From Thermanaerovibrio velox DSM 12556 (GTDB taxonomy: Bacteria; Synergistota; Synergistia; Synergistales; Synergistaceae), in assembly GCF_000237825.1 (NCBI RefSeq), contig NZ_CM001377.1, positions 372,001 to 436,000 on the forward strand: a stretch of DNA of 64,000 nt. The letters are read 5' to 3'. How positions within the stretch are numbered: the stretch's first letter is position 1; each line of letters begins with the position of its first letter. Below, piece after piece: positions 1 through 64,000 of the stretch. The notes under the pieces were generated by a model. The model saw nothing but the letters and a program-made list of their open reading frames with translations. It was not told the DNA's origin and did no database searches. The position numbers and the translations under genes are program-made.

Positions 1-139
1 TTTCTTGGCTCATGGGGTGCGGCAAGGAAATCATAATTACAAAGTGATGTCACATCGGTGTGGTTAGTTAGATGGTTTTAAAAATACAGGCCTTTAGGGG
101 GAGTGTTGCAGGGATAGGTTTTTTATTGCTAGCTTAACC

Positions 140-161
140 TATGTTTGAGGACTCAAACATA
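140..161. promoter_or_regulatory. perfect inverted repeat upstream of DUF4198 gene
   Basis: TATGTTTGAG and its exact reverse complement are separated by GA, 32 bases before the start codon at 194. This could be a repressor operator or a hairpin in the 5' leader. No T-run follows, so it is not a terminator. No clear -10/-35 pair was found nearby. The role is inferred only from symmetry and position. Confidence 0.4.
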
Positions 162-193
162 TGCTGTCCTAAGATCGAGGAGGTGTTCCATAG

Positions 194-937
194 ATGTTCC
201 GTACCGCACGCCGCTTATGCGGACTATTGGCATTAACCGTCGCCATGACGGTACCGTCCCTTGCCAGCGCTCACGGTGTTTGGATAGGGGAGCAGCAGTC
301 GAAGATGACCATAATCCTTGGGGAAGGCGCCGCAAACGACGCTTACGACCCGTCAAAGGTCAAATGGGTCAGGGCGTATGGAGATGGCACAGGTCAAGTA
401 CCTGTGGAAATTCAGAGGCTCCAGGACCACGTGATAATAACGAAAGCCCCTGGCGCTCAGATAATCACCCTGGCGTTCGACCACGGATACTGGTCCCAGG
501 ATAGCTCCGGCAAGTGGCATAATAAACCCAAGTCACAAATCAACAACCCCGTAGGAGATGGCATGAGGGCCCTCAAGTTCTCCACATCCTACATCGGCCC
601 TTCCGCATCCCCCGCCGTTATTCCTGACCTTGACCTGCAGGTGGTTCCGTCGGTAAACCCGTTGTCCCTCAAAAAGGGGGACAGCCTCAAAGTAAGAGTC
701 CTGCTCCACGGGAAGCCGGTTAAGGGTGCCTCCCTGTACCCGGACTTCATCGGAGATGTGGATGTGTCGGTTAAGACCGATAATGACGGCTACGCCATCG
801 TAAGGGTTCCATCAGCGGGGCTAAACGTGATAGGCGCAAAGGTGAACGTGGAAAACCCGGATAAATCCGACAGGGACGGGGAGAAGATAAACTACTTCGC
901 CACCTTGGTTTTTAATCTACAAAAGGACGAGGACTAA
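194..937 (+). CDS. DUF4198-like periplasmic protein
   Basis: The 247-residue protein starts with a clear signal peptide (basic RTARR, hydrophobic core, SLASA before AHGVWI), so it is exported. The mature start AHGVWIGEQ and the Ig-like strand pattern over residues ~145-230 (KKGDSLKVRVLLHGKPVKGA, then a DNDGYAIVRVP turn) resemble the DUF4198 family. Those proteins often sit near metal-uptake genes and are thought to be periplasmic accessory proteins; none of their usual transporter partners is next to it here. GAGGAGGTG lies 8 bases before the ATG. The gene stands alone and converges on the trp operon across a shared terminator. The family call rests on overall resemblance. Confidence 0.6.
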   Translation: MFRTARRLCGLLALTVAMTVPSLASAHGVWIGEQQSKMTIILGEGAANDAYDPSKVKWVRAYGDGTGQVPVEIQRLQDHVIITKAPGAQIITLAFDHGYWSQDSSGKWHNKPKSQINNPVGDGMRALKFSTSYIGPSASPAVIPDLDLQVVPSVNPLSLKKGDSLKVRVLLHGKPVKGASLYPDFIGDVDVSVKTDNDGYAIVRVPSAGLNVIGAKVNVENPDKSDRDGEKINYFATLVFNLQKDED

Positions 938-969
938 AAAATGGGGGCATCCCTTGGGATGCCCCCATT
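938..969. terminator. bidirectional terminator between DUF4198 gene and trpA
   Basis: A 14-bp perfect stem (AATGGGGGCATCCC, loop TT, complement) is centred at 954. Read on the minus strand it is followed by TTTTTT, so it is a strong intrinsic terminator for the trp operon, about 70 bases after trpA. Read on the plus strand the tail is weaker (CTTGGCTTTT) but could still end the upstream gene. Confidence 0.85.
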
Positions 970-1036
970 CTTGGCTTTTGAGGTTTGTGGCGGGCAAAGT
1001 TGCAAAAGCCATGGGATCACGCAGGGCTTTAGGTCC

Positions 1037-1822
1037 TCAAGGTCCTAGGACGGCCCTCATTTTGCTGGTAAGATGCCGTACTTCCTCAAGTAGGCGCTCC
1101 TTGTCCTCCTGGTGCTTACTAACCAGGTCCATTATGGCGCTTCCAACCACCACTCCCTCCGCCAGAGCTGCCGCCCTCTGGGCTCGTTCGGGGTCCTTTA
1201 TGCCGAAGCCCACCACCGTAGGTATGCTAAAATGTCTCCTGACCCGCCGGAGGTAGCCCTCCATGTCCTCGTGAAGGTCCTTATGGGATCCGGTGGTCCC
1301 CAGCATTGAGACGCAATACACGAACCCCTTGGCATCTCTTCCCATCTCCTGGAGACGCTTCTCCGGCGAGTTGGGGGATACCATGGGGATGTTTATCAGT
1401 CCCTCACGATCCAGGGCAGTCCTTAGGCCTTTCCCTTCGTCGAACGGGAGGTCCGCCACGATAACCCCATCGATCCCGGCTTCCGCGGCCCGGCGGGCAA
1501 ATCGCTCATACCCATACCGCAGGATGGGATTCACGTATCCCATGAGAAGCAGCGGTACCTTAACGGAGTTCCTTAGGGTTTCTGCCAAATCCAGCACCGA
1601 GGCGAGGGTGGTTCCCCTCCTCAGTGATCGCTGTCCAGAGGCCTGTATGATCGGCCCGTCAGCCAGCGGGTCAGAGAATGGTATCCCCAGCTCCAATATG
1701 TCGGCTCCCGAACTTTCCAGGGTGGAGCAGATATCCGCGGAGGTGTTAATGTCCGGGTCCCCTGCCATTACGAAGGCGATGAGGGCCTTGCGGTTTTCGA
1801 ATGTTTTTTTAAGGCTGTTCAT
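1037..1822 (-). CDS. trpA: tryptophan synthase alpha subunit
   Basis: This subunit cleaves indole-3-glycerol phosphate to indole and glyceraldehyde 3-phosphate and passes indole to TrpB. The 261 residues match the usual length. The catalytic acids are visible as Glu44 ([11 protein letters not shown]) and Asp55 (LADGP), and a phosphate-binding Gly-rich stretch ([15 protein letters not shown]) follows. It is the last gene of the operon and its ATG overlaps the trpB stop by four bases, so the two subunits are probably translationally coupled. The terminator at 938-969 closes the transcript. Confidence 0.97.
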
Positions 1823-3003
1823 GGGTTATCGCCTCCAACGATGGATTTAACAGAATGCCTGTCCTTGTCGCCCCTTCCGGAGAGGTTTACGACCACCACT
1901 TGGTCCTTGTGGAGATCTGAGGCAAGGCGGATTGCATGGGCCACCGCATGGGCGCTTTCCAGGGCCGGTATGATCCCCTCCAGGCGGGATAGGATGAAGA
2001 AGGCTTCCAGGGCTTCCTGGTCCGTTACGGATGTGTATTCAGCCCTTTTGGTCTCCATGAGGAAGCTGTGTTCAGGACCCACACCGGGGTAATCTAGGCC
2101 AGCGGAGATGGAATACGCCTCGATTATCTGGCCGTCCTGGTCCTGCAGAAGGTAGGACCGGCAGCCGTGGAATACGCCTGGGCTTCCTGCCGTTAAGGAT
2201 GCGGCGTGAAGCCCCGTTTGAAGCCCCTTGCCTGCGCCCTCAACGCCGATGAGGCGTACGGATTTGTCGGGAATGAATGGATAGAACAGGCCTATGGCGT
2301 TGCTTCCGCCCCCAACACAGGCTATGAGGACGTCGGGAAGGCGCCCCTCGTACTGTAGGATCTGCTGGCGGGTCTCGTCTCCTATGACTCGCTGAAAATC
2401 CCTAACCAGCGATGGATATGGATGTGGTCCTACGGCGGAGCCGATTATGTAGTGGGTGTCCTCCACGTTAGCCACCCAGTGCCGGATGGCCTCGTTTGTG
2501 GCGTCCTTCAGCGTCATGCTTCCCGATGAGACGGGGATGACCTGGGCTCCCAGGATGTGCATCCTTTCCACGTTAAGGGACTGCCGTTTCATGTCCTCCG
2601 TCCCCATGAACACGTGGCATTCAAGTCCTAGCCGGGCTGCCGCGCTGGCCACCGCAACCCCGTGCTGACCCGCGCCGGTCTCTGCGATGACCCTGCGCTT
2701 CCCTAGGCGGCGGGCTAGCAGCGCTTGCCCTAGGGCGTTGTTTATCTTGTGCGCCCCCGTATGGTTTAGGTCCTCCCTCTTTAGATAGATCTTTGCCCCT
2801 CCGGCGTGTAGGGTCAGCCTCTCCGCAAAGGTCAAGGGGGTAGGGCGTCCCCCGTACCGGTGGAGCAGCTCTTTCAGTTCCTCTTGAAAAGCCCGGTCCT
2901 CCTTTATTTCATTGTAGGCCCTTTCCAGTTCTTCCAATGCGGGGATCAGGGTTTCTGGTACGAACCTCCCGCCGAAGGGGCCGAAATATCCATTACGTAT
3001 CAT
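1819..3003 (-). CDS. trpB: tryptophan synthase beta subunit
   Basis: PLP-dependent condensation of indole with serine to give tryptophan. The protein has 394 residues, normal for the TrpB1 type that partners TrpA. The PLP lysine is Lys86 in HTGAHKINN, and the phosphate-binding loop appears as [10 protein letters not shown]. The N-terminus [15 protein letters not shown] is typical of the family. The start overlaps the trpF end by 11 bases and the stop overlaps trpA. Confidence 0.97.
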
Positions 3004-3643
3004 GGATGATCACCTCTCTTGTTTTTGGGGTTCGGCCTTTAGCCGCCATGATTGCCATTCCCATGAGGCGGTGGTCTTTTATTCCATGGGATGTTTCGAT
3101 GGCGCTGTTTATGTCCACCCCATGGGGGCTTGCTTGCCTTATGGCCTTAGTTATGTTTTTGGGCCCCAACCCGCCGGCCAGGATGAAGGGGCGAGAAAAA
3201 CGGACTCCCTGCAGTAGAGACCAGTCAAAGGGCTGCCCAGTGCCTCCTGAAACGCCCTTTACCTTTGTGTCCAATAGGAAGAAGTGAGCCGCTTCCTTGT
3301 AGCTTTCCAGGGCTTCAAGGTCTTCCCTGAGAGAGATCCCGAGGGCCTTTATGGTTTTGATAGGAAGATTTGCAAGTAGAGAAGGGGGTTCGTTGCCGTG
3401 GAACTGGAGGTAGTCGAACATGCGGCTTTCAACTGCTTCCCGCAGCTCCTCTTCGGTGGGGTCCGCCATCACCCCCACCACGGAGAGGAACGGGGGAAGC
3501 CGTTGGATTATGGAAGCTGCTTGCCCAAGGCTGACCCTTCGGGGGCTTTGAGCCATAATGAAGCCCAAAGCATCGGCTCCCAGTCTGGCGGCCTCTAAGG
3601 CGTCCTCCTCCCTGGTGATCCCACAAACCTTTACCCGGATCAC
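2993..3643 (-). CDS. trpF: phosphoribosylanthranilate isomerase
   Basis: Isomerises phosphoribosylanthranilate to CdRP in the (beta/alpha)8 fold. The 216-residue sequence begins [15 protein letters not shown], with the catalytic cysteine at position 7, and ends with the phosphate-binding [12 protein letters not shown] and GVDINSAIE elements. It overlaps trpC by four bases and trpB by eleven. TrpF and TrpC are separate proteins here, not fused as in enterobacteria. Confidence 0.96.
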
Positions 3644-4389
3644 TCTATCAACCCCTTGAGCCTTTTTATGTGGGTAGAAGGGTTCTTGGAGACCATGAGG
3701 CTTTCCCCCACAAGGATCCCGTGAACCCCCGCCTTCTCAAGGAAGACCACGTCTTCCCGGCAGGATATCCCGCTTTCGGCTATCACATACCGGTGGCTTG
3801 AGGGTTCAAGTCGCCGGAGTTCCTCCATGATCCGGTACGTGGTGTTAAGGTTTACGGAGAAGTCCCGCAGGTCCCGGTTGTTGATGCCTATTATGTCCGT
3901 TTCGGTCTCCAAGGCTCTTCGGAGGTCCTCTTGGTCGTGCACCTCCACCACTGCCTCCAGACCGAGGGACCTTGCGGTTCCCAACATGCGCTGCAGCCTC
4001 TTACCAGGGAGTATGGCGGCTATTAGAAGCACCGCGTCGGCCCCTAGGAAGAGGCTTTCATAAACCTGTACCGGGTCCACGATGAAGTCCTTTCTAATAA
4101 AAGGGATATCTGCCTTAGGGCGGAGCTGCCGCATTATGTCTGGGCTTCCTTGGAAGAAGGGCTGGTCGGTCACTATTGAAATTCCGTCAGCCCCGCCTTT
4201 GATGTAGGCTTCAAGCTGTTTATCCGGCTCAAAGGGGTCCGCCAAGATGCCCTTGCTGGGACTGGCCTTCTTTATCTCCCCTATTATGGAGATTCCCGGC
4301 GTGGCCAGACGGGCCTTCAGAGACAGCTTGGGGCCTTTTATCTTCTGCACCTGGTGGTTTTTCTCAAGCACTATGCGGTCCAGTATCAT
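3640..4389 (-). CDS. trpC: indole-3-glycerol phosphate synthase
   Basis: Converts CdRP to indole-3-glycerol phosphate. The 249-residue TIM barrel shows the family signature EIKKASPSKG at residues ~38-47, the catalytic lysine region FIRKDFIVD, the GINNRDL motif and the C-terminal SGI...GILVGESLM phosphate loop. It overlaps trpD by four bases. The order trpD-trpC-trpF matches the ancestral bacterial arrangement. Confidence 0.97.
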   Translation of the reverse strand: MILDRIVLEKNHQVQKIKGPKLSLKARLATPGISIIGEIKKASPSKGILADPFEPDKQLEAYIKGGADGISIVTDQPFFQGSPDIMRQLRPKADIPFIRKDFIVDPVQVYESLFLGADAVLLIAAILPGKRLQRMLGTARSLGLEAVVEVHDQEDLRRALETETDIIGINNRDLRDFSVNLNTTYRIMEELRRLEPSSHRYVIAESGISCREDVVFLEKAGVHGILVGESLMVSKNPSTHIKRLKGLIE

Positions 4390-5420
4390 ACTGCCTCCTC
4401 CTTTCCTGTTATTGACCTGGAGAATCGGACCACCTCTTCAAGCTTTTTCATAGCAAGGCCGCTGTCTATGATTTGTTCTGCCATGCGGGCTCCTTCGAAT
4501 ATCCCGGTGGTTAGCCCGTCCACGTACAGTGCGGCGGCGGCGTTGAGCACCACCACGTCTCTCATTGGCCCCCTCATGCCGCCGAATATGTCCAACAAGA
4601 TCCGGCGGTTCTCGTTTACGCCGCCTCCTGAGGCGTACCCCAAGGGTGCTCTGCTTAGCCCCGCGTCCTCGGGAAGTATCTCCATGTCCTGGATCTTCCC
4701 TCGGTTCAGCAGACACACCCTGTTGGGACCGCTAAGCGAAAGCTCGTCCAACCCGCCATGGCCGTGAAACACCATTGCCCTACTGACCCCGAGTAGGGCC
4801 AGGACCTCAGTTATGGGCCGGACCAGCTTGGGGGAGAAGACCCCCACCAGCTGGTGGGATGGCTTTGCTGGGTTTGAGAGGGGGCCTAAGATATTGAAGA
4901 TAGTTCGAAGCCCTATGGCCTTCCGTATCGGGGCGACGTTTTTCATGGGACTGTTGAAGTGGGGAGCGAAGATGAAGCCGTAGCCAGTTTTGCTGATGCA
5001 GGCTTTCACGTCCTCTGGCTTATCTAACAGCGGTATCCCTAGGGCTTCCAGGATGTCGGCGCTTCCGCAACGGCTTGATACGGATCGGTTCCCGTGTTTG
5101 GCCACCAAAGACCCCGCCGCGGCGGCTATGAACGAGGCGCCGGTGGATATGTTGATGGTACCAGCACGATCACCGCCGGTTCCAACGATGTCAATGAGGG
5201 TTTTCCCCTTTAGATTTACAGGAACGACTTTGCTCCTGATCACCGAAGCTGCGGAGGCTATCTCCTCCACGGTCTCTCCCTTGGCGCGAAGTCCCGCCAG
5301 GAAGGCCCCCACCAGGGCGTCGGGCTCACCGCCGGACAAGATGCTTTCCATGGCGTCCGCCATCTCTTGGGGAGCAAGGTTTTTCCCCGATAGGATCTTT
5401 TCAAGTTGCTCCTTTAGCAT
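4386..5420 (-). CDS. trpD: anthranilate phosphoribosyltransferase
   Basis: Transfers phosphoribose from PRPP to anthranilate. From the ATG at 5420 the product is 344 residues, the usual size. GTGGD at ~80-84 is the PRPP/Mg loop, followed by KHGNRSVSSRCGSAD. A longer in-frame reading upstream (to 5714) only runs through trpG in another frame and was not used. The chosen ATG overlaps the trpG stop by seven bases. This is a stand-alone TrpD, not the TrpGD fusion of enterobacteria. Confidence 0.96.
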   Translation of the reverse strand: MLKEQLEKILSGKNLAPQEMADAMESILSGGEPDALVGAFLAGLRAKGETVEEIASAASVIRSKVVPVNLKGKTLIDIVGTGGDRAGTINISTGASFIAAAAGSLVAKHGNRSVSSRCGSADILEALGIPLLDKPEDVKACISKTGYGFIFAPHFNSPMKNVAPIRKAIGLRTIFNILGPLSNPAKPSHQLVGVFSPKLVRPITEVLALLGVSRAMVFHGHGGLDELSLSGPNRVCLLNRGKIQDMEILPEDAGLSRAPLGYASGGGVNENRRILLDIFGGMRGPMRDVVVLNAAAALYVDGLTTGIFEGARMAEQIIDSGLAMKKLEEVVRFSRSITGKEEAV

Positions 5421-6007
5421 TGATGTCCCAGCTCCTTCCCAGCGGGTTTTGTGTGGTAGAAATTCCTGATGATCCTCATGCCCCCTTCGGTGAGTATCGA
5501 TTCGGGATGAAACTGGACACCAAAGAGGGGAAGGCTTAGGTGTTGAAGCCCCATGACGGTTCCGTCGTCCGCCCTGGCGGTGACCGTTAACTCCTTGGGG
5601 AGAGAGTTTTCTTCCAACACCAGCGAGTGATAGCGGGTGGCTTTGAAAGGGGTGGGCAGTCCGTAGAAGATCCCCTTTCTGTTGTGATAGATGGAGGAGG
5701 TCTTGCCGTGGCACGGTTTAGCCGCCCGAACGAGGCGTCCACCCATGGCGCAACCTATCGCCTGGTGTCCCAGGCAGACCCCCATGATGGGGATCCGCCC
5801 CATGAAGACCCGGATCACTTCCATTGACACTCCCGCCTCCTCCGGGGTCCCGGGTCCAGGGGATATGACGATGTGTGAAGGGTTCATGGCCTTGATCTTT
5901 GAAAGTGTGATCCGGTCGTTTCGGAACGTCCGTACATCATCCAGCTCCGATAGGTACTGCACCAGGTTCCAGGTAAAGGAGTCGTAGTTGTCTATCATCA
6001 GGATCAT
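5414..6007 (-). CDS. trpG: anthranilate synthase glutaminase subunit
   Basis: Class I glutamine amidotransferase that feeds ammonia to TrpE. The 197 residues contain the nucleophile Cys78 in GVCLGHQ, the His/Glu pair in QFHPES at ~166-170, and the ISPGPGTPEEAG oxyanion region. The start overlaps the trpE stop by four bases, which favours equal synthesis of the two subunits. It could in principle also serve a 4-amino-4-deoxychorismate synthase, as in Bacillus. No pabB is present in this window. Confidence 0.95.
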   Translation of the reverse strand: MILMIDNYDSFTWNLVQYLSELDDVRTFRNDRITLSKIKAMNPSHIVISPGPGTPEEAGVSMEVIRVFMGRIPIMGVCLGHQAIGCAMGGRLVRAAKPCHGKTSSIYHNRKGIFYGLPTPFKATRYHSLVLEENSLPKELTVTARADDGTVMGLQHLSLPLFGVQFHPESILTEGGMRIIRNFYHTKPAGKELGHQC

Positions 6008-7560
6008 CTCGTACCTTCTCCTTTCGCCGCCATCTGCAGGGCCCTTTTCATGGCTTTGAACATGGCCCCAGCCTTGCTTAGGGTCTCTTGGTACTCCATC
6101 TCCGGATCCGAATCGTAAACTACGCCCGCCCCGGCCTGAATGTGTACCCTGTCATCTTCTTTAACGATGGTCCTTATGGTTATGCAGGTGTCCATGCTCC
6201 CCTGGAATCCCAGGTAGCCCACCGCTCCCGCGTATGGTCCCCTTGGGGTGCCTTCCAGCTCTCCTATGATCTCCATTGCCCTGATCTTGGGAGCCCCCGA
6301 TACGGTGCCCGCCGGGAAGGAGGAGATCAGAAGGTCCAGCGGAGTAGCCTCTGGTCTTTTTTGCCCTTCCACCTGAGATACGATGTGCATCACCTGGGAG
6401 TACTGCTCTATGCCCATGAGCTCGGTGACCCTTACGCTTCCGGGCTGGCATATCCTTCCAAGGTCGTTGCGGGCCAGGTCAACCAGCATTATGTGCTCCG
6501 CCCTTTCCTTTTCGTTCCCCAGCAGTTCCAGTGCGGCGCGCCTGTCCTCCTCTTCCGTATCTCCCCTTCTGCGGGTTCCGGCGAGCGGACGAGTGACGGC
6601 CTTGGATCCCGCGAGCTTCACATGGAGCTCCGGCGACGAGCCTATGAGGGTGATATTCGGCAGTTCCAGTAGGAAGTGATATGGGGAGGGGTTGCATGCC
6701 TTGAGGGCTCGGTAGATTAGCGTGGCGGGAAGGTTGGTTTTGGCGGAGAACCTTTGGGAGAGGACCACCTGACATATGTCCCCCGCTATTATGTGCTCCC
6801 GCCCCTTTCGGACCATGTCTAGGAAGTCCTCTTTCGTCATGAGTGGCTTTAGTGGATTGAGGAAAAAGGAGGTCCCTTGGGGCATTTTATGGTCTAGATA
6901 GGACTCCAGGAATCCCCTTAGGCCCTCCAGTTTTAAACAGGCCATCCTGTATAGCCCCTCTAGGCCTTCCTTTCCCATGTCCCTTGGGATGTGTTGGTTA
7001 ACCACCAGGAACAGCTTGTCACCTAGGTGGTCTATGGCTATCACGGAGGAGAACCCCATGAGTGACGCCATTGGGAGATGAGAGCAGGGCAGGGCTTTGC
7101 CTTCGTTTCTGTGGAACAGATCCTCCCAGGCGCTTATTATGTCGTATGCGAAGTATCCCGCCGCTCCTCCAAGGAACGGGGGAAGGTCATCTCTGACGGG
7201 AGGGTATGTGCCGGCCAGGTAGTTTCCCAGGGCTTTTTTAAGCCCATCCCTGCCGGGGAACTCCGCCAAGGTCCTGCCCTGGGGGCTGGTTTCAATGCAG
7301 ATGTTGTTGGAAAATGTGAAAATTCTGTCCGGCTCGGTTCCTATAAATGAATACCTGCCCCACCTGCCCTGTGGGTCCGGGGTCTCCATGAGGAAGCTTC
7401 CTTGGGGAGACCTTTTGAGACTTTCGTAGATCATGAGGGGGTCCCGTCCCTGGAGGCTTAGTTCCATTATCACCGGTACTCTTTCGAATTCAGAGCAGAG
7501 CCTTATGAAATCCTCAAGGGACGTAAGATTTTCTCTTCCCCTGATTTCGTGAACTCCCAT
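6004..7560 (-). CDS. trpE: anthranilate synthase component I
   Basis: Chorismate-utilising enzyme and first committed step to tryptophan. I place the start at 7560 (MGVHEIRG), 518 residues, because AAGGAGG lies 8 bases before that ATG. The longer open frame upstream runs through the attenuator. The C-terminal catalytic block is complete (LAGTRRRG, LVDLARNDLGRI, PAGTVSGAPKIRAMEII, IQAGAGVVYDSDPE). The N-terminal region that usually reads LLES, the Trp feedback site, here reads FLMET at 56-60; whether this changes inhibition cannot be told. Transcription is controlled by the attenuator at 7581-7788. Confidence 0.95.
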   Translation of the reverse strand: MGVHEIRGRENLTSLEDFIRLCSEFERVPVIMELSLQGRDPLMIYESLKRSPQGSFLMETPDPQGRWGRYSFIGTEPDRIFTFSNNICIETSPQGRTLAEFPGRDGLKKALGNYLAGTYPPVRDDLPPFLGGAAGYFAYDIISAWEDLFHRNEGKALPCSHLPMASLMGFSSVIAIDHLGDKLFLVVNQHIPRDMGKEGLEGLYRMACLKLEGLRGFLESYLDHKMPQGTSFFLNPLKPLMTKEDFLDMVRKGREHIIAGDICQVVLSQRFSAKTNLPATLIYRALKACNPSPYHFLLELPNITLIGSSPELHVKLAGSKAVTRPLAGTRRRGDTEEEDRRAALELLGNEKERAEHIMLVDLARNDLGRICQPGSVRVTELMGIEQYSQVMHIVSQVEGQKRPEATPLDLLISSFPAGTVSGAPKIRAMEIIGELEGTPRGPYAGAVGYLGFQGSMDTCITIRTIVKEDDRVHIQAGAGVVYDSDPEMEYQETLSKAGAMFKAMKRALQMAAKGEGTR

Positions 7561-7580
7561 GCCTTGATCCTCCTTGTGGG

Positions 7581-7622
7581 AAATTAAAAGAGCCGGGGGC
7601 TCTTGTGTTAAGGCCCCCGGCT
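7581..7622 (-). terminator. trp attenuator terminator hairpin
   Basis: AGCCGGGGGC (7613-7622) pairs perfectly with GCCCCCGGCT (7591-7600), followed on the minus strand by CTTTTAATTT. It sits between the leader peptide and trpE, 20 bases before the trpE start, as an attenuator should. Its left arm can instead pair with 7653-7661 (AAGGCCCC with GGGGCCTT), giving an antiterminator. Confidence 0.85.
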
Positions 7623-7653
7623 TAGTGGTTTTATCAGCTGAAGAACGACAGAG

Positions 7654-7696
7654 GGGCCTTGGAAGCGGTTCCGGCAAGGATCCACCTCCAAGGCCC
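7654..7696 (-). promoter_or_regulatory. trp leader anti-antiterminator hairpin
   Basis: GGGCCTTGGA (7687-7696) and TCCAAGGCCC (7654-7663) form a 10-bp perfect stem in the trp leader RNA. Its right arm overlaps the segment that can pair with the terminator's left arm. Its left arm can alternatively pair, with a bulge, with 7727-7735, next to the segment that pairs with the Trp codons. These mutually exclusive helices fit a ribosome-position switch. The pairing was worked out by eye, not folded. Confidence 0.6.
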
Positions 7697-7743
7697 ATCG
7701 CTGATTTGGACGTCGGCGATTTATATGGCCCTTGGCGGCGGAC

Positions 7744-7788
7744 TCAGGGAGCCCGCCACCACCAGTTTTGAAGTCTTAGGAAAAGCAT
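7744..7788 (-). CDS. trpL: trp operon leader peptide
   Basis: A 14-codon reading frame encodes MLFLRLQNWWWRAP, with three consecutive TGG codons at 7756-7764. AAGGAGG (7800-7806) lies 11 bases before the ATG, and a near-consensus promoter lies just upstream. The Trp-codon segment TGGTGGCGG (7753-7761) pairs with CCGCCGCCA (7733-7741). When tryptophanyl-tRNA is scarce a ribosome stalled on the Trp codons would block this pairing and let the antiterminator form; when Trp is plentiful the terminator at 7581-7622 would form. It is too short for ordinary gene finders, and the peptide itself probably has no other role. Confidence 0.88.
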   Translation of the reverse strand: MLFLRLQNWWWRAP

Positions 7789-7826
7789 CTTGGGTTAATC
7801 CTCCTTGGATCTGGATATTGGAAGGG

Positions 7827-7855
7827 ATTTTAGGGTTCAGTGTTTTCGTTGTCAA
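7827..7855 (-). promoter_or_regulatory. trp operon promoter
   Basis: TTGACA (7850-7855), a 17-base spacer and TAAAAT (7827-7832) on the minus strand match the sigma-70 consensus almost perfectly. The start site should fall near 7820, about 30 bases before the leader-peptide ATG. No obvious TrpR operator overlaps it. Confidence 0.8.
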
Positions 7856-8032
7856 GGGTGAAATATCAGGGTTCATGGGGTCTTATCGGGTTTTAGGGAG
7901 GAGGAGCGCTTTTATTTGTAACGTGCTCGGTGGTTTATTCGATAAATAAACAAACGAGATGGATCGATGTGGCAATTTTATTAAATATTTATTCCCTAGG
8001 AGTTGGCTTTGTTGACAAACTATCCAATCCCC

Positions 8033-8085
8033 TTGACGTGGCTCGGCAAATTAGGTGTAATATAAAACAGTTGGTTTTTGCAACT
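8033..8085 (+). promoter_or_regulatory. promoter and possible operator of the MarR gene
   Basis: TTGACG (8033-8038), 17 bases, then TGTAAT (8056-8061), or alternatively TAATAT at 8058. A short inverted repeat, AGTTG / CAACT at 8069-8085, lies at the expected start site and could be the MarR protein's own operator. A second TTGACA at 8012 has no good -10 partner. Confidence 0.45.
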
Positions 8086-8102
8086 ATTGGGGGTGCTTAG
8101 GT

Positions 8103-8591
8103 TTGAGGCCATCGGATTCGGGCATGAGGGAGAAAGCCTCGGCCCTTAGAGCGGCCCTTAGGGGCCTTGTGAGGGGCCTTGGCCTTCTGGACAGGGATGG
8201 GGCATGCTGTGGGGGGGTAACCTTGGCCCAGTGTCACGCCCTAGGAGAGATCGCAGACTCCGGCGGGCTGTCGTTGATGGAGCTGTCCCGAAGGCTTGGG
8301 CTCCATAAGAGCACCGTGAGCAGGACCGTTGATCCTCTGGTGGAAATGGGGTTGGTGGCCCAGGAGAGGGATCCATTGGACAGGAGGCGGTACGTTCTGT
8401 CCCTCACAGCTAAGGGGGTGGAGGTGGAAAGACGCATATCCGCCACCGTGGAGCTTCGGTGTCTTCGGATACTCGAGGCCCTTGACCCAGCATCCCATGA
8501 CAAGGTGCTTTCCGGGGTGGAGGAACTGCTCATGGGGCTTAGAAAGGCCCTTGAGAAGGAAGAAGGGGAGTGTGATTGCGTTGACCTTTAG
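8103..8591 (+). CDS. MarR family transcriptional regulator
   Basis: The 162-residue winged-helix protein shows MarR features: LSLMELSRRLGLHKSTVSRTVDPLVEMGLV (recognition helix, residues ~55-85) followed by the wing RDPLDRRRYVLSLTAKG. The start used is TTG at 8103, 8 bases after GGGGGTG; ATG at 8124 is the alternative. A cysteine pair early (ACCGG) and Cys-Asp-Cys near the C-terminus (ECDCVDL) could bind a soft metal or metalloid, which would fit the arsM-like gene that overlaps its end. That last point is inference. The gene most likely controls the small operon 8103-9881. Confidence 0.85.
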   Translation: MRPSDSGMREKASALRAALRGLVRGLGLLDRDGACCGGVTLAQCHALGEIADSGGLSLMELSRRLGLHKSTVSRTVDPLVEMGLVAQERDPLDRRRYVLSLTAKGVEVERRISATVELRCLRILEALDPASHDKVLSGVEELLMGLRKALEKEEGECDCVDL

Positions 8592-9394
8592 TGATTTTTC
8601 TTCCCACGGGGCAAGGGAGATAAAGGAGAAGGTGAGGAAGAGGTACGCGGAGAACCTGGTTTCGAGAAGCTGTTGTGGCAGCTGCGGCTGTGGAGGCTTG
8701 GAGGCCATAACGGAGGGTAACTACGGCGAAGAGCACATGTCCGTGGTGCCCCAGGGGGCGGAGCACGTGTCCTTTGGATGCGGCAACCCGGTGGAGCACG
8801 CGGATCTCATGCCCGGGGAGCGGGTGCTGGACCTTGGGTGTGGAACTGGGCTTGACGCCCTGCTGGCGGCGGTGCAGGTGGGGCCTGAGGGGTCCGTGGT
8901 GGGGCTTGACATGACGCCCCAGATGATAGAGAGGGCCCGATCCAACCGAATGGCCTGGGGGCTTGACAACGTGGAGTTCCTCCTGGGGGAGGATGGAGCG
9001 CATACCCCTGCCGGATCTATCGGTGGACGTGGTCATCTCCAACTGCGTGATCAACCTTTCCCCTTTGAAGGAGGCGGTTTTCGCCGAGTCCTTCCGGGTT
9101 CTCAAGGAGGGTGGGCGTTTTGTGGCCGCCGACGTGGTGGCCCTGCGCCCGGTCCCTGCTGAGCTTAAGCGGAACTTTGAGGCCTTCAGCGGATGTCTTG
9201 CAGGGGCCCTTTCGGTGGAGGGTTTCCGTTCGATGCTCCTTGAGGGGGGGTTTTGCTCTGTAGATGTGAAGGTTATTAAGAAGTACCGATTCTCAGGTGA
9301 AGACGCGGAACGGCTCTTCGGGGCCGAGGTGGAACAGTTGGACCAGGCCTTCGGCAGCGCGGTGGTGTTGGCTAGGAAGGGGGCGGCCCGTTGA
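8581..9394 (+). pseudogene. arsM: arsenite S-adenosylmethionine methyltransferase, frameshifted
   Basis: Two adjacent reading frames together make one ArsM-type methyltransferase. The first frame gives EKVRKRYAENLV, a Cys-rich SCCGSCGCGG segment, and the SAM-binding motif VLDLGCGTGLDALLAA. The second gives MERIPLPDLSVDVVISNCVINLS and the rest of the fold to 9394. They join if one G is removed from the G-rich run near 8985-8992. The start is probably TTG 8581 (GGGGAG 10 bases upstream), with GTG 8572 as the alternative; both overlap the MarR gene. ArsM adds methyl groups to As(III), making volatile or less toxic products. A single-base error in the sequence is as likely as a true mutation, although the next gene is also broken. 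Confidence 0.8.
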
Positions 9395-9881
9395 GTCCCC
9401 GATTGCCTTTCAACAGTTTTTTTGACCCCTTGGGAGACGTGCTGTTCTCCACGCTCAAGGACTCCGCCGTGGAGACAAGGGAGCTCTTCATGCTCTTAAG
9501 GTCCCGAGGGCTCACCGATCGGGGGCTTGAAGCCCACAGGGAGCACATGATCGTGGCGCTCAGCGGAAGGCGGCTCATAGGCGCCGTGGGGGCAGTTCCC
9601 TTGGGTTCCTGGGGCATGATAAGGTCCCTGTGCGTCCTTCCGGATTTTGAAGGCCTTGGGATCGGCGGAGAACTGCTTAGGCTTGGGGAGGAACGGCTGC
9701 TTGAACAGGGGACCTCTCGGGCGTGGCTCATCAGTGGCTCATCACCGGCGGGGCGGAGGGTTATTTCACCTTCAAGGGATATGAACGGGCCTTGCAGGTT
9801 CCAAGCCCCGTAGCCCATGCCCTTGGGGTCTTGGGCTGCCCTTCCTGCGCCGTCACGATGTTCAAGGATCTCATGCCTTAG
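9391..9881 (+). pseudogene. ArsN2-like GNAT N-acetyltransferase, broken by an 11-bp tandem duplication
   Basis: The frame starting at TTG 9391 (overlapping the previous stop) encodes a GNAT core: VALSGRRLIGAVGAV, then SLCVLPDFEGLGIGGELL, the acetyl-CoA loop. At 9723-9744 GTGGCTCATCA occurs twice in tandem. Deleting one copy restores the frame, giving AWLITGGAEGYFTFKGYE and ending CPSCAVTMFKDLMP at 9881, which closely resembles the C-terminus of ArsN2 acetyltransferases (159 residues in total). As it stands the product ends early at 9813 with an unrelated tail. ArsN-type enzymes acetylate arsenic-containing antibiotics or glutamate analogues, which fits the arsM neighbour. Confidence 0.7.
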
Positions 9882-9935
9882 GAGGTGCCCTTGCGAGATG
9901 CCCAGTGAGCTTAAGAATCTTAGGGCCTGGTCCCC

Positions 9936-9964
9936 TTGACTAGCCCGCCTTGGGCTAGTAGAAT
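9936..9964 (+). promoter_or_regulatory. tRNA-Leu promoter
   Basis: TTGACT (9936-9941), a 17-base spacer and TAGAAT (9959-9964), 14 bases before the tRNA. The spacer and box edges form a palindrome, ACTAGCCC / GGGCTAGT (9939-9946 and 9952-9959). Confidence 0.7.
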
Positions 9965-9977
9965 ACCTCTCGTCAGT

Positions 9978-10062
9978 GCCGGGGTGGTGGAACTGGTAGA
10001 CACGCACGTTTGAGGGGCGTGTGGGGAAACCCGTACGAGTTCGAGTCTCGTCCCCGGCACCA
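9978..10062 (+). tRNA. tRNA-Leu (anticodon GAG)
   Basis: A class II tRNA with acceptor stem GCCGGGG / CCCCGGC, D-arm GGTGGAACTGGTAGAC, anticodon stem CACGT / GCGTG around loop TTGAGGG (GAG), a variable arm, T-arm GAGTTCGAGTCTC, and an encoded CCA end. TTTTTTT follows almost at once at 10064. Confidence 0.97.
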
Positions 10063-10094
10063 TTTTTTTGCCTCCGTTGGTGTTTCATTTCCCC

Positions 10095-10134
10095 CTTCGG
10101 CGCCGTTCCATCCTGGACGGCGCCGAAGCTCTTT
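10095..10134 (+). terminator. hairpin between tRNA-Leu and galE
   Basis: CTTCGGCGCCGT (10095-10106) pairs with ACGGCGCCGAAG (10117-10128), and an inner TCCA/TGGA extends the stem. The tail CTCTTT is short, so this is a weak intrinsic terminator, probably backing up the T-run after the tRNA. Confidence 0.5.
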
Positions 10135-10257
10135 CCCCCTTGGGGTAACTTCCCTTCTTTCCCACGGTGACGGTCACCTTGGATGGTACAATTGAAAAGG
10201 CATGGGCGTTTAGCCCTTTGGTGCGCCGTAATTTAATTCCGTGGGGGTTTTATTTCA

Positions 10258-11277
10258 ATGGCCATACTCATAACCGGCGCGGCCGGTTACATAGGAAGCC
10301 ACTGCTGCGTTGAGACCCTGGAGGCGGGGTATCAAGTGGTGGGATTGGATAGCTTCGTGAACAGCAAGCCGGAGGTGCTTAACCGCATCAAGGCCATAAC
10401 GGGCAGGGATTTCCTGTTCTACCGGGGGGACATGAGGGACAAGGACCTCCTGGACAGGATTTTCACCGAGAATCAGGTGGACACGGTCATCCACTTCGCG
10501 GGTCTTAAGGCGGTGGGGGAGTCGGTGGAGCGACCCCTGGACTACTACGATAACAACGTCTGCGGCACCGTTACGCTGTGCGACGCCATGCTCCGCCACG
10601 GGGTAAGGCGCGTGGTCTTCAGCTCCTCCGCCACCGTTTACGGCACCCCCGAACGGTGCCCCATACCGGAGGATGCCCCCTTGGGCCCCGAGAGCCCTTA
10701 CGGCAGGACCAAGCTCATGATAGAGGAGATCCTAAGGGACCTCTGCTCCGCAAAGGAGGGGCTGCTGTCCGCGGTCCTGCTTCGCTACTTCAACCCCATA
10801 GGAGCCCATCCCAGCGGCATGATAGGGGAGGACCCCCAGGGGATACCTAACAACCTGATGCCCTACATAACCCAGGTGGCCTGCGGGAGGCTTGAGGAGT
10901 TAAAGGTCTTTGGTGGCGACTACGACACCCCCGACGGAACCCCCGTGAGGGACTACATACACGTGGTCGACCTGGCCAAGGGACACATCAGGGCCATCGA
11001 GAAGGCCGCCTCGTCAAAGGGTGTGATGGTCTACAACCTGGGCACCGGAAGGGGGTACAGCGTCCTCGAGGTGATAAAGGCCTTTGAGGCCGCCACGGGG
11101 ATAAGCATACCCTACAGGATAGTTGACCGCCGTCCCGGGGACGTGCCGGTTTGTTATGCGGACCCCTCAAAGGCCCTGAGGGAACTTCAATGGCGGCCGG
11201 AGATGGACATAAACCAAATGTGCAGGGACTCCTGGAACTGGCAGAGCAGGAACCCCATGGGATACGACGCCCGATGA
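10258..11277 (+). CDS. galE: UDP-glucose 4-epimerase
   Basis: Interconverts UDP-glucose and UDP-galactose for envelope polysaccharide or galactose use. This short-chain dehydrogenase fold has 339 residues, the usual length. The NAD motif GAAGYIGS is at 7-14, followed by the catalytic serine region FSSSATVYGTPE (~121-132) and Tyr148/Lys152 in SPYGRTK. LRYFNPIGAHPSG and NNLMPYITQVA, typical of GalE, follow. The gene stands alone; a GGTGAC/GTCACC palindrome lies ~85 bases upstream (10166-10178). The ribosome site is only GGGGG. Confidence 0.95.
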   Translation: MAILITGAAGYIGSHCCVETLEAGYQVVGLDSFVNSKPEVLNRIKAITGRDFLFYRGDMRDKDLLDRIFTENQVDTVIHFAGLKAVGESVERPLDYYDNNVCGTVTLCDAMLRHGVRRVVFSSSATVYGTPERCPIPEDAPLGPESPYGRTKLMIEEILRDLCSAKEGLLSAVLLRYFNPIGAHPSGMIGEDPQGIPNNLMPYITQVACGRLEELKVFGGDYDTPDGTPVRDYIHVVDLAKGHIRAIEKAASSKGVMVYNLGTGRGYSVLEVIKAFEAATGISIPYRIVDRRPGDVPVCYADPSKALRELQWRPEMDINQMCRDSWNWQSRNPMGYDAR

Positions 11278-11393
11278 CCTTTAAAGTTGCGGAACTGCAC
11301 CAATGGTCCCTTGTTGCCCCCCTCTTAGCCTCCTAGGAGGGGGAAGGATCCCCTGGGAGATGGGGAATTGTGGTCTTAGAGGAGGCATGTTCC

Positions 11394-13364
11394 ATGGCCT
11401 ATGGTGGTAACGGCCGAAAGGGCCGCGAAGGGGGCAAAGAACTTCGTTTTCTTCCCGCCACCCCCGAGGAGGTGGCGCGCCTTGGCTGGGACTCTCCGGA
11501 CTTTCTCCTCATAACCGGAGATGCCTATGTGGACCATCCTTCCTTTGGACACGCGGTGGTGGCCCGCTGGCTCGAGGCGCTGGGCTTTAAGGTGGCGGTG
11601 GCCCCCCAGCCTAGGTGGGACAGCCCGGAGGAGCTCTTGGCCTACGGAAGGCCCAAGCTTGCGGTGCTCATAAGCGGCGGCAACGTGGACTCCATGGTGG
11701 CCAACTACACCTCCGAGCGGCATCGGCGCTTAAGGGACCTCTACTCCCCCGACGGCGTTCCGGGGCTGCGTCCCGACAGGGCGGTCATCGTATACTCCAA
11801 TCTGGCAAGGCGGGCATTTAAGGGGGTACCGGTGATAATAGGAGGTATCGAGGCCAGCTTGAGGCGCCTTGCCCACTACGACTACTGGACCGACCATGTG
11901 AGGCGGTCGGTCCTCATGGACTCGAAGGCGGACATACTGGTCTACGGCATGGGGGAGCGTCCGCTTAAGGAGATCGCAGAGCGCCTGGCCGCCGGCGAGG
12001 CCGCGGGGGACATCAAGGATGTCAGGGGCACCTGCGTCAGGATAAGAGAGGACCAGATGCCCGAAGGATGCCTCGTGATCCCCTCATTCGAGGAGGTAAG
12101 GACCAGCGCCGCGGCCCACTGCGAGGCCTTCCGGCTGGCGTATCTTAACAACGATCCCTTTAGGGGCCGTCCACTGGTACAGCTCCAGGACCCGGGGGTG
12201 CTGCTCCAGAACCCCCCTCCCTTGCCCTTGTCCCAGGAGGAACTGGACCAGGTGTACTCCCTGCCCTTCACTTACCTCCCTCATCCTAGGTACCAGGGGT
12301 CCCACATCCCCGCCCTGGACGAGGTGCGGTTCAGCGTTACCGCCCACCGGGGGTGCATCGGTGACTGCTCCTTCTGCGCCATAAGCATGCATCAGGGCAA
12401 GGACATACAGCCCAGGAGCTTGGGGTCCATGGTGGAGGAGGTGGAACGGTTCCTGGAGTCGCCGGATTTTAAGGGCATGGTGAGCGACGTGGGAGGTCCC
12501 TCCGCCAACTTTCACCGGATGCCCTGTCCCAAGGCGGAGAGGCAAGGGGTCTGCCGGGACAGGTCCTGCCTTGGGGCCTCCCCCTGCCCAAACCTGCGTC
12601 CCAGGCATGAGGACTACTTCAAGGCCCTGAGGGCCATAAGGTCCATGAAGGGGATAAAGAAGGTGTTCGTGCGCTCCGGGGTGCGGTACGACTACCTTCT
12701 GATGGACCGGCCGGAGTACCTGCGGGAGCTGTGCGAACATCACGTGAGCGGCCAGATGCGGATAGCCCCGGAGCACCTCTGCGACTCCGTCACGACCCTC
12801 ATGAACAAGCCGGGCTTTGAGGTGCTCCTAAAGTTCATGGAGGCCTTCGGGGATGTGGCCGGCGGTAGGCTGTTTTTGGTGCACTACATAATGACCTCCC
12901 ACCCGGGCTGCACCTTGGAGGATGCGGTGGAGATGGCGGTGGAGCTCAAGAGGCTCGGCATAAGGCCCCGGGAGGTGCAGGACTTTACCCCCACCCCCAT
13001 GACCAGGTCCACCTGCATGTACGCCACCGGCATGGATCCAATGACGGGCCGAAGGGTCCACGTCCCCAAGGGCCGTGAGCGGCGTCTGCAGCGAGCCCTT
13101 GCCCAGTACTGGAAGGAGGAGAACCGCTCGCTGGTTGAGGAGGCCTTGAGGGAAGTGGGCAGGGAGGATCTGGTGGGCTTTGGCCCCCGGTGCCTCATCC
13201 CCCCGCAAGGCCCCATCAAGAAGTCCCTGGATCCTGCCATTAAAGCCCAGGGAAGGGGCAAAGGTGCGGCGGGGCCACGGGACCCTTCCGGATCCAAGGG
13301 GGCCCACGGAAGGCAGGGCAAGAAGCCAAGGAGAGGAAGACCCAGCCCCAAGGGAGGCCGTTGA
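11394..13364 (+). CDS. YgiQ family radical SAM protein
   Basis: Large radical SAM enzyme of unknown substrate. I start at ATG 11394, with GAGGAGG 8 bases upstream, giving 656 residues; an upstream in-frame GTG at 11370 is less likely. The order is an N-terminal domain (FLPATPEEVARLGW... DAYVDHPSFGHAVVARWLE), then the cluster motif CIGDCSFC with cysteines at 321, 325 and 328, then extra cysteines (CPKAERQGVCRDRSC...CPN), then the DUF3362-like end with PTPMTRSTCMYATGMDP. The last ~50 residues are rich in Gly, Lys, Arg and Pro, and are probably disordered and RNA- or nucleic-acid-attracted. It converges on the next gene with 25 bases between. Confidence 0.92.
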   Translation: MAYGGNGRKGREGGKELRFLPATPEEVARLGWDSPDFLLITGDAYVDHPSFGHAVVARWLEALGFKVAVAPQPRWDSPEELLAYGRPKLAVLISGGNVDSMVANYTSERHRRLRDLYSPDGVPGLRPDRAVIVYSNLARRAFKGVPVIIGGIEASLRRLAHYDYWTDHVRRSVLMDSKADILVYGMGERPLKEIAERLAAGEAAGDIKDVRGTCVRIREDQMPEGCLVIPSFEEVRTSAAAHCEAFRLAYLNNDPFRGRPLVQLQDPGVLLQNPPPLPLSQEELDQVYSLPFTYLPHPRYQGSHIPALDEVRFSVTAHRGCIGDCSFCAISMHQGKDIQPRSLGSMVEEVERFLESPDFKGMVSDVGGPSANFHRMPCPKAERQGVCRDRSCLGASPCPNLRPRHEDYFKALRAIRSMKGIKKVFVRSGVRYDYLLMDRPEYLRELCEHHVSGQMRIAPEHLCDSVTTLMNKPGFEVLLKFMEAFGDVAGGRLFLVHYIMTSHPGCTLEDAVEMAVELKRLGIRPREVQDFTPTPMTRSTCMYATGMDPMTGRRVHVPKGRERRLQRALAQYWKEENRSLVEEALREVGREDLVGFGPRCLIPPQGPIKKSLDPAIKAQGRGKGAAGPRDPSGSKGAHGRQGKKPRRGRPSPKGGR

Positions 13365-13389
13365 TCTTCCCCTGGGGCCCTTGGGCACT

Positions 13390-14553
13390 TTACATGCCTC
13401 CGGGCAGGCTGTTTCTTGTGATCCTAAGTATGCGTTCCATCCAGGCCTGGAACCTTACGGCCCGTAGGATGTTGAGCAGCGTTACGTTCGGGTCCTCCAT
13501 GCTGCTGCAGGAGTCGTTCTTGAGGGCGTTGGAGTAGACCTCCAGGGGATACCGGAGGATCCAATCTTTGAGCATCGAGTTGCCCACCGGGTGATACAGT
13601 ATTGCCCCCAGCCCCCCCTCCTTCTGGACGTAAACGGTCACCTGGTATACCTGCTTCCCCAACACCCCCACCGGGAACTCCACCCTCTCCCGGCGACCGA
13701 ACCCCTCCTTTAGGAGCAGGTCGTGCCCGTCTATGGTCCGCTCGACCTCTATGAGGGTGAGGTCGTAGAAGTGCCTTATGAAGGCCACGATCCTCCTGCA
13801 GAGGTCCGAGGCGTAGGGAGCCATCTCGGACCTGTCCAGGCTTCCCACCACCTGTACCTCCCCTCGCTGCCCCCATATCTTGTGGGCCAGGGAGGTGTCC
13901 TCCGTTGGGTTCTGGGGCTCCACCATGCCCAGCACCGCCGCGGCGGCGGAGGTCATGACCGGGGTGTACCACCTCTGGGGGTTTACCCGCATCAGCTTGG
14001 TTATGATCCCCCTCTTCTGGAGCCCCTGGACTCCCACCTCCTGGGATTCCATCTTGAGCCCCTCGTCCAGGTTCCCTTCGGCTCCGGAAAGGAGAACCTC
14101 CCGCTCCTTCTCCTGCACGGGGAAACACGGTATGAGCCGTCCCATGGGGGCCCCGGGCATGACCCAGCCGAGCCAAAGGGAGAACCTCTTCTCCTCGGGC
14201 AGCATGTTGAACTCGTTTTCCCTTATCACCATCTTGGGCTGGTGCAGTATGTCCGTGAGGGCCCTGAAGGTCTGCCATATCATGGGCTTCACCGCAGGGT
14301 GGGTCATCCCATGGGTTATGAGCTGCGACAGGGCCTTGTCAAGCTGGGCCACAGTGTAGCTTGCGCTGCTCTTAGGCCCGGTCTTGATGTGCAGTTCCCG
14401 CCCCTCCTCCAGGAACCAGGAGGGGCTCACCGCCTTTTTCTTGCCCGTGCCGTTGTTTATTATGTTCACCATCGGGGAGCCGTCGGTGAGGTGCATCGTT
14501 AGCGTCAGGTTCTCGTCAACCCTCAGGTTGGCTATCTCTTCCCTTATGGCCAA
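13390..14553 (-). CDS. protein of unknown function
   Basis: A 387-residue soluble-looking protein; I do not recognise the family. It starts at TTG 14553, with AGGAGG 8 bases before. There is no signal peptide or convincing membrane segment, though one stretch (TPVMTSAAAAVLGMVEP) is mildly hydrophobic. Many aromatic and charged residues suggest a folded cytoplasmic enzyme or regulator. The segment KRGIITKLMRVNPQRWYTPVMT looks like a possible DNA- or ligand-binding region. It is a single gene with its own promoter at 14586-14614 and converges on ygiQ. Confidence 0.7.
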   Translation of the reverse strand: MAIREEIANLRVDENLTLTMHLTDGSPMVNIINNGTGKKKAVSPSWFLEEGRELHIKTGPKSSASYTVAQLDKALSQLITHGMTHPAVKPMIWQTFRALTDILHQPKMVIRENEFNMLPEEKRFSLWLGWVMPGAPMGRLIPCFPVQEKEREVLLSGAEGNLDEGLKMESQEVGVQGLQKRGIITKLMRVNPQRWYTPVMTSAAAAVLGMVEPQNPTEDTSLAHKIWGQRGEVQVVGSLDRSEMAPYASDLCRRIVAFIRHFYDLTLIEVERTIDGHDLLLKEGFGRRERVEFPVGVLGKQVYQVTVYVQKEGGLGAILYHPVGNSMLKDWILRYPLEVYSNALKNDSCSSMEDPNVTLLNILRAVRFQAWMERILRITRNSLPGGM

Positions 14554-14585
14554 TGGAAAGACCTCCTGCCTTATTTAATGTTACT

Positions 14586-14614
14586 ATTTTATGGTACCTC
14601 GAGGGGTTTGTCTA
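14586..14614 (-). promoter_or_regulatory. promoter of the unknown protein gene
   Basis: Minus strand: TAGACA (14609-14614), a 17-base spacer and TAAAAT (14586-14591). It lies about 30 bases before the TTG start at 14553. Confidence 0.55.
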
Positions 14615-14732
14615 AAGAAATATCCTGGTACGCCGGAGCCCTTGGGGTCGCGGGGGCGTTATAGTATCCTTTGAGGTGGGCTACAGCGTATATGTGTTCA
14701 TATGTGTCCGTCATTCCTTGGGGGTGGGACAG

Positions 14733-16832
14733 TTGGACTGTGGTGACCTGTTGGGACTCAGGGGGCTCTTGGAGCCCCGGGGCGTGGCGGTGGTGGGGGC
14801 GTCTTCTAACCTGGAGAGCATATCGGGCCGTCCGCTTAAGCTGCTCATGAGGTACCGTTACCAAGGGGGAATATACCCGGTTAACCCGAACCGGGAGAGC
14901 ATAGGGGGATTGAGGTGCTACCGGGACCTCCTGGAGGTGGATGGTCCTGTGGACGTGGCGCTGGTGGCGGTGAGGGCCAACCTGGTGCCCCAGGTCATTC
15001 GGCAGTGTTCCCAAAGGGGCATAGGTTTTGCGGTGGTCTTCTCCTCCGGCTTTGCGGAGGGGGGCGATCAGGCTCTTCAGGAGGAGGTCATTAGGGAGGC
15101 TGAAGCCGGCGGGGTGAGGGTTCTAGGTCCCAACTGCCAGGGGCTGGTGAACCTGGCGAAGGGCATTCCGTTGAGCTTCTCTGCCTCCCTGGACACCGAC
15201 CGGTTCACCGGCGGCAGCCCCGGTGGGATTGCCTACGTATCCCAGAGCGGCGCCTTCGGTTTTGCATCCTTCGCCTGCGCGTCCGACATGGGAGCCCGCT
15301 TCCGCTACGTGGTCACCACCGGCAACCAGGGGGACCTGGACACCGTGGAGGTTTCAAGGGCCCTGCTGGAGGACCCGGAGGTCCGGATGCTGATGATGTA
15401 CCTGGAGGGCGTGAGGGACAGTGAAAGGCTGGTGGAGCTGCTTAAGGCCGCCAGGGGCAAGGGGGTTCCGGTGGGCATCTTGAAGGCTGGTAGAAGCGCC
15501 AGCGGGTCCGAGGCGGCGAAGAGCCACACCGCCTCCGTGGCGGGGGACCAGCGGGTCTGGAGGGCGGTGCTGGAGCAGCACGGGGCGATCCTCCTGGAGG
15601 ACCTGGAGGACATAAGCTCCCTGGGCCTCATGTGCGGTGCCCCTAGGCCCAGGGGGTCCAGGGTGGGCATAGTAACCACCTCCGGCGGGGCGGGGATAAT
15701 GATGGCGGACCTCTGTTCCGAGCGGGGGCTTGCGGTGCCTAAGCTCAACCCGAACGCGGCGGAGAGGATAAGCCGGGTGATACCCCCCTTCGGATCCCCG
15801 GTGAACCCGGTTGACGTGACCGCCCAGGTTATAAACGACCCATTGGGACTTAAGGAGTGCCTGGAGGCCGTGAGGGACAGCGGGGACGTGGACATGATAA
15901 GCGTGGTCATCTCCATGATAACCGGTGAGGCGGGGCTTAAGACCGCCCAGCAGGTGGCGGAGTTCGCCAAGACCTGCGATATGCCCCTTCTCTGCTCCTG
16001 GCTGATAGACCAGGAGCACGGGGGGGAGTTCATAGAGTTGCTGAGGGAAAACCACGTGCCGGTCTTGAGGAGCCTAAGGCAGTCCGCTTGGACCCTTAAG
16101 GCCTTATGCGACAGCTCTTCCAGCCTGGACTTGGGGTCCTCCGGGTCCCTAGCGCCCTTCAGGGTTCCGGAGGGCCTGATGGGCGGGGTCCTAACGGAGC
16201 ACGAGGCCAAGGGGGTGCTTAAGGCTGCGGGGGTCCCAGTCACCAGGGAGGAGCTGGCGGTGACCCTGGAGGATGCCCTCAGGTCCGCGGAGAGGATAGG
16301 CTATCCGGTGGCCCTCAAGGTGATGTCCCGGGAGATACCCCACAAGACCGACGCAGGGGTGGTGGCGTTGGGGGTTAGGGGGGCGGAGGAGCTTAAGGAG
16401 GCCTACAGGACCGTCATGGCCCGGGCGCTTGAGGTGCCCGGGGCGAAGATAGAGGGCGTACTGGTCCAGGAGATGGTGAAGGGCCTTGAGTGCATAGTGG
16501 GGGTTAAGCGGGACCCGGTGTTCGGCCCCGTGGTGGCCTTCGGGCTCGGAGGGGTTTTCGTGGAGGTCCTTGGGGACCTGGCCATAAGGAAGGCCCCGGT
16601 ATTTGTGGACGAGGCCCTTGAGATGGTGGACTCCATAAAGGCCTCGCCGCTCCTTGGGAGGTTCAGAGGCCGGGGGGCTTTGGACAAGAGGGCCCTGGCG
16701 GAGGCCATATCCGCCATATCCAGGCTTGCCCTGGACGAGAGGGTGTTGGAGCTGGACGTTAACCCCCTCTTCGTGATGGAAGAGGGGAAGGGCGTTGTCT
16801 GTGGAGACGCCCTGATAAACCTTGGGGAGTGA
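14733..16832 (+). CDS. acyl-CoA synthetase (NDP/ADP-forming), fused alpha-beta
   Basis: Makes ATP from an acyl-CoA, ADP and phosphate (or the reverse), a typical energy step in amino-acid fermenters. From TTG 14733 (GGGGGTGG before it) the protein has 699 residues. It carries a CoA-binding Rossmann domain (LLEPRGVAVVGASSN to ~135), a succinyl-CoA-ligase-like domain with the phospho-histidine His265 in KSHTASVAGD, and an ATP-grasp domain from ~480 (EHEAKGVLKAAGVPVTREELA ... VALKVMSREIPHKTDAGVV ... VGVKRDPVFGPVVAFGLGG). The acyl substrate cannot be read from the sequence. Upstream in-frame starts to 14676 exist. It is followed directly by plsY. Confidence 0.9.
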   Translation: MDCGDLLGLRGLLEPRGVAVVGASSNLESISGRPLKLLMRYRYQGGIYPVNPNRESIGGLRCYRDLLEVDGPVDVALVAVRANLVPQVIRQCSQRGIGFAVVFSSGFAEGGDQALQEEVIREAEAGGVRVLGPNCQGLVNLAKGIPLSFSASLDTDRFTGGSPGGIAYVSQSGAFGFASFACASDMGARFRYVVTTGNQGDLDTVEVSRALLEDPEVRMLMMYLEGVRDSERLVELLKAARGKGVPVGILKAGRSASGSEAAKSHTASVAGDQRVWRAVLEQHGAILLEDLEDISSLGLMCGAPRPRGSRVGIVTTSGGAGIMMADLCSERGLAVPKLNPNAAERISRVIPPFGSPVNPVDVTAQVINDPLGLKECLEAVRDSGDVDMISVVISMITGEAGLKTAQQVAEFAKTCDMPLLCSWLIDQEHGGEFIELLRENHVPVLRSLRQSAWTLKALCDSSSSLDLGSSGSLAPFRVPEGLMGGVLTEHEAKGVLKAAGVPVTREELAVTLEDALRSAERIGYPVALKVMSREIPHKTDAGVVALGVRGAEELKEAYRTVMARALEVPGAKIEGVLVQEMVKGLECIVGVKRDPVFGPVVAFGLGGVFVEVLGDLAIRKAPVFVDEALEMVDSIKASPLLGRFRGRGALDKRALAEAISAISRLALDERVLELDVNPLFVMEEGKGVVCGDALINLGE

Positions 16833-16839
16833 TGGAACC

Positions 16840-17442
16840 ATGAATTGGATCTGGCCCTTTTTGGGGTACTTGGCGGGGTCCATGCCCACCGGTTACCTGG
16901 TGGTGAAGCTTTTACGGGGTGATGACATAAGGCGTTACGGTTCCGGCAACATCGGCGCCACCAACGTGGGCCGGGTTATGGGTAGGAAGTGGGCCGTGGC
17001 GGTGGCGGTTACGGACATGCTCAAAGGTGGGATCGTGGTGGCCCTGGCCATGGCGCTGGGGGTGAGGGACCATCTGGTCTTGGCCCTTACGGGCCTCTTC
17101 GGCGTTTTGGGGCACAACTTCCCGGTGTGGCTTCGCTTTAAGGGTGGCAAGGGGGTGGCCACATCCTTTGGGGTCATGTTCTTCTTCAACTGGTTCTCCC
17201 CGTGGCCGGCGCTCATCGGAGGCGCCGTGTGGTACCTGGTGATGCGGGCTTCGAGGTACGTGTCCTTGGCGTCCTTAGTGGCCCTTTACTCCTCCGTTGG
17301 GCTTATGTGGTTTTTCCGCGCCCCTGCTCCCTACTGCTGGGCATCCCTCGCCTTGGCGGTGCTGTCCACCTTAAGACACCGGGAGAACATAAAGCGCCTC
17401 ATGGCGGGCACCGAGAATCGGGTGGGACAGCCCAAGGTCTGA
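16840..17442 (+). CDS. plsY: glycerol-3-phosphate acyltransferase (acyl-phosphate type)
   Basis: Membrane enzyme that transfers acyl from acyl-phosphate to glycerol-3-phosphate, the first step of phospholipid synthesis. The protein is 200 residues from ATG 16840, with about five membrane helices. The three family motifs are present: GSxxxGYL near the N-terminus (GSMPTGYLV), YGSGNIGATNVGR, and GHNFPVWLRFKGGKGVATSFG. A TTG start at 16822 would overlap the preceding stop. The partner plsX is not in the window. Confidence 0.95.
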   Translation: MNWIWPFLGYLAGSMPTGYLVVKLLRGDDIRRYGSGNIGATNVGRVMGRKWAVAVAVTDMLKGGIVVALAMALGVRDHLVLALTGLFGVLGHNFPVWLRFKGGKGVATSFGVMFFFNWFSPWPALIGGAVWYLVMRASRYVSLASLVALYSSVGLMWFFRAPAPYCWASLALAVLSTLRHRENIKRLMAGTENRVGQPKV

Positions 17443-17454
17443 TGACCCCTGCGG

Positions 17455-17484
17455 CTTGATTTATTTTGACCAAATGGATAGAAT
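17455..17484 (+). promoter_or_regulatory. ctsR operon promoter with CtsR-type operator
   Basis: TTGATT (17456-17461), 17 bases and TAGAAT (17479-17484) make a sigma-70 promoter. Read on the minus strand, 17455-17471 is GGTCAAA-ATA-AATCAAG, which matches 12 of 14 fixed positions of the Bacillus CtsR tandem heptamer. The operator overlaps the -35 box and spacer, so CtsR should repress its own operon. Confidence 0.65.
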
Positions 17485-17520
17485 TACCCCATGGAACAAT
17501 GTCTATGGGGGGTTTGTGTG

Positions 17521-18000
17521 ATGTCCAGTTTGACCAAGGCGATCGAGGAGTACATAACTAGGCTCTTCGAGGAGGCGGGATCACATCAGATCTCCCTCCG
17601 GAGGAAGGAGCTGGCGGAGAGGTTTGGCTGTGTGCCTAGCCAGATAAACTACGTTTTGAGGAGCCGTTTCGCCCCGGAGCATGGGTTTGTGGTGGAGAGC
17701 CAGCGGGGTGGCCACGGCTACATAAGGATAGTGCAGCTCAGGCTGAAGGACCCCAAGGAGCGGGTGGACCACATCGAGAAGCTGGTGGGCCGGGCCATAA
17801 CAGAACAGGAGAGCAAGAGGCTCTTGTCGAACCTGCAGAACCGGGGGCTCATAACCCCCCGGGAGCGGCTGATAATAGAGGTGGCCTTGAGGAACCAGGA
17901 TGAACAGTTCAGGAACCTCTTCGACGTGCCGGCCTTTCGGAGGGACACCATGAGGGCGGAGCTGCTCAAGCGGCTCATAACCAGCCTTGCCCTGATGTGA
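17521..18000 (+). CDS. ctsR: CtsR transcriptional repressor
   Basis: Heat-shock repressor of clp genes. The 159-residue protein from ATG 17521 (GGGGGG 8 bases before) carries the winged helix LRRKELAERFGCVPSQINYVLRSRFAPEHGFVVESQRGGHGYIRI. This includes the heat-sensing Gly-rich wing tip (RGGHGYIRI), and a C-terminal dimer and McsB-contact domain (RGLITPRERLIIEVAL). It heads the ctsR-mcsA-mcsB-clpC operon and has a matching operator in its promoter. The gene set is best known from Firmicutes. Confidence 0.95.
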   Translation: MSSLTKAIEEYITRLFEEAGSHQISLRRKELAERFGCVPSQINYVLRSRFAPEHGFVVESQRGGHGYIRIVQLRLKDPKERVDHIEKLVGRAITEQESKRLLSNLQNRGLITPRERLIIEVALRNQDEQFRNLFDVPAFRRDTMRAELLKRLITSLALM

Positions 18001-18054
18001 TGCGGTGCGGATGGTGTTGCTTTAGTCATAGGTTCCCTTGAGAAGGGCATATTC

Positions 18055-18528
18055 ATGAAGTGCGAGCGTTGCGGACGGGAAGCGAGCGTCAACATAAAGG
18101 CCTTGACCAACGGGGTGCTTAGGGAGCATTGGCTGTGCGGGGAGTGTGCCTCCAAGGCGGGTTTTAGCGCCGGGCCCTTTTCCATATCCATCTCCCTTAA
18201 GGATCTTCTACCCTCCATGACCTCCGATGAGGGGGTGGACCTGGTGTGCCCCTCCTGCGGCCTTCGGTGGTCCCAGTTCCGGAAGACCGGGCTTTTGGGC
18301 TGTGGCGGCTGTTATGACGCCTTCAGGGGGCGGCTCATGCCCCTCATAGCCCGGTTTCAGGGGGGGCAGTTTCACCGGGGCAAGCGTCCCAGCGACCAGC
18401 AGTGGGAGCTTAAGCGTCTTCGGGAGGAGCTTAAGGCGGCGTTGGAGGAGGAGGCCTACGAGAGGGCGGCGGTGATAAGGGACCGCATAAGGGCCTTGGA
18501 AGGGGGTGTTCCCCCTGCTTGCCCGTGA
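18055..18528 (+). CDS. mcsA: McsA, activator of the McsB arginine kinase
   Basis: Zinc-finger and UVR-motif protein that activates McsB and links it to ClpC. The 157 residues contain CERCGRE and CGECASK, then CPSCGLRW and CGGCYDAF (four CxxC pairs for zinc), and near the C-terminus the UVR-like helix pair LKRLREELKAALEEEAYERAAVIRDRI. It is third-gene-spaced in the operon between ctsR and mcsB. Confidence 0.92.
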   Translation: MKCERCGREASVNIKALTNGVLREHWLCGECASKAGFSAGPFSISISLKDLLPSMTSDEGVDLVCPSCGLRWSQFRKTGLLGCGGCYDAFRGRLMPLIARFQGGQFHRGKRPSDQQWELKRLREELKAALEEEAYERAAVIRDRIRALEGGVPPACP

Positions 18529-18538
18529 GGTGGCGTCG

Positions 18539-19576
18539 TTGAGCCTGGAGTGGCTGGATCCAAAGGGTGACCTCCAGGACATGGTCATGTCCAGCCGAAT
18601 AAGGGTGGCCAGGAACCTAAAGGACCGTCCCTTTCCCCATTTTGCGTCCCCGGAGGACCTTGAGGCGGTAAGGGAGCGGGTGCTGGAGATACTCTCCGGC
18701 GTTGAGCACCTTAAGGACCGGCGGATCTACCACATCGACTCCATGGATCCGCTGTCTCGGCAGGTGTTGGTGGAGAACCGCCAGATGAGCCGGGCCCTGG
18801 CTCAGGGAGGTCCCGGCAGGAGCATACTGTTGGATCTCAAGGGGATTCTGTCGGTGATGATAAACGAGGAGGACCACGTGAGGCTTCAGGTTCTCCTTGG
18901 GGGGCTGAACCTTCAGGAGGGCTGGTGCGTTGCCAAGTCCCTTCTTGACCGCATGGGGGAGGACAACTTCGCTTTCCACGGGGATCTGGGGTTCCTCTCC
19001 AGCTGTCCCACCAACGTGGGCACCGGCCTTAGGGCCTCTGTGATGGTGCACCTTCCCGCTTTAGCGCGTCTTGGGAGGATGGAGGCGGTGTCCAACGAGT
19101 GTCAGAAGCTCGGCCTGGTGGTCCGGGGGGCCTTCGGTGAGGGGACCCCTTCCCATGGGGCCATATTTCAGATATCCAACCAGGTGACCCTGGGGCCCTC
19201 GGAGGAGGAGTTGGAGGAGAAGACCACCGGGGTGGTGAGGCGCCTTTGCGAGGAGGAGAAACGGGCCCGGGAGGTCCTTCGAGAGGCGGCGGGGGAGAAC
19301 CTGGAGGACGGGATATTTAGGGCCTTTGGAATACTTACCAACGCGAGGCTCCTATCCTTCGGGGAGACCATGGAGCTGTTGTCCTCCGTGAGGCTTGGGG
19401 GCGCCATGGGGATGCTGCCCAAGATGAGCGGGGCCTTTTGGAACCGGCTGATGCTGGACGTTCAGCCCGGCAGGATCCAGGCCCTTGCGGAGGGGCCCTT
19501 GGACAGGAAGGGAAGGCGAAGGCTTAGGGCCCAGCTGGTGAGGGAAAGGCTTGCGGGGCTGGAATCGTGCCCCTGA
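18539..19576 (+). CDS. mcsB: protein arginine kinase McsB
   Basis: ATP:guanido phosphotransferase that phosphorylates arginines on proteins, marking them for ClpC and inactivating CtsR. Key features are SSRIRVARNL (nucleotide arginines), NEEDHVRLQ (the catalytic glutamate region), and SCPTNVGTGLRASVMVHLP with the conserved cysteine loop. I favour TTG 18539, just after the mcsA stop and preceded by GAGGTGG, giving ~345 residues; an in-frame GTG at 18506 would overlap mcsA by 23 bases. The C-terminal RxxR pocket typical of McsB is plausible (GRRRLRAQLVRERL). Confidence 0.92.
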   Translation: MSLEWLDPKGDLQDMVMSSRIRVARNLKDRPFPHFASPEDLEAVRERVLEILSGVEHLKDRRIYHIDSMDPLSRQVLVENRQMSRALAQGGPGRSILLDLKGILSVMINEEDHVRLQVLLGGLNLQEGWCVAKSLLDRMGEDNFAFHGDLGFLSSCPTNVGTGLRASVMVHLPALARLGRMEAVSNECQKLGLVVRGAFGEGTPSHGAIFQISNQVTLGPSEEELEEKTTGVVRRLCEEEKRAREVLREAAGENLEDGIFRAFGILTNARLLSFGETMELLSSVRLGGAMGMLPKMSGAFWNRLMLDVQPGRIQALAEGPLDRKGRRRLRAQLVRERLAGLESCP

Positions 19577-19594
19577 TGAAATGTGATTAGCCGC

Positions 19595-19650
19595 GGGCCG
19601 GCGGGGACGCCTCTTTCGCAGGTTATCCTTGCCGGCCCCTTTTTAACTTT
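19595..19650 (+). terminator. terminator-like hairpin between mcsB and clpC
   Basis: GGGCCGGC (19595-19602) pairs with GCCGGCCC (19631-19638) across a 28-base loop, followed by CTTTTTAACTTTTT. This could partly end the ctsR-mcsAB transcript, so clpC may be transcribed by read-through or from its own promoter. Confidence 0.55.
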
Positions 19651-19710
19651 TTAACCGTTAAGCGGTTTTTGATAGTCCCGGTTGGGGTTTGATGGAAGGG
19701 GGTTTGTCTC

Positions 19711-22164
19711 ATGTGGCAGTTCTTTACGGAGCGGGGCAAGAAGGTGGTGCAGCTGGCCCACCGGGAGGCCTTGAGGCTTGGACACGAGGTCATAGGTACG
19801 GAGCACATCCTGTTGGGCCTTTTGGCGGAGGGGGAGGGAGTGGCCTCCCAGGTGCTGAGGGCGGCGGGTTTGGAGCTGGATGAGATAAGGGAGCAGGTGG
19901 AGCGGGTTGTGGGGGTAGGTGAGCCCAAGGATAAGCCGGTGGACCTACCCTTGAGCCCCCGGGCGAAGCGGGTACTTGACCTCTCCATGCGGGAGGCCAG
20001 GAACATGGGGGTCAACTACGTGGGCACGGAACACATCCTGTTGGGCCTTCTGGCGGAGGGGGAGGGGGTGGCGTTCCAGATCCTTAACCGCATGGGGCTT
20101 GACCCGGTGAAGGTGAGGCAGGATGTGCAGGCCTACCTGTCGGGCACCTCGTCGGAGCTTCAGGATCCCCGCCGGAGCGGGGATGATCAGGATAGGAAGG
20201 GTGCTCAGTCCAAGACCCCGACCCTTGATCAGCTGGGGGTGGATCTCTCGGAGCTCGCCAGGAACGGGGAGCTGGATCCGGTCATAGGCAGGGGCAAGGA
20301 GATACAGCGGCTGGTGCAGGTGCTTTCCCGGAGGACCAAGAACAACCCGGTGCTCATAGGTGATCCCGGGGTTGGGAAGACCGCCATAGTGGAGGGGCTG
20401 GCCCAGCGGGTGGTTTCCGGCGACATCCCGGAGGTGCTTAAGGGCAAGCGGGTCGTGCAGCTCAACGTGGGGAATTTGGTGGCGGGTACCAAGTATCGCG
20501 GTGAGTTCGAGGAGAGGATGCGCAAGCTGGTGAAGGAGATAAAGGAGAGCAAGAACGTGATCCTCTTCGTGGACGAGATACACACCCTTGTGGGGGCCGG
20601 TGGCGCCGAGGGGGCGGTGGACGCGGCGAACATTTTAAAGCCCAGCCTTGCCCGGGGGGAGTTCCAGGTAATAGGGGCCACCACCATGGAGGAGTACAGG
20701 AAGTACATAGAGAAGGACGCGGCGCTTGAGAGGCGTTTCCAGCCGATCCACGTGGATGAGCCCTCCGAGGAGGACACGGTGCTGATACTGGAGGGTCTTA
20801 GGGACCGTTACGAGGCCCACCACAGGGTTAAGATATCCGACGAGGCCCTTGTCGCTGCGGCTAGGCTTTCCAAGCGCTACATAACCGAGCGGTACCTTCC
20901 GGACAAGGCCATAGACCTGATAGATGAGGCGGCCGCCAGGTCCAGGCTCAAGACCATGGAGGCCCCGGAGGAGCTCAAGGAGATGGAGAAGCGGCTGGAG
21001 GAGGTTCGGAAGGAGAAGGAGTCCGCGGTGATGTCCCAGGAGTTTGAGAAGGCCGCCACCTTGAGGGACGAGGAGAGGCGCCTTTACGAGGAGATGGAGG
21101 AGGTGAGGCGCCGCTGGCAGGTGAGGCGCAACCAGGAGGAGCCGGTGGTGACCGGGGAGGACATAGCGGTTATAGTCTCCGAGTGGACCGGCGTGCCGGT
21201 GGTTCAGCTCACCGAGGAGGAGGCCAAGAGGCTTCTTCGGATGGAGGAGGAGATCCACCGCCGGTTGGTTGGTCAGGAGGAGGCGGTGAGCGCCGTGGCC
21301 CGGGCCATAAGGAGGGCCAGGAGCGGTCTTAAGGATCCCCGGCGTCCGGTGGGGAGCTTCCTGTTCTTGGGCCCCACCGGGGTAGGAAAGACCGAGCTGG
21401 CAAGGCGCCTTGCATGGTTCCTCTTCGGCAGCGATGACGCCATGATACGGTTTGACATGAGTGAGTTCATGGAAAGGCACGAGGTGGCCAAGCTCATAGG
21501 GGCCCCTCCCGGTTACGTGGGCCACGAGGAGGGCGGCAAGCTCACCGAGGCGGTCCGCCGGCGTCCCTATTCGGTGGTGCTCTTCGACGAGATCGAGAAG
21601 GCCCATCCGGATGTGTTCAACCTGCTGCTTCAGCTTCTGGAGGACGGGCGTCTTACCGACGGCCAGGGGCACGTGGTGGACTTTAGGAACACGGTGGTTA
21701 TAATGACCAGCAACGTGGGGGCTTCCGACGCTTCCAAGGGGCATCTGGGATTTTCGTCCGGTGGTGATGATGAGGCCTTGGAGGGGTGGGACAGGACAAA
21801 GGGGGCCATAATGGACGCGGTGAAGCGCACCTTTAGGCCCGAGTTCCTCAACCGGGTGGACGAGATGGTGGTGTTCCGGCCCCTGAGGAGGGAGGAGCTG
21901 CTGGGCATAGCCCGGATGATGCTGGATGAGGTGGTGGCCCGATGCGCCGAGAAGGGGATAAGGCTTTCGGTGAATGACCAGGTGGTGCAGAAGGTGTTGG
22001 AGGAGGGCTTTGATCCCAAGTTCGGCGCAAGGCCCCTAAGGCGCACCATACAGAAGCTGGTGGAGGATCCGCTGGCGGACATGATGCTGGAGGGGCTCCT
22101 TAGGGAGGGTATCCATGTGGAAGCCCTATTGGAGGACCAGCGGGTGAAGTTCGTTCCAAGGTAG
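19711..22164 (+). CDS. clpC: ATP-dependent Clp protease ATPase ClpC
   Basis: Hsp100 unfoldase. The 817 residues show two N-terminal Clp repeats (the [16 protein letters not shown] motif occurs twice), a first AAA+ domain with Walker A GDPGVGKT (Lys223) and [12 protein letters not shown], a UVR-like middle domain ([20 protein letters not shown]), and a second AAA+ domain with GPTGVGKT (Lys560). The loop GHLGFSSGG near residue 680 carries an LGF tripeptide, the type of loop that docks on ClpP. The middle domain and operon partners fit ClpC rather than ClpA or ClpB. No clpP lies nearby; the next gene is a different ClpP-fold protease. Confidence 0.97.
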
Positions 22165-22201
22165 GTAAGGGGCAAGAGGAAATTTAGGTTGGAGAGGAGA
22201 G

Positions 22202-23047
22202 GTGATTGTGGTGGGAGGAAACTTGTTCTATCTTCTGTTTTTCCTGTTTTTAATGGGTCCCACGCTGAGGCAGTGGCGGCTTAACCAGATGAGGCTTCAG
22301 GCCATGAGGAGCCTGGAGCGCCGCAGGAACAGCCGGGTGATCACCCTGATTCACCGGCAGGAGACCATGGGGTTCTGGGGGATGTTCCAGCGCAACTTCA
22401 TCAACATAGAGGACTCCGAGGAGGTTCTTAGGGTAATAAGGATGACCCCCGACGACACTCCCATAGACCTGGTGGTCCACACCCCCGGCGGGTTGCTCCT
22501 GGCGGCGGAGCAGATCGCCGAGGCCCTTCGGAAGCACCGGGCCAAGGTCACGGTCTTCGTGCCCCACTACGCCATGTCCGGGGGCACCCTGATAGCCCTT
22601 GCGGCGGACGAGATAGTTATGGACCGCCATGCGGTGTTAGGCCCCGTGGATCCCCAGCTTGGCCAGTGGCCTGCGGCTTCAATCCTCAAGGTGGTGGAGC
22701 AGAAGCCCTTATCAGAAGTGGATGATCAGACGTTGATAATGGCCGACGTGGCCAGGAAGGCCATATCCCAGACCGAGGCTTTTGTGAGGCGGCTTCTGGT
22801 GTCCAACGGCATGGATGAGTCCAGGGCCTCGGAGCTGTCCAAGGCGCTGACCGAGGGCCGGTGGACTCATGATTACCCAATAAACATAGACGAAGCCCGG
22901 GAGATGGGGCTTCCGGTGAGCGATGAGATGCCGGAGGAGATATGTGCCCTCATGAGGCTTTACCCCCAGTCCGGTCAGGGGCGCCCGTCGGTGCAGTATG
23001 TTCCGCTGCCCAACGAGATGGGGCTTAACGGCCAGACCAGGTCGTAG
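22202..23047 (+). CDS. SDH-family Clp-fold serine proteinase, membrane anchored
   Basis: This 281-residue protein has an N-terminal membrane helix (LFYLLFFLFLMGP) followed by a ClpP/crotonase fold. The Gly loop is VVHTPGGLLLAAEQIAEAL at ~91-110, the likely nucleophile is Ser126 in HYAMSGGTLIALAADEI, and a VLGPVDPQLGQ segment follows, as in the SDH proteinase (PF01972-like) group. The active site probably faces the cytoplasm. It starts 37 bases after clpC and is probably co-transcribed, so a role in protein quality control is a reasonable inference. A strong terminator follows. Confidence 0.8.
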   Translation: MIVVGGNLFYLLFFLFLMGPTLRQWRLNQMRLQAMRSLERRRNSRVITLIHRQETMGFWGMFQRNFINIEDSEEVLRVIRMTPDDTPIDLVVHTPGGLLLAAEQIAEALRKHRAKVTVFVPHYAMSGGTLIALAADEIVMDRHAVLGPVDPQLGQWPAASILKVVEQKPLSEVDDQTLIMADVARKAISQTEAFVRRLLVSNGMDESRASELSKALTEGRWTHDYPINIDEAREMGLPVSDEMPEEICALMRLYPQSGQGRPSVQYVPLPNEMGLNGQTRS

Positions 23048-23110
23048 CCTGTGAGCCTTTCCCTTTGGAATACGTTGACATGTGAAGAAAAACTTGAGAT
23101 TATGCTGATC

Positions 23111-23147
23111 GGGGCTCCTCTTGATTAAAAGAGGAGCCCCTTTATTT
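23111..23147 (+). terminator. terminator of the clpC operon
   Basis: GGGGCTCCTCTT pairs perfectly with AAGAGGAGCCCC over a 6-base loop, followed by TTTATTT. A strong intrinsic terminator. Confidence 0.9.
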
Positions 23148-23173
23148 GTATTGATGATTCAGATGATTTATTC

Positions 23174-23201
23174 TGGACATCGGCGTATGGTTGATTATAA
23201 T
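23174..23201 (+). promoter_or_regulatory. nhaC promoter
   Basis: TGGACA (23174-23179), 16 bases, then a perfect TATAAT (23196-23201). It leaves a leader of about 90 bases before the ATG at 23299, in which I see no clear structure. Confidence 0.6.
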
Positions 23202-23298
23202 CGTCAGAGGGACAGTACAATTTAAAGGGGAGGTGTTGGATGGGTTAAGGTGGGTTTCCAGGGGGTTTAGATAAAACAATAAGGGGGAGGTTAAGGCT

Positions 23299-24834
23299 AT
23301 GACGGAAGAGAGGAAGTACAGAAAGCCTAGCCTGATGGAGGCTGTAATAGTCCTCCTTTTCAGTGCCGCCTTCATAGGTGCGGGGGTCCTTTATTGGGAG
23401 GTCTCGGTTCACATACCGATAGTGGTGGCTGCTACTTTCGCATCCCTCATGGGTCGCTTCGTTGTAGGCCGTCCCTGGCGGGACATAGAAGAGGGGATGG
23501 TCAACGGCATCATGGTTGGCATGCAGGCCATGCTGATCCTTTACATCATAGGCATGTTGGTGGGCACCTGGATACCCGGCGGGGTGGTGCCCAGCATGAT
23601 CTACTACGGACTTTCGATTCTCAACCCGTCCGCGTTCCTTCTCACGGCACTCATAATGTGTTCCATAGTGTCGTTTGCCACCGGCACCTCTTGGGGCACC
23701 AGCGGCACCGTTGGAATAGCCCTGATGGGGATAGGTGCTGGACTTGGGATACCAGCTCCGATAACCGCGGGCTTCATAATCTCCGGCGCCTACGTGGGTG
23801 ACAAGATGTCCCCTCTCTCGGACACCACGAACCTTGCCCCCGCTGTGGCGGGCACCGATCTCTTCCAGCACATAAGGGCCATGATGTGGACCACCCTTCC
23901 CACATACGCCATAGTATGTGTGGTGGCGGTGTTCCTTGGAATGAAGTACGCCGGTGGCTCCTTGGATGCGGCCAAGATAAGGGCGATCCAGGCGATTTTG
24001 GGCGGGGAGTTCAACATAAGCGTTACGGGCTTGATCCCCCCAATCCTGGTCATAGCCATGTGCGTCCTGAAGATTCCGGCGATCCCCGGGCTCTTCGCCG
24101 GTGTTGTGGCGGGGGGCGTGCTTGCGATATTAAACGGCTACGGCATAGGGGATGTGCTCAACGTAACGCTGGACGGATACACCGCTCAGCTCTCCGCCAA
24201 GCTGGCGGAGGCGTCTGACATGGCGGCGGTGGCCAAGATACTGCAGGAGGCGGGTATCTCCGGGGTGGCGCCGGAGATGGCCAAGGAGGTCGGCACCTTG
24301 CTCAGCGACCTCCTTACCCGGGGCGGCATGTCCTCCATGTACAGCACCATAGCCCTCATAACCTGCGCCCTGTCCTTTGGCGGCATCATGGAGAGGTGCG
24401 GGTTCCTTGAGGTCATATTGGACCACGTTCTCAAGGTGGTACGTTCCGTTGGTGGCCTTGTAGCGTCTGTCATAACCGCCAGCTTCATCTCCAACCTGTT
24501 CCTCGGTGACCAGTACCTGTCCATAGCCATGCCGGGCCGGATATTCAAGAACGCCTTTGACTGGAAGGGGCTGCACCCCCGGATGCTCTCCCGAAGCCTT
24601 GAGGACTCCGGTACCCTTACATCGGTGCTGATACCCTGGAACACCTGCGGAGCCTATAACTCCGGCGTCCTTGGCGTTAAGACCGTGGAGTATGCTCCCT
24701 ATGCCATACTCAACTGGCTGAACCCAATAATGGCCATAATCATAACCTACCTCGGCATAGGCGTAGCCTGGCGTGGTAAGGACGGGGAGCCGGTGATAGC
24801 TAAGAACAGGCCGGCGGAACTGATGGAGGGTTAA
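23299..24834 (+). CDS. NhaC family Na+/H+ antiporter
   Basis: Inner-membrane antiporter of 511 residues with 11-12 predicted helices. Family features include FATGTSWGTSGTVGIALMGIG (ion-site helix), ISGAYVGDKMSPLSDTTNLAPAVAGTDLF, and near the C-terminus LFLGDQYLSIAMPGR and LEDSGTLTSVLIPWNTCGAY. It probably exports Na+ or exchanges Na+-coupled substrates, which fits a Na+-based amino-acid fermenter. GGGGGAGG lies 8 bases before the ATG. The next small gene starts within two bases of its stop, so they form an operon. Confidence 0.92.
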   Translation: MTEERKYRKPSLMEAVIVLLFSAAFIGAGVLYWEVSVHIPIVVAATFASLMGRFVVGRPWRDIEEGMVNGIMVGMQAMLILYIIGMLVGTWIPGGVVPSMIYYGLSILNPSAFLLTALIMCSIVSFATGTSWGTSGTVGIALMGIGAGLGIPAPITAGFIISGAYVGDKMSPLSDTTNLAPAVAGTDLFQHIRAMMWTTLPTYAIVCVVAVFLGMKYAGGSLDAAKIRAIQAILGGEFNISVTGLIPPILVIAMCVLKIPAIPGLFAGVVAGGVLAILNGYGIGDVLNVTLDGYTAQLSAKLAEASDMAAVAKILQEAGISGVAPEMAKEVGTLLSDLLTRGGMSSMYSTIALITCALSFGGIMERCGFLEVILDHVLKVVRSVGGLVASVITASFISNLFLGDQYLSIAMPGRIFKNAFDWKGLHPRMLSRSLEDSGTLTSVLIPWNTCGAYNSGVLGVKTVEYAPYAILNWLNPIMAIIITYLGIGVAWRGKDGEPVIAKNRPAELMEG

Positions 24835-24835
24835 G

Positions 24836-25297
24836 TTGTCCCAGCATAGGATAGAGGCCGTCGGGGCGGGATCCCTGCCCCGATGGCTTAAGTTTGTTGC
24901 CGCAGCGTTGGGCATCCTACTCCTGGGGGATGCCATGAGGTCCTTCTTCTTCGGGGCTGGAGGGCAGGTGAGCGCCAAGTTCATAATAGGCGCTGCCTGC
25001 TTGTACGCCACCGGGGTGGACAAGAAGTTCTTCGCCTCTGAGGATGGGATAGTCAAGGAGATCCGCACCTGGATGGGGTCCAGGAGGGAGGTGCTCCCTT
25101 GGGGGGAGGTGAAGTTCATCACCCTTGCCTTCAGGGGGGACAAGATGCTGGCCTTCTTCGAGCGGGACACGTCGGGCTGGAAGGTGATCTTTAAACGCTC
25201 CGATCGGGAGGCCCTTCAGGATCTCATATCTCGAATGGCCCCCTCCGTGGAGCTGGACCTGGTGGGGGATCCGGAGGCCTCAAAGAAGGGGGCCTGA
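24836..25297 (+). CDS. small membrane protein of unknown function
   Basis: A 153-residue protein from TTG 24836 with two hydrophobic segments (WLKFVAAALGILLLGDAM and ISAKF-like IIGAACLYATG) followed by a charged, strand-rich domain (LPWGEVKFITLAFRGDKMLAFFERDTSG) resembling a PH-like YcxB/YdbT domain. The family assignment is weak. It is translationally linked to nhaC, suggesting an accessory or sensing role, and ends at a strong terminator. Confidence 0.6.
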   Translation: MSQHRIEAVGAGSLPRWLKFVAAALGILLLGDAMRSFFFGAGGQVSAKFIIGAACLYATGVDKKFFASEDGIVKEIRTWMGSRREVLPWGEVKFITLAFRGDKMLAFFERDTSGWKVIFKRSDREALQDLISRMAPSVELDLVGDPEASKKGA

Positions 25298-25333
25298 GCG
25301 GTTCCATGTTAACCTGTTGAAGGTGTTTACCCT

Positions 25334-25367
25334 GCGGATGGGGGGCAGCTCCCCCCATCCGCGTTTT
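25334..25367 (+). terminator. terminator of the nhaC operon
   Basis: GCGGATGGGGGG pairs perfectly with CCCCCCATCCGC over a 5-base loop, followed by GTTTT. Confidence 0.88.
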
Positions 25368-25437
25368 AGGTCCCTTGGGATCCTATCCCTTTGCTTCGAG
25401 AGCGGGGTGATAAAATGCCCTTGGAGGTGATAGACGG

Positions 25438-26295
25438 TTGAAGGGCAAGCTGCTTGCCATGGCGGACCTACTCTGGTGGGATTTCCTTGGGGTCCTGGAC
25501 GATCTAGTCCTTTGGTCTGCGCTGTATTGGCTTATCAAGAGGTTCATAAGACACGGCATAGGTATAGCCCGGGGCAGGGCCAAGTCGGAGGGGGACCTGA
25601 AGCGCCTTGATACCCTGGAAAGGGTGGGCTTGTCGACCCTTAGGACCTTTGTGGCGGTGGCTGTTGCGCTGTCGATGTTGGATGCGGTTGGGGTGAACGT
25701 TAAGGCCCTGCTGGCCGGTATGGGTGTGGCAGGGTTGGGCATCTCCCTGGCGGCCCAGAGCATGATAAAAGACTTCATATGCGGGATCCTTATCCTCTTG
25801 GAGGACCAGTTCAACGTGGGGGACGTGGTCACCATAGGGAGCTTCAGCGGGGTGGTGGAGTCCTTTAAGCTTCGGGTTACCCACCTGAGGAACCTTGACG
25901 GGGAGCTCATAGTGATCCCGAACGGACAGATAACCACCGTGGTGAACCAGACCAAGGGTTGGTCGGTGGCCAAGGTGGAGGTTGGGATACCCTACGAATC
26001 GAACCCCGGTGAAGCGATGGAGGTTATGGAGGAGTGTGGTAGGGCCCTCATGGGGGAGATGGGGGATGTCGTTCTGGAGCCCCCGAGCATTCAGGGCATA
26101 GTGGAGTTTAGGGAGAGCTGCATCACCCTGAGGGCCCTCATAAAGACCCAGCCCGGTAGACACTGGGAGGTTGGAAGGCGCTACCGCATGCTCCTTAAGG
26201 AGGCCTTCCAGAGGAGCGGGATCTCCTTCCCGTACCCCAGGCTGGACGTGGAGATAAGGGGATCTCACCGGGGCTCAAATACCCCGATCCCGTAG
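25438..26295 (+). CDS. MscS family mechanosensitive channel
   Basis: Small-conductance mechanosensitive channel that releases solutes on hypo-osmotic shock. The 285 residues begin at TTG 25438 (GGAGGTGA upstream). Two to three helices are followed by the pore helix KALLAGMGVAGLGISLAAQSMIKDFICGI and the beta domain with VGDVVTIGSFSGVVESFKLRVTHLRNLDGELIVIPNGQI, which is diagnostic. The last 31 bases overlap the end of the convergent glycosidase gene. Confidence 0.93.
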   Translation: MKGKLLAMADLLWWDFLGVLDDLVLWSALYWLIKRFIRHGIGIARGRAKSEGDLKRLDTLERVGLSTLRTFVAVAVALSMLDAVGVNVKALLAGMGVAGLGISLAAQSMIKDFICGILILLEDQFNVGDVVTIGSFSGVVESFKLRVTHLRNLDGELIVIPNGQITTVVNQTKGWSVAKVEVGIPYESNPGEAMEVMEECGRALMGEMGDVVLEPPSIQGIVEFRESCITLRALIKTQPGRHWEVGRRYRMLLKEAFQRSGISFPYPRLDVEIRGSHRGSNTPIP

Positions 26296-27776
26296 GGAAT
26301 GGGCCTTTCCCGCCGGTCCGACGGTTTGTTTACCGTCACGGAGCGCCATATCATCTGTGAGGACCCCCCGCCGTCCAGGTTTAACGCCGCGGTCAACCCC
26401 TCCTCCAGGGCGATCTGTGCCGCCTCCTCCAGGGTTACCCCGTCGCTGTGGCCGTTCCTGCCGTCTATGACCATGAATACTAGCCCCTGCCCGTCTATGC
26501 CCACCAATGTCCTGGGGTGCCGCCGATGGGTTATGGTCTTCGAAAGCCCCTCTTGGCGGCGAAGGGGGGTTCGGTTTTCCACTATCATGGGGCCCCCTTG
26601 GATAACCATGCTGCAGGATTGGAACAGGGGGAACGCGAAGTTGCTAACCAGCTCCACCGGTTCGCCCATGGATGCGGTGGAAAGGAGTTCCCCTGCCCTG
26701 CCGGTGCCCACCAGGACGTAGTCCCCTTGATTTGCTGCCGAAACCGCTCCATCCTTTACCCAAAGCAGCGTAGTTCCACCGGTCAGCCCGGGCCTGTAGG
26801 CGGAGGGGTTGAATATGGAGAGCTCCCCGTTCTTGGGGGGTATGTTGAAGTCGCTTATCGGGAGGATCGTATCCCTTAACCGGACTCCGAAGTATGCGGT
26901 GCCGTCTCCGAAGAAGACCGAGCCCTCCGGTGTTATGCCTACCGCGGAGCGCCCTGGGATGGGCCTTCCCATTGGTATCCCCCGGTGAATTAGCGTGCCG
27001 AGCGGGAAGGAGTTGTAGTAGTAGCCGCCGTTGACCATGGCGATCGCCCCCTTGGAGTTGGAGTGCAGGAAGGACATGGGGGCCCTTCCCATGCCGAAGG
27101 AGCCGGCGAATACCGGTTCCACCTTAAGCTTGGAGGGATCTATCCGCAGAACCGCGTAATACAGCCTGGTGGAACTTCCGGAGGTTTCCTGGGTTCCCAC
27201 GCAGGAGGCGTTCCACTGGGGATACCTCTCCGCCTCCTCTAGCGCCTGGGTTGGGTTTTCGAAGGGGCCGATCTGGACCGTACCGTCCGGGAGCTGTGTG
27301 GCGGACTTGCCGGACCTGATGGCCCAAAGGGCCATCTCCTGGTAGAGATCCCCCCGGTCGGATTGGAGAAAGTAGGGCCCCGTGACCTTAACCGACTTGC
27401 CCCTCTGTACCACCTTGAGGGAGGCCCCGTCTGTCGCGTCGGTTATCTCCACCCCGGAGACCGAGGAGGTCTTTGGGGTCATGAGGTCCTCGGAGGTGGC
27501 TTGGGAAGATGTGAGGTCCGGCGATATCAAGGGGGTCAATCCAGCGGCCTCCATTGCCTCCAGCAGGTCCGCCGCGGCATCGAAACCAAGGTCCCTGAGG
27601 GCTTTGACCCTGTCGGAAGGCCCTAGATTCCCCTTGGAGGCGGTTTGAACGGCGGCTTCCCCGGAGGGGCTTCCCTCGGAAGCCCAGACCGCCCCGGCGG
27701 AGTGGTGTAGAACGCTCACCTGCAGGGCCAGGAGGACCGTGATGATAGTCATGCTTAAACGGGAACGTGACTTCAT
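26265..27776 (-). CDS. exported phosphodiester glycosidase family protein
   Basis: The 503-residue protein has a signal peptide (MKSRSRLSMTIITVLLALQ...) and a C-terminal NAGPA-type phosphodiester glycosidase domain from ~225. Its motifs are AMVNGGYYYNSFPLGTLI, GRSAVGITPEGSVFF, HRRHPRTLVGIDGQGLVFMVIDGRNGHSDGVTLEEAAQ and LNLDGGGSSQM. The part before it (QIGPFENPTQALEEAERYP) looks like a SPOR-type peptidoglycan-binding repeat. It probably acts on cell-wall sugar phosphodiesters in the periplasm. AAAGGAG precedes the ATG. It converges on and overlaps mscS. Confidence 0.87.
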   Translation of the reverse strand: MKSRSRLSMTIITVLLALQVSVLHHSAGAVWASEGSPSGEAAVQTASKGNLGPSDRVKALRDLGFDAAADLLEAMEAAGLTPLISPDLTSSQATSEDLMTPKTSSVSGVEITDATDGASLKVVQRGKSVKVTGPYFLQSDRGDLYQEMALWAIRSGKSATQLPDGTVQIGPFENPTQALEEAERYPQWNASCVGTQETSGSSTRLYYAVLRIDPSKLKVEPVFAGSFGMGRAPMSFLHSNSKGAIAMVNGGYYYNSFPLGTLIHRGIPMGRPIPGRSAVGITPEGSVFFGDGTAYFGVRLRDTILPISDFNIPPKNGELSIFNPSAYRPGLTGGTTLLWVKDGAVSAANQGDYVLVGTGRAGELLSTASMGEPVELVSNFAFPLFQSCSMVIQGGPMIVENRTPLRRQEGLSKTITHRRHPRTLVGIDGQGLVFMVIDGRNGHSDGVTLEEAAQIALEEGLTAALNLDGGGSSQMIWRSVTVNKPSDRRERPIPYGIGVFEPR

Positions 27777-27885
27777 GGATTGCTCCTTTCGCGGGATTGC
27801 CTTGAGGAGTTTAAAGGCTTATGCGAGATGATTTTATCACTTTTAACTTAAAGCAGGCTAAGGGTCTTGCGTCGGGTTTTCCCTC

Positions 27886-28901
27886 TTAATGGGTTATGGT
27901 GAAGTAGGACGCCAAGGAGAGGACCACCGAGGCCGTAAGCATCGCCGCCATGGGTTTTAGGGCCCTTTCCCTTAGGTTCGCAAGGTGCACGTTCAATCCC
28001 AGCCCAACCATGGCGGAGGCCAGCAGGAACGAGGCTCCGGTGGATATGAGGTTTAGGAGGTCCTTTGGTATTGGGAAGTAGGTGCCGATAAGGCTGGTGG
28101 CGATGAACCCCGCGAGGAACCAAGGGAAGGGTACGTTGCCCCGCATTTGGGATCCCCCGCGCTTTCGGTTGGCGATGGCGATGGTGAACACCAGGGGAAC
28201 CATTAGGAACACCCGTCCAAGCTTTCCAGAAGCGCTTCCGCCAGGGCATCCGGCCCGGCGGGGGAGGCTGCGGCGGCAACATGGGCTATCTCGTGAAGGC
28301 TGATGCCGCTTAATACGCCGTACTCCACCGGTGATAGGGGCAGGCGGCTGCGTAGGAAGGCGTAGGCCAGGGCGAAGATGGTGCCCACCAGGGCAACTAT
28401 GCCTACCCCTATGGCGGTCTCCTCCTCCTCGGCCTCAAGGACCGGTGCCGCGGCGGCGATGGCCGCCGCTCCGCACACCCCGGTGCCTATGCCGAGCAGC
28501 AGGGAGAGGCGTCTTTCCGCGCCGATGATGTGGGCGATGAGCATGGTTACCGCTATGGAGAGGGCTATGCTCTGGGCGTCGTAGAGCAACAGGGATGCCC
28601 CCTTGTGGATGATCACCTGGATGTTCAGCTTGAAGCCGTACAGCACGATGGCGAAGCGCAGCACCTTCTGGCCTGCGAAGCGGATGCCATCTTTCAATCC
28701 CTCCGGATATCCCACGGTGTTGCGGTAAAGCACTGCCAGGAGTATGGAGGTCAGCATTGCCCCCACTCTATCCAAGACCGGAAGGTGTGATAGGGCATTC
28801 CCTAGAGTTGCCACCACCAAGGTGAAGATCACCCCTAGTAGCAGTGGACAAGTTTCAGCCCTTTGAGGGCTTGGATATGACCGTACTTTTCCTTCATTCA
28901 T
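27886..28901 (-). CDS. YeiH family putative sulfate exporter, frameshifted
   Basis: A 10-helix inner-membrane protein split over two frames. The N-terminal part starts at ATG 28901 (GGAGGTG 9 bases before) and includes LLGIGTGVCGAAAIAAAAPVLEAEEEETAIGVGIVALVGT, typical of the YeiH/UPF0324 family. The C-terminal part resumes with KLGRVFLMVPLVFTIAIA and ends at 27886. One missing base, most simply an A in the AAA run at 28224-28226, would join them into ~338 residues, the family's normal length. A sequencing slip is possible. A longer in-frame start at 28994 has no ribosome site. Confidence 0.8.
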
Positions 28902-29084
28902 GCTTCTTGCACCTCCGATGTTATTTTTAAAAATTGTTTGTCGGTGTTTTGTGATTTTATGCGATATTGATATTGTTTTCTCCGTAAAACGCATTTTCGT
29001 GTCGTATTATAGCCCTTATGAGTTCGTTGGGTCAAAATATCAGTAAAATTACAATAAAATCACTTGATGTGCTGAGTGAAGTGT

Positions 29085-29305
29085 ATCCTTGGGGGTTCAT
29101 GGGCCGTCTCACCGTGCGAAGTTGCCGCTCAAGGCTTGTTCGGTTATCGCAGCGGGGGTCTTCTTTGCCGGGGATTTGGTTTTTGGGGCTTTTGGGGGCC
29201 CACTCGGCCGTCATGGTGTTGGCGTGGAACATCGGTTGTGCCGGCGCTGCTTTAATCCTTTCCCCTATGGGTTCCGGGAATCTTATTTTAGTTAACTATT
29301 TTTAA
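29085..29305 (+). pseudogene. possible decayed EamA (DMT) transporter fragment
   Basis: In the 600-base gap between yeiH and livH, one frame reads KACSVIAAGVFFAGDLVF, which resembles the AGLFFAGDLAFW segment of EamA permeases. About 70 bases later, in shifted frames, pieces such as GVEH and ALILSPMG recall the following family segment (EHTSVANATLL...LSP). Several small indels would be needed to join them. No start, ribosome site or full domain remains. I rate this as a likely but unproven gene relic. Confidence 0.35.
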
Positions 29306-29349
29306 CCTGATCTTTCCGTGTCTTCGCCTGTTGGGCGTTGTTTTTGGGG

Positions 29350-29379
29350 TTGGACACTTGGGCCAATTTTTTATATATT
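29350..29379 (+). promoter_or_regulatory. candidate promoter of the liv operon
   Basis: TTGGAC (29350-29355), then 16 bases to TATATA (29372) or 18 to TATATT (29374-29379). About 120 bases of A/T-rich leader separate it from the livH start; I see no terminator or leader peptide there. Confidence 0.45.
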
Positions 29380-29504
29380 ACAGACGTGCTTTCCTTCAGT
29401 CCTGTAAATCGGTCAACGGAGCCAAAGTTAAAATATAAATTAAAATCTTTCCCCTGGTATTTCTGGCGGTGGAAGGGTTGGAATCAAGGAGGGGAGGTTT
29501 GCAT

Positions 29505-30374
29505 ATGGACTTATTCCTTGAGCAGCTTCTCAACGGCCTTGCGGTGGGGGCCATATATGCCCTTACCACCCTGGGGTTGGCGCTGGTTTACGGGATCCTT
29601 AAGATACTTCACGTGGCCCATGCGGGGGTCTACTCTGTTGGGGCCTACGTGGGGCTTTATGTTTACGGGGCAACCCACAGCCTCGCGCTGTCCGTCCTGG
29701 GGGCGGTGGCGGTGTGCGCATGTCTTGGGGTGGTCATAGAGAAGCTGGTTTACTTTCCCCTGTTGAAATACCCCCCTTACGTGCCCCTGATAGGGAGCAT
29801 AGCGGTTTTCATATCGTTGGAGGAGCTCATAAGGCTTGCGGCGGGCCCGGACATCCACTCCTTTCCCGCGGATCTGCCCTTCCCATCCCTTAGACTGGGG
29901 CACCTGATGGTGTCCCCTCAGCTCATGGGGGTTTACGTGACCACCGCGGTGGTCTTGGTGGGGTTGTGGTTTCTCACCTCCAAGACCGAGTTCGGCCTTG
30001 CCATGAGGGCCGCCTCTCAGGACATGGAGGTGGCGTCGTCGCTGGGGGTCAACAGCCCCCTGGTGGTCAGCATGTCCTTCGTGATCGGTTCTGCCACCGC
30101 TGCCCTGGCGGGGATCCTAGTGGGTATATATTACAACCAGGTCTACCCCACCATGGGGGCGGTCCCGGCTTACAAGACCCTGGCCCTCATAGTGGTGGGG
30201 GGAATGGGGTCTGTCCCTGGGGCGGTTCTGGCGTCCCTCCTCCTGGGATTGGCGGAGACGATGCTTATCGGGTACGCCAACGTGCCGCTTCCGAGGGATG
30301 CCCTGGCCTTCATCGCCATGATAGCGGTGCTGTTGTTAAGGCCCCAGGGGCTACTAGGCCGCCGGGCCCGATAG
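29505..30374 (+). CDS. livH: branched-chain amino acid ABC transporter permease LivH
   Basis: First permease of a LIV-type importer. From ATG 29505 (GGAGGGGAGG upstream) it has 289 residues and eight or so helices. LLNGLAVGAIYALTTLGLALVYGILKILHVAHAG at the start and GLAMRAASQDMEVASSLGVN (the ATPase-contact EAA-like loop) are characteristic. It heads livHMGF plus the binding protein, which is common in amino-acid-fermenting Synergistota. Confidence 0.95.
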   Translation: MDLFLEQLLNGLAVGAIYALTTLGLALVYGILKILHVAHAGVYSVGAYVGLYVYGATHSLALSVLGAVAVCACLGVVIEKLVYFPLLKYPPYVPLIGSIAVFISLEELIRLAAGPDIHSFPADLPFPSLRLGHLMVSPQLMGVYVTTAVVLVGLWFLTSKTEFGLAMRAASQDMEVASSLGVNSPLVVSMSFVIGSATAALAGILVGIYYNQVYPTMGAVPAYKTLALIVVGGMGSVPGAVLASLLLGLAETMLIGYANVPLPRDALAFIAMIAVLLLRPQGLLGRRAR

Positions 30375-30390
30375 GAAGGGGGGAGTTCCT

Positions 30391-31266
30391 TTGAGCGACT
30401 ACGCCGTAAGCGTGGCCACCATGATAGCCATACAGGCCATAGCGGCCCTTGGGCTCAACGTCATAGTGGGTTACGCAGGGCAGATATCTTTGGGGCATGC
30501 GGCTTTCTTCGGCATAGGGGCCTACACCTGCGCCATGCTCACCACCAACGGCATCTCCTTCTGGCTGGCCCTTCCGTTGGTGATGCTGGTGGCGGGGGTG
30601 ATAGGGGCGGTTCTTGGCCTTCCCAGCATAAGGCTCAGGGAGGACTTCCTGGCCATAACCACCATAGGGATAAACTTCATAGTGGAGGCCGTCTTCCTTT
30701 ATACCCCATTCTTCGGTGGGGCCCTTGGGATAGGGGGCATACCGAGGGTGGTTTTCTTCGGGGAGAAGCTGAGGGAGAACGGTTTCTTCCTCTTGTCCCT
30801 GGGGTTCCTGGCCCTGGCGGTCCTGTCGTGCTGGTGGTTTAAGAGGTCTTGGCTGGGCCTTGGCTGCTTCGCCATAAGGGAGGATGAGACCGCCGCTTCC
30901 AGCATGGGGATACCCCCTGTCAAGTTCAAGCTAGCCGCCTTCGTGTTCGGTGCCAAGCTGGCCGCCCTTTCGGGGGCCCTCTATGCCCACTACATGAGGT
31001 TCATAAGCCCCGGGGACTTCGGGTTCCCCGTTTCGGTCATGTTCCTGTCCATGGTGGTGTTGGGCGGTATGGGGACGCTCTGGGGGCCCATATTGGGGGC
31101 GGTGGTGCTTGGTGTGTTGCCCGAGGCCTTTAGGTCCCTGATGGACTACCGAATGCTCCTCTATGGGGCCCTTCTCTTGCTTATGATCCGTTTTCAGCCC
31201 GGGGGTCTTCTGGGGGAGGGAAGCTTTGTGAAGAAGGTCCTCGGTTTCGGGCGAAGGGGCGGGTGA
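30391..31266 (+). CDS. livM: branched-chain amino acid ABC transporter permease LivM
   Basis: Second permease, 291 residues, starting at TTG 30391 with GGGGGGAG before it. It shows IAALGLNVIVGYAGQISLGHAAFFGIGAYTCAML and the coupling loop GLGCFAIREDETAASSMGIPPVKFKLAAFV, both typical of LivM. It lies 16 bases after livH and forms the channel heterodimer with it. Confidence 0.95.
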   Translation: MSDYAVSVATMIAIQAIAALGLNVIVGYAGQISLGHAAFFGIGAYTCAMLTTNGISFWLALPLVMLVAGVIGAVLGLPSIRLREDFLAITTIGINFIVEAVFLYTPFFGGALGIGGIPRVVFFGEKLRENGFFLLSLGFLALAVLSCWWFKRSWLGLGCFAIREDETAASSMGIPPVKFKLAAFVFGAKLAALSGALYAHYMRFISPGDFGFPVSVMFLSMVVLGGMGTLWGPILGAVVLGVLPEAFRSLMDYRMLLYGALLLLMIRFQPGGLLGEGSFVKKVLGFGRRGG

Positions 31267-31272
31267 TCGGTG

Positions 31273-32040
31273 ATGGATGCCATTCTGGAGGTCAAGGACC
31301 TGTCGATAAACTTCGGGGGGCTCAAGGCGGTGGACTCCGTGAGCTTCTCCATGGCAAGAGGGGAGATAATGGGGCTCCTAGGTCCCAACGGGGCGGGGAA
31401 GACCACTTGTTTTAACATGATATCCGGGGTGCTGAAGCCCACCGGGGGGGCCATATACTTCGACGGCAAGAGGACCGACGGGCTTCCCCCCCACAAGATG
31501 GCGGAGCTCGGGGTGGGACGGACGTTCCAGATAGTGCGGCCCTTCGGTGCCCTTTCGGTTTTGGAGAACGTATGCGTGGCCCTCGGTGGTTGGCGCTACA
31601 GGGGAAGCCCCATTAAGGCCATGGGGTTCTCCATGGGGCGGGAGGTCCTGGAGGAGGCCAGGGGTATCCTGGATAAGGTGGGGCTCCTTCCCCTGGCGGA
31701 TACCAGGGCGTCTCTTCTGCCCATAGGAAACCTCCGCCGGCTTGAGATAGGCAGGGCCCTGGCGCTGAAACCGAAGCTCCTGCTGCTTGACGAGTGTTTC
31801 TCTGGCCTGAGGCACGAGGAGATAGAACGGATAGAACAGCTGGTGAGATCCATCCGGGAGTCCGGGGTTTCCGTGCTGCTCATAGAGCACAACATGAAGG
31901 TGGCCATGGGGCTGAGCGACCGGGTTGTGGTGTTGGATCACGGCAAGAAGCTGGCGGAGGGGCTCCCAAGGGAAGTGGCGTCCGATCCGGCGGTGGTGGA
32001 GGCCTATCTGGGTAAGGGGGTGTCGTCCCTTGCTTCTTGA
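31273..32040 (+). CDS. livG: branched-chain amino acid ABC transporter ATPase LivG
   Basis: ATP-binding subunit of ~255 residues. Walker A is GPNGAGKTT, the signature region is LPIGNLRRLEIGRALAL (the LivG-type variant), and Walker B is LLLDECFSGL followed by HNMKVAMGLSDRVVVLDHGKKLAEG. The start is ATG 31273, or the adjacent GTG 31270. Its stop overlaps the livF start. Confidence 0.95.
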   Translation: MDAILEVKDLSINFGGLKAVDSVSFSMARGEIMGLLGPNGAGKTTCFNMISGVLKPTGGAIYFDGKRTDGLPPHKMAELGVGRTFQIVRPFGALSVLENVCVALGGWRYRGSPIKAMGFSMGREVLEEARGILDKVGLLPLADTRASLLPIGNLRRLEIGRALALKPKLLLLDECFSGLRHEEIERIEQLVRSIRESGVSVLLIEHNMKVAMGLSDRVVVLDHGKKLAEGLPREVASDPAVVEAYLGKGVSSLAS

Positions 32041-32740
32041 CGTTAAGGACCTAAGGGTTTCTTACGGTGACTTTGAGGCGGTGCACCAGGTGTCCTTCTC
32101 GGTGGATCAGGGGGAGCTGGTCTCCATAATCGGGGCCAACGGGGCGGGGAAGACCACGGTCTTAAGGGCCCTGATGGGGCTCACCATGCCCAAGGAGGGA
32201 CACATATCCTTCATGGGCAGGGACATCACCTTCATGCCCCCCCACGAGAGGGCGCGGCTTGGTATGAGGCTGGTGCCCGAGAGGGCCAGGGTTTTCCCTC
32301 AGCTCACGGTGGAGGAGAACCTGCGGATGGGGGCCTATGGGATGAAGAAGGACCGGGCTTTGGCGGAGCGCATCGATTGGATATACGAGCTGTTCCCGGT
32401 CTTGAAGGACAGGATGACGCAGCTTGCGGTGACCCTTTCCGGGGGGGAGCAGCAGCAGCTGGCCATAGGAAGGGCCCTAGTGTCGGATCCGAAGCTCCTC
32501 CTGGTGGACGAGGTTTCCATGGGGCTCATGCCGAAGCTGGTGGATAGGGTTTTTGAGGTCTTAAAGGAGCTCAATGCCTCCGAGGGGATGACCATACTGC
32601 TGGTGGAGCAGAACGCCTTGGCGTCCCTTGGGATATCCCACCGGGGCTACATCCTCCAGACAGGGAGGATAGAGATAAGCGGAGCGGCCTCGGAGCTCAT
32701 GGCGGATCAGCGGGTTCGGGAGGCTTACCTTGGGGTTTGA
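32030..32740 (+). CDS. livF: branched-chain amino acid ABC transporter ATPase LivF
   Basis: Second ATPase, 236 residues from TTG 32030, which follows GGGGGTG and overlaps the end of livG by 11 bases. A longer open frame to 31925 runs antifunctionally through livG and was ignored. Walker A is GANGAGKTT, the signature is LSGGEQQQLAIGRAL, and Walker B is LLLVDEVSMGL. LivG and LivF form the nucleotide-binding heterodimer of the importer. Confidence 0.95.
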   Translation: MLLDVKDLRVSYGDFEAVHQVSFSVDQGELVSIIGANGAGKTTVLRALMGLTMPKEGHISFMGRDITFMPPHERARLGMRLVPERARVFPQLTVEENLRMGAYGMKKDRALAERIDWIYELFPVLKDRMTQLAVTLSGGEQQQLAIGRALVSDPKLLLVDEVSMGLMPKLVDRVFEVLKELNASEGMTILLVEQNALASLGISHRGYILQTGRIEISGAASELMADQRVREAYLGV

Positions 32741-32788
32741 CGGGCCTTGTGTCGCAGGCCCGATAACGTTGAAGGAGGTGTTGCTGTT

Positions 32789-33967
32789 ATGAAGACGAGA
32801 AGGGGCTTATTGGCTGTTGTGGCGGCTGTGGGGCTGTGGTTGGCCTTATCCCTTGCGGCGTTTGGGGCGGAGCCGATAAAGATAGGGCTTCTTGCCCCCA
32901 TAACCGGTTTTGCCGCCGCGGACGGGGAGAGCATGATCAACTCCGTGAAGTTGGCAGTGGGAGAGGTTAATGCCGCCGGTGGGGTTTTAGGGCGCAAAGT
33001 TCAGCTGGTCTACTACGATGACGCGGCGGATCCCAAGCAGGCGGTTCCCCTGGCCCAGAAGTTGATCAAGCAGGATCGGGTGGTGGGGGTTGTGGGAGGG
33101 TCCTACAGCATGCCCTCCCGGGCGGTGGCTCCCATCTTCGACGATGAGGAGATACCCTTCATAGCCGCCTACGCCATACACCCGGACATCACCAAGGGGG
33201 ACTACACGTTCCGCAACGGGTTCCTTGGGGCCGTGGAGGGGCAGGCGGCGGCTTACACGGCGGTGAAGATCCTGAAGGGCAAGAGGATCGCCATAATAAC
33301 CAGCGACAACGATTTCGGAAGGACCCTGGCAGAGGGGTTCAAGAAGTACATGAAGCGTAACCCCAGCGACGCCCAGCTGGTGCTTTCCCTCACCTATCCC
33401 ATGAGCGAGAAGGACTTCAAGGCTTACCTTGCCAAGGTGAAGGAGGCCAACGCGGACGTGGTGTTCGCCAGCGGGTACTACTTCCAGACTGGTCCCATGC
33501 TCAAGCAGGCCCGGGAGATGGGGATAACCGCCAAGTTCCTGGGGGAGGAGGGGGCGGACTCGCCTAAGACAATCGAGATAGCCGGCAAGGCCGCGGAGGG
33601 TTTCGTGATAGTGACCAACCTCAACCGGGATGACCCAAGACCGGTGGTGCAGAAGTTCCTCAAGGAGTACCGGAAGCGGTACAAGACCGAGCCCGACATG
33701 GTTGGCGCCTCCGGTTACGACGCCTTCATGGTGCTGGTGGACGCCATCAAGAAGGCGGGCTCCACTGACCGTAAGTCGGTGAGGAATGCCATCGCCGAGA
33801 CCGCCAACTACAACGGCCTTACGGGCATCATAAGGGGCTTCGACAGGGACGGGGAGGTCATAAAACCGGTGCAGGTCCAGGTGGTGAAGGACGGTAAGTT
33901 CCGTTACCTCGCCATGGTGGACAACCCGGCCATAATAACCCCTAAGCTGGCGGCGGGGGATGATTAA
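32789..33967 (+). CDS. branched-chain amino acid ABC transporter substrate-binding protein
   Basis: Periplasmic type I binding protein, 392 residues from ATG 32789 with AAGGAGGTG upstream. The signal peptide (KTRRGLLAVVAAVGLWLALSLAAFGA) ends before EPIKIGLLAPITGFAAADGESMINSV, the typical mature start. VGASGYDAFMVLVDAIKKAGS near the C-terminus is also typical. It is the last gene of the liv operon; which amino acid it binds cannot be read from the sequence. Confidence 0.94.
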   Translation: MKTRRGLLAVVAAVGLWLALSLAAFGAEPIKIGLLAPITGFAAADGESMINSVKLAVGEVNAAGGVLGRKVQLVYYDDAADPKQAVPLAQKLIKQDRVVGVVGGSYSMPSRAVAPIFDDEEIPFIAAYAIHPDITKGDYTFRNGFLGAVEGQAAAYTAVKILKGKRIAIITSDNDFGRTLAEGFKKYMKRNPSDAQLVLSLTYPMSEKDFKAYLAKVKEANADVVFASGYYFQTGPMLKQAREMGITAKFLGEEGADSPKTIEIAGKAAEGFVIVTNLNRDDPRPVVQKFLKEYRKRYKTEPDMVGASGYDAFMVLVDAIKKAGSTDRKSVRNAIAETANYNGLTGIIRGFDRDGEVIKPVQVQVVKDGKFRYLAMVDNPAIITPKLAAGDD

Positions 33968-33998
33968 GGTCTTAAGGAACTCTCTTGCCCCTTGAGTA

Positions 33999-34027
33999 TT
34001 GACAGCTTTCCCAGGGGCTAATATAAT
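33999..34027 (+). promoter_or_regulatory. tRNA-Ala promoter
   Basis: Perfect consensus: TTGACA (33999-34004), 17 bases, TATAAT (34022-34027), 16 bases before the tRNA. Confidence 0.9.
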
Positions 34028-34043
34028 CTCTCACGTTGTGACT

Positions 34044-34118
34044 GGGGCTGTGGCGCAGCGGGAGCGCGCTTCCTTGGCATGGAAGAGGTCGGGGGTTCAA
34101 CTCCCCCCAGCTCCACCA
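34044..34118 (+). tRNA. tRNA-Ala (anticodon GGC)
   Basis: Acceptor GGGGCTG / CAGCTCC contains the G3-U70 pair that identifies alanine tRNAs. The anticodon stem CTTCC / GGAAG encloses TTGGCAT (GGC). The T-arm is GGGGGTTCAACTCCCCC, and CCA is encoded. Confidence 0.97.
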
Positions 34119-34131
34119 GTCGGTTGCTACT

Positions 34132-34169
34132 CCGCTCCCTCGCGGGTATCCGCAGGGGAGCGGTTTTTT
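34132..34169 (+). terminator. terminator after tRNA-Ala
   Basis: CCGCTCCC (34132-34139) pairs with GGGAGCGG (34156-34163), followed by TTTTTT. The rest of the gap up to 34444 (~275 bases) shows no gene that I can support. Confidence 0.85.
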
Positions 34170-34444
34170 AGTCCCCGCCCCATCCCCTCTCGCGTCGCCC
34201 GTCCTCCCCTTTTGCCCCAATCCCTTGCATTGGCTGGTGCTCCTTATACTCTTCGGAAGCTTCAAGTCACCGCTCCCCCTGTGTTGCCCCGCCGTAACCG
34301 TCCGATTACGCTGCGGAATAATCGTTCATATCTAAAAACAAAGTTCGAATAAAACTTTCATACTTGAAGATTTTTTGTATCAATATAGTATCTTTAGCGG
34401 GGTCGTTTGGGCTTTTTGTGTTGATTTTGGAAGGAGGATGTGCA

Positions 34445-35755
34445 GTGGAGGGAAGGGAGACCTTTTCGAGCAAGTTGGGGTTCGTGTTGGCCTGTGTGGG
34501 CGCTGCCATGGGGCTTGGGAGCATATGGCTTTTCCCCTGGAGGCTTGGGGCGTTCGGAGGAGCCGCGTTCCTCATCCCCTATCTGGCCTTCACCTTTGGT
34601 CTTGCGGTCACCGGTCTCATGGGGGAGTTCGCCTTCGGCAGGAGCCAGAAGGCGGGGGCCATAAGGGCTTTCGGGAGGGTCCTTTCGGAGCGGGGGTTCC
34701 GCTTCGGTGGAGCCATTGGGCTGATCCCCGTCCTTGGGGTAAGCGGGGTGTTCATCTTCTACCTCATAGTTTGCGGGTGGGTGCTCAAGTACCTGGTCCT
34801 GTCGGTGATCGGGGCCTTCTCAAACATGGACCCCGCTGCCTACTTCCAGGCCTTCGCGGGCAGTTGGGAGAGTGTGCTTTGGCACTTGGCCGCCATGGCC
34901 CTTACCATGCTCATAATAGCCCGGGGAGTTCAAGGGGGCATAGAGAGCTCCAACAAGGTCATGATGCCCGCCCTCTTCCTGATACTGCTGGCTTTGATGG
35001 TGAGATCCCTCACGCTTCCCGGGGCTATGAAGGGCGTTGAGTTCCTGCTGCTCCCCAAGTGGCACCACCTGATGGATCCCAAGACCTGGGTGATGGCCCT
35101 TGGCATGGCCTTCTTCACCGTGTGCCTCGGCGGGGCCGCCATGTTGGTTTACGGCAGTTACCTCAAGGACGGGGAGGACATACCCTCCTCGGCGATGAAC
35201 ACCGCCCTCTGGACCACCGTGGCCTCCATCCTGTCCGCCCTGGTGACCATTCCAGCGGCCTTTGCCTTCGGCCTTGACGTAAATGCCGGGCCGTCCCTGC
35301 TGTTCATAACCGTGCCTCACATCTTCGGCTCCATGCCGGGGGGCTACGTCTTCGGCATCCTGTTCTTCCTGTGCGTGCTCTTCGCTGCCATATCCTCCGC
35401 CATAAACCTCATGGAGGTTCCGGTGGAGGCGGTCATGGACAGGTTCGGCCTTTCCAGGAAGAGCAGCTCCATCCTTGTGGCGGCCCTGGGTTTTCTTCTT
35501 GGGGTGCCCATGGCGGTGAACCTCAACCTCTTCGGAAGCTTCGCCGACGCGGTCACCACCTACGTGGTGCCCTTTGGGGCGGTGCTCTCCGCGGTGGTGT
35601 TCTTCTGGTTCTACGGCGCCGATCGCGCCAGGGAGGAGGTTAACAGGGGGGCCCGCAAGAAGCTCGGGGCCTGGTGGAACTTTCACGCCAAGTACGTATT
35701 CGTGCTCACCTCCGTGGCGGTGTTGGTCTTGGGCATAGTTATGGGGGGCTTCTAG
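34445..35755 (+). CDS. neurotransmitter:sodium symporter (NSS/SNF) family transporter
   Basis: Na+-coupled amino-acid transporter of the LeuT fold, 436 residues from GTG 34445 (AAGGAGG 9 bases before). The N-terminal TSKLGF-like SSKLGFVLACVGAAMGLGSIWLFPWRLGAFGGAAFLIPYL is the unwound helix-1 sodium/substrate site. About 11 helices can be counted, as in the bacterial short NSS members. It is monocistronic, with a strong terminator. The preference for a particular amino acid cannot be deduced. Confidence 0.92.
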   Translation: MEGRETFSSKLGFVLACVGAAMGLGSIWLFPWRLGAFGGAAFLIPYLAFTFGLAVTGLMGEFAFGRSQKAGAIRAFGRVLSERGFRFGGAIGLIPVLGVSGVFIFYLIVCGWVLKYLVLSVIGAFSNMDPAAYFQAFAGSWESVLWHLAAMALTMLIIARGVQGGIESSNKVMMPALFLILLALMVRSLTLPGAMKGVEFLLLPKWHHLMDPKTWVMALGMAFFTVCLGGAAMLVYGSYLKDGEDIPSSAMNTALWTTVASILSALVTIPAAFAFGLDVNAGPSLLFITVPHIFGSMPGGYVFGILFFLCVLFAAISSAINLMEVPVEAVMDRFGLSRKSSSILVAALGFLLGVPMAVNLNLFGSFADAVTTYVVPFGAVLSAVVFFWFYGADRAREEVNRGARKKLGAWWNFHAKYVFVLTSVAVLVLGIVMGGF

Positions 35756-35811
35756 ATCCCGAGGAGCGGGACAAAACAAGCCCCTTGGGGTAGGAAAACT
35801 GGAAAATAACG

Positions 35812-35850
35812 AGGGCAGGAGGGGCAAACCCCCCTGCCCTTTACTATTCC
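35812..35850. terminator. terminator between the NSS gene and the next minus-strand gene
   Basis: AGGGCAGG (35812-35819) pairs with CCTGCCCT (35833-35840), with extra G:C pairs inside, followed on the plus strand by TTACTATT. On the minus strand the tail is CGTTATTTT, so it could serve both converging genes. Confidence 0.75.
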
Positions 35851-35881
35851 CCTCCCTCGCCTCTTTTGCCCCTTTTGCCTC

Positions 35882-36454
35882 TTAGGATCCCTTTTTAACG
35901 TATCCCTTGGGTATCTCAAAGAGCCCCTTGGGGAGCATTCTGAGCTTTGGGTTCTTTATCTCCATGGACCATCTTCCATAACGGTCCCCAACCTTTACTG
36001 TGACACCGGTCTTCTGGTCGGTCCAACGGATGAGATCCTCCTTGACGCCTCCAACCGTCCGGGTTATGAAGCTCTTAGAGCACCTCATCCCTCCCACCAG
36101 CTCCTGACCCGAATATGTCTCATCGATTGTGCCCGGCACCCCCTCAGGGGAGAAGTAGGGCATGGCGTTCTCCAAGGGCCTCTCCTCGTAGGTCCTTTCC
36201 GCGGTCTTTAGGGTCCATAAGACCCCAAGGTCTGGCCGGGCGATCTGCACGGTCCCGGTGCCCTCGATCCTCACCCCCGAGGAGCTTATATAGGCCCGAT
36301 AGCTCATGGCACCGCTAGGCCCCTTGTATATCATGTACCCCTCGTAATCCATGGGAGGGAGGGCCACCCCAAGGGCCAGATGGGGCAGGAAAAGACCCAC
36401 CACCAGCCCCAGGATCGGGACCAGTGCCCGCAAAGGGTTCAACTTCATCTTCAT
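35882..36454 (-). CDS. secreted DUF4412-like protein
   Basis: A 190-residue exported protein with signal peptide ([28 protein letters not shown]). The mature part resembles DUF4412-type beta proteins: [31 protein letters not shown], a measured-state phrase [16 protein letters not shown], and the ending FEIPKGYVK. These are often periplasmic or lipid-associated, with unknown function. GGAGGAGC precedes the ATG. It is divergent from glyA across 85 bases. Confidence 0.6.
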
Positions 36455-36539
36455 TTATTGCTCCTCCTTTTTCATGGGAATTTATGTTTATTATATTATA
36501 ATCCTAGATTCCATAACAGTTCATGGGGGTGGTGTAGAG

Positions 36540-37833
36540 ATGCGCGGGTCTGACTTCGAGAGCTCCATATCCCGGGTTGACGAAGCCCTTTACGGCCTTA
36601 TGAGGAGGGAACAGGCTCGTCAGAGGCATGGGCTTGAGATGATAGCCTCTGAGAACTTCGTTCCACGGGCCATACTGGAGGCCCAGGGCTCTGTCCTCAC
36701 CAACAAGTACGCGGAGGGGTACCCTCACAAGAAGTACTACGGGGGATGCGAGTTCGTGGAGGAGATAGAGGATCTGGCCATAAGGCGGGCCTGCGAGCTC
36801 TTCGGGGCGGAGCATGCCAACGTTCAGCCCCACTCGGGCACCACCGCTAACATGGCGGTCTACTTCACGGTGATGAAACCCCAGGACACCATGTTGGCCA
36901 TGAAGCTTGATCAGGGGGGGCGACCTGTCCCACGGGCATCCGCTTAACTTCACGGGGCTCATATACAACGTGGTGGGCTACGGGGTCCGGCGGGACACGG
37001 AGACCATAGATTACGACGAGGTGATGAAGCTGGCCCTGGAGCACCGGCCGAAGGTTATAGTAGCCGGTGCCAGCGCCTACCCCAGGTTCATAGACTTCAA
37101 GGCCTTCCGGGAGATTGCGGACCGGGTGGGGGCGGTTCTCATGGTGGACATGGCCCACATAGCGGGGCTGGTGGCCGGGGGGGTGCATCCGAACCCGGTT
37201 CCCCATTCGGACTTTGTAACCACCACCACTCACAAGACCCTGAGGGGGCCAAGGGGGGCCATGGTGCTCTGCAAGTCCCAGTACGCCAAGGACCTGGACC
37301 GAACGGTCTTCCCGGGGGTACAGGGAGGGCCCCTGGTGCACGTGATAGCCGGCAAGGCGGCCTGCTTCCACCTGGCCATGAGGGATGACTTCAAGGAGTA
37401 TGCCGCGGCGGTGGTGAAAAACGCCAAGGTCCTCGCGGAGGCCCTGATGGAGCGGGGTTTCCGGCTGGTGAGCGGGGGAACGGACAACCACATGGTCCTG
37501 GTTGACCTGAGGTCCAAGGGGATTACCGGCAAGGAGGCGGAGGTGCTGCTCGACCGGGTGGGGATCGCCTGCAACAAGAACATGATACCCTTTGACCCGG
37601 AGAAGCCCATGGTAACCAGCGGCATAAGGCTCGGCACCGCTGCCCTCACCACCCGGGGACTTGGGGAGGAGGAGATGCGGGCCATAGGGGAGATAATAGA
37701 CCTGGCGATCGCCAACCGGTCCGACCAGGCAGCCCTAGAGGGCCTCGCCCGGCGGGTGGAGGAGCTCAGCGGTCGATTCCCCCTCTACGCCTCGATGGAC
37801 GAGCCTTGGGTGGAGTCAAGCCCGAAGGAGTAG
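36540..37833 (+). CDS. glyA: serine hydroxymethyltransferase, frameshifted
   Basis: PLP enzyme that converts serine and tetrahydrofolate to glycine and methylene-THF. The first frame from ATG 36540 (GGGGGTGG upstream) includes RRQ-like [23 protein letters not shown] and [15 protein letters not shown]. The second resumes [11 protein letters not shown] and contains the PLP lysine region [16 protein letters not shown], ending at 37833. A run of seven G at 36914-36920 needs one G fewer to join MKLDQGG to DLSHGHP. All catalytic elements are present and glyA is normally essential, so a sequencing insertion is the simplest explanation. Total length corrected: ~430 residues. Confidence 0.9.
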
Positions 37834-37896
37834 CCATAGGAACCTCTAGGGGACTATTGGAAGATAAACAAATAAGGAAGAATCGGAGGACTGTTC

Positions 37897-39412
37897 ATGC
37901 CTAAGAAAGATGCCCTGTCCCTGGGTTACCAGGACTGGGTGGCGGAGATGGAGGCCCTTGGGGAGAAACGCTTCAGGGCGGATCAGATATGCGGGTGGCT
38001 ATACAAGAAGCGGGTCTTCGAGTGGCAGCTCATGAGCGACATAGGGCTTGAGATGCGCAGCAGGCTGGACGAGCTGTTCCGGGTTGAGGTGCCAAGGCTT
38101 GAGAAGGTGGTGTCCTCCCGAAGGGACGGCACCAAGAAGTTCCTGTGGGACTTCGGGGGCTCCTCGGTGGAGTCGGTGGCCATAGCCCACCCGGGCAGGC
38201 TCACCGCCTGCCTCTCCACCCAGGTTGGGTGTCCCTTGGGGTGCCCCTTCTGCGCCACCGGCCAGTCCGGGTTCGAGCGGAACATGACAGTGGGGGAGAT
38301 GGTGGGGCAGTTCCTGGCCATGGAGGCCCGGCTCGGGGACATCAAGAACCTGGTGTTCATGGGCATGGGGGAGCCCATGCTCAACTACGATAACGTTATC
38401 GGGGCGGTGAGGAACCTCAACCACCCAAAGATGAGGGGGCTCGGCATAAGGCACATAACGATCTCCACCAGCGGGGTGGTGCCGGGCATACTGCGGCTTG
38501 CGCGGGAGGGGCTTGGCGTGAGGCTCGCGGTATCACTTCACGCCCCAAACGATGATCTTAGGGACCTCCTGGTGCCCATAAACGCCCAGTACCCACTGAA
38601 GGAGCTCCGGGAGGCCCTGGAGACCTATCAGGAGGCCACTGGAGATAGGATAACCATAGAGTACTCCCTATTCGACAAGGTCAACGACTCGGTGCCCATG
38701 GCAAGGCAGCTTGGGGAGTACCTTAAGGGACTTTCCGTGTTCATCAACCTCATCCCCGGTAGCTGCACCGGGGACGCCCGGTACGTCACGTCCCCCCCAC
38801 TTCAGGGTGAACGCCTTTGCGGAGATCCTGTCCTCCATGGGGTACCAGGTGGCGGTCCGGATGAGCAAGGGGGCAGATGTGGGCGGGGCATGTGGCCAGC
38901 TCAGGCGAACGCATGAGGCCCAGGCGGCAGAGTCGGAGGGCCGGAGATCAGAACCCCTAAGGGGAGAGCCCGCGGGGCCTGCGGGTCCTAAGCGTCCGAA
39001 CCGCTCGGGTGGTTCCGGTAAGCACGATCCTTCGAGGTCCAAGGAGCTAAGGACCAGGGAGGAGGGCTTCGCAAGGGGCGGAGGAGGTCCCTCCAGGAAG
39101 ATCGTAGATACCCCTGCGGATGACCGTGGGGAGCGCCGTGGACCCTCTTCGAAGGGCCGTTCCAGAGGGGCCGACAGGGCTCTTAGGGGCGACGGCGCCC
39201 AAGGTCCAGGGCGGAGCGGCAAAGGCAGAGGGGACGATGGGACCAATGGGCGCCCGGGCCGCCCGGGAGGGCCTAAGAGCAAGAGGCCCTCGGCCCCTGG
39301 GGAAGGGACGTTCACACCCGGAGGGTTCAAGGGCCGCCAGGACCGCCGTGAAGGCCCCTCCAGTGAGGCGAGGGGTAAGGGGGCTAGGGGGAAGAAGGAA
39401 GGCCGCCGCTGA
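37897..39412 (+). CDS. rlmN: 23S rRNA/tRNA adenine-C2 methyltransferase RlmN, frameshifted, with long basic tail
   Basis: Radical SAM methyltransferase that methylates A2503 of 23S rRNA and A37 of some tRNAs. The CxxxCxxC cluster is CPLGCPFC, preceded by ACLSTQVG and followed by NLVFMGMGEPMLNYDNV. At 38792-38798 a run of seven C needs one fewer to continue into HFRVNAFAEILSSMGYQVAVRMSKGADVGGACGQLR, the normal end of the family, including its second methyl-carrying cysteine region. After that the frame stays open for ~165 more codons rich in Gly, Arg, Ser, Pro and Lys, so the corrected protein is ~504 residues versus ~345 usually. The single-base slip resembles sequence error. Confidence 0.88.
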
Positions 39413-39662
39413 GGCACCTCTCCCTGAGGCATTTGAAGGGCTAGGTCTCACCCCTGGCCCATAGCGCTTTCCCCATCCTCGCACCCATGCCGCCATGGGG
39501 TGTCGGATCCCTGGGATCAGCCGAGGTTTAAACCCTTTAGATCCATCTTCGGGGCCGCCGCAGGTCCGGCGGCCCCGCCGCTGTCCATTTGTAAGCTTGT
39601 ACGCTCCGCTGAATGGGCCGCTTTAATTACCTGGTGCCCGGGTTAAACGGAGGTCCGCCGAT
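39413..39662. other. non-coding stretch after rlmN
   Basis: No gene is recognised. A GC-rich hairpin, GGGGCCGCC / GGCGGCCCC at 39551-39576, lies in it without a T-run and might stall polymerase or end rlmN inefficiently. Confidence 0.4.
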
Positions 39663-39743
39663 ATGATCCCCTCCCCGCGCACTCCTGGGGTCATCCGGAG
39701 CTCATCCGTTGGAGGGCCCTTGCCGTTTGGACCCGTGGATTAA
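39663..39743 (+). CDS. possible 26-residue leader ORF before the MATE gene
   Basis: GGAGGT is followed 8 bases later by an ATG opening a 26-codon frame (begins MIPSPRTPGVIRSS, ends GPVD) that stops just before the operator at 39748. The ribosome site is very good, but the frame is short, Pro/Ser-rich and without known similarity. If the promoter I infer near 39719-39746 is the real one, this frame would lie upstream of it. Treat as speculative. Confidence 0.25.
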   Translation: MIPSPRTPGVIRSSSVGGPLPFGPVD

Positions 39744-39777
39744 TATTGACCGATGGTCATTTTTAAGACCGGTGGTA
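39719..39777 (+). promoter_or_regulatory. MATE gene control region with TetR-type operators
   Basis: GACCGATGGTC (39748-39758) is identical to the operator-like palindrome in the tetR promoter. GACCGGTGGTA (39767-39777) is a near copy 19 bases on, and GACCCGTGGAT (39730-39740) a weaker one 18 bases before. A weak promoter, CTTGCC (39719-39724), 16 bases, TAATAT (39741-39746), ends just before the best site. The arrangement suggests repression by the TetR protein encoded at 47203-47874. Confidence 0.65.
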
Positions 39778-39891
39778 ATATATGGGATGAGGGGCGTTGG
39801 TGCTGGCCCTTTTTTATGTCTTCATATGGTCCCTTTCCGGCGGCGCTGTGCCGCTTTTGTAGAGGGTTTTATCTGGAGGTGTTCGTTGAAC

Positions 39892-41235
39892 ATGGCGCAC
39901 AGGGACAGTGAGTTTTTGGGCACCGAACCGGTGGGCAGTCTTCTTATCCGGCTGTCGTTGCCCGCCATGGTGGGTATGTTCGTTCAGGCCACCTACAACA
40001 TGGTGGACGCCCTTTTCATAGGTTGGGGGGTTGGACCTTTGGGCTTGGCGGGCACGGCGGTGGTGTTCCCGGTCCAGTTCGCTGCCATGGCGTTTGCCAC
40101 CATGGGTGGTGTGGGGACCGCGTCGCTGGTCTCAAGGAGCCTTGGTGCTGGGGACGTGGGGACCGCCCGGCGGGCCATGGGTAACCTGATGATCATGGGG
40201 GTGGTGCTGGGGGGGCTCCTGGCGTCCCTTTGCGCCTTGGGGATATCCCCGCTTCTTGAGCTCCTTGGGGCGTCCCCGGAGGTCATGCCCCATGCCCGGG
40301 GTTATCTCGGGGTGATACTGCTGGGTTTCCCGCTCATAATACTCGGGGTGGGGATGAACAGCGTGCTCAGGGCCCAGGGCAGGGCAAAGCTCGCCATGGT
40401 TACCATGTTCGTGTCCGCCGGGACCAACGTGGTGCTGGACTACATCTTCGTTTTTCCCCTGGGCATGGGCGTTAGAGGCGCCGCATGGGCTACCGTCATA
40501 TCCCAGGGGGTCATGGTGATCTGGCTTCTCTGGCACTACTTCGTTAGGGGAGGGGTATTGTCCCCTGGTATGGGGGACATGAGGCCCGACCTCCGCGTGC
40601 TGGGACAGATACTTTCGGTGGGCCTGTCGGAGTTCACCCGTCTCAGCGCCTCCGGTGTGGTGGCCGCGTTGGTGGTGGGAAGCCTTCAGCGGTACGGCTC
40701 GTACCAGGCGGTGGCGGCCTACGGGGTGGTCAACCGGGTGGTGTCCCTGGCGTTCATGCCCATAGTGGGGGTGGGGCAGGGACTGCAGCCCATCTTGGGC
40801 TATAACTACGGGGCGGGGAAGCTAGACAGGGCCCTCAGGGCGGTTTACCTCTCCCTCGCTGGGGCCTCCGTCATATCCACCGGTGCGTTCCTGGTCATGC
40901 TCCTGTTCCCCGAGGAGATATTCTCCCTCTTCACTTCCGACGTCTCCCTGGTGTCCCTTGGGGCAAGGACCTTGAGGACCATGGGCATGGGATTCGCCCT
41001 GGTGGGGCTTCAGGTGGCGGGAACCGGGGTCTTCCAGGCCGTGGGGAAGGGACTCGTGGCCTTCATGCTCTCCCTGTCAAGGCAGGTCTTCCTGTTCATA
41101 CCCCTCCTTCTGCTCCTGCCCCCGGTTTTGGGGCTTAAGGGGGTGTGGCTTGCCTTTCCGCTGTCGGACCTCATGTCCGCCGCCATAACCGCGGGCATGC
41201 TGGTGCCTCATCTCAACGCCATGAGGGACCGTTGA
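39892..41235 (+). CDS. MATE family efflux transporter
   Basis: Na+- or H+-coupled multidrug exporter with 12 helices, 447 residues from ATG 39892 (GGAGGTG 10 bases before; TTG 39886 is an alternative). N-terminal LGTEPVGSLLIRLSLPAMVGMFVQATYNMVDALFIGWGVGPLGLAG and the repeat in the second half (VVNRVVSLAFMPIVGVGQGLQPILGYNYGAG) are standard for the family. The promoter region carries palindromes shared with the tetR-RND operon, so the two efflux systems are probably co-regulated. The upstream part of the open frame (from 39709) has no ribosome site. Confidence 0.93.
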   Translation: MAHRDSEFLGTEPVGSLLIRLSLPAMVGMFVQATYNMVDALFIGWGVGPLGLAGTAVVFPVQFAAMAFATMGGVGTASLVSRSLGAGDVGTARRAMGNLMIMGVVLGGLLASLCALGISPLLELLGASPEVMPHARGYLGVILLGFPLIILGVGMNSVLRAQGRAKLAMVTMFVSAGTNVVLDYIFVFPLGMGVRGAAWATVISQGVMVIWLLWHYFVRGGVLSPGMGDMRPDLRVLGQILSVGLSEFTRLSASGVVAALVVGSLQRYGSYQAVAAYGVVNRVVSLAFMPIVGVGQGLQPILGYNYGAGKLDRALRAVYLSLAGASVISTGAFLVMLLFPEEIFSLFTSDVSLVSLGARTLRTMGMGFALVGLQVAGTGVFQAVGKGLVAFMLSLSRQVFLFIPLLLLLPPVLGLKGVWLAFPLSDLMSAAITAGMLVPHLNAMRDR

Positions 41236-41362
41236 GCCAATTTCTGACGCCCCCGCGGGCGTCCCGTTATCCCTGGGGGACACTGCGTTTGCAGCGTCTT
41301 TCAGCCCTTAGCCCGCTGGGGGGGTAGTTGGAGATCGATGCATAATCCGACGGGGGAGGACG

Positions 41363-41396
41363 AAAAAAAGCGGGGTCTCAAAGAGACCCCGCTTTT
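41363..41396. terminator. terminator of tRNA-Glu and MATE gene
   Basis: AAAGCGGGGTCTC pairs with GAGACCCCGCTTT over a 3-base loop. On the minus strand TTTTTTT follows, ending the tRNA-Glu transcript; on the plus strand CTTTTG follows, about 130 bases after the MATE stop. Confidence 0.88.
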
Positions 41397-41403
41397 GATA
41401 ACT

Positions 41404-41479
41404 TGGCAGTCCCAAGGGGATTCGAACCCCTGTTTCCGGGCTGAGAACCCGGCGTCCTAGGCCTCTGGACGATGGGACC
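41404..41479 (-). tRNA. tRNA-Glu (anticodon CTC)
   Basis: Minus strand: acceptor GGTCCCA / TGGGACT (first pair G-U), D-arm GTCCAGAGGCCTAGGAC, anticodon stem CCGGG / CCCGG around TTCTCAG (CTC), T-arm AGGGGTTCGAATCCCCT, CCA encoded. The D-arm and overall sequence are close to bacterial tRNA-Glu. Confidence 0.95.
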
Positions 41480-41498
41480 GCTTCGCTCAACGAAAAGC

Positions 41499-41527
41499 AT
41501 TATAACAGCCCATCATGGGTTTGACAA
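41499..41527 (-). promoter_or_regulatory. tRNA-Glu promoter
   Basis: Minus strand TTGTCA (41522-41527), 17 bases, TATAAT (41499-41504), 19 bases before the tRNA. Confidence 0.8.
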
Positions 41528-41550
41528 GCGGTCATGTTGGATCTGAATTT

Positions 41551-42723
41551 TTAGTTTCTTTTATCCCCTTGGTCGATGGCCTTGTCCCCCTCCGACAGGT
41601 CCTCCGGGTATGGGGCTATCACCCGCTGATCCAAGGAGAGCCCGTGGGTTACCATCACCAGCCCTTCCCGGTCCTTCCCAAGCTTAACCTTCACGGGCTT
41701 TACGGTCTCCTTTTCCAGCACCATCACCGTTCCGTCCCTCACCGCGTCGGAGGGGATGACGAGCCCCTTCTGGGAGCCCTTTATGAAGGTCACCCGGGCC
41801 AGCATCCCGGGTCTTAGGTCCTTCGGGTCCTGGATGATCACCTGGACCTTAACGGTCCTGGTGGAGGTGTCCACGTAGGGATATATGGTGGAGAGCCTTC
41901 CCTTGAAGACCTTTTCGTCCCCCAGGGCCTCGGAGACCACCCTTGCCTCCATCCCCTCTTTTAGGTATCTGATCTCCGTCTCGGGGAGCTTAACGGTGCC
42001 TTTAAGGGCCTTGAGGTTCGCCACCCGGAACACCGGGGTAGATGGGGATGCAAGGGTGCCGGGGGCCATGCCGTAGTCGTCCAGCACCACCCCGTCCATG
42101 GGGGCGGTTATGATGTAGTCCTGCCGGTTTATCCTCTGGGCGCTCAGGGCTGAAGCGGATGCCCCGGCGTTGGCCAGCGCCTGCCGGTAAGAGGCTCGGG
42201 CCTGATCTAAGGCGGTCTTGCGTTTATCCAGCTCCTGTCTCGTGGCGTAACCCTCCTTGAACAGCTTCTCGTACCTCTCCAACTCTCGGGATGCGTCGTC
42301 CAGGGAGGCCTTTGCCTGGAGCACCGCCGATTGGCTCGCCTTGAGCTGGGAGTACGAGGCGTTCACCTGGGCCTCCTGGGAGCTGTAGTCCAAGAGGGCT
42401 AGCACCTGCCCCTTACGAACCCTCTGCCCCGGCTTGGCGGACATCCTGACTATTCGGCCCGTAACCTTCGGAGATATGATGGCGTCCTCTAAAGCCTCTA
42501 GGGTGGACACCGCCTCCAGGGTGTCCAGGTATACGTCCTCCTTGGGTTGCACGGTCCTCACCACCGGTGTCGGCTCTCCCTTGGGGGTATGGGTCTTGGG
42601 CTTTGCCGAATCCCTTCCGGAAGCCCTTACCATGAGGAACGCAGCCACCAGGATCACCGCCACCGCCGCAGCGATGCCCTTGCCTCCTTTTATCGTGAAC
42701 CTCCCGTTCTTACCGATCATCAT
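41551..42723 (-). CDS. RND efflux periplasmic adaptor (HlyD/MFP family)
   Basis: Membrane-fusion protein linking the RND pump to the outer-membrane channel. The 390 residues start with a membrane anchor (KGIAAAVAVILVAAFLMV). A biotinyl-lipoyl-like half-motif follows (ISPKVTGRIVRMSAKPGQRVRKGQVLALLD), then a coiled-coil hairpin (~115-195), the second half (YIITAPMDGVVLDDYGMAPGTLASPSTPVFRVAN), and the beta-barrel and membrane-proximal domains. It is the last gene of the minus-strand efflux operon, directly after the tolC-like gene. Confidence 0.93.
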   Translation of the reverse strand: MMIGKNGRFTIKGGKGIAAAVAVILVAAFLMVRASGRDSAKPKTHTPKGEPTPVVRTVQPKEDVYLDTLEAVSTLEALEDAIISPKVTGRIVRMSAKPGQRVRKGQVLALLDYSSQEAQVNASYSQLKASQSAVLQAKASLDDASRELERYEKLFKEGYATRQELDKRKTALDQARASYRQALANAGASASALSAQRINRQDYIITAPMDGVVLDDYGMAPGTLASPSTPVFRVANLKALKGTVKLPETEIRYLKEGMEARVVSEALGDEKVFKGRLSTIYPYVDTSTRTVKVQVIIQDPKDLRPGMLARVTFIKGSQKGLVIPSDAVRDGTVMVLEKETVKPVKVKLGKDREGLVMVTHGLSLDQRVIAPYPEDLSEGDKAIDQGDKRN

Positions 42724-42741
42724 CTGTACACCTCCACGGCC

Positions 42742-44100
42742 TCAGCGGCTTCCATTGCCATCCCGGCTCCCTTCGAAGGACTCATCGGGAACGACCCTCT
42801 CGATAAGCGCTCCACAGTGGAACCATATGTCCTTCAACGCCCCCTGCAGGGCCTTTAGGGTCTCCTTGTACCTCAGCTCCCCGTTGTTCAGTTCCCTCCG
42901 GGCGGATATCACGTCCAGCTGGGTGTTGACCCCCTCCCTGTACCCCACTTCCGCAAGCCTCAGGTTCTCCCTGGCTATCTCAAGGTTCTCGGCGTATATC
43001 TCCCGGTTGCGGACCGCGGTGTCAAGGGCTATCAGGTCCTTCTCCAGCTCCTCCCTCACCGAGTCCTCCATGTCCTTGAGGCTCACCAGGAGCTTATGGA
43101 GCTTCGATTGTTCCTGGAGCACCTTGGCGTCGGTCCTGCCGAAGTCCACCAGGGGCACCGTCAGGTTCAGCGTGGCGGTCCATTCCCCTTCCTTGGTGGA
43201 GGAGCCGGTCTTGTCCTGGTAGAAGCGGTATCCCCCGGACAGGGAGGCGGAGGGACGCATGGAGGCGCCGGCTATCTTAACCGCTTCCCTCTGGAGCTCA
43301 ATGTCCTCCCTAAGGGCCGCCAGATCGCTCCTGCCTTTTAAGGCCGCGGCCTCTAGCTCCTCGAGACCCTGCACCGCCCACCCGGCGGGGATATCCAGCG
43401 TGCCGGACACGGAGGTGACCTCCTTGGGGTCCACTCCCATCACCCTGGCAAGGGTTATGAGGGCGGACCTCAAGCTTCCCCGGGCGGTCTCCACCGCCCC
43501 CTGGGCCTCCCGGAGGTTCTGCTTCATCCTTGAAGCCTCAAGCCTGGTGCTCAAACCCACCTGCAGGCGCTTCTCCGCGGTCTCCCATGCCTTCTCGTAG
43601 TAAAGCCGGTTCTCCTCCGCGGTCTTCAGGTTCTCCTGGGCCAGCAGGGCGTTCAGGAATGCCTCGTAGGCCTCCCTGGCGGCCTTCTCCTTGGAATGCC
43701 TAAGCCCGTGCCTGGCCTTCCTCAGGTTCGCCTCCGCCTGCCTTAACGCCCCGGTGATGGCCCCTCCGGCGTATACCGTCTGGTTCAAGGACAGGTCCCC
43801 GTAGTCGTTCCTCTCCGCCCCCTCCTCGCTTGACCTAGTGAAGGATCCCTGGACGTTGAGGGACGGCATGGCCGCACTCCTTGCCTGACCCAGCAGGGCC
43901 TCGGCGTTCCTTAGGTCCTGCTCCGCGGAGAGGACCGACTGGTTGTGCTTTATCCCAGATCTTACCGCATCGGACAGCGTCACCGCCTGGGTTCCGAAGG
44001 CCTGGACCGCCAGCGTGAGGGACAGGGCTAAACTCAACGCAAGGGCCCTCAGTCCCTTAAGAGCGGTGGTTTGTTCCTCGATGGACCCCATTAACCCCAT
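42742..44100 (-). CDS. TolC family outer membrane efflux protein
   Basis: Trimeric outer-membrane exit duct, 452 residues with a signal peptide-like N-terminus (GLRALALSLALSLTLAVQAFG before TQAVTLSDAV). Two OEP repeats are seen, each with long coiled coils: AEQDLRNAEALLGQARSAAMPSLNVQGSF (first) and EIYAENLEIARENLRLAEVGYREGVNTQLDVISARRELNNGELRY (second, with the typical G-x-x-T/S-x-L-D-V motif). Its presence shows a diderm envelope. The ATG lies 12 bases after AGGAGGAGG. Confidence 0.92.
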   Translation of the reverse strand: MGLMGSIEEQTTALKGLRALALSLALSLTLAVQAFGTQAVTLSDAVRSGIKHNQSVLSAEQDLRNAEALLGQARSAAMPSLNVQGSFTRSSEEGAERNDYGDLSLNQTVYAGGAITGALRQAEANLRKARHGLRHSKEKAAREAYEAFLNALLAQENLKTAEENRLYYEKAWETAEKRLQVGLSTRLEASRMKQNLREAQGAVETARGSLRSALITLARVMGVDPKEVTSVSGTLDIPAGWAVQGLEELEAAALKGRSDLAALREDIELQREAVKIAGASMRPSASLSGGYRFYQDKTGSSTKEGEWTATLNLTVPLVDFGRTDAKVLQEQSKLHKLLVSLKDMEDSVREELEKDLIALDTAVRNREIYAENLEIARENLRLAEVGYREGVNTQLDVISARRELNNGELRYKETLKALQGALKDIWFHCGALIERVVPDESFEGSRDGNGSR

Positions 44101-44127
44101 GGTCTTGCATTCCTCCTCCTTAGGTCT

Positions 44128-47100
44128 TCAGTTAACCCCCGGGTTGGCCTGATTCGTCCTCCCGGCTCTCATGGACAGGGCGCGCCTTAGGACCCTGAGC
44201 TTGTCCTTCATGTCGTCCAGCACCAGGTAGACCACGGGCACCACGAACAGGGTGAGGAGCGTGGACGTGAAGACGCCCCCCAACCACCGCCACCGCCATG
44301 GACTGCCTGAACCCCGCCCCCTCCGATAGCTTGAGCGCGGTGGGTATGGACCCCACAAGGGTGCTGAGGGCGGTCATGAGGATCGGCCTCAGCCTCAGCG
44401 GCCCGGAGGTCAGCACCGCCGCCACCTTGGGGAACCCCTTCTCCCTCTCCTGGTTTATGAAGTCCACCAGGATTATCCCGTTGTTAACCACGATGCCCAC
44501 CAGGAGGATTATCCCCATGAAGCTCATCATGTCCAGCTCGTTGCCCATCAGCGCCAGCATCCCGAAGGCCCCGGGAGTGAGGAGCGGCAGGGAGAACATG
44601 ACCGTGAAGGGGTGCAGGAACGACTCAAACTGTATCGCCATCACCACGTAGACCAGGGCTATGGCTATGCCAAGGGCCACGAAGAGCCTTTTGAAGTCCT
44701 CCCGCTGGGTCTTGGAGCGCCCGGTGGGCAGTATCTGAACCCCCTCGGAGCCCCTGGCGGAGCTCTTGAAAGCCTGCTCCATGAGGGTCATCACCTCTCC
44801 GGTGGAGACCCCTGGTGCGGGGTTCACGCTTATCTCCAGAGAGGTCCTGCGGGAGTAGCGGTTTATGACGTTCGGGGAAAGCACCTTCTGGACCTTCACG
44901 AGCCCCGGTATCCGGACGGTCCCGCCGTTGTAGCGCACCGCCACCCTCTCGAGGTCCTCAACGGACCGTCTAAGGGACGGGTCCGCCATTAGCCTTATGT
45001 CGTACCGGAAGCCCTCGTCCTTGAATACCCCGGCCTTCACCCCGCCGAAGTAGGCCTGGATCTCCTGGGCCAGGTCCTTCACGCTCAAGTCCAGCTGATC
45101 CGCCATGGTGCGGTTGACCGTAACCTCCAGCTGGGGTTTGTTCAGCCTTATGTCGGTGTTGAAGTCCGTGATCTTGCCGGTGGCCTCCAGCTTTTCCTTC
45201 ATCTCCTGGGCTATCTGATACAGCCTTTCGGGTGTTGAGCCCACAAGGACCATGGTGACCCCGCTCCTGCCCTCCTGGGAGAACGACAGCGTCCCCTCCT
45301 TGAATGAGGACAGGGAGGTCCTAACCTGCTCCATAACCTGCTCTATGGGGGGCCTGTCCTTTATGGGAACCAGCTCCACCGATATGCTGCCCTTGTTTGA
45401 TTCACCCCCCATGCCGGAACCCACGTCGCCATAGGTGTACTTCACGTAGGGGTTCTTCCTTATTATGGAGTCCAGACGGGTCATCACCTCCTGGGTCCTC
45501 TCCAGGGAGGTCCCCTCCGGCATGGTCAGGTCCATGCTGAAGGACCCCCGGTCGTCGGAGGGGAAGAAACCCTTGCCTATCTGGGATGCGATCACCAACC
45601 CGAAGATGAAGAGGGCCGCCGCCGCCAGGATCACGGTCTTCCGGTGCCCCACCGCCCAGAAGAGCCCCCGCCGGTAAGCCTCCTCCATTCGCTGGAAGCC
45701 CCGATTGAACGCCGAGGCAATCCTTCCCCCCTTGGGCTCACCCTTGAGGATGACGGAGCACAGCAGGGGGGTTAACGTGAGGGACACCAAAAGCGACATG
45801 GTTATGGTGAGCACCACGGTTATCCCGAAGTGATAGAAGAACCGCCCCACTATCCCACCCATGAAGGCTATGGGGGCGAAGACCGCCACGGTGGTGGTGG
45901 CTCCTCCGATGACCGAGAACGCCACCTCCTGGGTCCCCTTTATGGAGGCATCCAAGACCTTCATGCCCCCCTCTATGTGCCGGTGGATGTTCTCCAAAAC
46001 CACCGTGGTGGCGTCCACCACCATACCCACCGCCAGGGTTATCCCCATCATGGTGAGGTTGTTTATGCTGAGCCCTAGCCACTTCATGATGAGAAAACTG
46101 CTTATGAGACACACCGGTATGGATATCACCGCTATCCCGGTGGCCCGCAGGGTCTTGAGGAAGAGGAACATCACCAGGGAACAGAGCAGCACCGCCTGGA
46201 AGACGTCGGAGAAGACCCCTTTTATTGACCTCATTATGTAGTCCGAGGAGTCGGATATGAGGATGAGCTTCACGCCCCTTGGGGCTTCCCGCTGGAGCTC
46301 CTCCATGGCGGCCTTTACCCTGCGGCTCACCGCCACCTCGTTGGCTCCCCGCTGTTTCTTCACGGTGATGAATACCGTGTCCTTGCCGTTGTATATGGCG
46401 GCGCTCTCCTTCTCTTCCATGCCGTCCTCCACCCTGGCCACGTCGGACAGCCTCACCACCGCTCCCTGGGAGACCTTGATGGGCATGGATGCTAGGTCTT
46501 CTACCGAGGAGTACTCCCCTATGAGCCTTATCTGCAGGTCCTCCCGGGAGTTCTTTATGTTCCCCGCCGGCAGTTCCACGTGTTTGGCCTTGAAGGCGTC
46601 TATCACGTCCTTCACCATGAGGTTTCTCGCCTCCAGCTTGGCGGGATCCAGCCAAACCCGGATCTCACGGCTCCTCAGTCCCGGGGTTCCCACCTCGCCC
46701 ACGCCCTCTAGGGCCTGGATCCTGGGCTTTACCACCTTGTCGGCGAAACGGGACAGCTCCCTCGGGTTGGCCCCCGTCACCGCCATGGTGACTATTGCCC
46801 GGTCCCCTATGGAGAACTTCTGCACCACCGGGGTGTCCGCCTCGCTGGGGAGGGAGCCCATGGCCAGGTTAACCTTGTCCCTCACGTCCGCCGCCGCCTT
46901 GTCCACGTCCCTGCCAAGCTCGAACTCCACCACCGTTATGGAGCGTCCCTGGTAGCTGCTGGATGAGATGTTCTCTATCCCCGATATGCTGGACAGCTTG
47001 TCCTCTATGACGTCCGCCACGTCGTTATCCATGACCTTGGCGCTGGCGCCGGTCATGGAGGTGGACACGGTCACCACCGGGAAGTCCACGTCCGGTATCA

Positions 47101-47206
47101 GCTGCACCCCCATGGATGACAATGCCATGAGACCGAATATTATGAGCCCCAAGGATATCATGGTGACCGTCACAGGACGTCTTACGGAGAACTCCCAGAG
47201 CCTCAT
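44128..47206 (-). CDS. RND family multidrug efflux pump, frameshifted near the C-terminus
   Basis: AcrB/MexB-type inner-membrane pump of ~1025 residues. It starts MRLWEFSVRRPVTVTMISLGLIIFGLMALSSMGVQLIPDVDFPVV and has the helix-4 region MGITLAVGMVVDATTVVLENI, where an Asp in the GMVVDATTV segment is the family's proton-relay acid. The long frame ends at 44132, but a six-C run at 44276-44281 (plus-strand coordinates) with one base too many diverts it. Corrected, the frame reads VVGGVFTSTLLTLFVVPVVYLVLDDMKDKLR and stops at 44128. Everything else is intact, so a sequence error is likely. It lies directly after tetR, which it overlaps by four bases. Confidence 0.93.
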
Positions 47207-47874
47207 CCTCTCACCCCTTCCGGCTTTTCATCCTTTGCGCTAAGCCCTTGAAGCACCATGGTCTTGAGCAGCCCACATATCTGATCCGACGGTACCCCCG
47301 TCTCGGGCCCCTCGATGGCGAAGAGCCTTCCAAGCCCCATCATGGTGCAGTGGATTATGGTCTCCGCAGCGTCGGGATCCACGGGCCGCAAACTGCCATC
47401 CTCTATCCCCGCCGCTATGATGTCCCGAATGCAGCGCCTTATCACGCTCAACGGATGATCCTCCCCTTGATGACACATGTGGCTTTTCCTAGCCATGAGG
47501 GAGCTGTCCTCCTCAAAGGCCCTGCCGATGGCCGCGATCACGTGCCTGTTCCTGTACATCCCTGAGGCCGCCACCTCCAGGGCCTCCTCAAGACCCTTTG
47601 ACGCCGAAACCCTGCGGTTGACCACTTCTTCGCGTATCTCCGAAAGCCTCTCGGCGGTGATGCCCCCGTTGCGTTTCATCACGAAGAAGAGCACATCTCC
47701 CTTGCTCTCGAAGTATTTGTATATGGTGCCCTTGGCCACCCCCGCCCGTTGGGCGAGCTTCTCCATGGTTAAACCCTTCCATCCCTCCTCCCGCAGTATC
47801 CTTACCGCCGCTTCGTACAGGGCCTCCCGGGTAACCAGCTCCAGGAGGTCCCGCTTCTTTTCAGAAAGTCTCAA
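47203..47874 (-). CDS. TetR family repressor of the RND efflux operon
   Basis: The 223-residue protein has an N-terminal TetR helix-turn-helix (ILREEGWKGLTMEKLAQRAGVAKGTIYKYFESKGDVLFFVM, residues ~25-65) and a ligand domain of AefR/TetR_C type ending in MMGLGRLFAIEGPETG. It is the first gene of tetR-RND-tolC-MFP. Its promoter carries the palindrome GACCGATGGTC just past the start site, and the same palindrome lies upstream of the MATE gene and at 58231. The likely mechanism is drug-released repression of its own operon and of those sites; this is inferred. Confidence 0.9.
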   Translation of the reverse strand: MRLSEKKRDLLELVTREALYEAAVRILREEGWKGLTMEKLAQRAGVAKGTIYKYFESKGDVLFFVMKRNGGITAERLSEIREEVVNRRVSASKGLEEALEVAASGMYRNRHVIAAIGRAFEEDSSLMARKSHMCHQGEDHPLSVIRRCIRDIIAAGIEDGSLRPVDPDAAETIIHCTMMGLGRLFAIEGPETGVPSDQICGLLKTMVLQGLSAKDEKPEGVRG

Positions 47875-47907
47875 CCTGATGCCCCCTTGCCGTCCGCAGC
47901 GTTGCTG

Positions 47908-47937
47908 TTACGCTGGTCATTTTTTAGACCGATGGTC
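47908..47937 (-). promoter_or_regulatory. TetR operator at the efflux operon promoter
   Basis: GACCGATGGTC (47927-47937) is a GACC/GGTC inverted repeat identical to those at 39748 and 58231. A weaker copy, TTACGCTGGTC (47908-47918), lies 19 bases away, the same spacing as between the MATE-gene sites. It falls just downstream of the inferred start site near 47942, so binding would block transcription. Confidence 0.7.
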
Positions 47938-47948
47938 ACTAACCGTGG

Positions 47949-47977
47949 AGTCTAACCCCATCGACATATCCGGTCAA
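47949..47977 (-). promoter_or_regulatory. tetR-RND operon promoter
   Basis: Minus strand TTGACC (47972-47977), 17 bases, TAGACT (47949-47954). Confidence 0.65.
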
Positions 47978-48095
47978 TCGTGGAAAATACGTATGCATGG
48001 TGGATAATATGAGCTGTCACAAAAGTGCTATGAGTTATAATGTAATCGTAAGCCTTGCGTAATCCAGTGGTCATGTAGACATGGGGGTGTTGTGA

Positions 48096-48893
48096 GTGGA
48101 TTTAAAGCTTCTTAAGATCGTTAACGATGAGGTGAGCTGCGGCGGTATAGGGGTTCTCTGCACCGTGGTGGACGAGGTGGGTTCCTCTCCCAGGAGCAGG
48201 GGATCGTCCATGTGGGTTCGCCTCGATGGTTCCATAGCCGGTACCGTGGGGGGAGGTTTGCTGGAGCACCAGGTGATCCAGAGGGCCTTGGAGATGATAG
48301 CCAAGGGGGAGTCCTGTGCTACCTTCACCAAGGATCTAAACGCCACGGACGGCATGGTGTGCGGTGGTAAGGTAGTGGTGTACCTGGAGGTCCTGGGCGG
48401 GGACGACCAGCTAGTGGTATTCGGGGCCGGGCACGTGGGCAAGGCCATAGGGGACTTGGCCCGCTACCTTGGGTTCTCCGTGGTGGTATGGGATGACCGG
48501 GAGGAGTTCGCCAACCAGGAACGGTTTCCCTATGCGGAGGTACACGCAGGGCCCCTGGAGGATTTCATGCGTGAATTCACGTCCAACCGCAGGACCTACA
48601 TAGTAGTATGCACCAGGGGTCATGCCTTGGACTCCGAGGTGGTTCGGCTCCTGGAGAATAAGGAGGCCGCCTACATAGGGCTTATAGGCTCCAAGAGCAA
48701 GCTTATAGCGTTGAAGGAGTCCCTGCTTTTCAACGGGGTGAGCGAGGCTCACTTTGAGCGCATATTCAAGCCCGTGGGGCTCCCAATAGGGGCGGAGACC
48801 CCGGAGGAGATAGCCCTTTCGGTGATGGCGGAGATAGTGGCGCTCAAGAGGAGGGCCAATCTGGATTCCCTCAGGGCCTCCTGGTGGGATTGA
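48096..48893 (+). CDS. XdhC/CoxI family molybdoenzyme maturation protein
   Basis: The 265-residue protein starts at GTG 48096. The N-terminal XdhC/CoxI domain shows VVDEVGSSPRSRGSSMWVRLDGSIAGTVGGGLLEHQVI; the C-terminal Rossmann part shows VVFGAGHVGKAIGDLARYLGFSVVVWDDREEFA and a GLIGSKSK loop. Such proteins bind molybdenum cofactor, help insert it, and promote its sulfuration in xanthine-dehydrogenase-type enzymes. No molybdenum hydroxylase is in the window, so its client is elsewhere. A TATAAT at 48036-48041 lies upstream. The next two genes follow closely and probably form an operon with it. Confidence 0.88.
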   Translation: MDLKLLKIVNDEVSCGGIGVLCTVVDEVGSSPRSRGSSMWVRLDGSIAGTVGGGLLEHQVIQRALEMIAKGESCATFTKDLNATDGMVCGGKVVVYLEVLGGDDQLVVFGAGHVGKAIGDLARYLGFSVVVWDDREEFANQERFPYAEVHAGPLEDFMREFTSNRRTYIVVCTRGHALDSEVVRLLENKEAAYIGLIGSKSKLIALKESLLFNGVSEAHFERIFKPVGLPIGAETPEEIALSVMAEIVALKRRANLDSLRASWWD

Positions 48894-48897
48894 GCGG

Positions 48898-50022
48898 ATG
48901 GGCATGAGGCTTGGGGGGCTTGTGCTGCTTGGGGGTTACTCAAGCCGCATGGGGCGTTTCAAGCCCGGTTTGGACATCGGAGGGGCAACGCCGGTAGAGC
49001 GCTGCGTGAGGCTGCTCTCATCCGCCGGGGTGGATCCGGTGGTGGCGGTGGTGGGTCACAACCGGCAGGAGGCGGAGGCCCTTGTGAGTTCCGCCGGCGC
49101 GGACGTGGTCTTCAACCCCCTTTACCCCTCCGGCATGTTCTCATCGGTAAGGCGGGGCGTGGAGGCCCTGATGGGAAGCGGGGTGACAGGGGCCTTCGTG
49201 CTCCCCGTGGATGTGCCCCTCGTGAGGCCCTGCACCGTGAGGGCCTTGGCGGACCGTTTCGCGGCCCTCGCAGGCTCCGGGGCCGTGGATGCCCTTATCC
49301 CCGTCTTCAGGGGCAGGACCGGACACCCGCCGGTGATAGGAAGCCACAGGTTTGAGGAGATCCTGGGGTTTGAGGGCCAGGGAGGGCTTAGGGCCCTCAT
49401 GTCGGGGTGGAAGTTGGAGACGTTGGACGTCTTCGACAGCCACGTGTTGCTCGACATGGACACCCCTGAGGACCTTGATGTGATCCTTTCGCGGCTTGGC
49501 CGGATGGAAGCCCCGGACCGGGAGGAGTGTCTTGAGATGCTAAGGCTATACAACACCCCCCCGGATGTGGTGTCCCACTCCCTGGCGGTGTGCGGCGCCG
49601 GGCTTAGCATCGGGAGGGCCCTCGTACCCAGGGGTGCCCAGCTGGACCTGGCGATGTTGGAGGCGGGGTGTCTGCTCCACGACATAGCCAAGGGCACCGG
49701 GAACCACGAGGCGGCGGGGGAGGAACTGCTGAAGGGGCTGGGCTTTGAACGTCTGGGCACCCTGGTGGGTTCTCACCGAGACCTCCCGGACTCGGTGAGA
49801 ACCCCCGAAGCGGAGGTGCTGTTCCTGGCGGACAAGTCCGTGAAGGGAACCGGTTTCATCACACTGGAGGATAGGCTTAATGTTATGCGTCTTAGGCTCA
49901 GGGACGATCCCGCTGCCCTTGCGGGGGCGGAGCGCCGGATAGGCCTTGCCATGGAGATACGACGCAAGGTCGAGGCCCTCGCGGGGGCAAAACTTGAGGA
50001 GATCTTGAGTCTTGATAGATAA
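48898..50022 (+). CDS. MocA-like NTP transferase fused to an HD domain
   Basis: Two domains in 374 residues. Residues ~1-195 form a nucleotidyltransferase of the MobA/MocA type with signature LGGYSSRMGRFKP and VLPVDVPLVRP (metal-binding Asp). Residues ~205-370 form an HD phosphohydrolase-like domain with HSLAVC, LLHDIAKGTGNHE and LADKSVKG. MocA attaches CMP to molybdopterin; the HD half may hydrolyse a nucleotide or phosphate. This architecture resembles the DVU_1551-type NTP transferases found near XdhC-like genes. It starts 4 bases after xdhC stops. The substrate is not known. Confidence 0.82.
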   Translation: MGMRLGGLVLLGGYSSRMGRFKPGLDIGGATPVERCVRLLSSAGVDPVVAVVGHNRQEAEALVSSAGADVVFNPLYPSGMFSSVRRGVEALMGSGVTGAFVLPVDVPLVRPCTVRALADRFAALAGSGAVDALIPVFRGRTGHPPVIGSHRFEEILGFEGQGGLRALMSGWKLETLDVFDSHVLLDMDTPEDLDVILSRLGRMEAPDREECLEMLRLYNTPPDVVSHSLAVCGAGLSIGRALVPRGAQLDLAMLEAGCLLHDIAKGTGNHEAAGEELLKGLGFERLGTLVGSHRDLPDSVRTPEAEVLFLADKSVKGTGFITLEDRLNVMRLRLRDDPAALAGAERRIGLAMEIRRKVEALAGAKLEEILSLDR

Positions 50023-50614
50023 GCTGTTTCTTATAAGGCATGGAAGGCCGGCGATGCCTGAGGGCGTCATGATTGGCTCAAGGTCCGATCCGGATCTCTC
50101 GCCGGTGGGGGAGGAGGAGGCCAGAGAGCTTAGGAGCCTTCTTGGGCGGCTTGGGGCCCTGGAGCTACCTTGCGTTTCAAGCCCCGCCCGCAGGTGCCTT
50201 AGGACCGCGGAGCTCGCGGGGCTAACCCCCCTTGTGGTGGAGGACCTTAGGGAGCTGGACCTTGGACTTTGGGACGGCCTTTCGAAGGATCAGGTGATGA
50301 TGGGCTGGCCTGAGCTGTTCGCCCAGAGGGGAAGGGACCTTGAGGGGGTGAGGCCCCCCATGGGGGAGAGCTTCGCGGACCTGGCGGAGAGGATGCGGGG
50401 TGCGTTCCGCAAGCTAGATGGCACCTTTGATGGCGGGTTGGTGGTTGTAGGCCATCGGGGAGCATCCTGGGCACTTACCTGCGCGCTCACCCGCCTGCCC
50501 TTGGGGCTTTACGGGGTCATCGAACACCGCCACTGCGGTGTCCACGTGCTGAGGCGGGAGGGAAAGGGCTTCCGCCTGGCGGCGGCAAACCTCTCCCCCT
50601 ACCTGGTGGCGTAA
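50012..50614 (+). CDS. histidine phosphatase family protein
   Basis: A 200-residue protein of the phosphoglycerate-mutase-like superfamily. The catalytic motif LIRHGRP (phospho-histidine) is near the N-terminus, the second arginine/glutamate pair is SSPARRCLRTAE and ELDLGLWDGLSKDQ, and the final histidine is in VVVGHRGASWAL. It resembles alpha-ribazole phosphatases and fructose-2,6-bisphosphatase-like enzymes. It starts at TTG 50012, overlapping the NTP-transferase/HD gene, so it is tightly linked to that maturation cluster. The substrate is not known. Confidence 0.85.
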   Translation: MIDKLFLIRHGRPAMPEGVMIGSRSDPDLSPVGEEEARELRSLLGRLGALELPCVSSPARRCLRTAELAGLTPLVVEDLRELDLGLWDGLSKDQVMMGWPELFAQRGRDLEGVRPPMGESFADLAERMRGAFRKLDGTFDGGLVVVGHRGASWALTCALTRLPLGLYGVIEHRHCGVHVLRREGKGFRLAAANLSPYLVA

Positions 50615-50639
50615 CTGGATCGTCTTTGCGCTAATGGAG

Positions 50640-50670
50640 AAGGCGGCCTTCCGCGGGCCGCCTTGATTTT
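50640..50670 (+). terminator. terminator of the XdhC operon
   Basis: AAGGCGGCC (50640-50648) pairs with GGCCGCCTT (50656-50664), followed by GATTTTG. Confidence 0.75.
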
Positions 50671-50685
50671 GTAGAAATTGAAGGG

Positions 50686-52182
50686 CTAGAGATCCAGCTT
50701 CCTGCCCTTGGGATACGTCACCTTGTAGTCCACATTGATCTCCCTGGAGGAGCCGGGTGGGAGCTCCAGCTTCCAGGTGAGTATGCCTCGGTCGTAGGAG
50801 TCCTCCCTCATGGAGCAGGAGTAGGAAACCCTTATCGAACCGTCGGCGGGGAAGGGCACCCGGTCCTTCAGGGTTACCGTCAGGGTCTTCCCAAGCCCGT
50901 TGAAGACCCTGATGACGGTGCCTCCCTTCACGAAGTCCCTGTCTCCCTCGGAGCCCCGGGTCATAACGGCTTCCTCCCTGGAGGAGGTCACACCTGGCAC
51001 CTTCCCGCCGGAGAACCTGAGGCCCTCACCCTTGGGGGTGAAGGGGATCGTAACCTTGCCGGTGGGCACCCCCCCTACGCTGACCGAGGCCTCTCCCCCC
51101 GGGATGATCCTATCGAGGGGCGATGTGGTCACCTCCATGAATGCGGTTTGGGAAGCCATGGGTATGACGGTGACGTCCACGGAGCCCTGCAGGTTGAACC
51201 TGCCGCTCACGAGGGATACCTCCTCTCCCGTGCCTGGGACCAATCCCTTGGCGGTGAAGGTGAGGTCCTCGGTGGAGGCCTCAAAGGAAGGGTTTAGGGC
51301 ATCCATGAGCTCCGGTGCGCCCTTTAGCATCGAGGCCCTTAACATCACCGCCGGGGCGGAGAAGCTGACCACCCATGGGGAGATCTCGGGGTTCCAGTTC
51401 ACGTCCTTCGGGGACGCGGTGTGGCACACTATGGGACCATCCCAATCGAGGCCGGTCTTCTGGGATATGAGAAGCTCCTCGGTGAGGACCACCTTGCCGG
51501 AGGGGTCCACATCCGCCCGGTACCGGGTTCTCCATGAGGCGTCCTCGGTGAACGCGGAGATCTTCGCGGTGCCGTTACCCCTTATCACAACCCGGTTGAG
51601 CAGATCCCCACCCTTGGGACCCCTTTGGGCCATCTCCTCCCGCAGCTTTTCCGCCCTGGCGCTTAGCCCCTGAAGCCGGTCCTGCCAGGACATCATCTCC
51701 CCCTGCATCTTAATGCGCTTCGCCTCCCACTGGGCGGAAGGCCCGCCCTTGGGGGCTCCCGCGTCGAAGGCTCTAAGGGCCACCTCCCTTGCGGCTACAG
51801 CCAGCTTGAGCTCCCGGATCTGCCGCTTCAAACCCTCCAGCTCTTTGGCATCACCGCTGAGCGCCGGGGGCACCCAGCCGGGAATCCTCTCCTGCCTGAT
51901 GGAAACGGAGCTCAAGGTGCCGCCCTCCATGGTCACCGATATGGAATCCCTGTTGTAGGAAGAGGTAAGCAGCACCTCCTCCTGCCGGTTAACCGGTCCC
52001 TTGAAGACCGCAAGAGCCCCGCCGGGGTACACGTGGGCCTCCGAGGCGGATTTTACGTCAAAGGCGGAGGAGCTTCCCGGCGCCATGAGGAAAAGCATCA
52101 CGCCCGCTGCCATCAGGCGTGGGAGGGACGCCCCACGGGGGCAGCAGAACCGTCCCGCAAATCTTCTTAACCCTTCTTTCAC
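50686..52182 (-). CDS. exported DUF4139 domain protein
   Basis: The 498-residue protein starts at GTG 52182 (GGAGGTGG upstream) with a signal peptide (LPRLMAAGVMLFLMAPGSSSA). The order is an N-terminal domain (AHVYPGGALAVFKGPV), a coiled coil of ~60 residues (KELEGLKRQIRELKLAVAAREVAL ... DRLQGLSARAEKLREEMAQ), and the DUF4139 beta region with the typical ending LTWKLELPPGSSREINVDYKVTYPKG. This is the layout of MuiA-like envelope proteins. Its function is unknown. A promoter lies at 52202-52230. Confidence 0.8.
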   Translation of the reverse strand: MKEGLRRFAGRFCCPRGASLPRLMAAGVMLFLMAPGSSSAFDVKSASEAHVYPGGALAVFKGPVNRQEEVLLTSSYNRDSISVTMEGGTLSSVSIRQERIPGWVPPALSGDAKELEGLKRQIRELKLAVAAREVALRAFDAGAPKGGPSAQWEAKRIKMQGEMMSWQDRLQGLSARAEKLREEMAQRGPKGGDLLNRVVIRGNGTAKISAFTEDASWRTRYRADVDPSGKVVLTEELLISQKTGLDWDGPIVCHTASPKDVNWNPEISPWVVSFSAPAVMLRASMLKGAPELMDALNPSFEASTEDLTFTAKGLVPGTGEEVSLVSGRFNLQGSVDVTVIPMASQTAFMEVTTSPLDRIIPGGEASVSVGGVPTGKVTIPFTPKGEGLRFSGGKVPGVTSSREEAVMTRGSEGDRDFVKGGTVIRVFNGLGKTLTVTLKDRVPFPADGSIRVSYSCSMREDSYDRGILTWKLELPPGSSREINVDYKVTYPKGRKLDL

Positions 52183-52201
52183 TTAATCCACCTCCGATGG
52201 G

Positions 52202-52230
52202 TTTAAATTGCGTTAAATTGATGCTATCAA
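52202..52230 (-). promoter_or_regulatory. promoter of the DUF4139 gene
   Basis: Minus strand TTGATA (52225-52230), 17 bases, TTTAAA (52202-52207), about 20 bases before the start codon. The leader would be very short. Confidence 0.4.
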
Positions 52231-52281
52231 ATTCTAGGCTTTCCGCTGACCCGCTGGGGACCTGCCAAGGAGGTGCGGCTC

Positions 52282-54684
52282 TCACCGATCGCAAAGGGGT
52301 ATGTAAACGTGAACCGCGGTGCCCACGTGGGGGGTGGATTCTATGACCACCGTTCCCTGGTGGTGGGTTATGAGCCCGTGTACCACCGATAGCCCAAGGC
52401 CCGAGCCGATGGGTACCCGGGAGGAGAAGAACGGCTCCGGTGCCCTGGCCTTTGTGACCTCGTCCATGCCGCATCCGTCGTCACATATGGAGAGAACCGC
52501 ATATGGTCCCTCGGACAGGTTGGGGTTCATCGCCGCCTGGGAGGGGTCCACCTGGACCTCCCGGAGGGATATCTCTATGTGGCCGCCTGGGGAGACCGCC
52601 CATATGGCGTTGGACCAAAGGTGCAGCAGCACCTGCCTGGCGTGTTCCGTGGTGAGCTGAACGGTAAGGGGCCGGTCCGGGACTGACCAGGACACCGATA
52701 TGCCCTCCGGGGCGATCTCGGACAGAATGGGCACGTGGCGCTCCACGAAGTCCTTAAGGTCTATGGTCTCCGATGCCTCGACGGGAGGCCGGCTTGTCAT
52801 CAGGAGCTTCAAGGTCAGCTCCCTTGCCCTCTTGACCCCTTCCAGGATCTTGGTGAAGCAGATGTCCGGGGGCATCATGCCCGAAAGCCCCATCTCCGAG
52901 TATCCCTGGAGGGGGGCTAGGATGTTGTTGAGCTCATGTCCCATCCCCTCCGCGATGGTGGAAAGAGCCCTCATCTTGTGTGCCTGGAGCAGCTGGGTGC
53001 GCATCTTGAGCACCGGTGCTAGGTCTCGGAGGATCACCAGTATGCCCCTTTGTCCCTCCCCGAGGTGGATCCACTTTGCCAGCACCTCCACCGGTGAGGG
53101 GGCCCCGCCGGACACGGAGGCGAAGACCTCTAGCGGCGTGCTATGGCTCCTGTCCGCCAGCTCCTTGGGTGTCATGGGGCGCTCCGCCTCGCCGGATATG
53201 GGGTAGAAGAGGGCCTTAAGGCCTATGGGGTCCTCCTTGCCCAAGAGCCTCCTGGCGGTGCTGTTGGCTTCAACTATGAGGAGGCTTTCACCGCCGAGCA
53301 CCAACAGGCCGTCTATGGACCCCTCAAACAGAGCCCGGTAGCGCGATTCTGACCTGGAGAGGGCCCTTATGGCCTCCATGCGTTCCGACACGTTGCGGGC
53401 AACGCCGGTTATTCGCGTGGGCCTGCCGTCCTGGTACTCCACCGCTGCCCCCTTGCACCATATCCACTCCCACTGGCCCAGCCTGTTCTGGCGGCGGAAT
53501 ATGTGGTCGAAGGTCCTCTGTTCCCCGTTGAGTATCCGATCCACCTTTGCCTTGACCTCCGGTGCGTCCTCCGGGTGTATCCTGCCGAATATCACCTCCT
53601 CCGAAGGGGATGAGAGGTCGTCCCTGTCGCCATCCGGCGAAGGGTTGACGGTTATGGTTCCCCTTGGTATGTCCCACTCCCATGTGTATATGTCGCCGCA
53701 CTCCAATGCCAATTTAAGACGCCGCCGGCTTTCCAGGAGCTCCTGCTCCATGGCCTTCTCCTTGGTTATGTCCCTGCCGCATCCCACTGTGCCTATGAGC
53801 ACTCCGTTCTGATCGAAGAAGGGGGCCTTGTGGACGTCAAGGAAGAGGAACTTCCCCTTTACGTTGCCCCACTCGTCGAAACGGCTTGGGGCCATGGCCT
53901 CCAGGGTCAATAGGTCCGAGTCCTGGCATATCTCCCCGAAGGTGTGCCACTGGGGGTCCTCCGGGTGAGACTCCCGTTCCCGGGTGGCGAAGAAGAGGTC
54001 CGTCTTGCCTATGGGCTCGTCGGTGTCCTTGGCGTTCAGGAGCTTTTCCGCCAGCGCCCGGTTGGCGAATATGTAGCGTTTTTTGAGGTCCTTAGCCCAT
54101 ATCATGTCCGGCACGTTGTCGCACATGGTCCTAAGAAGCGTGAACAGCTCCCGGTGCCTCCTGTCGCTTTCCTTGAGCTCCTCCTGCCGCTTCCAAAGCT
54201 CGTCAAGGCCCGTGAGTATGCACAGCAGCCCTATGGTCTCCCCATCTGGGTTCTTGATGGGGGTCACACTCAGGTTAAGGGGTCTTAAGGCCCCCCATGG
54301 CGTTTTGATGAGACAGTTGGAGTCGAAGCTGCCCCGGCTTAGGGCCTCATTCAATGCCTCATCAAGGGAGACCTCCACGTCGCCGTTGAAGGTGAAGGCC
54401 TCAAGGTCTTGAAGTCTTTCGCATTCCGTCGAGGGATCGAAACCCAAAAGATTGAGGGCCGCCCTGTTGCACAGTGCCACCTCGCCCCGGGGGGAGAGCA
54501 CTATCATCCCCTTGGGGAACCCAATTATGAGCCCCCGGTGCCCTTCAAGGAACCAGTTAAGATCCCTCGGCCCCCCTTTTGTATGCTGCCCTTCCTGCAT
54601 GGGTATCCCCTTTCGCATCTTGTAGTGCATTTTGCCGGTTAGTATATCATAAAATAAGCGGTTCAAAATGTTTAGTTCAGCCAT
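52282..54684 (-). CDS. multi-PAS sensor histidine kinase
   Basis: The 800-residue protein has no membrane segment and is probably cytoplasmic. Four PAS-like domains follow one another (~50-160, ~185-310 starting CDNVPDMIWAKDLKKRYIFANRAL, ~320-435 with PAC RPTRITGVARNVSERM, ~440-555). Next come the phospho-acceptor box EGMGHELNNILAPLQGYSEM (~575) and an HATPase domain with LWSNAIWAVSPGG, DDGCGMDEVTKARAPEPFF and SGLGLSVVHGLI. The HELNN box marks the class of redox/PAS kinases common near sigma-54 regulators. No response regulator lies nearby. Start 54684 is used; an internal ATG at 54600 with AAAGGGGA is also plausible. Confidence 0.88.
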   Translation of the reverse strand: MAELNILNRLFYDILTGKMHYKMRKGIPMQEGQHTKGGPRDLNWFLEGHRGLIIGFPKGMIVLSPRGEVALCNRAALNLLGFDPSTECERLQDLEAFTFNGDVEVSLDEALNEALSRGSFDSNCLIKTPWGALRPLNLSVTPIKNPDGETIGLLCILTGLDELWKRQEELKESDRRHRELFTLLRTMCDNVPDMIWAKDLKKRYIFANRALAEKLLNAKDTDEPIGKTDLFFATRERESHPEDPQWHTFGEICQDSDLLTLEAMAPSRFDEWGNVKGKFLFLDVHKAPFFDQNGVLIGTVGCGRDITKEKAMEQELLESRRRLKLALECGDIYTWEWDIPRGTITVNPSPDGDRDDLSSPSEEVIFGRIHPEDAPEVKAKVDRILNGEQRTFDHIFRRQNRLGQWEWIWCKGAAVEYQDGRPTRITGVARNVSERMEAIRALSRSESRYRALFEGSIDGLLVLGGESLLIVEANSTARRLLGKEDPIGLKALFYPISGEAERPMTPKELADRSHSTPLEVFASVSGGAPSPVEVLAKWIHLGEGQRGILVILRDLAPVLKMRTQLLQAHKMRALSTIAEGMGHELNNILAPLQGYSEMGLSGMMPPDICFTKILEGVKRARELTLKLLMTSRPPVEASETIDLKDFVERHVPILSEIAPEGISVSWSVPDRPLTVQLTTEHARQVLLHLWSNAIWAVSPGGHIEISLREVQVDPSQAAMNPNLSEGPYAVLSICDDGCGMDEVTKARAPEPFFSSRVPIGSGLGLSVVHGLITHHQGTVVIESTPHVGTAVHVYIPLCDR

Positions 54685-54768
54685 TTGTTCCCTTTGGATG
54701 TAACATTCTAAGCATTATATGCTAAAAACCTGGTATGGTGGTGCCTTGTAAGGAAGGGGGCATTGGTT

Positions 54769-55851
54769 TTGAGGATAGAATCGGGACGGGTGGTGCGGCT
54801 TAAGCTTTATGACGTGGCGGAGGAGCTGGACCTTGGAGTGGTGGGTGGCATTTACCCCACGAGCCCTGGCCCTAAGGTGAGGTTTTTAAGGCGCCCCGTG
54901 GGTGGGGCCATAGAGCTGGCAAGGCCTCCGGTGGTTATGGACCTTGGGGAGTGGGTGGTGGATGGGTACCGCTGCGAGGTTGCCTTTAGGGCCTACGAGA
55001 GCGGGGTGGTGGGGTTCTCCCTGTCCTTTCCTCTTGAGGGTCTTACGGATGATGAGTTCGCGGAGGCCTCCATGGCCATAAGGTCTTCATCTTCGGCGTC
55101 CCTGGAGGTGGACCGCCTTGCCCGGGAGGCCTTTGAGGCCATGAAAGGTGCGGGCCTTTCGGTGTGGTGGGATCCGGACCTCACCGAGGAGTTCACGTTC
55201 TTCGTGGTACAAAAGGCCCAGGGTGGGCTTGGGATGAGGGAGTTCAAGGAGAGCTGGCGGTTTGCTTCCATGATGTACGGCGAGGGTCGGCCTCTTTCGA
55301 AGCACCTATTGGAGGCCCTTATGGGCAACGCCATGTCGTACCTGGAGGACGACCTTTTGGTAATGAACTACGACGGGGCCTTCATATCCGACCGGGAACC
55401 CGACGACATAATGATGATAGTGGAGTACGCGCTGCTGCAGCTTCTGGAGGCTAGGTACTACGACGGGGAGGTGAGCCGGCGCCTTGGGGCCCTATACGGC
55501 GCCATGGACATGAAGAGCGCCCACCTTAAGGCGCTCTTTTCCGGCGGTTACATAAGGGTTCGAAGGGAGGCCATGAAGCTGGTGTTGGACGCAAGGCTTG
55601 CCATGGACTCCATCCTCTCCTCTGTCAAGGTGACCGAGGACGCCTATTACTCTCAGGTGTACGCCAAGGCCCTCCGGGTCCTAAAGACCCAGGCCTGGGT
55701 GGACTCCATGGAGCGCAAGCTTGGGGAGCTGAAGGACGCCTGCGAGATGCTCGAAGGGGAGATCCAGGCCCTAAGGGCCAACTTGCTGGAGTGGATAATA
55801 ATAGCCCTCATAGCCCTGGAACTGATACCCCTTCTGCCAAAGCTCCTTTAG
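54769..55851 (+). CDS. RMND1/YagE (DUF155)-like membrane-anchored protein
   Basis: A 360-residue protein with a large soluble domain and one C-terminal membrane helix (LLEWIIIALIALELIPLLPKLL). The final RANLLEWIIIALIALE is very like the end of RMND1/YagE family proteins, and the acidic, aromatic central part (AFISDREPDDIMMIVEYALLQLLEARYYDGE) fits too. The family has an undefined role in translation or organelle maintenance in eukaryotes. I use TTG 54769, 8 bases after AAGGAAGGGGG; TTG 54763 is the alternative. It is divergent from the histidine kinase. Confidence 0.6.
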   Translation: MRIESGRVVRLKLYDVAEELDLGVVGGIYPTSPGPKVRFLRRPVGGAIELARPPVVMDLGEWVVDGYRCEVAFRAYESGVVGFSLSFPLEGLTDDEFAEASMAIRSSSSASLEVDRLAREAFEAMKGAGLSVWWDPDLTEEFTFFVVQKAQGGLGMREFKESWRFASMMYGEGRPLSKHLLEALMGNAMSYLEDDLLVMNYDGAFISDREPDDIMMIVEYALLQLLEARYYDGEVSRRLGALYGAMDMKSAHLKALFSGGYIRVRREAMKLVLDARLAMDSILSSVKVTEDAYYSQVYAKALRVLKTQAWVDSMERKLGELKDACEMLEGEIQALRANLLEWIIIALIALELIPLLPKLL

Positions 55852-56023
55852 TCGAACGCCTGAGGGATGAGGGTGAGGTTATAGGATGCTAAAAACCGGA
55901 ACAAGGATCCCGTAGGTATAGATGGGTTGGAGAAAAATTCATGATATTATCGTTGTGTATTGGTTGGAGGTGGCTTTGGCCGGGGCGGTTTTTTGATTTT
56001 TGGGCGGAAGGGGGTTGGTGGGG

Positions 56024-56497
56024 GTGTTTTTCATCGGTTTGTATTTGTTGGGTCTGTTGGTGGGCATCGCGGCGGTGGTGAAGAAGAAGCCGCGGGACGC
56101 CGCCCATGTGGCTGAGACGCTGTTGTTGTACCAGCTTGTCATCACCGTAGCCCTGTCAAGTCTCATGGGTTTTGTGGGCCACGTCTTCATGAGCGAGAAG
56201 ATCGCCGCCCAAATCGGCTGGGCGTCGAACGGCTTTCAAAAGGAGCTGGGTTTTGTCTCCCTGGGGATCGCCATAGCGGGCTTCATGTGCTTCTGGTACC
56301 GGGGGACCTTCTGGCTGGCGGTGATCGTCATCTTCTCCACCTTCTACCTTGGCGCCGCCGTCAACCACGTAAAGGAAATGCTGCTGGCGCAAAATTTCAA
56401 CCCCGGCAACGTGTTCCCCGCCGTGTCGGACGTCCTCATACCTCTTACCCTCATCGCCTGTTGGCTCTTGAAGGCTAAGTGGGAAGGGCGCTCCTAA
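56024..56497 (+). CDS. DUF6790-like integral membrane protein
   Basis: About 157 residues with four hydrophobic segments (GLYLLGLLVGIAAVV, LLYQLVITVALSSLMGFVGHVF, SLGIAIAGFMCFWYRGTFWLAVIVIFSTFYLGAAVNHV, LIPLTLIACWLL). The phrase IGWASNGFQKELGFVSLGIAIAG resembles DUF6790 proteins. The start is uncertain: GTG 56024 and GTG 56018 both follow GGAAGGGGG. Function unknown; monocistronic. Confidence 0.55.
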   Translation: MFFIGLYLLGLLVGIAAVVKKKPRDAAHVAETLLLYQLVITVALSSLMGFVGHVFMSEKIAAQIGWASNGFQKELGFVSLGIAIAGFMCFWYRGTFWLAVIVIFSTFYLGAAVNHVKEMLLAQNFNPGNVFPAVSDVLIPLTLIACWLLKAKWEGRS

Positions 56498-56707
56498 GGG
56501 GAGCGTTGATTTGGCTTAGGATGACCACAGGGCGGCAGGCATGGCGGGGCATTGGAGGCGTCTTGCTTATTCGGATATCCGATAAGGGGTGCTGCCGAGG
56601 CGGCTTAGGGGCTGGTAACGGGCCGTGATCGGGGCTTGGCCGCCGCAGGCCTTGATCACGGGGCATCGTCTCCATGATTGATTAAAAGAGGCAGGGGGGG
56701 TAGAGGG
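56498..56707 (+). other. leader of the BAAT hydrolase gene with possible RNA structure
   Basis: This 210-base gap holds a 12-bp palindrome, TCGGATATCCGA (56571-56582), and a hairpin CCGTGATC / GATCACGG (56623-56630 and 56654-56661) enclosing a second GGCC/GGCC-type stem. It matches no riboswitch I know. It could be an operator plus a structured 5' leader. Confidence 0.35.
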
Positions 56708-58135
56708 ATGAGGCAGGAACATTTGGCTTTCCTGGTTTTGTTGTTGTGCGGCTTTGCCTTCGTGTTTCCCGGCGCGGCCTTTGGGGGTGCGGGGGGAGCC
56801 TCTGGCGGGGATGTAGGCCAGGGGAATGGTTCTATGGAGCCGGGGGGCCGTACCGCAAGGCTTGAGGTTGAGCCCCCGGCGGCCCTTTCCGGCGAACCCT
56901 GGCGCATAAGGGTGACTGGTATAGCCCCCGGCGCGCCGGTAAGGCTGGTTGCCGCCCAGGAGGACGGGTACGGCGTCCGGTGGGAGTCAAGCGCCCTGTT
57001 CAACGCCGACCATCATGGGGTGGTGGACCCCGCGCTTCAGTCTCCCATCTCGGGAAGCTACGAGGGGGTGGACCCGGCGGGGCTTTTCTGGTCCATGGTC
57101 CCGGTTTCGGGAGATTCCGCCGGAGCCTTTGGGAAGAGCCTAGCGCCCCAGAGGATCACGGTTTCTGCGGAGGCCCAGGGGGTCGCCTTATCCCGCACGG
57201 TGGAGAGGCTTCTCATGCTGCCTGGGGTTCAAAGGGTGGAGGTCCGGGATGGCGGGGTGGTGGGCACCCTTTTCCTGCCTCACGGGGAGGGTAGGCGGCC
57301 GGCCTTGATCGTGTTGAGCGGCTCCGAGGGGGGCACCTACGAGCCGGCGGCGGCCATATACGCGTCCCACGGCTACGTCACCTTGGCCCTTGCTTACTTC
57401 GGCATGGAGGGGCTTCCTCCCGCCCTCGTGGAGATACCCCTTGAGACGGTGGGGCGGGCCATAGAGTGGCTTAAAGCCCATCCCAGGGTGAAGGGCGACG
57501 CCATCGGCCTTTGGGGGGCCTCCAAGGGTGCGGAGCTGGCCCTTGTGGCGGCGTCTTACTATCCTGAGGTCAAGGCGGTGGTGGCCAAGTCGCCCAGCGC
57601 GGTGGTTTTCGAGGGGACCGGCCCGGAGATGGGGCGGAACCACAGGTCCTCTTGGAGCGTAAAGGGTGAGCCCCTGGCCTTCGTGCCCATCGTTTTCAAC
57701 CAGGAGCTTTCGGAGAGCTTCTTCGCCGCCATGGCCAAGAAACAACCCTGGGCCACCGCCCCCATGTATGAATACGCGCTTCAGGATAAGGATGCGGTGG
57801 AAAGCGCGGCCATAGAGGTGGAGAGGATAAACGGGCCGGTGCTTCTGGTGTCCGGCGGTCAGGACGGGGTGTGGCCCGCGGGCAGGATGTCGCAGATGAT
57901 CATGGAAAGGCTTAGGTCGAAGGGGCATCCCTTCCCGGATGTGCGCCTTCATTATGAGGTGGCGGGGCACCAGATAAGCGCCCCTTACTCGCCCACCACG
58001 GTGAACTGGCTTCAGATCCCAGGAGCCTTTGCCGAGGACCTTGGGGGCTCGCCGGAGGGCAACGCCAGGGCCGCCATGGATTCGTGGCCCAAGATCCTTG
58101 AGTTCCTGCGAAGGCACCTGGGGGGCGGGAATTAA
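56708..58135 (+). CDS. exported acyl-CoA thioester hydrolase/BAAT-type alpha/beta hydrolase
   Basis: The 475-residue protein from ATG 56708 has a signal peptide (LAFLVLLLCGFAFVFPGAAFG), a BAAT N-terminal beta domain (LEVEPPAALSGEPWRIRVTGIAPGAPVRLVAAQEDGYGVRWESSALFNAD), and an alpha/beta hydrolase domain. The nucleophile motif is LWGASKGAELAL (Ser in place of the Cys of mammalian BAAT), the acid lies in VLLVSGGQDGVWP, and the histidine in VAGHQI. The family hydrolyses or transfers acyl-CoA-like thioesters, but export makes a CoA substrate unlikely, so the real ester is unknown. It ends at a terminator. Confidence 0.88.
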   Translation: MRQEHLAFLVLLLCGFAFVFPGAAFGGAGGASGGDVGQGNGSMEPGGRTARLEVEPPAALSGEPWRIRVTGIAPGAPVRLVAAQEDGYGVRWESSALFNADHHGVVDPALQSPISGSYEGVDPAGLFWSMVPVSGDSAGAFGKSLAPQRITVSAEAQGVALSRTVERLLMLPGVQRVEVRDGGVVGTLFLPHGEGRRPALIVLSGSEGGTYEPAAAIYASHGYVTLALAYFGMEGLPPALVEIPLETVGRAIEWLKAHPRVKGDAIGLWGASKGAELALVAASYYPEVKAVVAKSPSAVVFEGTGPEMGRNHRSSWSVKGEPLAFVPIVFNQELSESFFAAMAKKQPWATAPMYEYALQDKDAVESAAIEVERINGPVLLVSGGQDGVWPAGRMSQMIMERLRSKGHPFPDVRLHYEVAGHQISAPYSPTTVNWLQIPGAFAEDLGGSPEGNARAAMDSWPKILEFLRRHLGGGN

Positions 58136-58161
58136 GGTCCAAGGGGCTCTTGGCGGAAGAA

Positions 58162-58188
58162 GGGGCAGCGGACGCTGCTCCTTTTTTT
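58162..58188 (+). terminator. terminator of the BAAT-type gene
   Basis: GGGGCAGC (58162-58169) pairs with GCTGCTCC (58173-58181, one G-U pair), followed by TTTTTTT. Confidence 0.8.
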
Positions 58189-58230
58189 AGTCTTTAGTCC
58201 CGGCCGTTGTTCCGCCCTGGCGAAGACGAG

Positions 58231-58241
58231 GACCGATGGTC
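58231..58241 (+). promoter_or_regulatory. third copy of the TetR-type operator
   Basis: GACCGATGGTC, identical to the copies at 39748 and 47927. A TATGAT (58245-58250) lies just downstream as a possible -10, with only a poor -35. GGAGG (58264-58268) and a GTG at 58274 open a 13-codon frame (begins MGLKPMYGFVEI) that stops at 58315, where the foreign restriction region begins. This looks like the start of a lost, once-regulated gene. Confidence 0.6.
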
Positions 58242-58403
58242 TTGTATGATATTAATGTGTCCTGGAGGTTGTTGTGGGTTTAAAGCCTATGTATGGTTTT
58301 GTAGAAATTGATTAAGTGGTTTAGGGGTAGTATGTTTTTGACCGAATGTGGGCTAGTGGTTTTATGGCTGCGCCGAAGGAACTAAAATTTTAAAGGGGGC
58401 AGT

Positions 58404-58541
58404 ATGGCGATGGGGGAACGACAAAACGGAGCCAGCCTGGGTTTTGAGAACAGGCTTTGGGAGATGGCCGACAAGCTGCGAGGCCATATGGATGCTGCTG
58501 AGTACAAGAATATGTTGTTAGGCTTTACGGGATATTGCTGA
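58404..58541 (+). pseudogene. N-terminal fragment of a type I restriction-modification methylase (HsdM)
   Basis: After AAAGGGGG, ATG 58404 opens a frame reading [20 protein letters not shown] followed by [13 protein letters not shown], the hallmark start of one large HsdM branch (which normally continues GLIFLKYISD). It ends after 45 residues at 58541 in unrelated sequence. Only this stub remains, so it is a relic. It belongs to a different HsdM branch from the next pseudogene. Confidence 0.65.
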
Positions 58542-58604
58542 TATTTGCGCAGGCAACCACTGTTGTTCAACAGTAAATTGAGGGATTTCCGAGGGGGGAT
58601 TAAC

Positions 58605-60094
58605 GTGGAAAACGGCCAGCTAACGTGGATTACCAATTTCATCTGGAGCATCGCTGATGATGTGTTGCGGGACATTTACGTGCGTGGTAAGTATCGTGAC
58701 GTTATTCTGCCGATGACCGTTATCCGACGGTTCGATGCGGTGCTGGAGCCCACAAAGCAGGCTGTGCTGGATATGAAAGCCCAGCTCGATAAGGCTGGCA
58801 TTGTTGATCAGCGTTTAGCCCTGCGACAGGCGGCGGGGCAGGCTTTCTACAACACCTCGCCGTTCACTTTGCGGGATCTTCGGGCGCGCTCAAGCCGCCA
58901 GCAACTGGAGGCGGATTTTCGCGCCTACCTCGATGGCTTTTCGTCCAATGTACAGGAAATCATTGATAACTTCTAATTCCGAAACCAGATCCCCCGTCTG
59001 ACTAAAGGCGACGCCCTGGGCACGCTCATCGAAAAATTCCTTGACCCGTCCATCAATTTGAGTCCTTACCCCGTGCTAAACAGCGACGGCACCGTCCGGC
59101 TGCCTGACCTGGACAATCACGCCATGGGCACCATCTTCGAGGAGCTGGTGCGCCGCTTCAACGAGGAAAACAACGAGGAAGCCGGCGAGCACTGGACACC
59201 CCGTGACGCTGTGCGTCTGATGGCCCGTCTCATCTTCGAACCCATTGCGGACGTGATCGAATCGGGAACCTACCTGCTCTACGATGGCGCCTGCGGTACG
59301 GGTGGAATGCTCACAGTGGCCGAAGAAGCTCTATTTGATCTGGCAAATGAACGCAACAAGCAGGTCTCGGTGCATCTTTTTGGCCAGGAGATCAACGCCG
59401 AAACCTACGCCATCTGCAAGGCCGACCTGCTCCTTAAGTCCTTAAGGGCGAGGGCGAGGCGGCGGATAACATCGTGGGCGGACCCGAGTATTCGACTCTC
59501 TCCAACGACGCCTTCCCCGGTCGTACCTTCGACTTCATGCTCTCCAACCCGCCTTATGGCAAAAGTTGGAAGAGTGACCTGGAGCGCATGGGTGGCAAGA
59601 CAGGTATCAAGGATCCCCGCTTTGTTGTCCAACACCGTGGAGAAGAACTCTCTCTCATTACTTGCTCCAGCGATGGTCAGATGCTATTTTTAGCTAATAT
59701 GCTCATCTAAGATGAAGCATAATACCCAGCTTGGCAGCCGCATTGCGGAGGTGCACAATGGCTCGTCCCTGTTTACGGGGGATGCCGGCCAGGGAGAGAG
59801 CAACATCCGCCGTTGGATCATCGAAAACGACTGGCTCGAAGCCATTGTGGCCCTGCCGCTTAACATGTTCTACAACACGGGCATTGCCACCTACATCTGG
59901 GTGCTCACGAACAGGAAGCCCGAGCGCCGTAAAGGTCGCGTGCAGCTCATTGACGCCACGCAGTGGTACAAGCCGCTACAAGCCGCTTCGCAAGAACCTG
60001 GGTAAGAAGAACTGTGAGCTGTCCGAAGAGGACATCCGCCGCATTGTGGATACCTTCCTCCAGTTTGAGGAGACCGAACAGTCAAGGATCCATG
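58605..60094 (+). pseudogene. hsdM: type I restriction-modification methylase HsdM, multiply broken
   Basis: Starts at GTG 58605 after GAGGGGGG with ENGQLTWITNFIWSIADDVLRD. An ochre codon at 58974-58976 replaces an expected Glu (IIDNF-stop-FRNQIPRLTKGDALG, same frame). A lost base near 59438, an added base near 59708, and a tandem duplication TACAAGCCGC x2 (59967-59986) break the rest. Motifs survive in pieces: DGACGTGGML (SAM) and FMLSNPPYGKSW (catalytic NPPY). The gene is cut at 60094 by the insertion sequence, losing its end and the specificity gene. Codon choice (CGC, AAC, ATC) differs from the neighbours, suggesting transfer. Confidence 0.85.
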
Positions 60095-61493
60095 TTGCCT
60101 CTCTTAAGAATCTAAACGAACGAGACGGGTTGCCTCATGTAAAAATCTAAACGAAGGCAGGGATCTTTTTGGGGGATCCCTGTTTTCTTTTTTCTGCCCC
60201 GCATTTTCCCAGCTCCTCCAATGCCGCGTCCAGTTTTCTCCTCAACTCTGCCGGATTGAGAGAGTCGAAGGTTTCACGAAGGGAAGCGCACACGGCAGGT
60301 TCTTCCCGCTCCAGGGCGTTCAGGAGCCTTTGGCAGGGAGTCCTGGGTACATCATAGACCTTCCTGACCCTGGCTCCCTGGCGGTGCTTCTCCACTAGCT
60401 TAAAGGACGGCTGGAAGAAATTGACGTACAGGCCCAGGTCCCTGTAAAGCCGGTTCAGGATTTCCACCTCCCGGGGGGTGTCGTACCGGGCGTATCCCAC
60501 CGCTTTTCGTGCTGCCGCCCAGTTCTTCTGCTCGACATGGCAGTTGTCGTTTTTGTTCTCCGGCCTCGACCGGGTGAAGGTGATCCCGTGATCCGCGCAG
60601 AACCGCATCAGGTGATGGTTGATGAACTCGCTCCCGTTGTCGGAATCCAGCCCCTTCAAGGGGAAGGGGAGCCGGTCCATGAGAGCGAGGAGTGCCTCCA
60701 GCACCCACTTCCGGGCCCGGTTCGGCAGGGCATGAAGCTTGGTCCATCCGGTGGCCACATCCGTTAGGGTTAGCGTGTAGGCGAAATCTCCCGAGGCATT
60801 CCCGCCGTCGTGGCTCACCAGGTCCATCTCCATGAACCCGACCCCTGCATCGTCCCAGTCGGCAAAGGTGCGTATGGGAATCTGGTGCTTGAGAAGCGTT
60901 CCCGGCCGTGTGCAGGATCGTCCCCTGGGCAGAAGCATCCGTTTTCGCTCAAAAGGCAGAAGGCGGTCGATCGTGGCTGCGGAAAGGGCCAGCAGCTTCT
61001 CCCGCAGGGGTGAATCCAGGGACAGCTCGCCATGACGTTCCATCTTGGGAATCAGCCATGGAAGGGAAGGGGCCAGGCGTTTCATGCGGGGATAGCCCAT
61101 CATTTCCCAGATGGTCTTCAGGGGCTCCAGGACATCGGGCCCGTATCGAACCGGACGCCTTCGCCTGACGGGCTTCGGCTCCGGGACGAGCTTCAGGGGA
61201 GCCTTTCCTGCGAAGCGAAGGACCGGTGTCCTGCCAAAGAGGGAAAGAAGGTGCGACGCATAGGACCGGTTGTATCCCGTCAGGGGAATCAGCCTGTCCA
61301 GGATTTGCCCTTTCTCTTCCCGTCCTGTCCGACAGTACGCTTCCGCTTCTGCCTTCACGATCTCCATCCGCGTTTTCATGGACAACCTCACCTCGTTTCC
61401 CCCCTTCGGGCTTCGCCCTATAGGGGATCATATTTCGTTTGGATTCTTAGGTGAGGCAACGTTCCCTTTTCGTTTAGATTTTACGTGAGGCAA
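60095..61493 (-). mobile_element. insertion sequence with doubled terminal repeats
   Basis: A 1.4-kb element with one transposase gene. Each end carries two copies of a ~25-base repeat of the form TTGCCTC...TCTAAACGAA: left 60095-60120 and 60130-60155, right (inverted) 61469-61493 and 61434-61459. The copies at each end start 34-35 bases apart. No matching target duplication flanks it, which fits a deletion of adjacent DNA after insertion. Confidence 0.8.
60147..61379 (-). CDS. DDE (rve-type) transposase
   Basis: About 410 residues from ATG 61379 (GAGGTGAGG 6 bases before; GTG 61391 is also in frame). An N-terminal helix-turn-helix (ILDRLIPLTGYNRSYASHLLS) is followed by an integrase-type catalytic core: MEMDLVSHDG (first Asp), KGLDSDNGSEFINHHL (second Asp) and RPENKNDNCHVEQKNW (Glu). 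This fits ISNCY or IS481-like rve transposases. The frame is intact, so the element may still be active. The stop codon lies inside the inner left repeat. Confidence 0.87.
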   Translation of the reverse strand: MKTRMEIVKAEAEAYCRTGREEKGQILDRLIPLTGYNRSYASHLLSLFGRTPVLRFAGKAPLKLVPEPKPVRRRRPVRYGPDVLEPLKTIWEMMGYPRMKRLAPSLPWLIPKMERHGELSLDSPLREKLLALSAATIDRLLPFERKRMLLPRGRSCTRPGTLLKHQIPIRTFADWDDAGVGFMEMDLVSHDGGNASGDFAYTLTLTDVATGWTKLHALPNRARKWVLEALLALMDRLPFPLKGLDSDNGSEFINHHLMRFCADHGITFTRSRPENKNDNCHVEQKNWAAARKAVGYARYDTPREVEILNRLYRDLGLYVNFFQPSFKLVEKHRQGARVRKVYDVPRTPCQRLLNALEREEPAVCASLRETFDSLNPAELRRKLDAALEELGKCGAEKRKQGSPKKIPAFV

Positions 61494-62957
61494 TTCGCCC
61501 ACTATACACCGGTCAAAAGCTACTATAAGCTCATAAAAACCACCGACGACGACCCGGAATTCGATGTCAGAAAGGCGCAGAAGAAACTGCGTCGCTATGT
61601 AGAGGATCATGACTACGCCATAAGGCTCAAGGCCGAGATCATGGTGGACCATTTTCATGAACAGGTGATCGCCAAGGGCAAAATCGGCGGCCAGGCGAGG
61701 GCCATGGTGGTGACGGGCAGCATCGAGCGAGCCATTCAGTACTTCCATGCCTTCCAGGACTACCTTGCCGAGCGCAATAGCCCCTATCGGGCGATAGTCG
61801 CCTTCTCGGGCGAACATGAGTATGGTGGGGTCAAGGTCACAGAAGCCAGCCTTAACGGTTTCCCGTCGAATCAGATCACCGACAGGATCCGGGAAGACCC
61901 GTACCGGTTTTTGATCTGCGCCGACAAGTTTCAGACCGGTTATGACGAACCGCTTTTGCACACCATGTACGTTGATAAGGTTCTATCCGGGGTCAAGGCG
62001 GTGCAGACCCTCTCGCGGCTTAACCGCGCCCACCCTCAAAAGCACGACACCTTCGTCCTCGATTTCGTCAACGATCCTGATACGATCCGAAAGGCCTTCG
62101 AGCCCTACTACCGGACGACCATCCTCGCTGATGAGACAGATCCAAACAAGCTGCACAACCTAAAGGCCGACCTTGACGGCTACCAGGTGTACGCGCCGGA
62201 GCAAGTTGACGAGCTGGCGCAGCTCTACCTGAGCGGGGTTGACCGCGACCAGCTCGATCCGATCCTCGATGCCTGCGTCGTCACCTACCTGGAGCAGCTC
62301 GATGAGGACGGCCAGGTGGACTTCAAGGGCAAGGCCAAGGCGTTTCTGCGGACCTATAACTTTCTTTCTTCAATACTCCCCTATACCAACGCTGCGTGGG
62401 AGAAACTGTCAATCTTTCTCAACTTCCTGGTGCCCAAGTTGCCGGCGCCGAAAGAGGAGGATCTCTCAAATGGCATCCTCGAGGCGATCGATATGGACAG
62501 TTACCGGCTTGAGAAGCAAGCGACCATGAGGATCTTGCTTCCCGATGCGGATGCCGAAATTGAACCCATACCGGCTACAGGCGGCGGTCATAAATTAGCA
62601 CCAGAGCTTGATCGTCTTTCGAACATCATCAAGTCCTTCAACGATCATTTCGGCAATATTCCCTGGAGCGACGCTGACCGGGTGCGCAAGCTGATCACCG
62701 AGGAGATCCCAGCACGTGTAGCCGCCGACACTGCCTACCAAAACGCACGCAAGCATTCTGATAAACAGAACGCCCGTATCGAGCACGACAAAGCCCTAGT
62801 TAGGGTGATGACCGCATTACTTAAGGACGATACCGAACTTTTTAAGCAGTTTAGCGACAATGGGTCTTTCAAGCGCTGGCTCTCCGACACGGTGTTCGAT
62901 CTGACTTACAGGAACATCCTGCCGCCAGCGGAAGGTAGGGCTCTCATCGACGGCTGA
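61494..62957 (+). pseudogene. hsdR: C-terminal remnant of type I restriction subunit HsdR
   Basis: Directly after the insertion sequence an open frame continues with HYTPVKSYYKLIKTTDDDPEF and the second helicase domain of HsdR (DYLAERNSPYRAIVAFSGE, FLICADKFQTGYDEPLLHTMYVDK, TLSRLNRAHPQKHDTFVLDFVND) to a normal C-terminus at 62957. The nuclease domain and Walker A half are missing. The only start is a GTG at 61485 inside the element's terminal repeat, without a ribosome site. It cannot restrict DNA and is a relic of the same system as hsdM. Confidence 0.85.
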
Positions 62958-63511
62958 TAACACACGATATTTTTAACCCATTTGGTTTCCCGAGATATGT
63001 AGCAGCCCCTATGGCGGTGGCAGGGTTTGGTTTTCAAGGATCTGAACTCCTATCCACACGCTGAGGGGCTGCTGCACATGGGCAATGATGGTGAAAAATC
63101 TGGCACCGCAAAAATGGAAAATTGAGCGGATTAGGATCGACTATAAGCAAGAAAACATCTGGACTAGATCGACCGCGCAGCCGCGGGGGCGGTTAACTCA
63201 ATGTGACAGGTCCTCCTGCCCCTATGCGGCGTCTTCCAGGCAGCAGGCGTTGGCGCCCCATGCTCAATGAATTAGATTGCTTCGTTGCCCCGAAGGCCTA
63301 CGCTGAAGGAGCAGCCCAAGAGGCCTACGGCATGGCGCCTTGACGCATTAAACGTTGGGGTTTTAGGTTTTTGCCGGCCCATATCGTAGATAGAAAAATA
63401 CAAAAAATCTTTTTATTAAGTTTTTATCCCCCTTTTGTGGAATTTATCCTTTTTTGCGTGTATTCTACCGGGGTTGATATTTTTCTATCTTCTGCGGAGG
63501 GGGTATTTTCT
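62958..63511. other. gene-free stretch between hsdR remnant and gltS
   Basis: About 550 bases without a supportable gene. AGCAGCCCCT (63001-63010) and its exact inverse AGGGGCTGCT (63064-63073) flank 53 bases, and GGCCTACG occurs twice at ~63294-63330. The part from ~63360 is A/T-rich and probably holds the gltS promoter. The earlier part may be the right edge of the acquired island. Confidence 0.4.
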
Positions 63512-64000
63512 TTGCAATTGTCCTTTAATCCTGTCGAGACCCTGGCCTTCGCCTGCGCCCTGCTGTGGGTGGGGTTCCGCCTGGTGGAGAGGGTGGGGGT
63601 GCTGTACCGCTACAACATCCCAGCCCCGGTGGTTGGCGGCGGGCTCTTCTCCTTGGCTAACCTGCTTCTTAGGAGCGCGGGGGTGGAGATAACCTTCGAC
63701 ACCGTCCTCAAGGACTACATGATGATAGCCTTCTTCTCCACCATAGGCTTTGGCGCCAGCGTGAGGCTCCTCAAGAAGGGCGGCCCCGCGGTGGCGGTCT
63801 TCCTGGTGGTGGCGTCGGTCTTGGTGGTGCTTCAGGACCTGGTCTCCTGGGGCCTTTCCATAGCCACGGGCTTTAACCCGATCCTTGGGCTTCTGGCGGG
63901 TTCCGTCACCATGTCGGGCGGCCACGGCACCGGGGCCACCTTCGCCGCCTACTTCACCGAGGCGTACCACGTGGAGGGGGCCATGGAGCTGGCCATGGCG
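63512..64000 (+). CDS. gltS: sodium/glutamate symporter GltS (partial, runs off the window)
   Basis: The first 163 codons of a Na+-coupled glutamate importer. It starts at TTG 63512 with GGAGGGGG 8 bases before. The sequence shows the family's N-terminal helices (ETLAFACALLWVGFRLVERVGVL), the VPAPVVGG-like IPAPVVGGGLFSL, FFSTIGFGASVRLLKKGG, and the diagnostic reentrant loop LLAGSVTMSGGHGTGATFAAYF. The rest lies beyond 64000. Glutamate uptake suits an amino-acid fermenter. Confidence 0.93.
   Translation, partial: MQLSFNPVETLAFACALLWVGFRLVERVGVLYRYNIPAPVVGGGLFSLANLLLRSAGVEITFDTVLKDYMMIAFFSTIGFGASVRLLKKGGPAVAVFLVVASVLVVLQDLVSWGLSIATGFNPILGLLAGSVTMSGGHGTGATFAAYFTEAYHVEGAMELAMA

Follow-up and report, generated by a model that had tools for sequence, protein, structure and literature searches.

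The trp operon and its leader

The window, a stretch of 64,000 nucleotides from Thermanaerovibrio velox DSM 12556, carries on its minus strand a trp operon in which trpE, trpG, trpD, trpC, trpF, trpB, and trpA are directly consecutive without a gap. The best NCBIfam match of the first structural gene, trpE (6004–7560), was TIGR00564 with 479 bits, which is under the equivalog cut-off, and the other six genes follow in the above order at 1037–6007. On the same strand, a promoter scan located a −35 element, TTGACA (7850–7855), and a −10 element, TAAAAT (7827–7832), with a spacer of 17 nt, forming a promoter (7855–7827) that matches the consensus at 11 of 12 positions. It is followed by a ribosome-binding site, AAGGAGG (7800–7806), and an ORF for a leader peptide, MLFLRLQNWWWRAP (7744–7788), which consists of 14 codons starting with the ATG at 7788 and ends with a UGA stop codon at 7746–7744. 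Three tandem Trp control codons, UGG UGG UGG, are present in it at 7756–7764. Thus, the near-consensus promoter, the ribosome site, and the 14-codon peptide with three Trp residues, which had been claimed in the original prediction, were all present. Promoters with at least 10 of 12 consensus positions were also found 5′ of 43 of the 58 related elements, compared with 0.8% of shuffles.

The remaining part of the leader can be described as six segments linked in a chain of five helices, terminator included. Segment 1 (7749–7761), which overlaps the Trp codons, forms a 13-bp helix (1:2) between 7761–7749 and 7745–7733 of segment 2 (7727–7745). Segment 2 can alternatively pair through 7743–7727 with 7696–7680 of segment 3 (7678–7696) to form helix 2:3 (−29.7 kcal/mol), segment 3 through 7696–7678 with 7672–7654 of segment 4 (7653–7672) to form helix 3:4, and segment 4 through 7661–7653 with 7618–7610 of segment 5 (7610–7622) to form helix 4:5 (−18.0 kcal/mol). 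Segment 5 is also the left arm of the terminator, helix 5:6, in which 7622–7610 pairs with 7604–7591 in the right arm, assigned by folding as segment 6 (7591–7604), and a U-rich tail, CTTTTAATTT (7581–7590), follows. The fold of the leader was more stable (−111.4 kcal/mol) than that of dinucleotide shuffles (−82.9 kcal/mol; z −5.7, 0 of 200), and the energy of the five-helix chain was reached by 0 of 60 shuffles. The mutually exclusive helices that had been predicted were present, with helix 2:3 being longer than first described, and so was the T-tailed terminator before trpE, which lies about 20 nt ahead of the gene and has a modest tail. The count of five segments, with one helix above that of E. 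coli, had to be corrected to six segments and five helices, compared with four and three in E. coli trpL. This is of importance because a stall on segment 1 acts correctly on the terminator only when the number of segments is even, as are the four of E. coli trp and the six found here.

Conservation and covariation in Synergistota

To place the leader in its phylum, we used a comparison set of 188 genomes of Synergistota, 48 of which gave a trpE match. A leader with in-frame WWW (CWW once) and a strong terminator was found before trpE at 34 loci, which represent 33 distinct leaders in 17 genera, and the leader peptide pattern xWWW[QR] was found in about 30 other loci. A loss of the Trp codons or of the pairing, which would speak against the prediction, was looked for in close relatives and was not found in the trpE-bearing congener (G052), the leader of which is MLFLRLQNWWWRTP and in which two G-U pairs of helix 1:2 become A-U or U-A. 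The leader is not universal, however, because the family to which the window belongs also includes a group of divergent trpE genes (about 40% identity) that lack it. Another complete genome of the same genus (G051) encodes the trp RNA-binding attenuation protein TRAP and has neither a trpE match nor the element, which suggests that the trp operon was lost within the genus. A trpE homology search of wider genome contigs yielded distant relatives only, which belong to other phyla and are mostly 31–48% identical over long stretches, and no convincing relative of the element was found in the leaders of these genes. Weak matches came from L011 and L012, each of which has a short ORF rich in Trp codons. 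In L012 (about 68–160), from a deltaproteobacterial MAG, the short ORF METSERKSVTTALRNWWWRCF... lies 5′ of trpE, and the model matches there weakly (E 0.14); this leader could be either a relative of the element or a product of convergence.

Covariation was evaluated by a swap test using one sequence per genus (17), in which the duplex energy with the own partner was compared with that with partners from other genera. As a result, z was −3.4 for 1:2, −5.0 for 2:3, −6.4 for 3:4, −3.05 for 4:5 (7 of 5000 permutations), which is the weakest of the five in this respect, and −10 for 5:6. The values for the control pairs 1:3, 3:5, 2:5, and 4:6 were within ±1.4, and those for 2:4 and 3:6 were −1.8 and −2.2, the latter being the largest. 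All five neighbouring helices thus covary across the 17 genera, and the non-neighbouring control pairs nearly all do not. Pair counts in a sequence alignment of 25 elements (A2) indicated that 95.4% of the positions in 1:2 and 3:4 were paired, with a covariation score of 0.272 compared with 0.187 in shuffles, and that 92.9% were paired in 2:3, with a score of 0.185 compared with 0.107, the native score beating 500 of 500 shuffles and slid control pairings being paired only to 32–54%. A covariance model (R1), for which 1:2 and 3:4 served as the helices of the termination state, was then used to align 19 elements outside its training set, antisense model matches being excluded before pairs were counted. 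This alignment is independent of 2:3, and the downstream genes of the 19 elements, where identified, are other than trpE. Helix 2:3 was 92% paired in them, compared with 30–52% when slid, and its covariation score exceeded that of 500 of 500 shuffles, although pairs with changes in both bases were no more numerous than in shuffles in this smaller set. Relatedness inflates all of these shuffle counts, and the genus sampling in the swap test, which reduces shared ancestry and does not remove it, is the main guard. Taken together, the comparison with relatives that had been proposed as a check brought out both conserved Trp codons and covariation, the latter in all five helices.

Genes preceded by the element

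In a search with R1, at least 46 genomes of the 188-genome set contained the element at E ≤2e-7, and others gave weaker matches. The element precedes trpE and also trpD/trpC/trpB operons, the latter mostly in genomes without detected trpE, as well as trpB or trpB-like genes. It was furthermore found before a sodium:solute symporter (f11), a neurotransmitter:sodium symporter (G167), a TrpP-like transporter subunit with an ABC ATPase (G036), a transporter of the Na+/H+-antiporter family (G081), and an amidohydrolase with an MFS transporter (G027). Two genomes, G181 and G187, have Phe-Tyr-Tyr-Trp as control codons (VKKMIVTGFFYYWQ... and VKKNNASGCFYYWQ...), each in an ORF with a GTG start and a Shine-Dalgarno sequence. 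These Phe/Tyr/Trp leaders (FYYW, FFYYW), which lie at L188:238–434 in G187 and at about 3444–3646 of L194 on the minus strand in G181, precede a membrane protein that matches no Pfam family and that an M20 peptidase adjoins in G187. Judging from their codons, these elements probably sense aromatic amino acids generally.

A second leader class (KGLWWW, NNGLWWW, and KGLWWWWWF; genomes G036, G041, G027, and G150) has unrelated segment sequences and the same five-helix chain. Its members (L204, L206, L207, and L209) are found before trpD, the TrpP-like transporter, or the amidohydrolase with the MFS transporter. The chain energy was reached by 0 of 60 shuffles in each of the 12 elements so analyzed, including those with unrelated segments. 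A further R1 match in the window's own genome (G000:C1:1147621; E 0.006) was rejected as an element, as it represents only a terminator-like hairpin.

Proposed switching mechanism

In the window's leader, a short ORF preceded by a ribosome site contains consecutive codons for the end product of the operon, an intrinsic terminator, although with a modest T tail, lies between this ORF and the first structural gene, and the antiterminator helices exclude each other and covary. We therefore consider it very probable that trpEGDCFBA is controlled by ribosome-mediated transcription attenuation through a six-segment RNA switch. The attenuation itself, as originally proposed, is strongly supported by the Trp codons, the promoter, and the conserved and covarying helices, and it is in the detail of five segments that the proposal did not hold. 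When Trp is scarce, a ribosome stalled on the UGG codons would mask segment 1, so that 2:3 would form, leaving segment 4 free for 4:5; the terminator 5:6 could then not form, and RNA polymerase would continue into trpE. When Trp is ample, a ribosome at the UGA stop codon would mask most of segment 2, allowing 3:4 and 5:6 to form and transcription to terminate. Without translation, 1:2 would form, next 3:4 and 5:6, which would result in termination, too.

The folding of partial transcripts agrees with this order of events. A transcript that extended to 7680 formed 2:3 (−32.9 kcal/mol) when the ribosome was placed at the first Trp codon. With the ribosome at the stop codon, there was weak structure only (−11.7 kcal/mol), with segment 3 being available to segment 4, and 1:2 was formed without a ribosome. 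Equilibrium folding of the entire leader gave the termination state alone (3:4 and 5:6), even with segment 1 masked, indicating that antitermination must be kinetic. The termination state is likewise favored at equilibrium, by helix energies, in E. coli hisL. We infer that the ribosome stalls on the Trp codons, that kinetic trapping maintains the 2:3/4:5 state, and that the charging of tRNA-Trp sets the read-through, by which Trp would regulate the operon.

The middle hairpin, 3:4, may have an additional function. The ten bases 3′ of its core contained a mean of 6.0 T compared with 2.6 expected, and at least 6 T in 15 of the 25 aligned elements, when counted at the fixed columns 141–150 of alignment A2 (also L198 and L199); a search for T tails after the energy-maximized hairpin was uninformative, as long extended stems swallow the tract. 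The tract of the window has 4 T in 10, at the weak end of the range. From these counts, 3:4 may itself be a first terminator in many relatives, in which case a single stalled ribosome would release two terminators.

Alternative explanations

It is extremely unlikely that the leader is an ordinary four-segment attenuator of the E. coli type, with 1:2, one antiterminator, the terminator, and a passive middle hairpin. The leader of the window does share Trp codons and a terminator with E. coli trpL, but its segment 2 does not covary with the terminator arm (z +0.3 for 2:5), 2:3 and 4:5 both covary, and, without the middle switch, 4:5 would have the wrong sign. With regard to the middle hairpin, the near-invariant GGAGGCGGAUCC side could be imagined to be a riboswitch-like site that binds a ligand or protein, to which the leader peptide merely adds, considering that, the Trp codons aside, no part is more conserved or more stable than 3:4. 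The conserved side is, however, explained by its dual pairing with segments 2 and 4, both of which covary; the motif is altered in the KGLWWW and f11 classes with the five-helix chain being kept, and there was no Rfam match. We accordingly regard such a site as very unlikely.

Control by TRAP as in Bacillus subtilis is the least probable of the alternatives, although the genome does encode TRAP (MtrB) at L123:1465–1710 (G000:C1, near 743990), identified by a match to NF009724 with 137.7 bits, which is above the cut-off. A TRAP-controlled trp leader has about 11 (G/U)AG repeats with a spacing of 2–3 nt in the leader or gene start. Such repeats were absent from the leader and trpE start of the window, where the longest (G/U)AG chain was 1, and neither a strict array of five repeats nor a TRAP target site was found in the genome. 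Moreover, conservation of the leader extends to genera in which no TRAP gene was detected. Given the missing repeats, control of the window's leader by TRAP was rejected. The absence of a T-box or TRAP signature, noted in the original prediction, held for this leader, although the genome has the TRAP gene. There was no T-box match in the window; three sub-threshold T-boxes are present elsewhere in the genome, with specifier regions that do not read UGG. The genome also encodes two proteins of the TrpR family, of which a member, HisR, is known from this phylum (PMC9413887).

The preferred reading, attenuation by the six-segment switch, may coexist with TRAP in some relatives. TRAP was found in 57 of the 188 genomes, some of them without detected trpE, including the trpE-less congener, and (G/U)AG chains near the trpE start were longer in TRAP-positive than in TRAP-negative genera (P = 0.02, 12 vs 5), which is a point in favor of TRAP, as is the presence of its gene. 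Repeats of (G/U)AG over the trpE start were observed in the TRAP-encoding L086, L006, L078, L092, and L100, the clearest chain being that of L086 (GAGccGAGttGAGttGAGacGAGccGAG), and these are possible TRAP sites that would complement the leader attenuator. To our knowledge, the leader-peptide attenuator and TRAP occur in separate lineages in known systems. We tentatively suggest, as a possibility that is not the likelier one, that a single trp mRNA might be read in part of the phylum by two independent Trp sensors, the attenuator responding to charged tRNA-Trp at transcription, often with tandem terminators, and TRAP responding to free Trp by blocking translation at the (G/U)AG repeats of the trpE start.

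Comparison with known attenuators

The helix scan was also applied to trpL and hisL of E. coli K-12 (L212 and L213), and both controls behaved as expected. In trpL, it gave a three-helix chain of four segments; this leader shares with that of the window the tandem Trp codons, a leader peptide of 14 residues, which overlaps segment 1, and the terminator before trpE, and differs in having two segments and two helices fewer. In hisL, it gave five helices, A:B (−15.1), B:C (−16.7), C:D (−17.2), D:E (−18.9), and E:F (−31.2), so that the E. coli/Salmonella leader has, like that of the window, a six-segment chain ending in the terminator. The window leader thus has the his-type topology with Trp codons. 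It differs from hisL in having Trp instead of His codons and no sequence or Rfam his-leader match, and many of the Synergistota elements have a U-rich tract 3′ of the extra hairpin. The extra hairpin of hisL, between the pause hairpin and the terminator, has been proposed to lower basal read-through and to prevent read-through once the ribosome leaves the stop codon (Elf and Ehrenberg, PMC1183508), and, by analogy, it may have the same role in the Trp leader.

No match to RF00513 (Trp_leader) was found in the window even at E 10. Matches to Rfam regulatory RNA families stayed below threshold in the window and were absent from 13 loci of relatives, and no amino acid leader family was among those obtained up to E 10 in the leader of the window. 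The ermK attenuator of Bacillus has a longer alternation of helices, senses macrolides rather than amino acid supply, and is not known to be related in sequence. It is similar to the window's leader in that ribosome stalling in the leader ORF favors an antiterminator (PMC5418344). Leader-peptide attenuators of Actinobacteria and Firmicutes also have control codons, alternative helices, and a terminator (PMC1262725, PMC2965389, PMC9413887). A survey in 2010 listed leader-peptide systems as known in Proteobacteria and Actinobacteria only and added Firmicutes (PMC2965389). In the open-access full texts searched, there was no description of a leader-peptide attenuator in Synergistota, although papers beyond these texts could contain one. 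The class of mechanism is hence old and the topology is known from his, and it is the Trp codons on this topology, the phylum-wide regulon, and the codon-switched subgroup that appear to be undescribed.

These findings extend leader-peptide trp attenuation to a phylum for which no description was found, with the long his-type chain being used for Trp. The approximately 50 genomes represent a natural series, in which the chain is constant and the segments, the codons (WWW, WSW, WWWWW, and FYYW), and the target genes vary, and which should allow tests of the benefit of the extra hairpin, the retuning of control codons, and the sharing of a regulon between attenuation and TRAP. As a minor observation elsewhere in the window, a methyltransferase-like gene on the plus strand (8329–9394) appears to be split over two overlapping reading frames beside a MarR-like regulator (8103–8591), and it is possibly frameshifted.

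Follow-up and report, generated by a model that had tools for sequence, protein, structure and literature searches.

The locus considered here raises the question of what an HD hydrolase domain and a histidine phosphatase contribute beside an enzyme resembling those that add a nucleotide to molybdenum cofactor. It lies in a 64,000-nucleotide stretch of Thermanaerovibrio velox DSM 12556 (the window, in which all positions below are counted). Genomic context supports well the view, which we consider probable, that the unit's role is molybdenum hydroxylase maturation. More tentatively, we infer that the HD domain and the phosphatase may edit or clean up the dinucleotide product.

A compact three-gene unit

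The XdhC-type cofactor chaperone gene (48096..48893, + strand, GTG start, 265 amino acids) is followed after 4 bases by the gene for a DVU_1551-family NTP transferase–HD fusion (48898..50022, + strand, ATG start, 374 amino acids), which in turn overlaps by 11 bases the gene for a CobC-like histidine phosphatase of branch 1 (50012..50614, + strand, TTG start, 200 amino acids). These open reading frames and spacings confirmed the tightly packed set described in the first-pass annotation, and the gene identities given there also held, with all Pfam domains above their gathering scores: XdhC_CoxI (68.8 bits) and XdhC_C (139.7 bits) in the first protein, NTP_transf_3 (109.9 bits) and HD (37.2 bits) in the second, and His_Phos_1 (130.8 bits) in the third. 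Both other genomes of the genus that we compared (G171 and G172) carry the three genes in identical order. The unit is flanked by a promoter-like site (CTGTCA-16-TATAAT, 48014..48041, + strand, 10 of 12 consensus matches) and a terminator-like hairpin (50640..50664, + strand, 10 pairs of which 7 are G-C, with a T-rich tail after it), each a consensus match only. Promoter-like sites number 4 in the window against 0.6 in shuffles. For the single terminator claimed earlier, a hairpin is indeed present at the expected place, but such sites are no commoner than by chance (3 in the window against 2.6 in shuffles). This hairpin is the longest of the three. No riboswitch or other RNA matched at the gathering score in an Rfam search of positions 47000–51500, and PADLOC gave no defence-gene match for the three proteins.

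The fusion scored 333.5 bits against NF045665 (DVU_1551 family NTP transferase; cut-off 315) and covered positions 3–358 of its 359, that is, its full length, with both domains found by Pfam. The relation to DVU_1551-type systems that had been suggested is thus borne out, whereas the portrayal of the HD domain as an odd addition is not: transferase–HD is the usual NF045665 architecture, and the HD domain of this full-length member is therefore normal within the family. The family is already catalogued in databases, named by locus tag only, and a literature search on it found no paper on its function. The NTP_transf_3 domain (48916..49404, + strand, residues 7–169) has the MocA/MobA fold. In an AlphaFold2 model of the fusion (mean pLDDT 96.1), the best Foldseek match of the transferase fold was Rv0371c (2wee, E 1.9e-9), and the score against the MocA cytidylyltransferase model TIGR03310 was 91.9 bits, below its cut-off of 186.45. 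We dropped an attempt to read nucleotide choice from the LAAG/LAGG loop, which reads LLGG in this fusion: among 52 family sequences, 34 carry A and 16 carry G at position 12, and a position so mixed across the family does not reveal the nucleotide used.

The XdhC of the unit is the genome's sole XdhC_C match. It scored below the cut-offs of NF045664 (XdhC family AOR maturation factor; 252.2 bits, cut-off 350) and TIGR02964 (146.4 bits, cut-off 161.6). The function of XdhC is known for the Rhodobacter capsulatus member of the family, and xdhC genes occur in operons with mocA, as described in PMC2997495.

Association with molybdenum hydroxylases

Molybdenum hydroxylase large subunits are encoded in this genome by four genes, one of them split, about 1 Mb from the unit. 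The five MoCoBD_1 matches lie at 1.41, 1.43 and 1.72 Mb and the unit at 0.42 Mb, in agreement with the earlier statement that no molybdoenzyme is nearby. Across 185 Synergistota genomes, MoCoBD_1 was present in 54 of the 56 with a full fusion vs 59 of the 129 others (Fisher p 1.9e-12, ignoring kinship). Together with the MocA-like fold and the genome's only XdhC, this co-occurrence upholds the proposed molybdenum role. Occurrence without molybdenum cofactor synthesis had been named as evidence against that role. MoaA was found at 235 bits or more in 51 of the 56 fusion-bearing genomes; four of the five exceptions (G149, G018, G023 and G157) are 63–82% complete, and the fifth (G108, 50 contigs) is rated 100%.

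Neighbouring genes point the same way. The 61 Synergistota loci include 25 with a cluster represented by ModA, 25 with one represented by ModB, 30 with a MoCF-domain cluster and 17 with molybdenum hydroxylase large subunits. The worry that the three genes would prove scattered in relatives was half justified: among 58 Synergistota fusion loci, the phosphatase lay within 1.5 kb in 19, XdhC in 20 and both in 15. The corresponding figures for 65 fusion loci outside the phylum, where the fusion frequently adjoins XdhC and one phosphatase clade, were 36, 40 and 25. In the Synergistota labelled f6, the fusion stands beside molybdenum hydroxylases, mostly with neither XdhC nor the phosphatase close. 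Joint change of phosphatase and XdhC adjacency on the tree gave 6 supported pairs and a median p of 1, a comparison with no power.

The phosphatase was linked to the HD domain. Of 127 transferase domains that carry HD, 57 had it within 1.5 kb and 70 did not; of 29 that lack HD, only 4 had it so close, and in three of these it is fused to the transferase in one ORF. This count, evaluated by a Fisher test that ignores kinship, kept 156 of 161 loci, leaving out two with HD only and no transferase (L106 and L107) and three at contig ends (L108, L172 and L175); it enters four Synergistota loci (L113, L138, L155 and L181) twice, plus the near-twins L072 and L073. Transferase, HD and phosphatase are joined in that order in one ORF in L131 and L149, and likewise in L154 with an AMP-binding domain in front; other one-ORF orders are phosphatase–transferase–HD in L139 and transferase–phosphatase in L179, L184 and L185.

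The HD domain, the phosphatase and their possible reactions

The HD domain (49570..49836, + strand, residues 225–313) has the ligand set H227, H261, D262, H270, H293 and D312, and these residues and K313 were invariant in alignments of 52 and of 60 sequences. They form the six-ligand motif H..HD..H..H..D, which PMC8177086 describes for YqeK and regards as diagnostic of a dinuclear site; the third histidine comes 8 residues after the HD pair here vs 32 in the YqeK described there. Among the matches listed by VIA-align for the whole fusion model, only the transferase part was represented, so we modelled and searched the HD domain alone. The strongest match among those then listed was the exopolyphosphatase PPX (Z 14.6), above YqeK (2o08, Z 12.6 over 142 residues; 8wmy, Z 11.4). 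The Foldseek E value for YqeK was 0.017, and Z of 11–13 falls in the tool's warning range for helical folds. By profile, the nearest HD enzymes include Ap4A hydrolase.

In the phosphatase, R61, E81 and H148 are kept in 57 of 57 relatives and R9 and H10 in 55 of 57. The tree places 56 of 57 unit-associated rows apart from the genome's two other phosphatases (support 100/98). Its best NCBIfam model is that of alpha-ribazole phosphatase (TIGR03162), which it matches at 90.7 bits (cut-off 162.9); the two other phosphatases score higher (149.6 and 129.1), and we dropped identification as CobC. In this genus, the protein has W where R stands in 54 of 57 relatives.

In the mechanism that we propose, the unit would serve xanthine-oxidase-type molybdenum hydroxylases encoded elsewhere on the chromosome. 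Judging from family and fold, the transferase domain would load Mo-molybdopterin with a nucleotide, CMP derived from CTP being the likeliest, and XdhC, if it acts like the R. capsulatus protein, would take the product, protect it and pass it to the apoenzymes. The HD domain may be a YqeK-type metal-dependent diphosphatase that hydrolyses incorrectly made or damaged dinucleotides, and the phosphatase could strip the phosphate left on the released product, so that the reset cannot run backwards. The precedent for editing is YqeK fused to the adenylyltransferase NadD, which proofreads NAD synthesis (PMC9426524); the invariant six-ligand HD motif also favours an editing reading for the molybdenum cofactor. 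That the unit finishes the cofactor while the HD domain and phosphatase clear wrong or damaged products is the account we favour, although we rate it as somewhat short of probable. Its fullest form is doubtful: a proofreading machine for molybdenum cofactor, conserved in several phyla, that comprises a transferase with its own HD editing site and a dedicated phosphatase clade and consists of one to four genes, sometimes of one polypeptide.

The co-occurrence, fusion and linkage data are also consistent with plain cytidylylation as by MocA, in which the HD domain and phosphatase would pull the reaction by removing pyrophosphate or nucleotide by-products, with no editing. The match of the HD model to PPX (Z 14.6) agrees with this, and the occurrence of HD alone, phosphatase alone and both would fit two partly interchangeable hydrolases. 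However, MocA commonly occurs in Synergistota with neither of these additions, so the reaction needs no pull, and HD proteins are not known to act as inorganic pyrophosphatases; we regard by-product removal as unlikely.

It is less likely still that the unit makes a new cofactor form, neither molybdopterin nor its cytosine dinucleotide, with another nucleotide or with the terminal phosphate gone. Three phosphate-handling domains on one chain (L131, L149 and L139) and the unreadable LLGG loop would accommodate such a product, and the wider DVU_1551 cassette, with its TrsS radical SAM protein, methyltransferase and AMP-dependent ligase, looks beyond MocA chemistry. Yet TrsS (NF045646) is absent from this genome, where its best match (2.7e-11) is below the 490-bit cut-off, which makes the chemistry of that cassette dispensable here. 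Moreover, Desulfovibrio gigas aldehyde oxidoreductase holds ordinary molybdopterin cytosine dinucleotide.

Some occurrences of the HD domain lead away from molybdenum. Free-standing copies with all motif residues kept are found in G091 and G113, and two near-complete genomes (G030 and G031) retain the fusion and MoaA although MoCoBD_1 and XdhC are both missing. In G113, MoCoBD_1 found no match, no XdhC passed the cut-off and MoaA matched only weakly; the free-standing copy in that genome argues against an exclusively molybdenum-related role. General nucleotide hygiene, in which the HD domain and phosphatase would process dinucleotides of the cell (Ap4A, for example) and be linked to cofactor genes only historically, would explain these cases and the profile similarity to Ap4A hydrolase, but the strong co-occurrence with molybdenum hydroxylases and the repeated fusion to a MocA-like domain make it improbable.

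The selenium link that had been raised for this locus fared worse. A selenium-dependent system of YqeB, YqeC and YgfJ, the last MocA-like, matures molybdenum hydroxylases (PMC2276186), and the unit might stand in for YqeB/YqeC and attach selenium to the cofactor. SsnA is encoded in this genome (553.2 bits, cut-off 455.5) in a region with xanthine-dehydrogenase-type genes, and SsnA-like genes below the family cut-offs stand beside the fusion in f6. However, a profile search of this genome gave no match to YqeB (TIGR03309), and in the 185 genomes YqeB passed the cut-off in 9 of 56 fusion-bearing ones, with fragments in two more (G098 and G023). Among genomes with molybdenum hydroxylases, it was present in 9 of 54 with the fusion vs 29 of 52 without (p 3.9e-5, kinship ignored, 7 genomes with partial fusions dropped), and in G009, G021 and G035 it adjoins a separate, HD-less MocA. 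Judged by YqeB in these genomes, the selenium link is thus not supported, and we consider such a replacement very unlikely. Assembly of the cobalamin lower ligand by a CobY-like guanylyltransferase and a CobC phosphatase is scarcely credible: alpha-ribazole phosphatase is the best NCBIfam model and a relative in L145 passes its cut-off (170.2 vs 162.9), but the unit's own phosphatase falls far under it and below two others of the genome, and the neighbours are XdhC and molybdenum genes.

A reduced system among known ones

The fusion shares the NTP_transf_3–HD order, at full length, with the DVU_1551 family. In many Desulfobacterota and Bacillota loci, DVU_1551 belongs to a cassette with TrsS, DVU_1553, DVU_1555, DVU_1556, DVU_1557 and dicluster proteins, whereas the unit here has XdhC and the phosphatase only. 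MocA (TIGR03310) with XdhC has the same transferase fold and partner, to which the unit adds HD and phosphatase. The selenium-dependent system has the same target enzymes, but YqeB is missing here and from most fusion-bearing genomes. Like CobC, the phosphatase is a histidine phosphatase with the catalytic residues, though it scores well under the CobC cut-off. NadD belongs to a different transferase family. The mycoplasma NadD–YqeK protein likewise joins a nucleotidyltransferase for a cofactor to an HD diphosphatase with the six-ligand motif, but it has a longer loop before the third histidine, and the available part of PMC9426524 mentions no phosphatase partner for it.

The unit of T. velox is thus a reduced version, with one XdhC, one transferase–HD fusion and one phosphatase for several molybdenum hydroxylases, and without the larger cassette, the question becomes tractable with three proteins. 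The distribution of YqeB suggests that Synergistota bearing molybdenum hydroxylases tend to finish the cofactor by either of two routes. Should the HD domain prove to edit it, proofreading of metabolites as described for NadD–YqeK would reach the molybdenum cofactor as well.

Architecture and family of the three genes

Three forward-strand genes form the unit, each with Pfam domains above gathering scores: an XdhC gene with two domains (48096-48893), a gene fusing NTP_transf_3 to an HD domain (48898-50022; hereafter the fusion) and a His_Phos_1 phosphatase gene (50012-50614). By ORF coordinates, 4 bases separate the first two and the last two overlap by 11 bases. A promoter-like site (48014-48041) lies ahead of the trio and a terminator-like hairpin (50640-50664) follows it; an Rfam search around the trio matched no family. 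The trio and its flanks were identical in layout in both other genomes of the genus compared (loci L094 and L096), and in G122, a fourth genome of the family, the fusion is flanked by XdhC on one side and the phosphatase on the other (L056). Divergent to the trio, 44132-47874 (-) holds a TetR-type regulator (Pfam) and a 1024-aa ORF that, from reading the sequence only, resembles an RND efflux pump. For a 362-aa ORF at 54763-55851 (+), neither Pfam nor NCBIfam gave a match at E 0.001.

The kinship with DVU_1551 systems suggested by the first-pass annotation was borne out: the fusion aligns to positions 3-358 of the 359 in NF045665, the NCBIfam 'DVU_1551 family NTP transferase', at 333.5 bits against a cut-off of 315. 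Its score against the MocA model was 91.9 bits, below the cut-off of 186.45. The window XdhC fell under both NCBIfam cut-offs (NF045664, 252.2 against 350; TIGR02964, 146.4 against 161.6), as did the phosphatase under that of its best model, CobC (alpha-ribazole phosphatase; 90.7 against 162.9). The DVU_1551 family and cassette are already known, in NCBIfam under locus-tag names, and literature searches for DVU_1551, for the NTP transferase/HD/phosphatase combination and for TrsS (radical SAM protein of the larger DVU_155x cassette) with XdhC found no functional paper; the unit thus belongs to a known but uncharacterised kind.

Co-occurrence with molybdenum hydroxylases

The first-pass annotation had proposed counting the unit against Mo hydroxylases, and the count supports the association. 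Among 185 Synergistota genomes, 56 carry a full fusion (at least 260 bits), 52 of them above the NF045665 cut-off. MoCoBD_1, the Pfam marker of the Mo-hydroxylase large subunit, occurs in 113, and XdhC, TrsS and YqeB (marker of the selenium-dependent route) exceed their cut-offs in 102, 27 and 39, respectively. MoCoBD_1 was present in 54/56 fusion-bearing genomes versus 59/129 of the others, and XdhC in 50/56 versus 52/129; kinship was ignored in all p-values of this survey. The six fusion-bearing genomes without XdhC are G030, G031, G149, G155, G157 and G158. MoaA reached 235 bits in 51/56; the exceptions are G108 (rated 100% complete) and G149, G018, G023 and G157 (63-82%). In G030 and G031, near-complete genomes of one genus, the fusion lies beside an SsnA-like gene with no MoCoBD_1 or XdhC match (L063 and L101).

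The window genome is one contig of 1,880,838 bases. Its only XdhC_C match is the window copy, and MoaA was found at 334.3 bits. Five MoCoBD_1 matches, at 1.41, 1.43 and 1.72 Mb, represent four genes, two being halves of one frame-split gene, and sit among SsnA, permeases and purine-type hydrolases. The other Mo-type transferase, at 1.78 Mb beside HydF and HydG, is MobA-like: it scored 108.7 and 84.0 bits against MobA models and, at a threshold of E 1e-15, hit none for MocA. With a single XdhC, four Mo-hydroxylase genes and a MobA-like second transferase, the trio probably finishes the cofactor for every Mo hydroxylase that the cell makes. The split gene (2Fe-2S plus Mo hydroxylase; L015 10710-12011 and 11956-13215 (-), overlapping frames, genome ~1.4137-1.4162 Mb) may be a pseudogene or a sequencing error; its likely counterpart in same-genus genomes is one open frame of 853-855 aa.

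Selenium, also raised by the first-pass annotation, was rejected as the common thread. Across 106 MoCoBD_1 genomes, 7 with partial fusions having been dropped, YqeB was rarer with the fusion (9/54) than without it (29/52), and in G009, G021 and G035 it adjoins a separate HD-less transferase, which argues that selenium is not the link. The TrsS matches of G106, G107, G109 and G112 (588-597 bits) include a single in-frame TGA each, consistent with the family's named seleno form.

Linkage and fusion of the three activities

Near the fusion in 61 Synergistota loci, with neighbours named from one representative per cluster, we found ModA and ModB (25 each), a MoCF-domain protein (30), XdhC (19), the Mo-hydroxylase large subunit (17), the phosphatase (16), an SsnA-like protein (13) and further recurring neighbours. 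In other sequence collections, at least 591 pattern matches gave 296 confirmed loci; of the best 80 of these, 46 contain XdhC and 42 the phosphatase, and the cassette members TrsS, DVU_1553, DVU_1556, DVU_1555 and a dicluster protein are each present in 31-35. Domain HMMs placed the phosphatase, XdhC and both within 1.5 kb in 19, 20 and 15 of 58 Synergistota loci, and in 36, 40 and 25 of 65 other loci from the best 80 of 296; within 8 kb, the phosphatase and XdhC each reached 49/65 of the latter. L143 and L161 carry the trio without the TrsS/DVU_155x cassette. Gene order is not fixed, XdhC being first in the window, last in G009 and Synergistota group f7, and divergent in group f5. Directly upstream of the fusion in groups f7 and f8 is a 269-aa protein (L076 10656-11465 (-)) matching DUF364 (putative heavy-metal chelation).

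Pfam searches also revealed the parts joined in one ORF: NTP-HD-phosphatase in L131 and L149 (Syntrophobacteraceae), phosphatase-NTP-HD in L139 (Lachnospiraceae), AMP-binding-NTP-HD-phosphatase in a 1084-aa ORF (L154 5468-8719 (+)), and NTP-phosphatase in L179, L184 and L185, loci in which no HD domain was found. A phosphatase lies within 1.5 kb of 57/127 HD-bearing versus 4/29 HD-less transferases, and three of those four are the one-ORF fusions of L179, L184 and L185. Thus, the three activities form one functional set, from which the HD domain or phosphatase can be absent. The L184 fusion (~6971-8203 (+)) lies within a DVU_155x-type gene set.

In a tree of 59 rows, 56 of the 57 associated phosphatases split off from the outsiders with support 100/98; the outsiders were three (two other window-genome phosphatases and a distant, opposite-strand one from L116), and the program gave a long-branch warning. 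The clade spans Synergistota, Thermodesulfobacteriota, Bacillota, Pseudomonadota, Acidobacteriota, Myxococcota and Spirochaetota; in Pseudomonadota and Acidobacteriota the phosphatase is 3-4 kb off the transferase, not adjacent. Catalytic R61, E81 and H148 are present in 57/57 relatives, and R9 and H10 in 55/57, the other two rows being gapped there. Five residues after H148, the three genus genomes have W and 54/57 relatives R.

The HD site and a possible editing role

In the whole-fusion model (pLDDT 96.1), the transferase part matched Rv0371c, Q97W15 and MobA. No Foldseek hit of the HD part modelled alone (pLDDT 97.0) reached E 0.001; the top matches were 2pq7 (E 0.0081) and 8wmy (E 0.017), a YqeK (HD diphosphatase). 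VIA-align gave Z 14.6 for PPX (exopolyphosphatase) and 12.6, 11.7 and 11.4 for YqeK-type 2o08, 3ccg and 8wmy; a profile search ranked the chain of an oxetanocin-like protein highest (8e-6), followed by that of an Ap4A hydrolase (0.0025). H227, H261, D262, H270, H293, D312 and K313 are invariant across 60 aligned sequences. The review PMC8177086 describes the six-residue H..HD..H..H..D motif as diagnostic of a dinuclear site and YqeK as the phosphatase bearing it. YqeK shares the six-ligand motif with the HD domain of the fusion; their structural likeness is middling. Stand-alone DVU_1551-type HD domains with all seven residues occur in G113 (L107 9095-9553 (-)), where a profile search found no MoCoBD_1, and in G091 (L106 4709-5170 (-)).

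Beyond the observed architecture, linkage, co-occurrence, fusions and conservation, we propose how the unit might work. XdhC holds and delivers Mo-molybdopterin and MocA adds CMP, as described in PMC2997495; the transferase domain would work like MocA. In mycoplasmas, a YqeK joined to NadD clears incorrect dinucleotides, according to PMC9426524. By analogy with this precedent, pterin dinucleotides may be edited at the HD site, with the phosphatase perhaps completing the reset. Counting against this editing proposal are the HD copies outside a molybdenum setting (G113, G091), the fusion kept without a Mo hydroxylase in G030 and G031, the middling resemblance to YqeK and the absence of the phosphatase from many loci.

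As far as the literature searched goes, what is new is the phosphatase as a third stable partner of XdhC and the transferase-HD protein, the one-ORF fusions of the parts, the separation from the YqeB route and, as a proposal, that the HD domain and phosphatase may together serve in editing.
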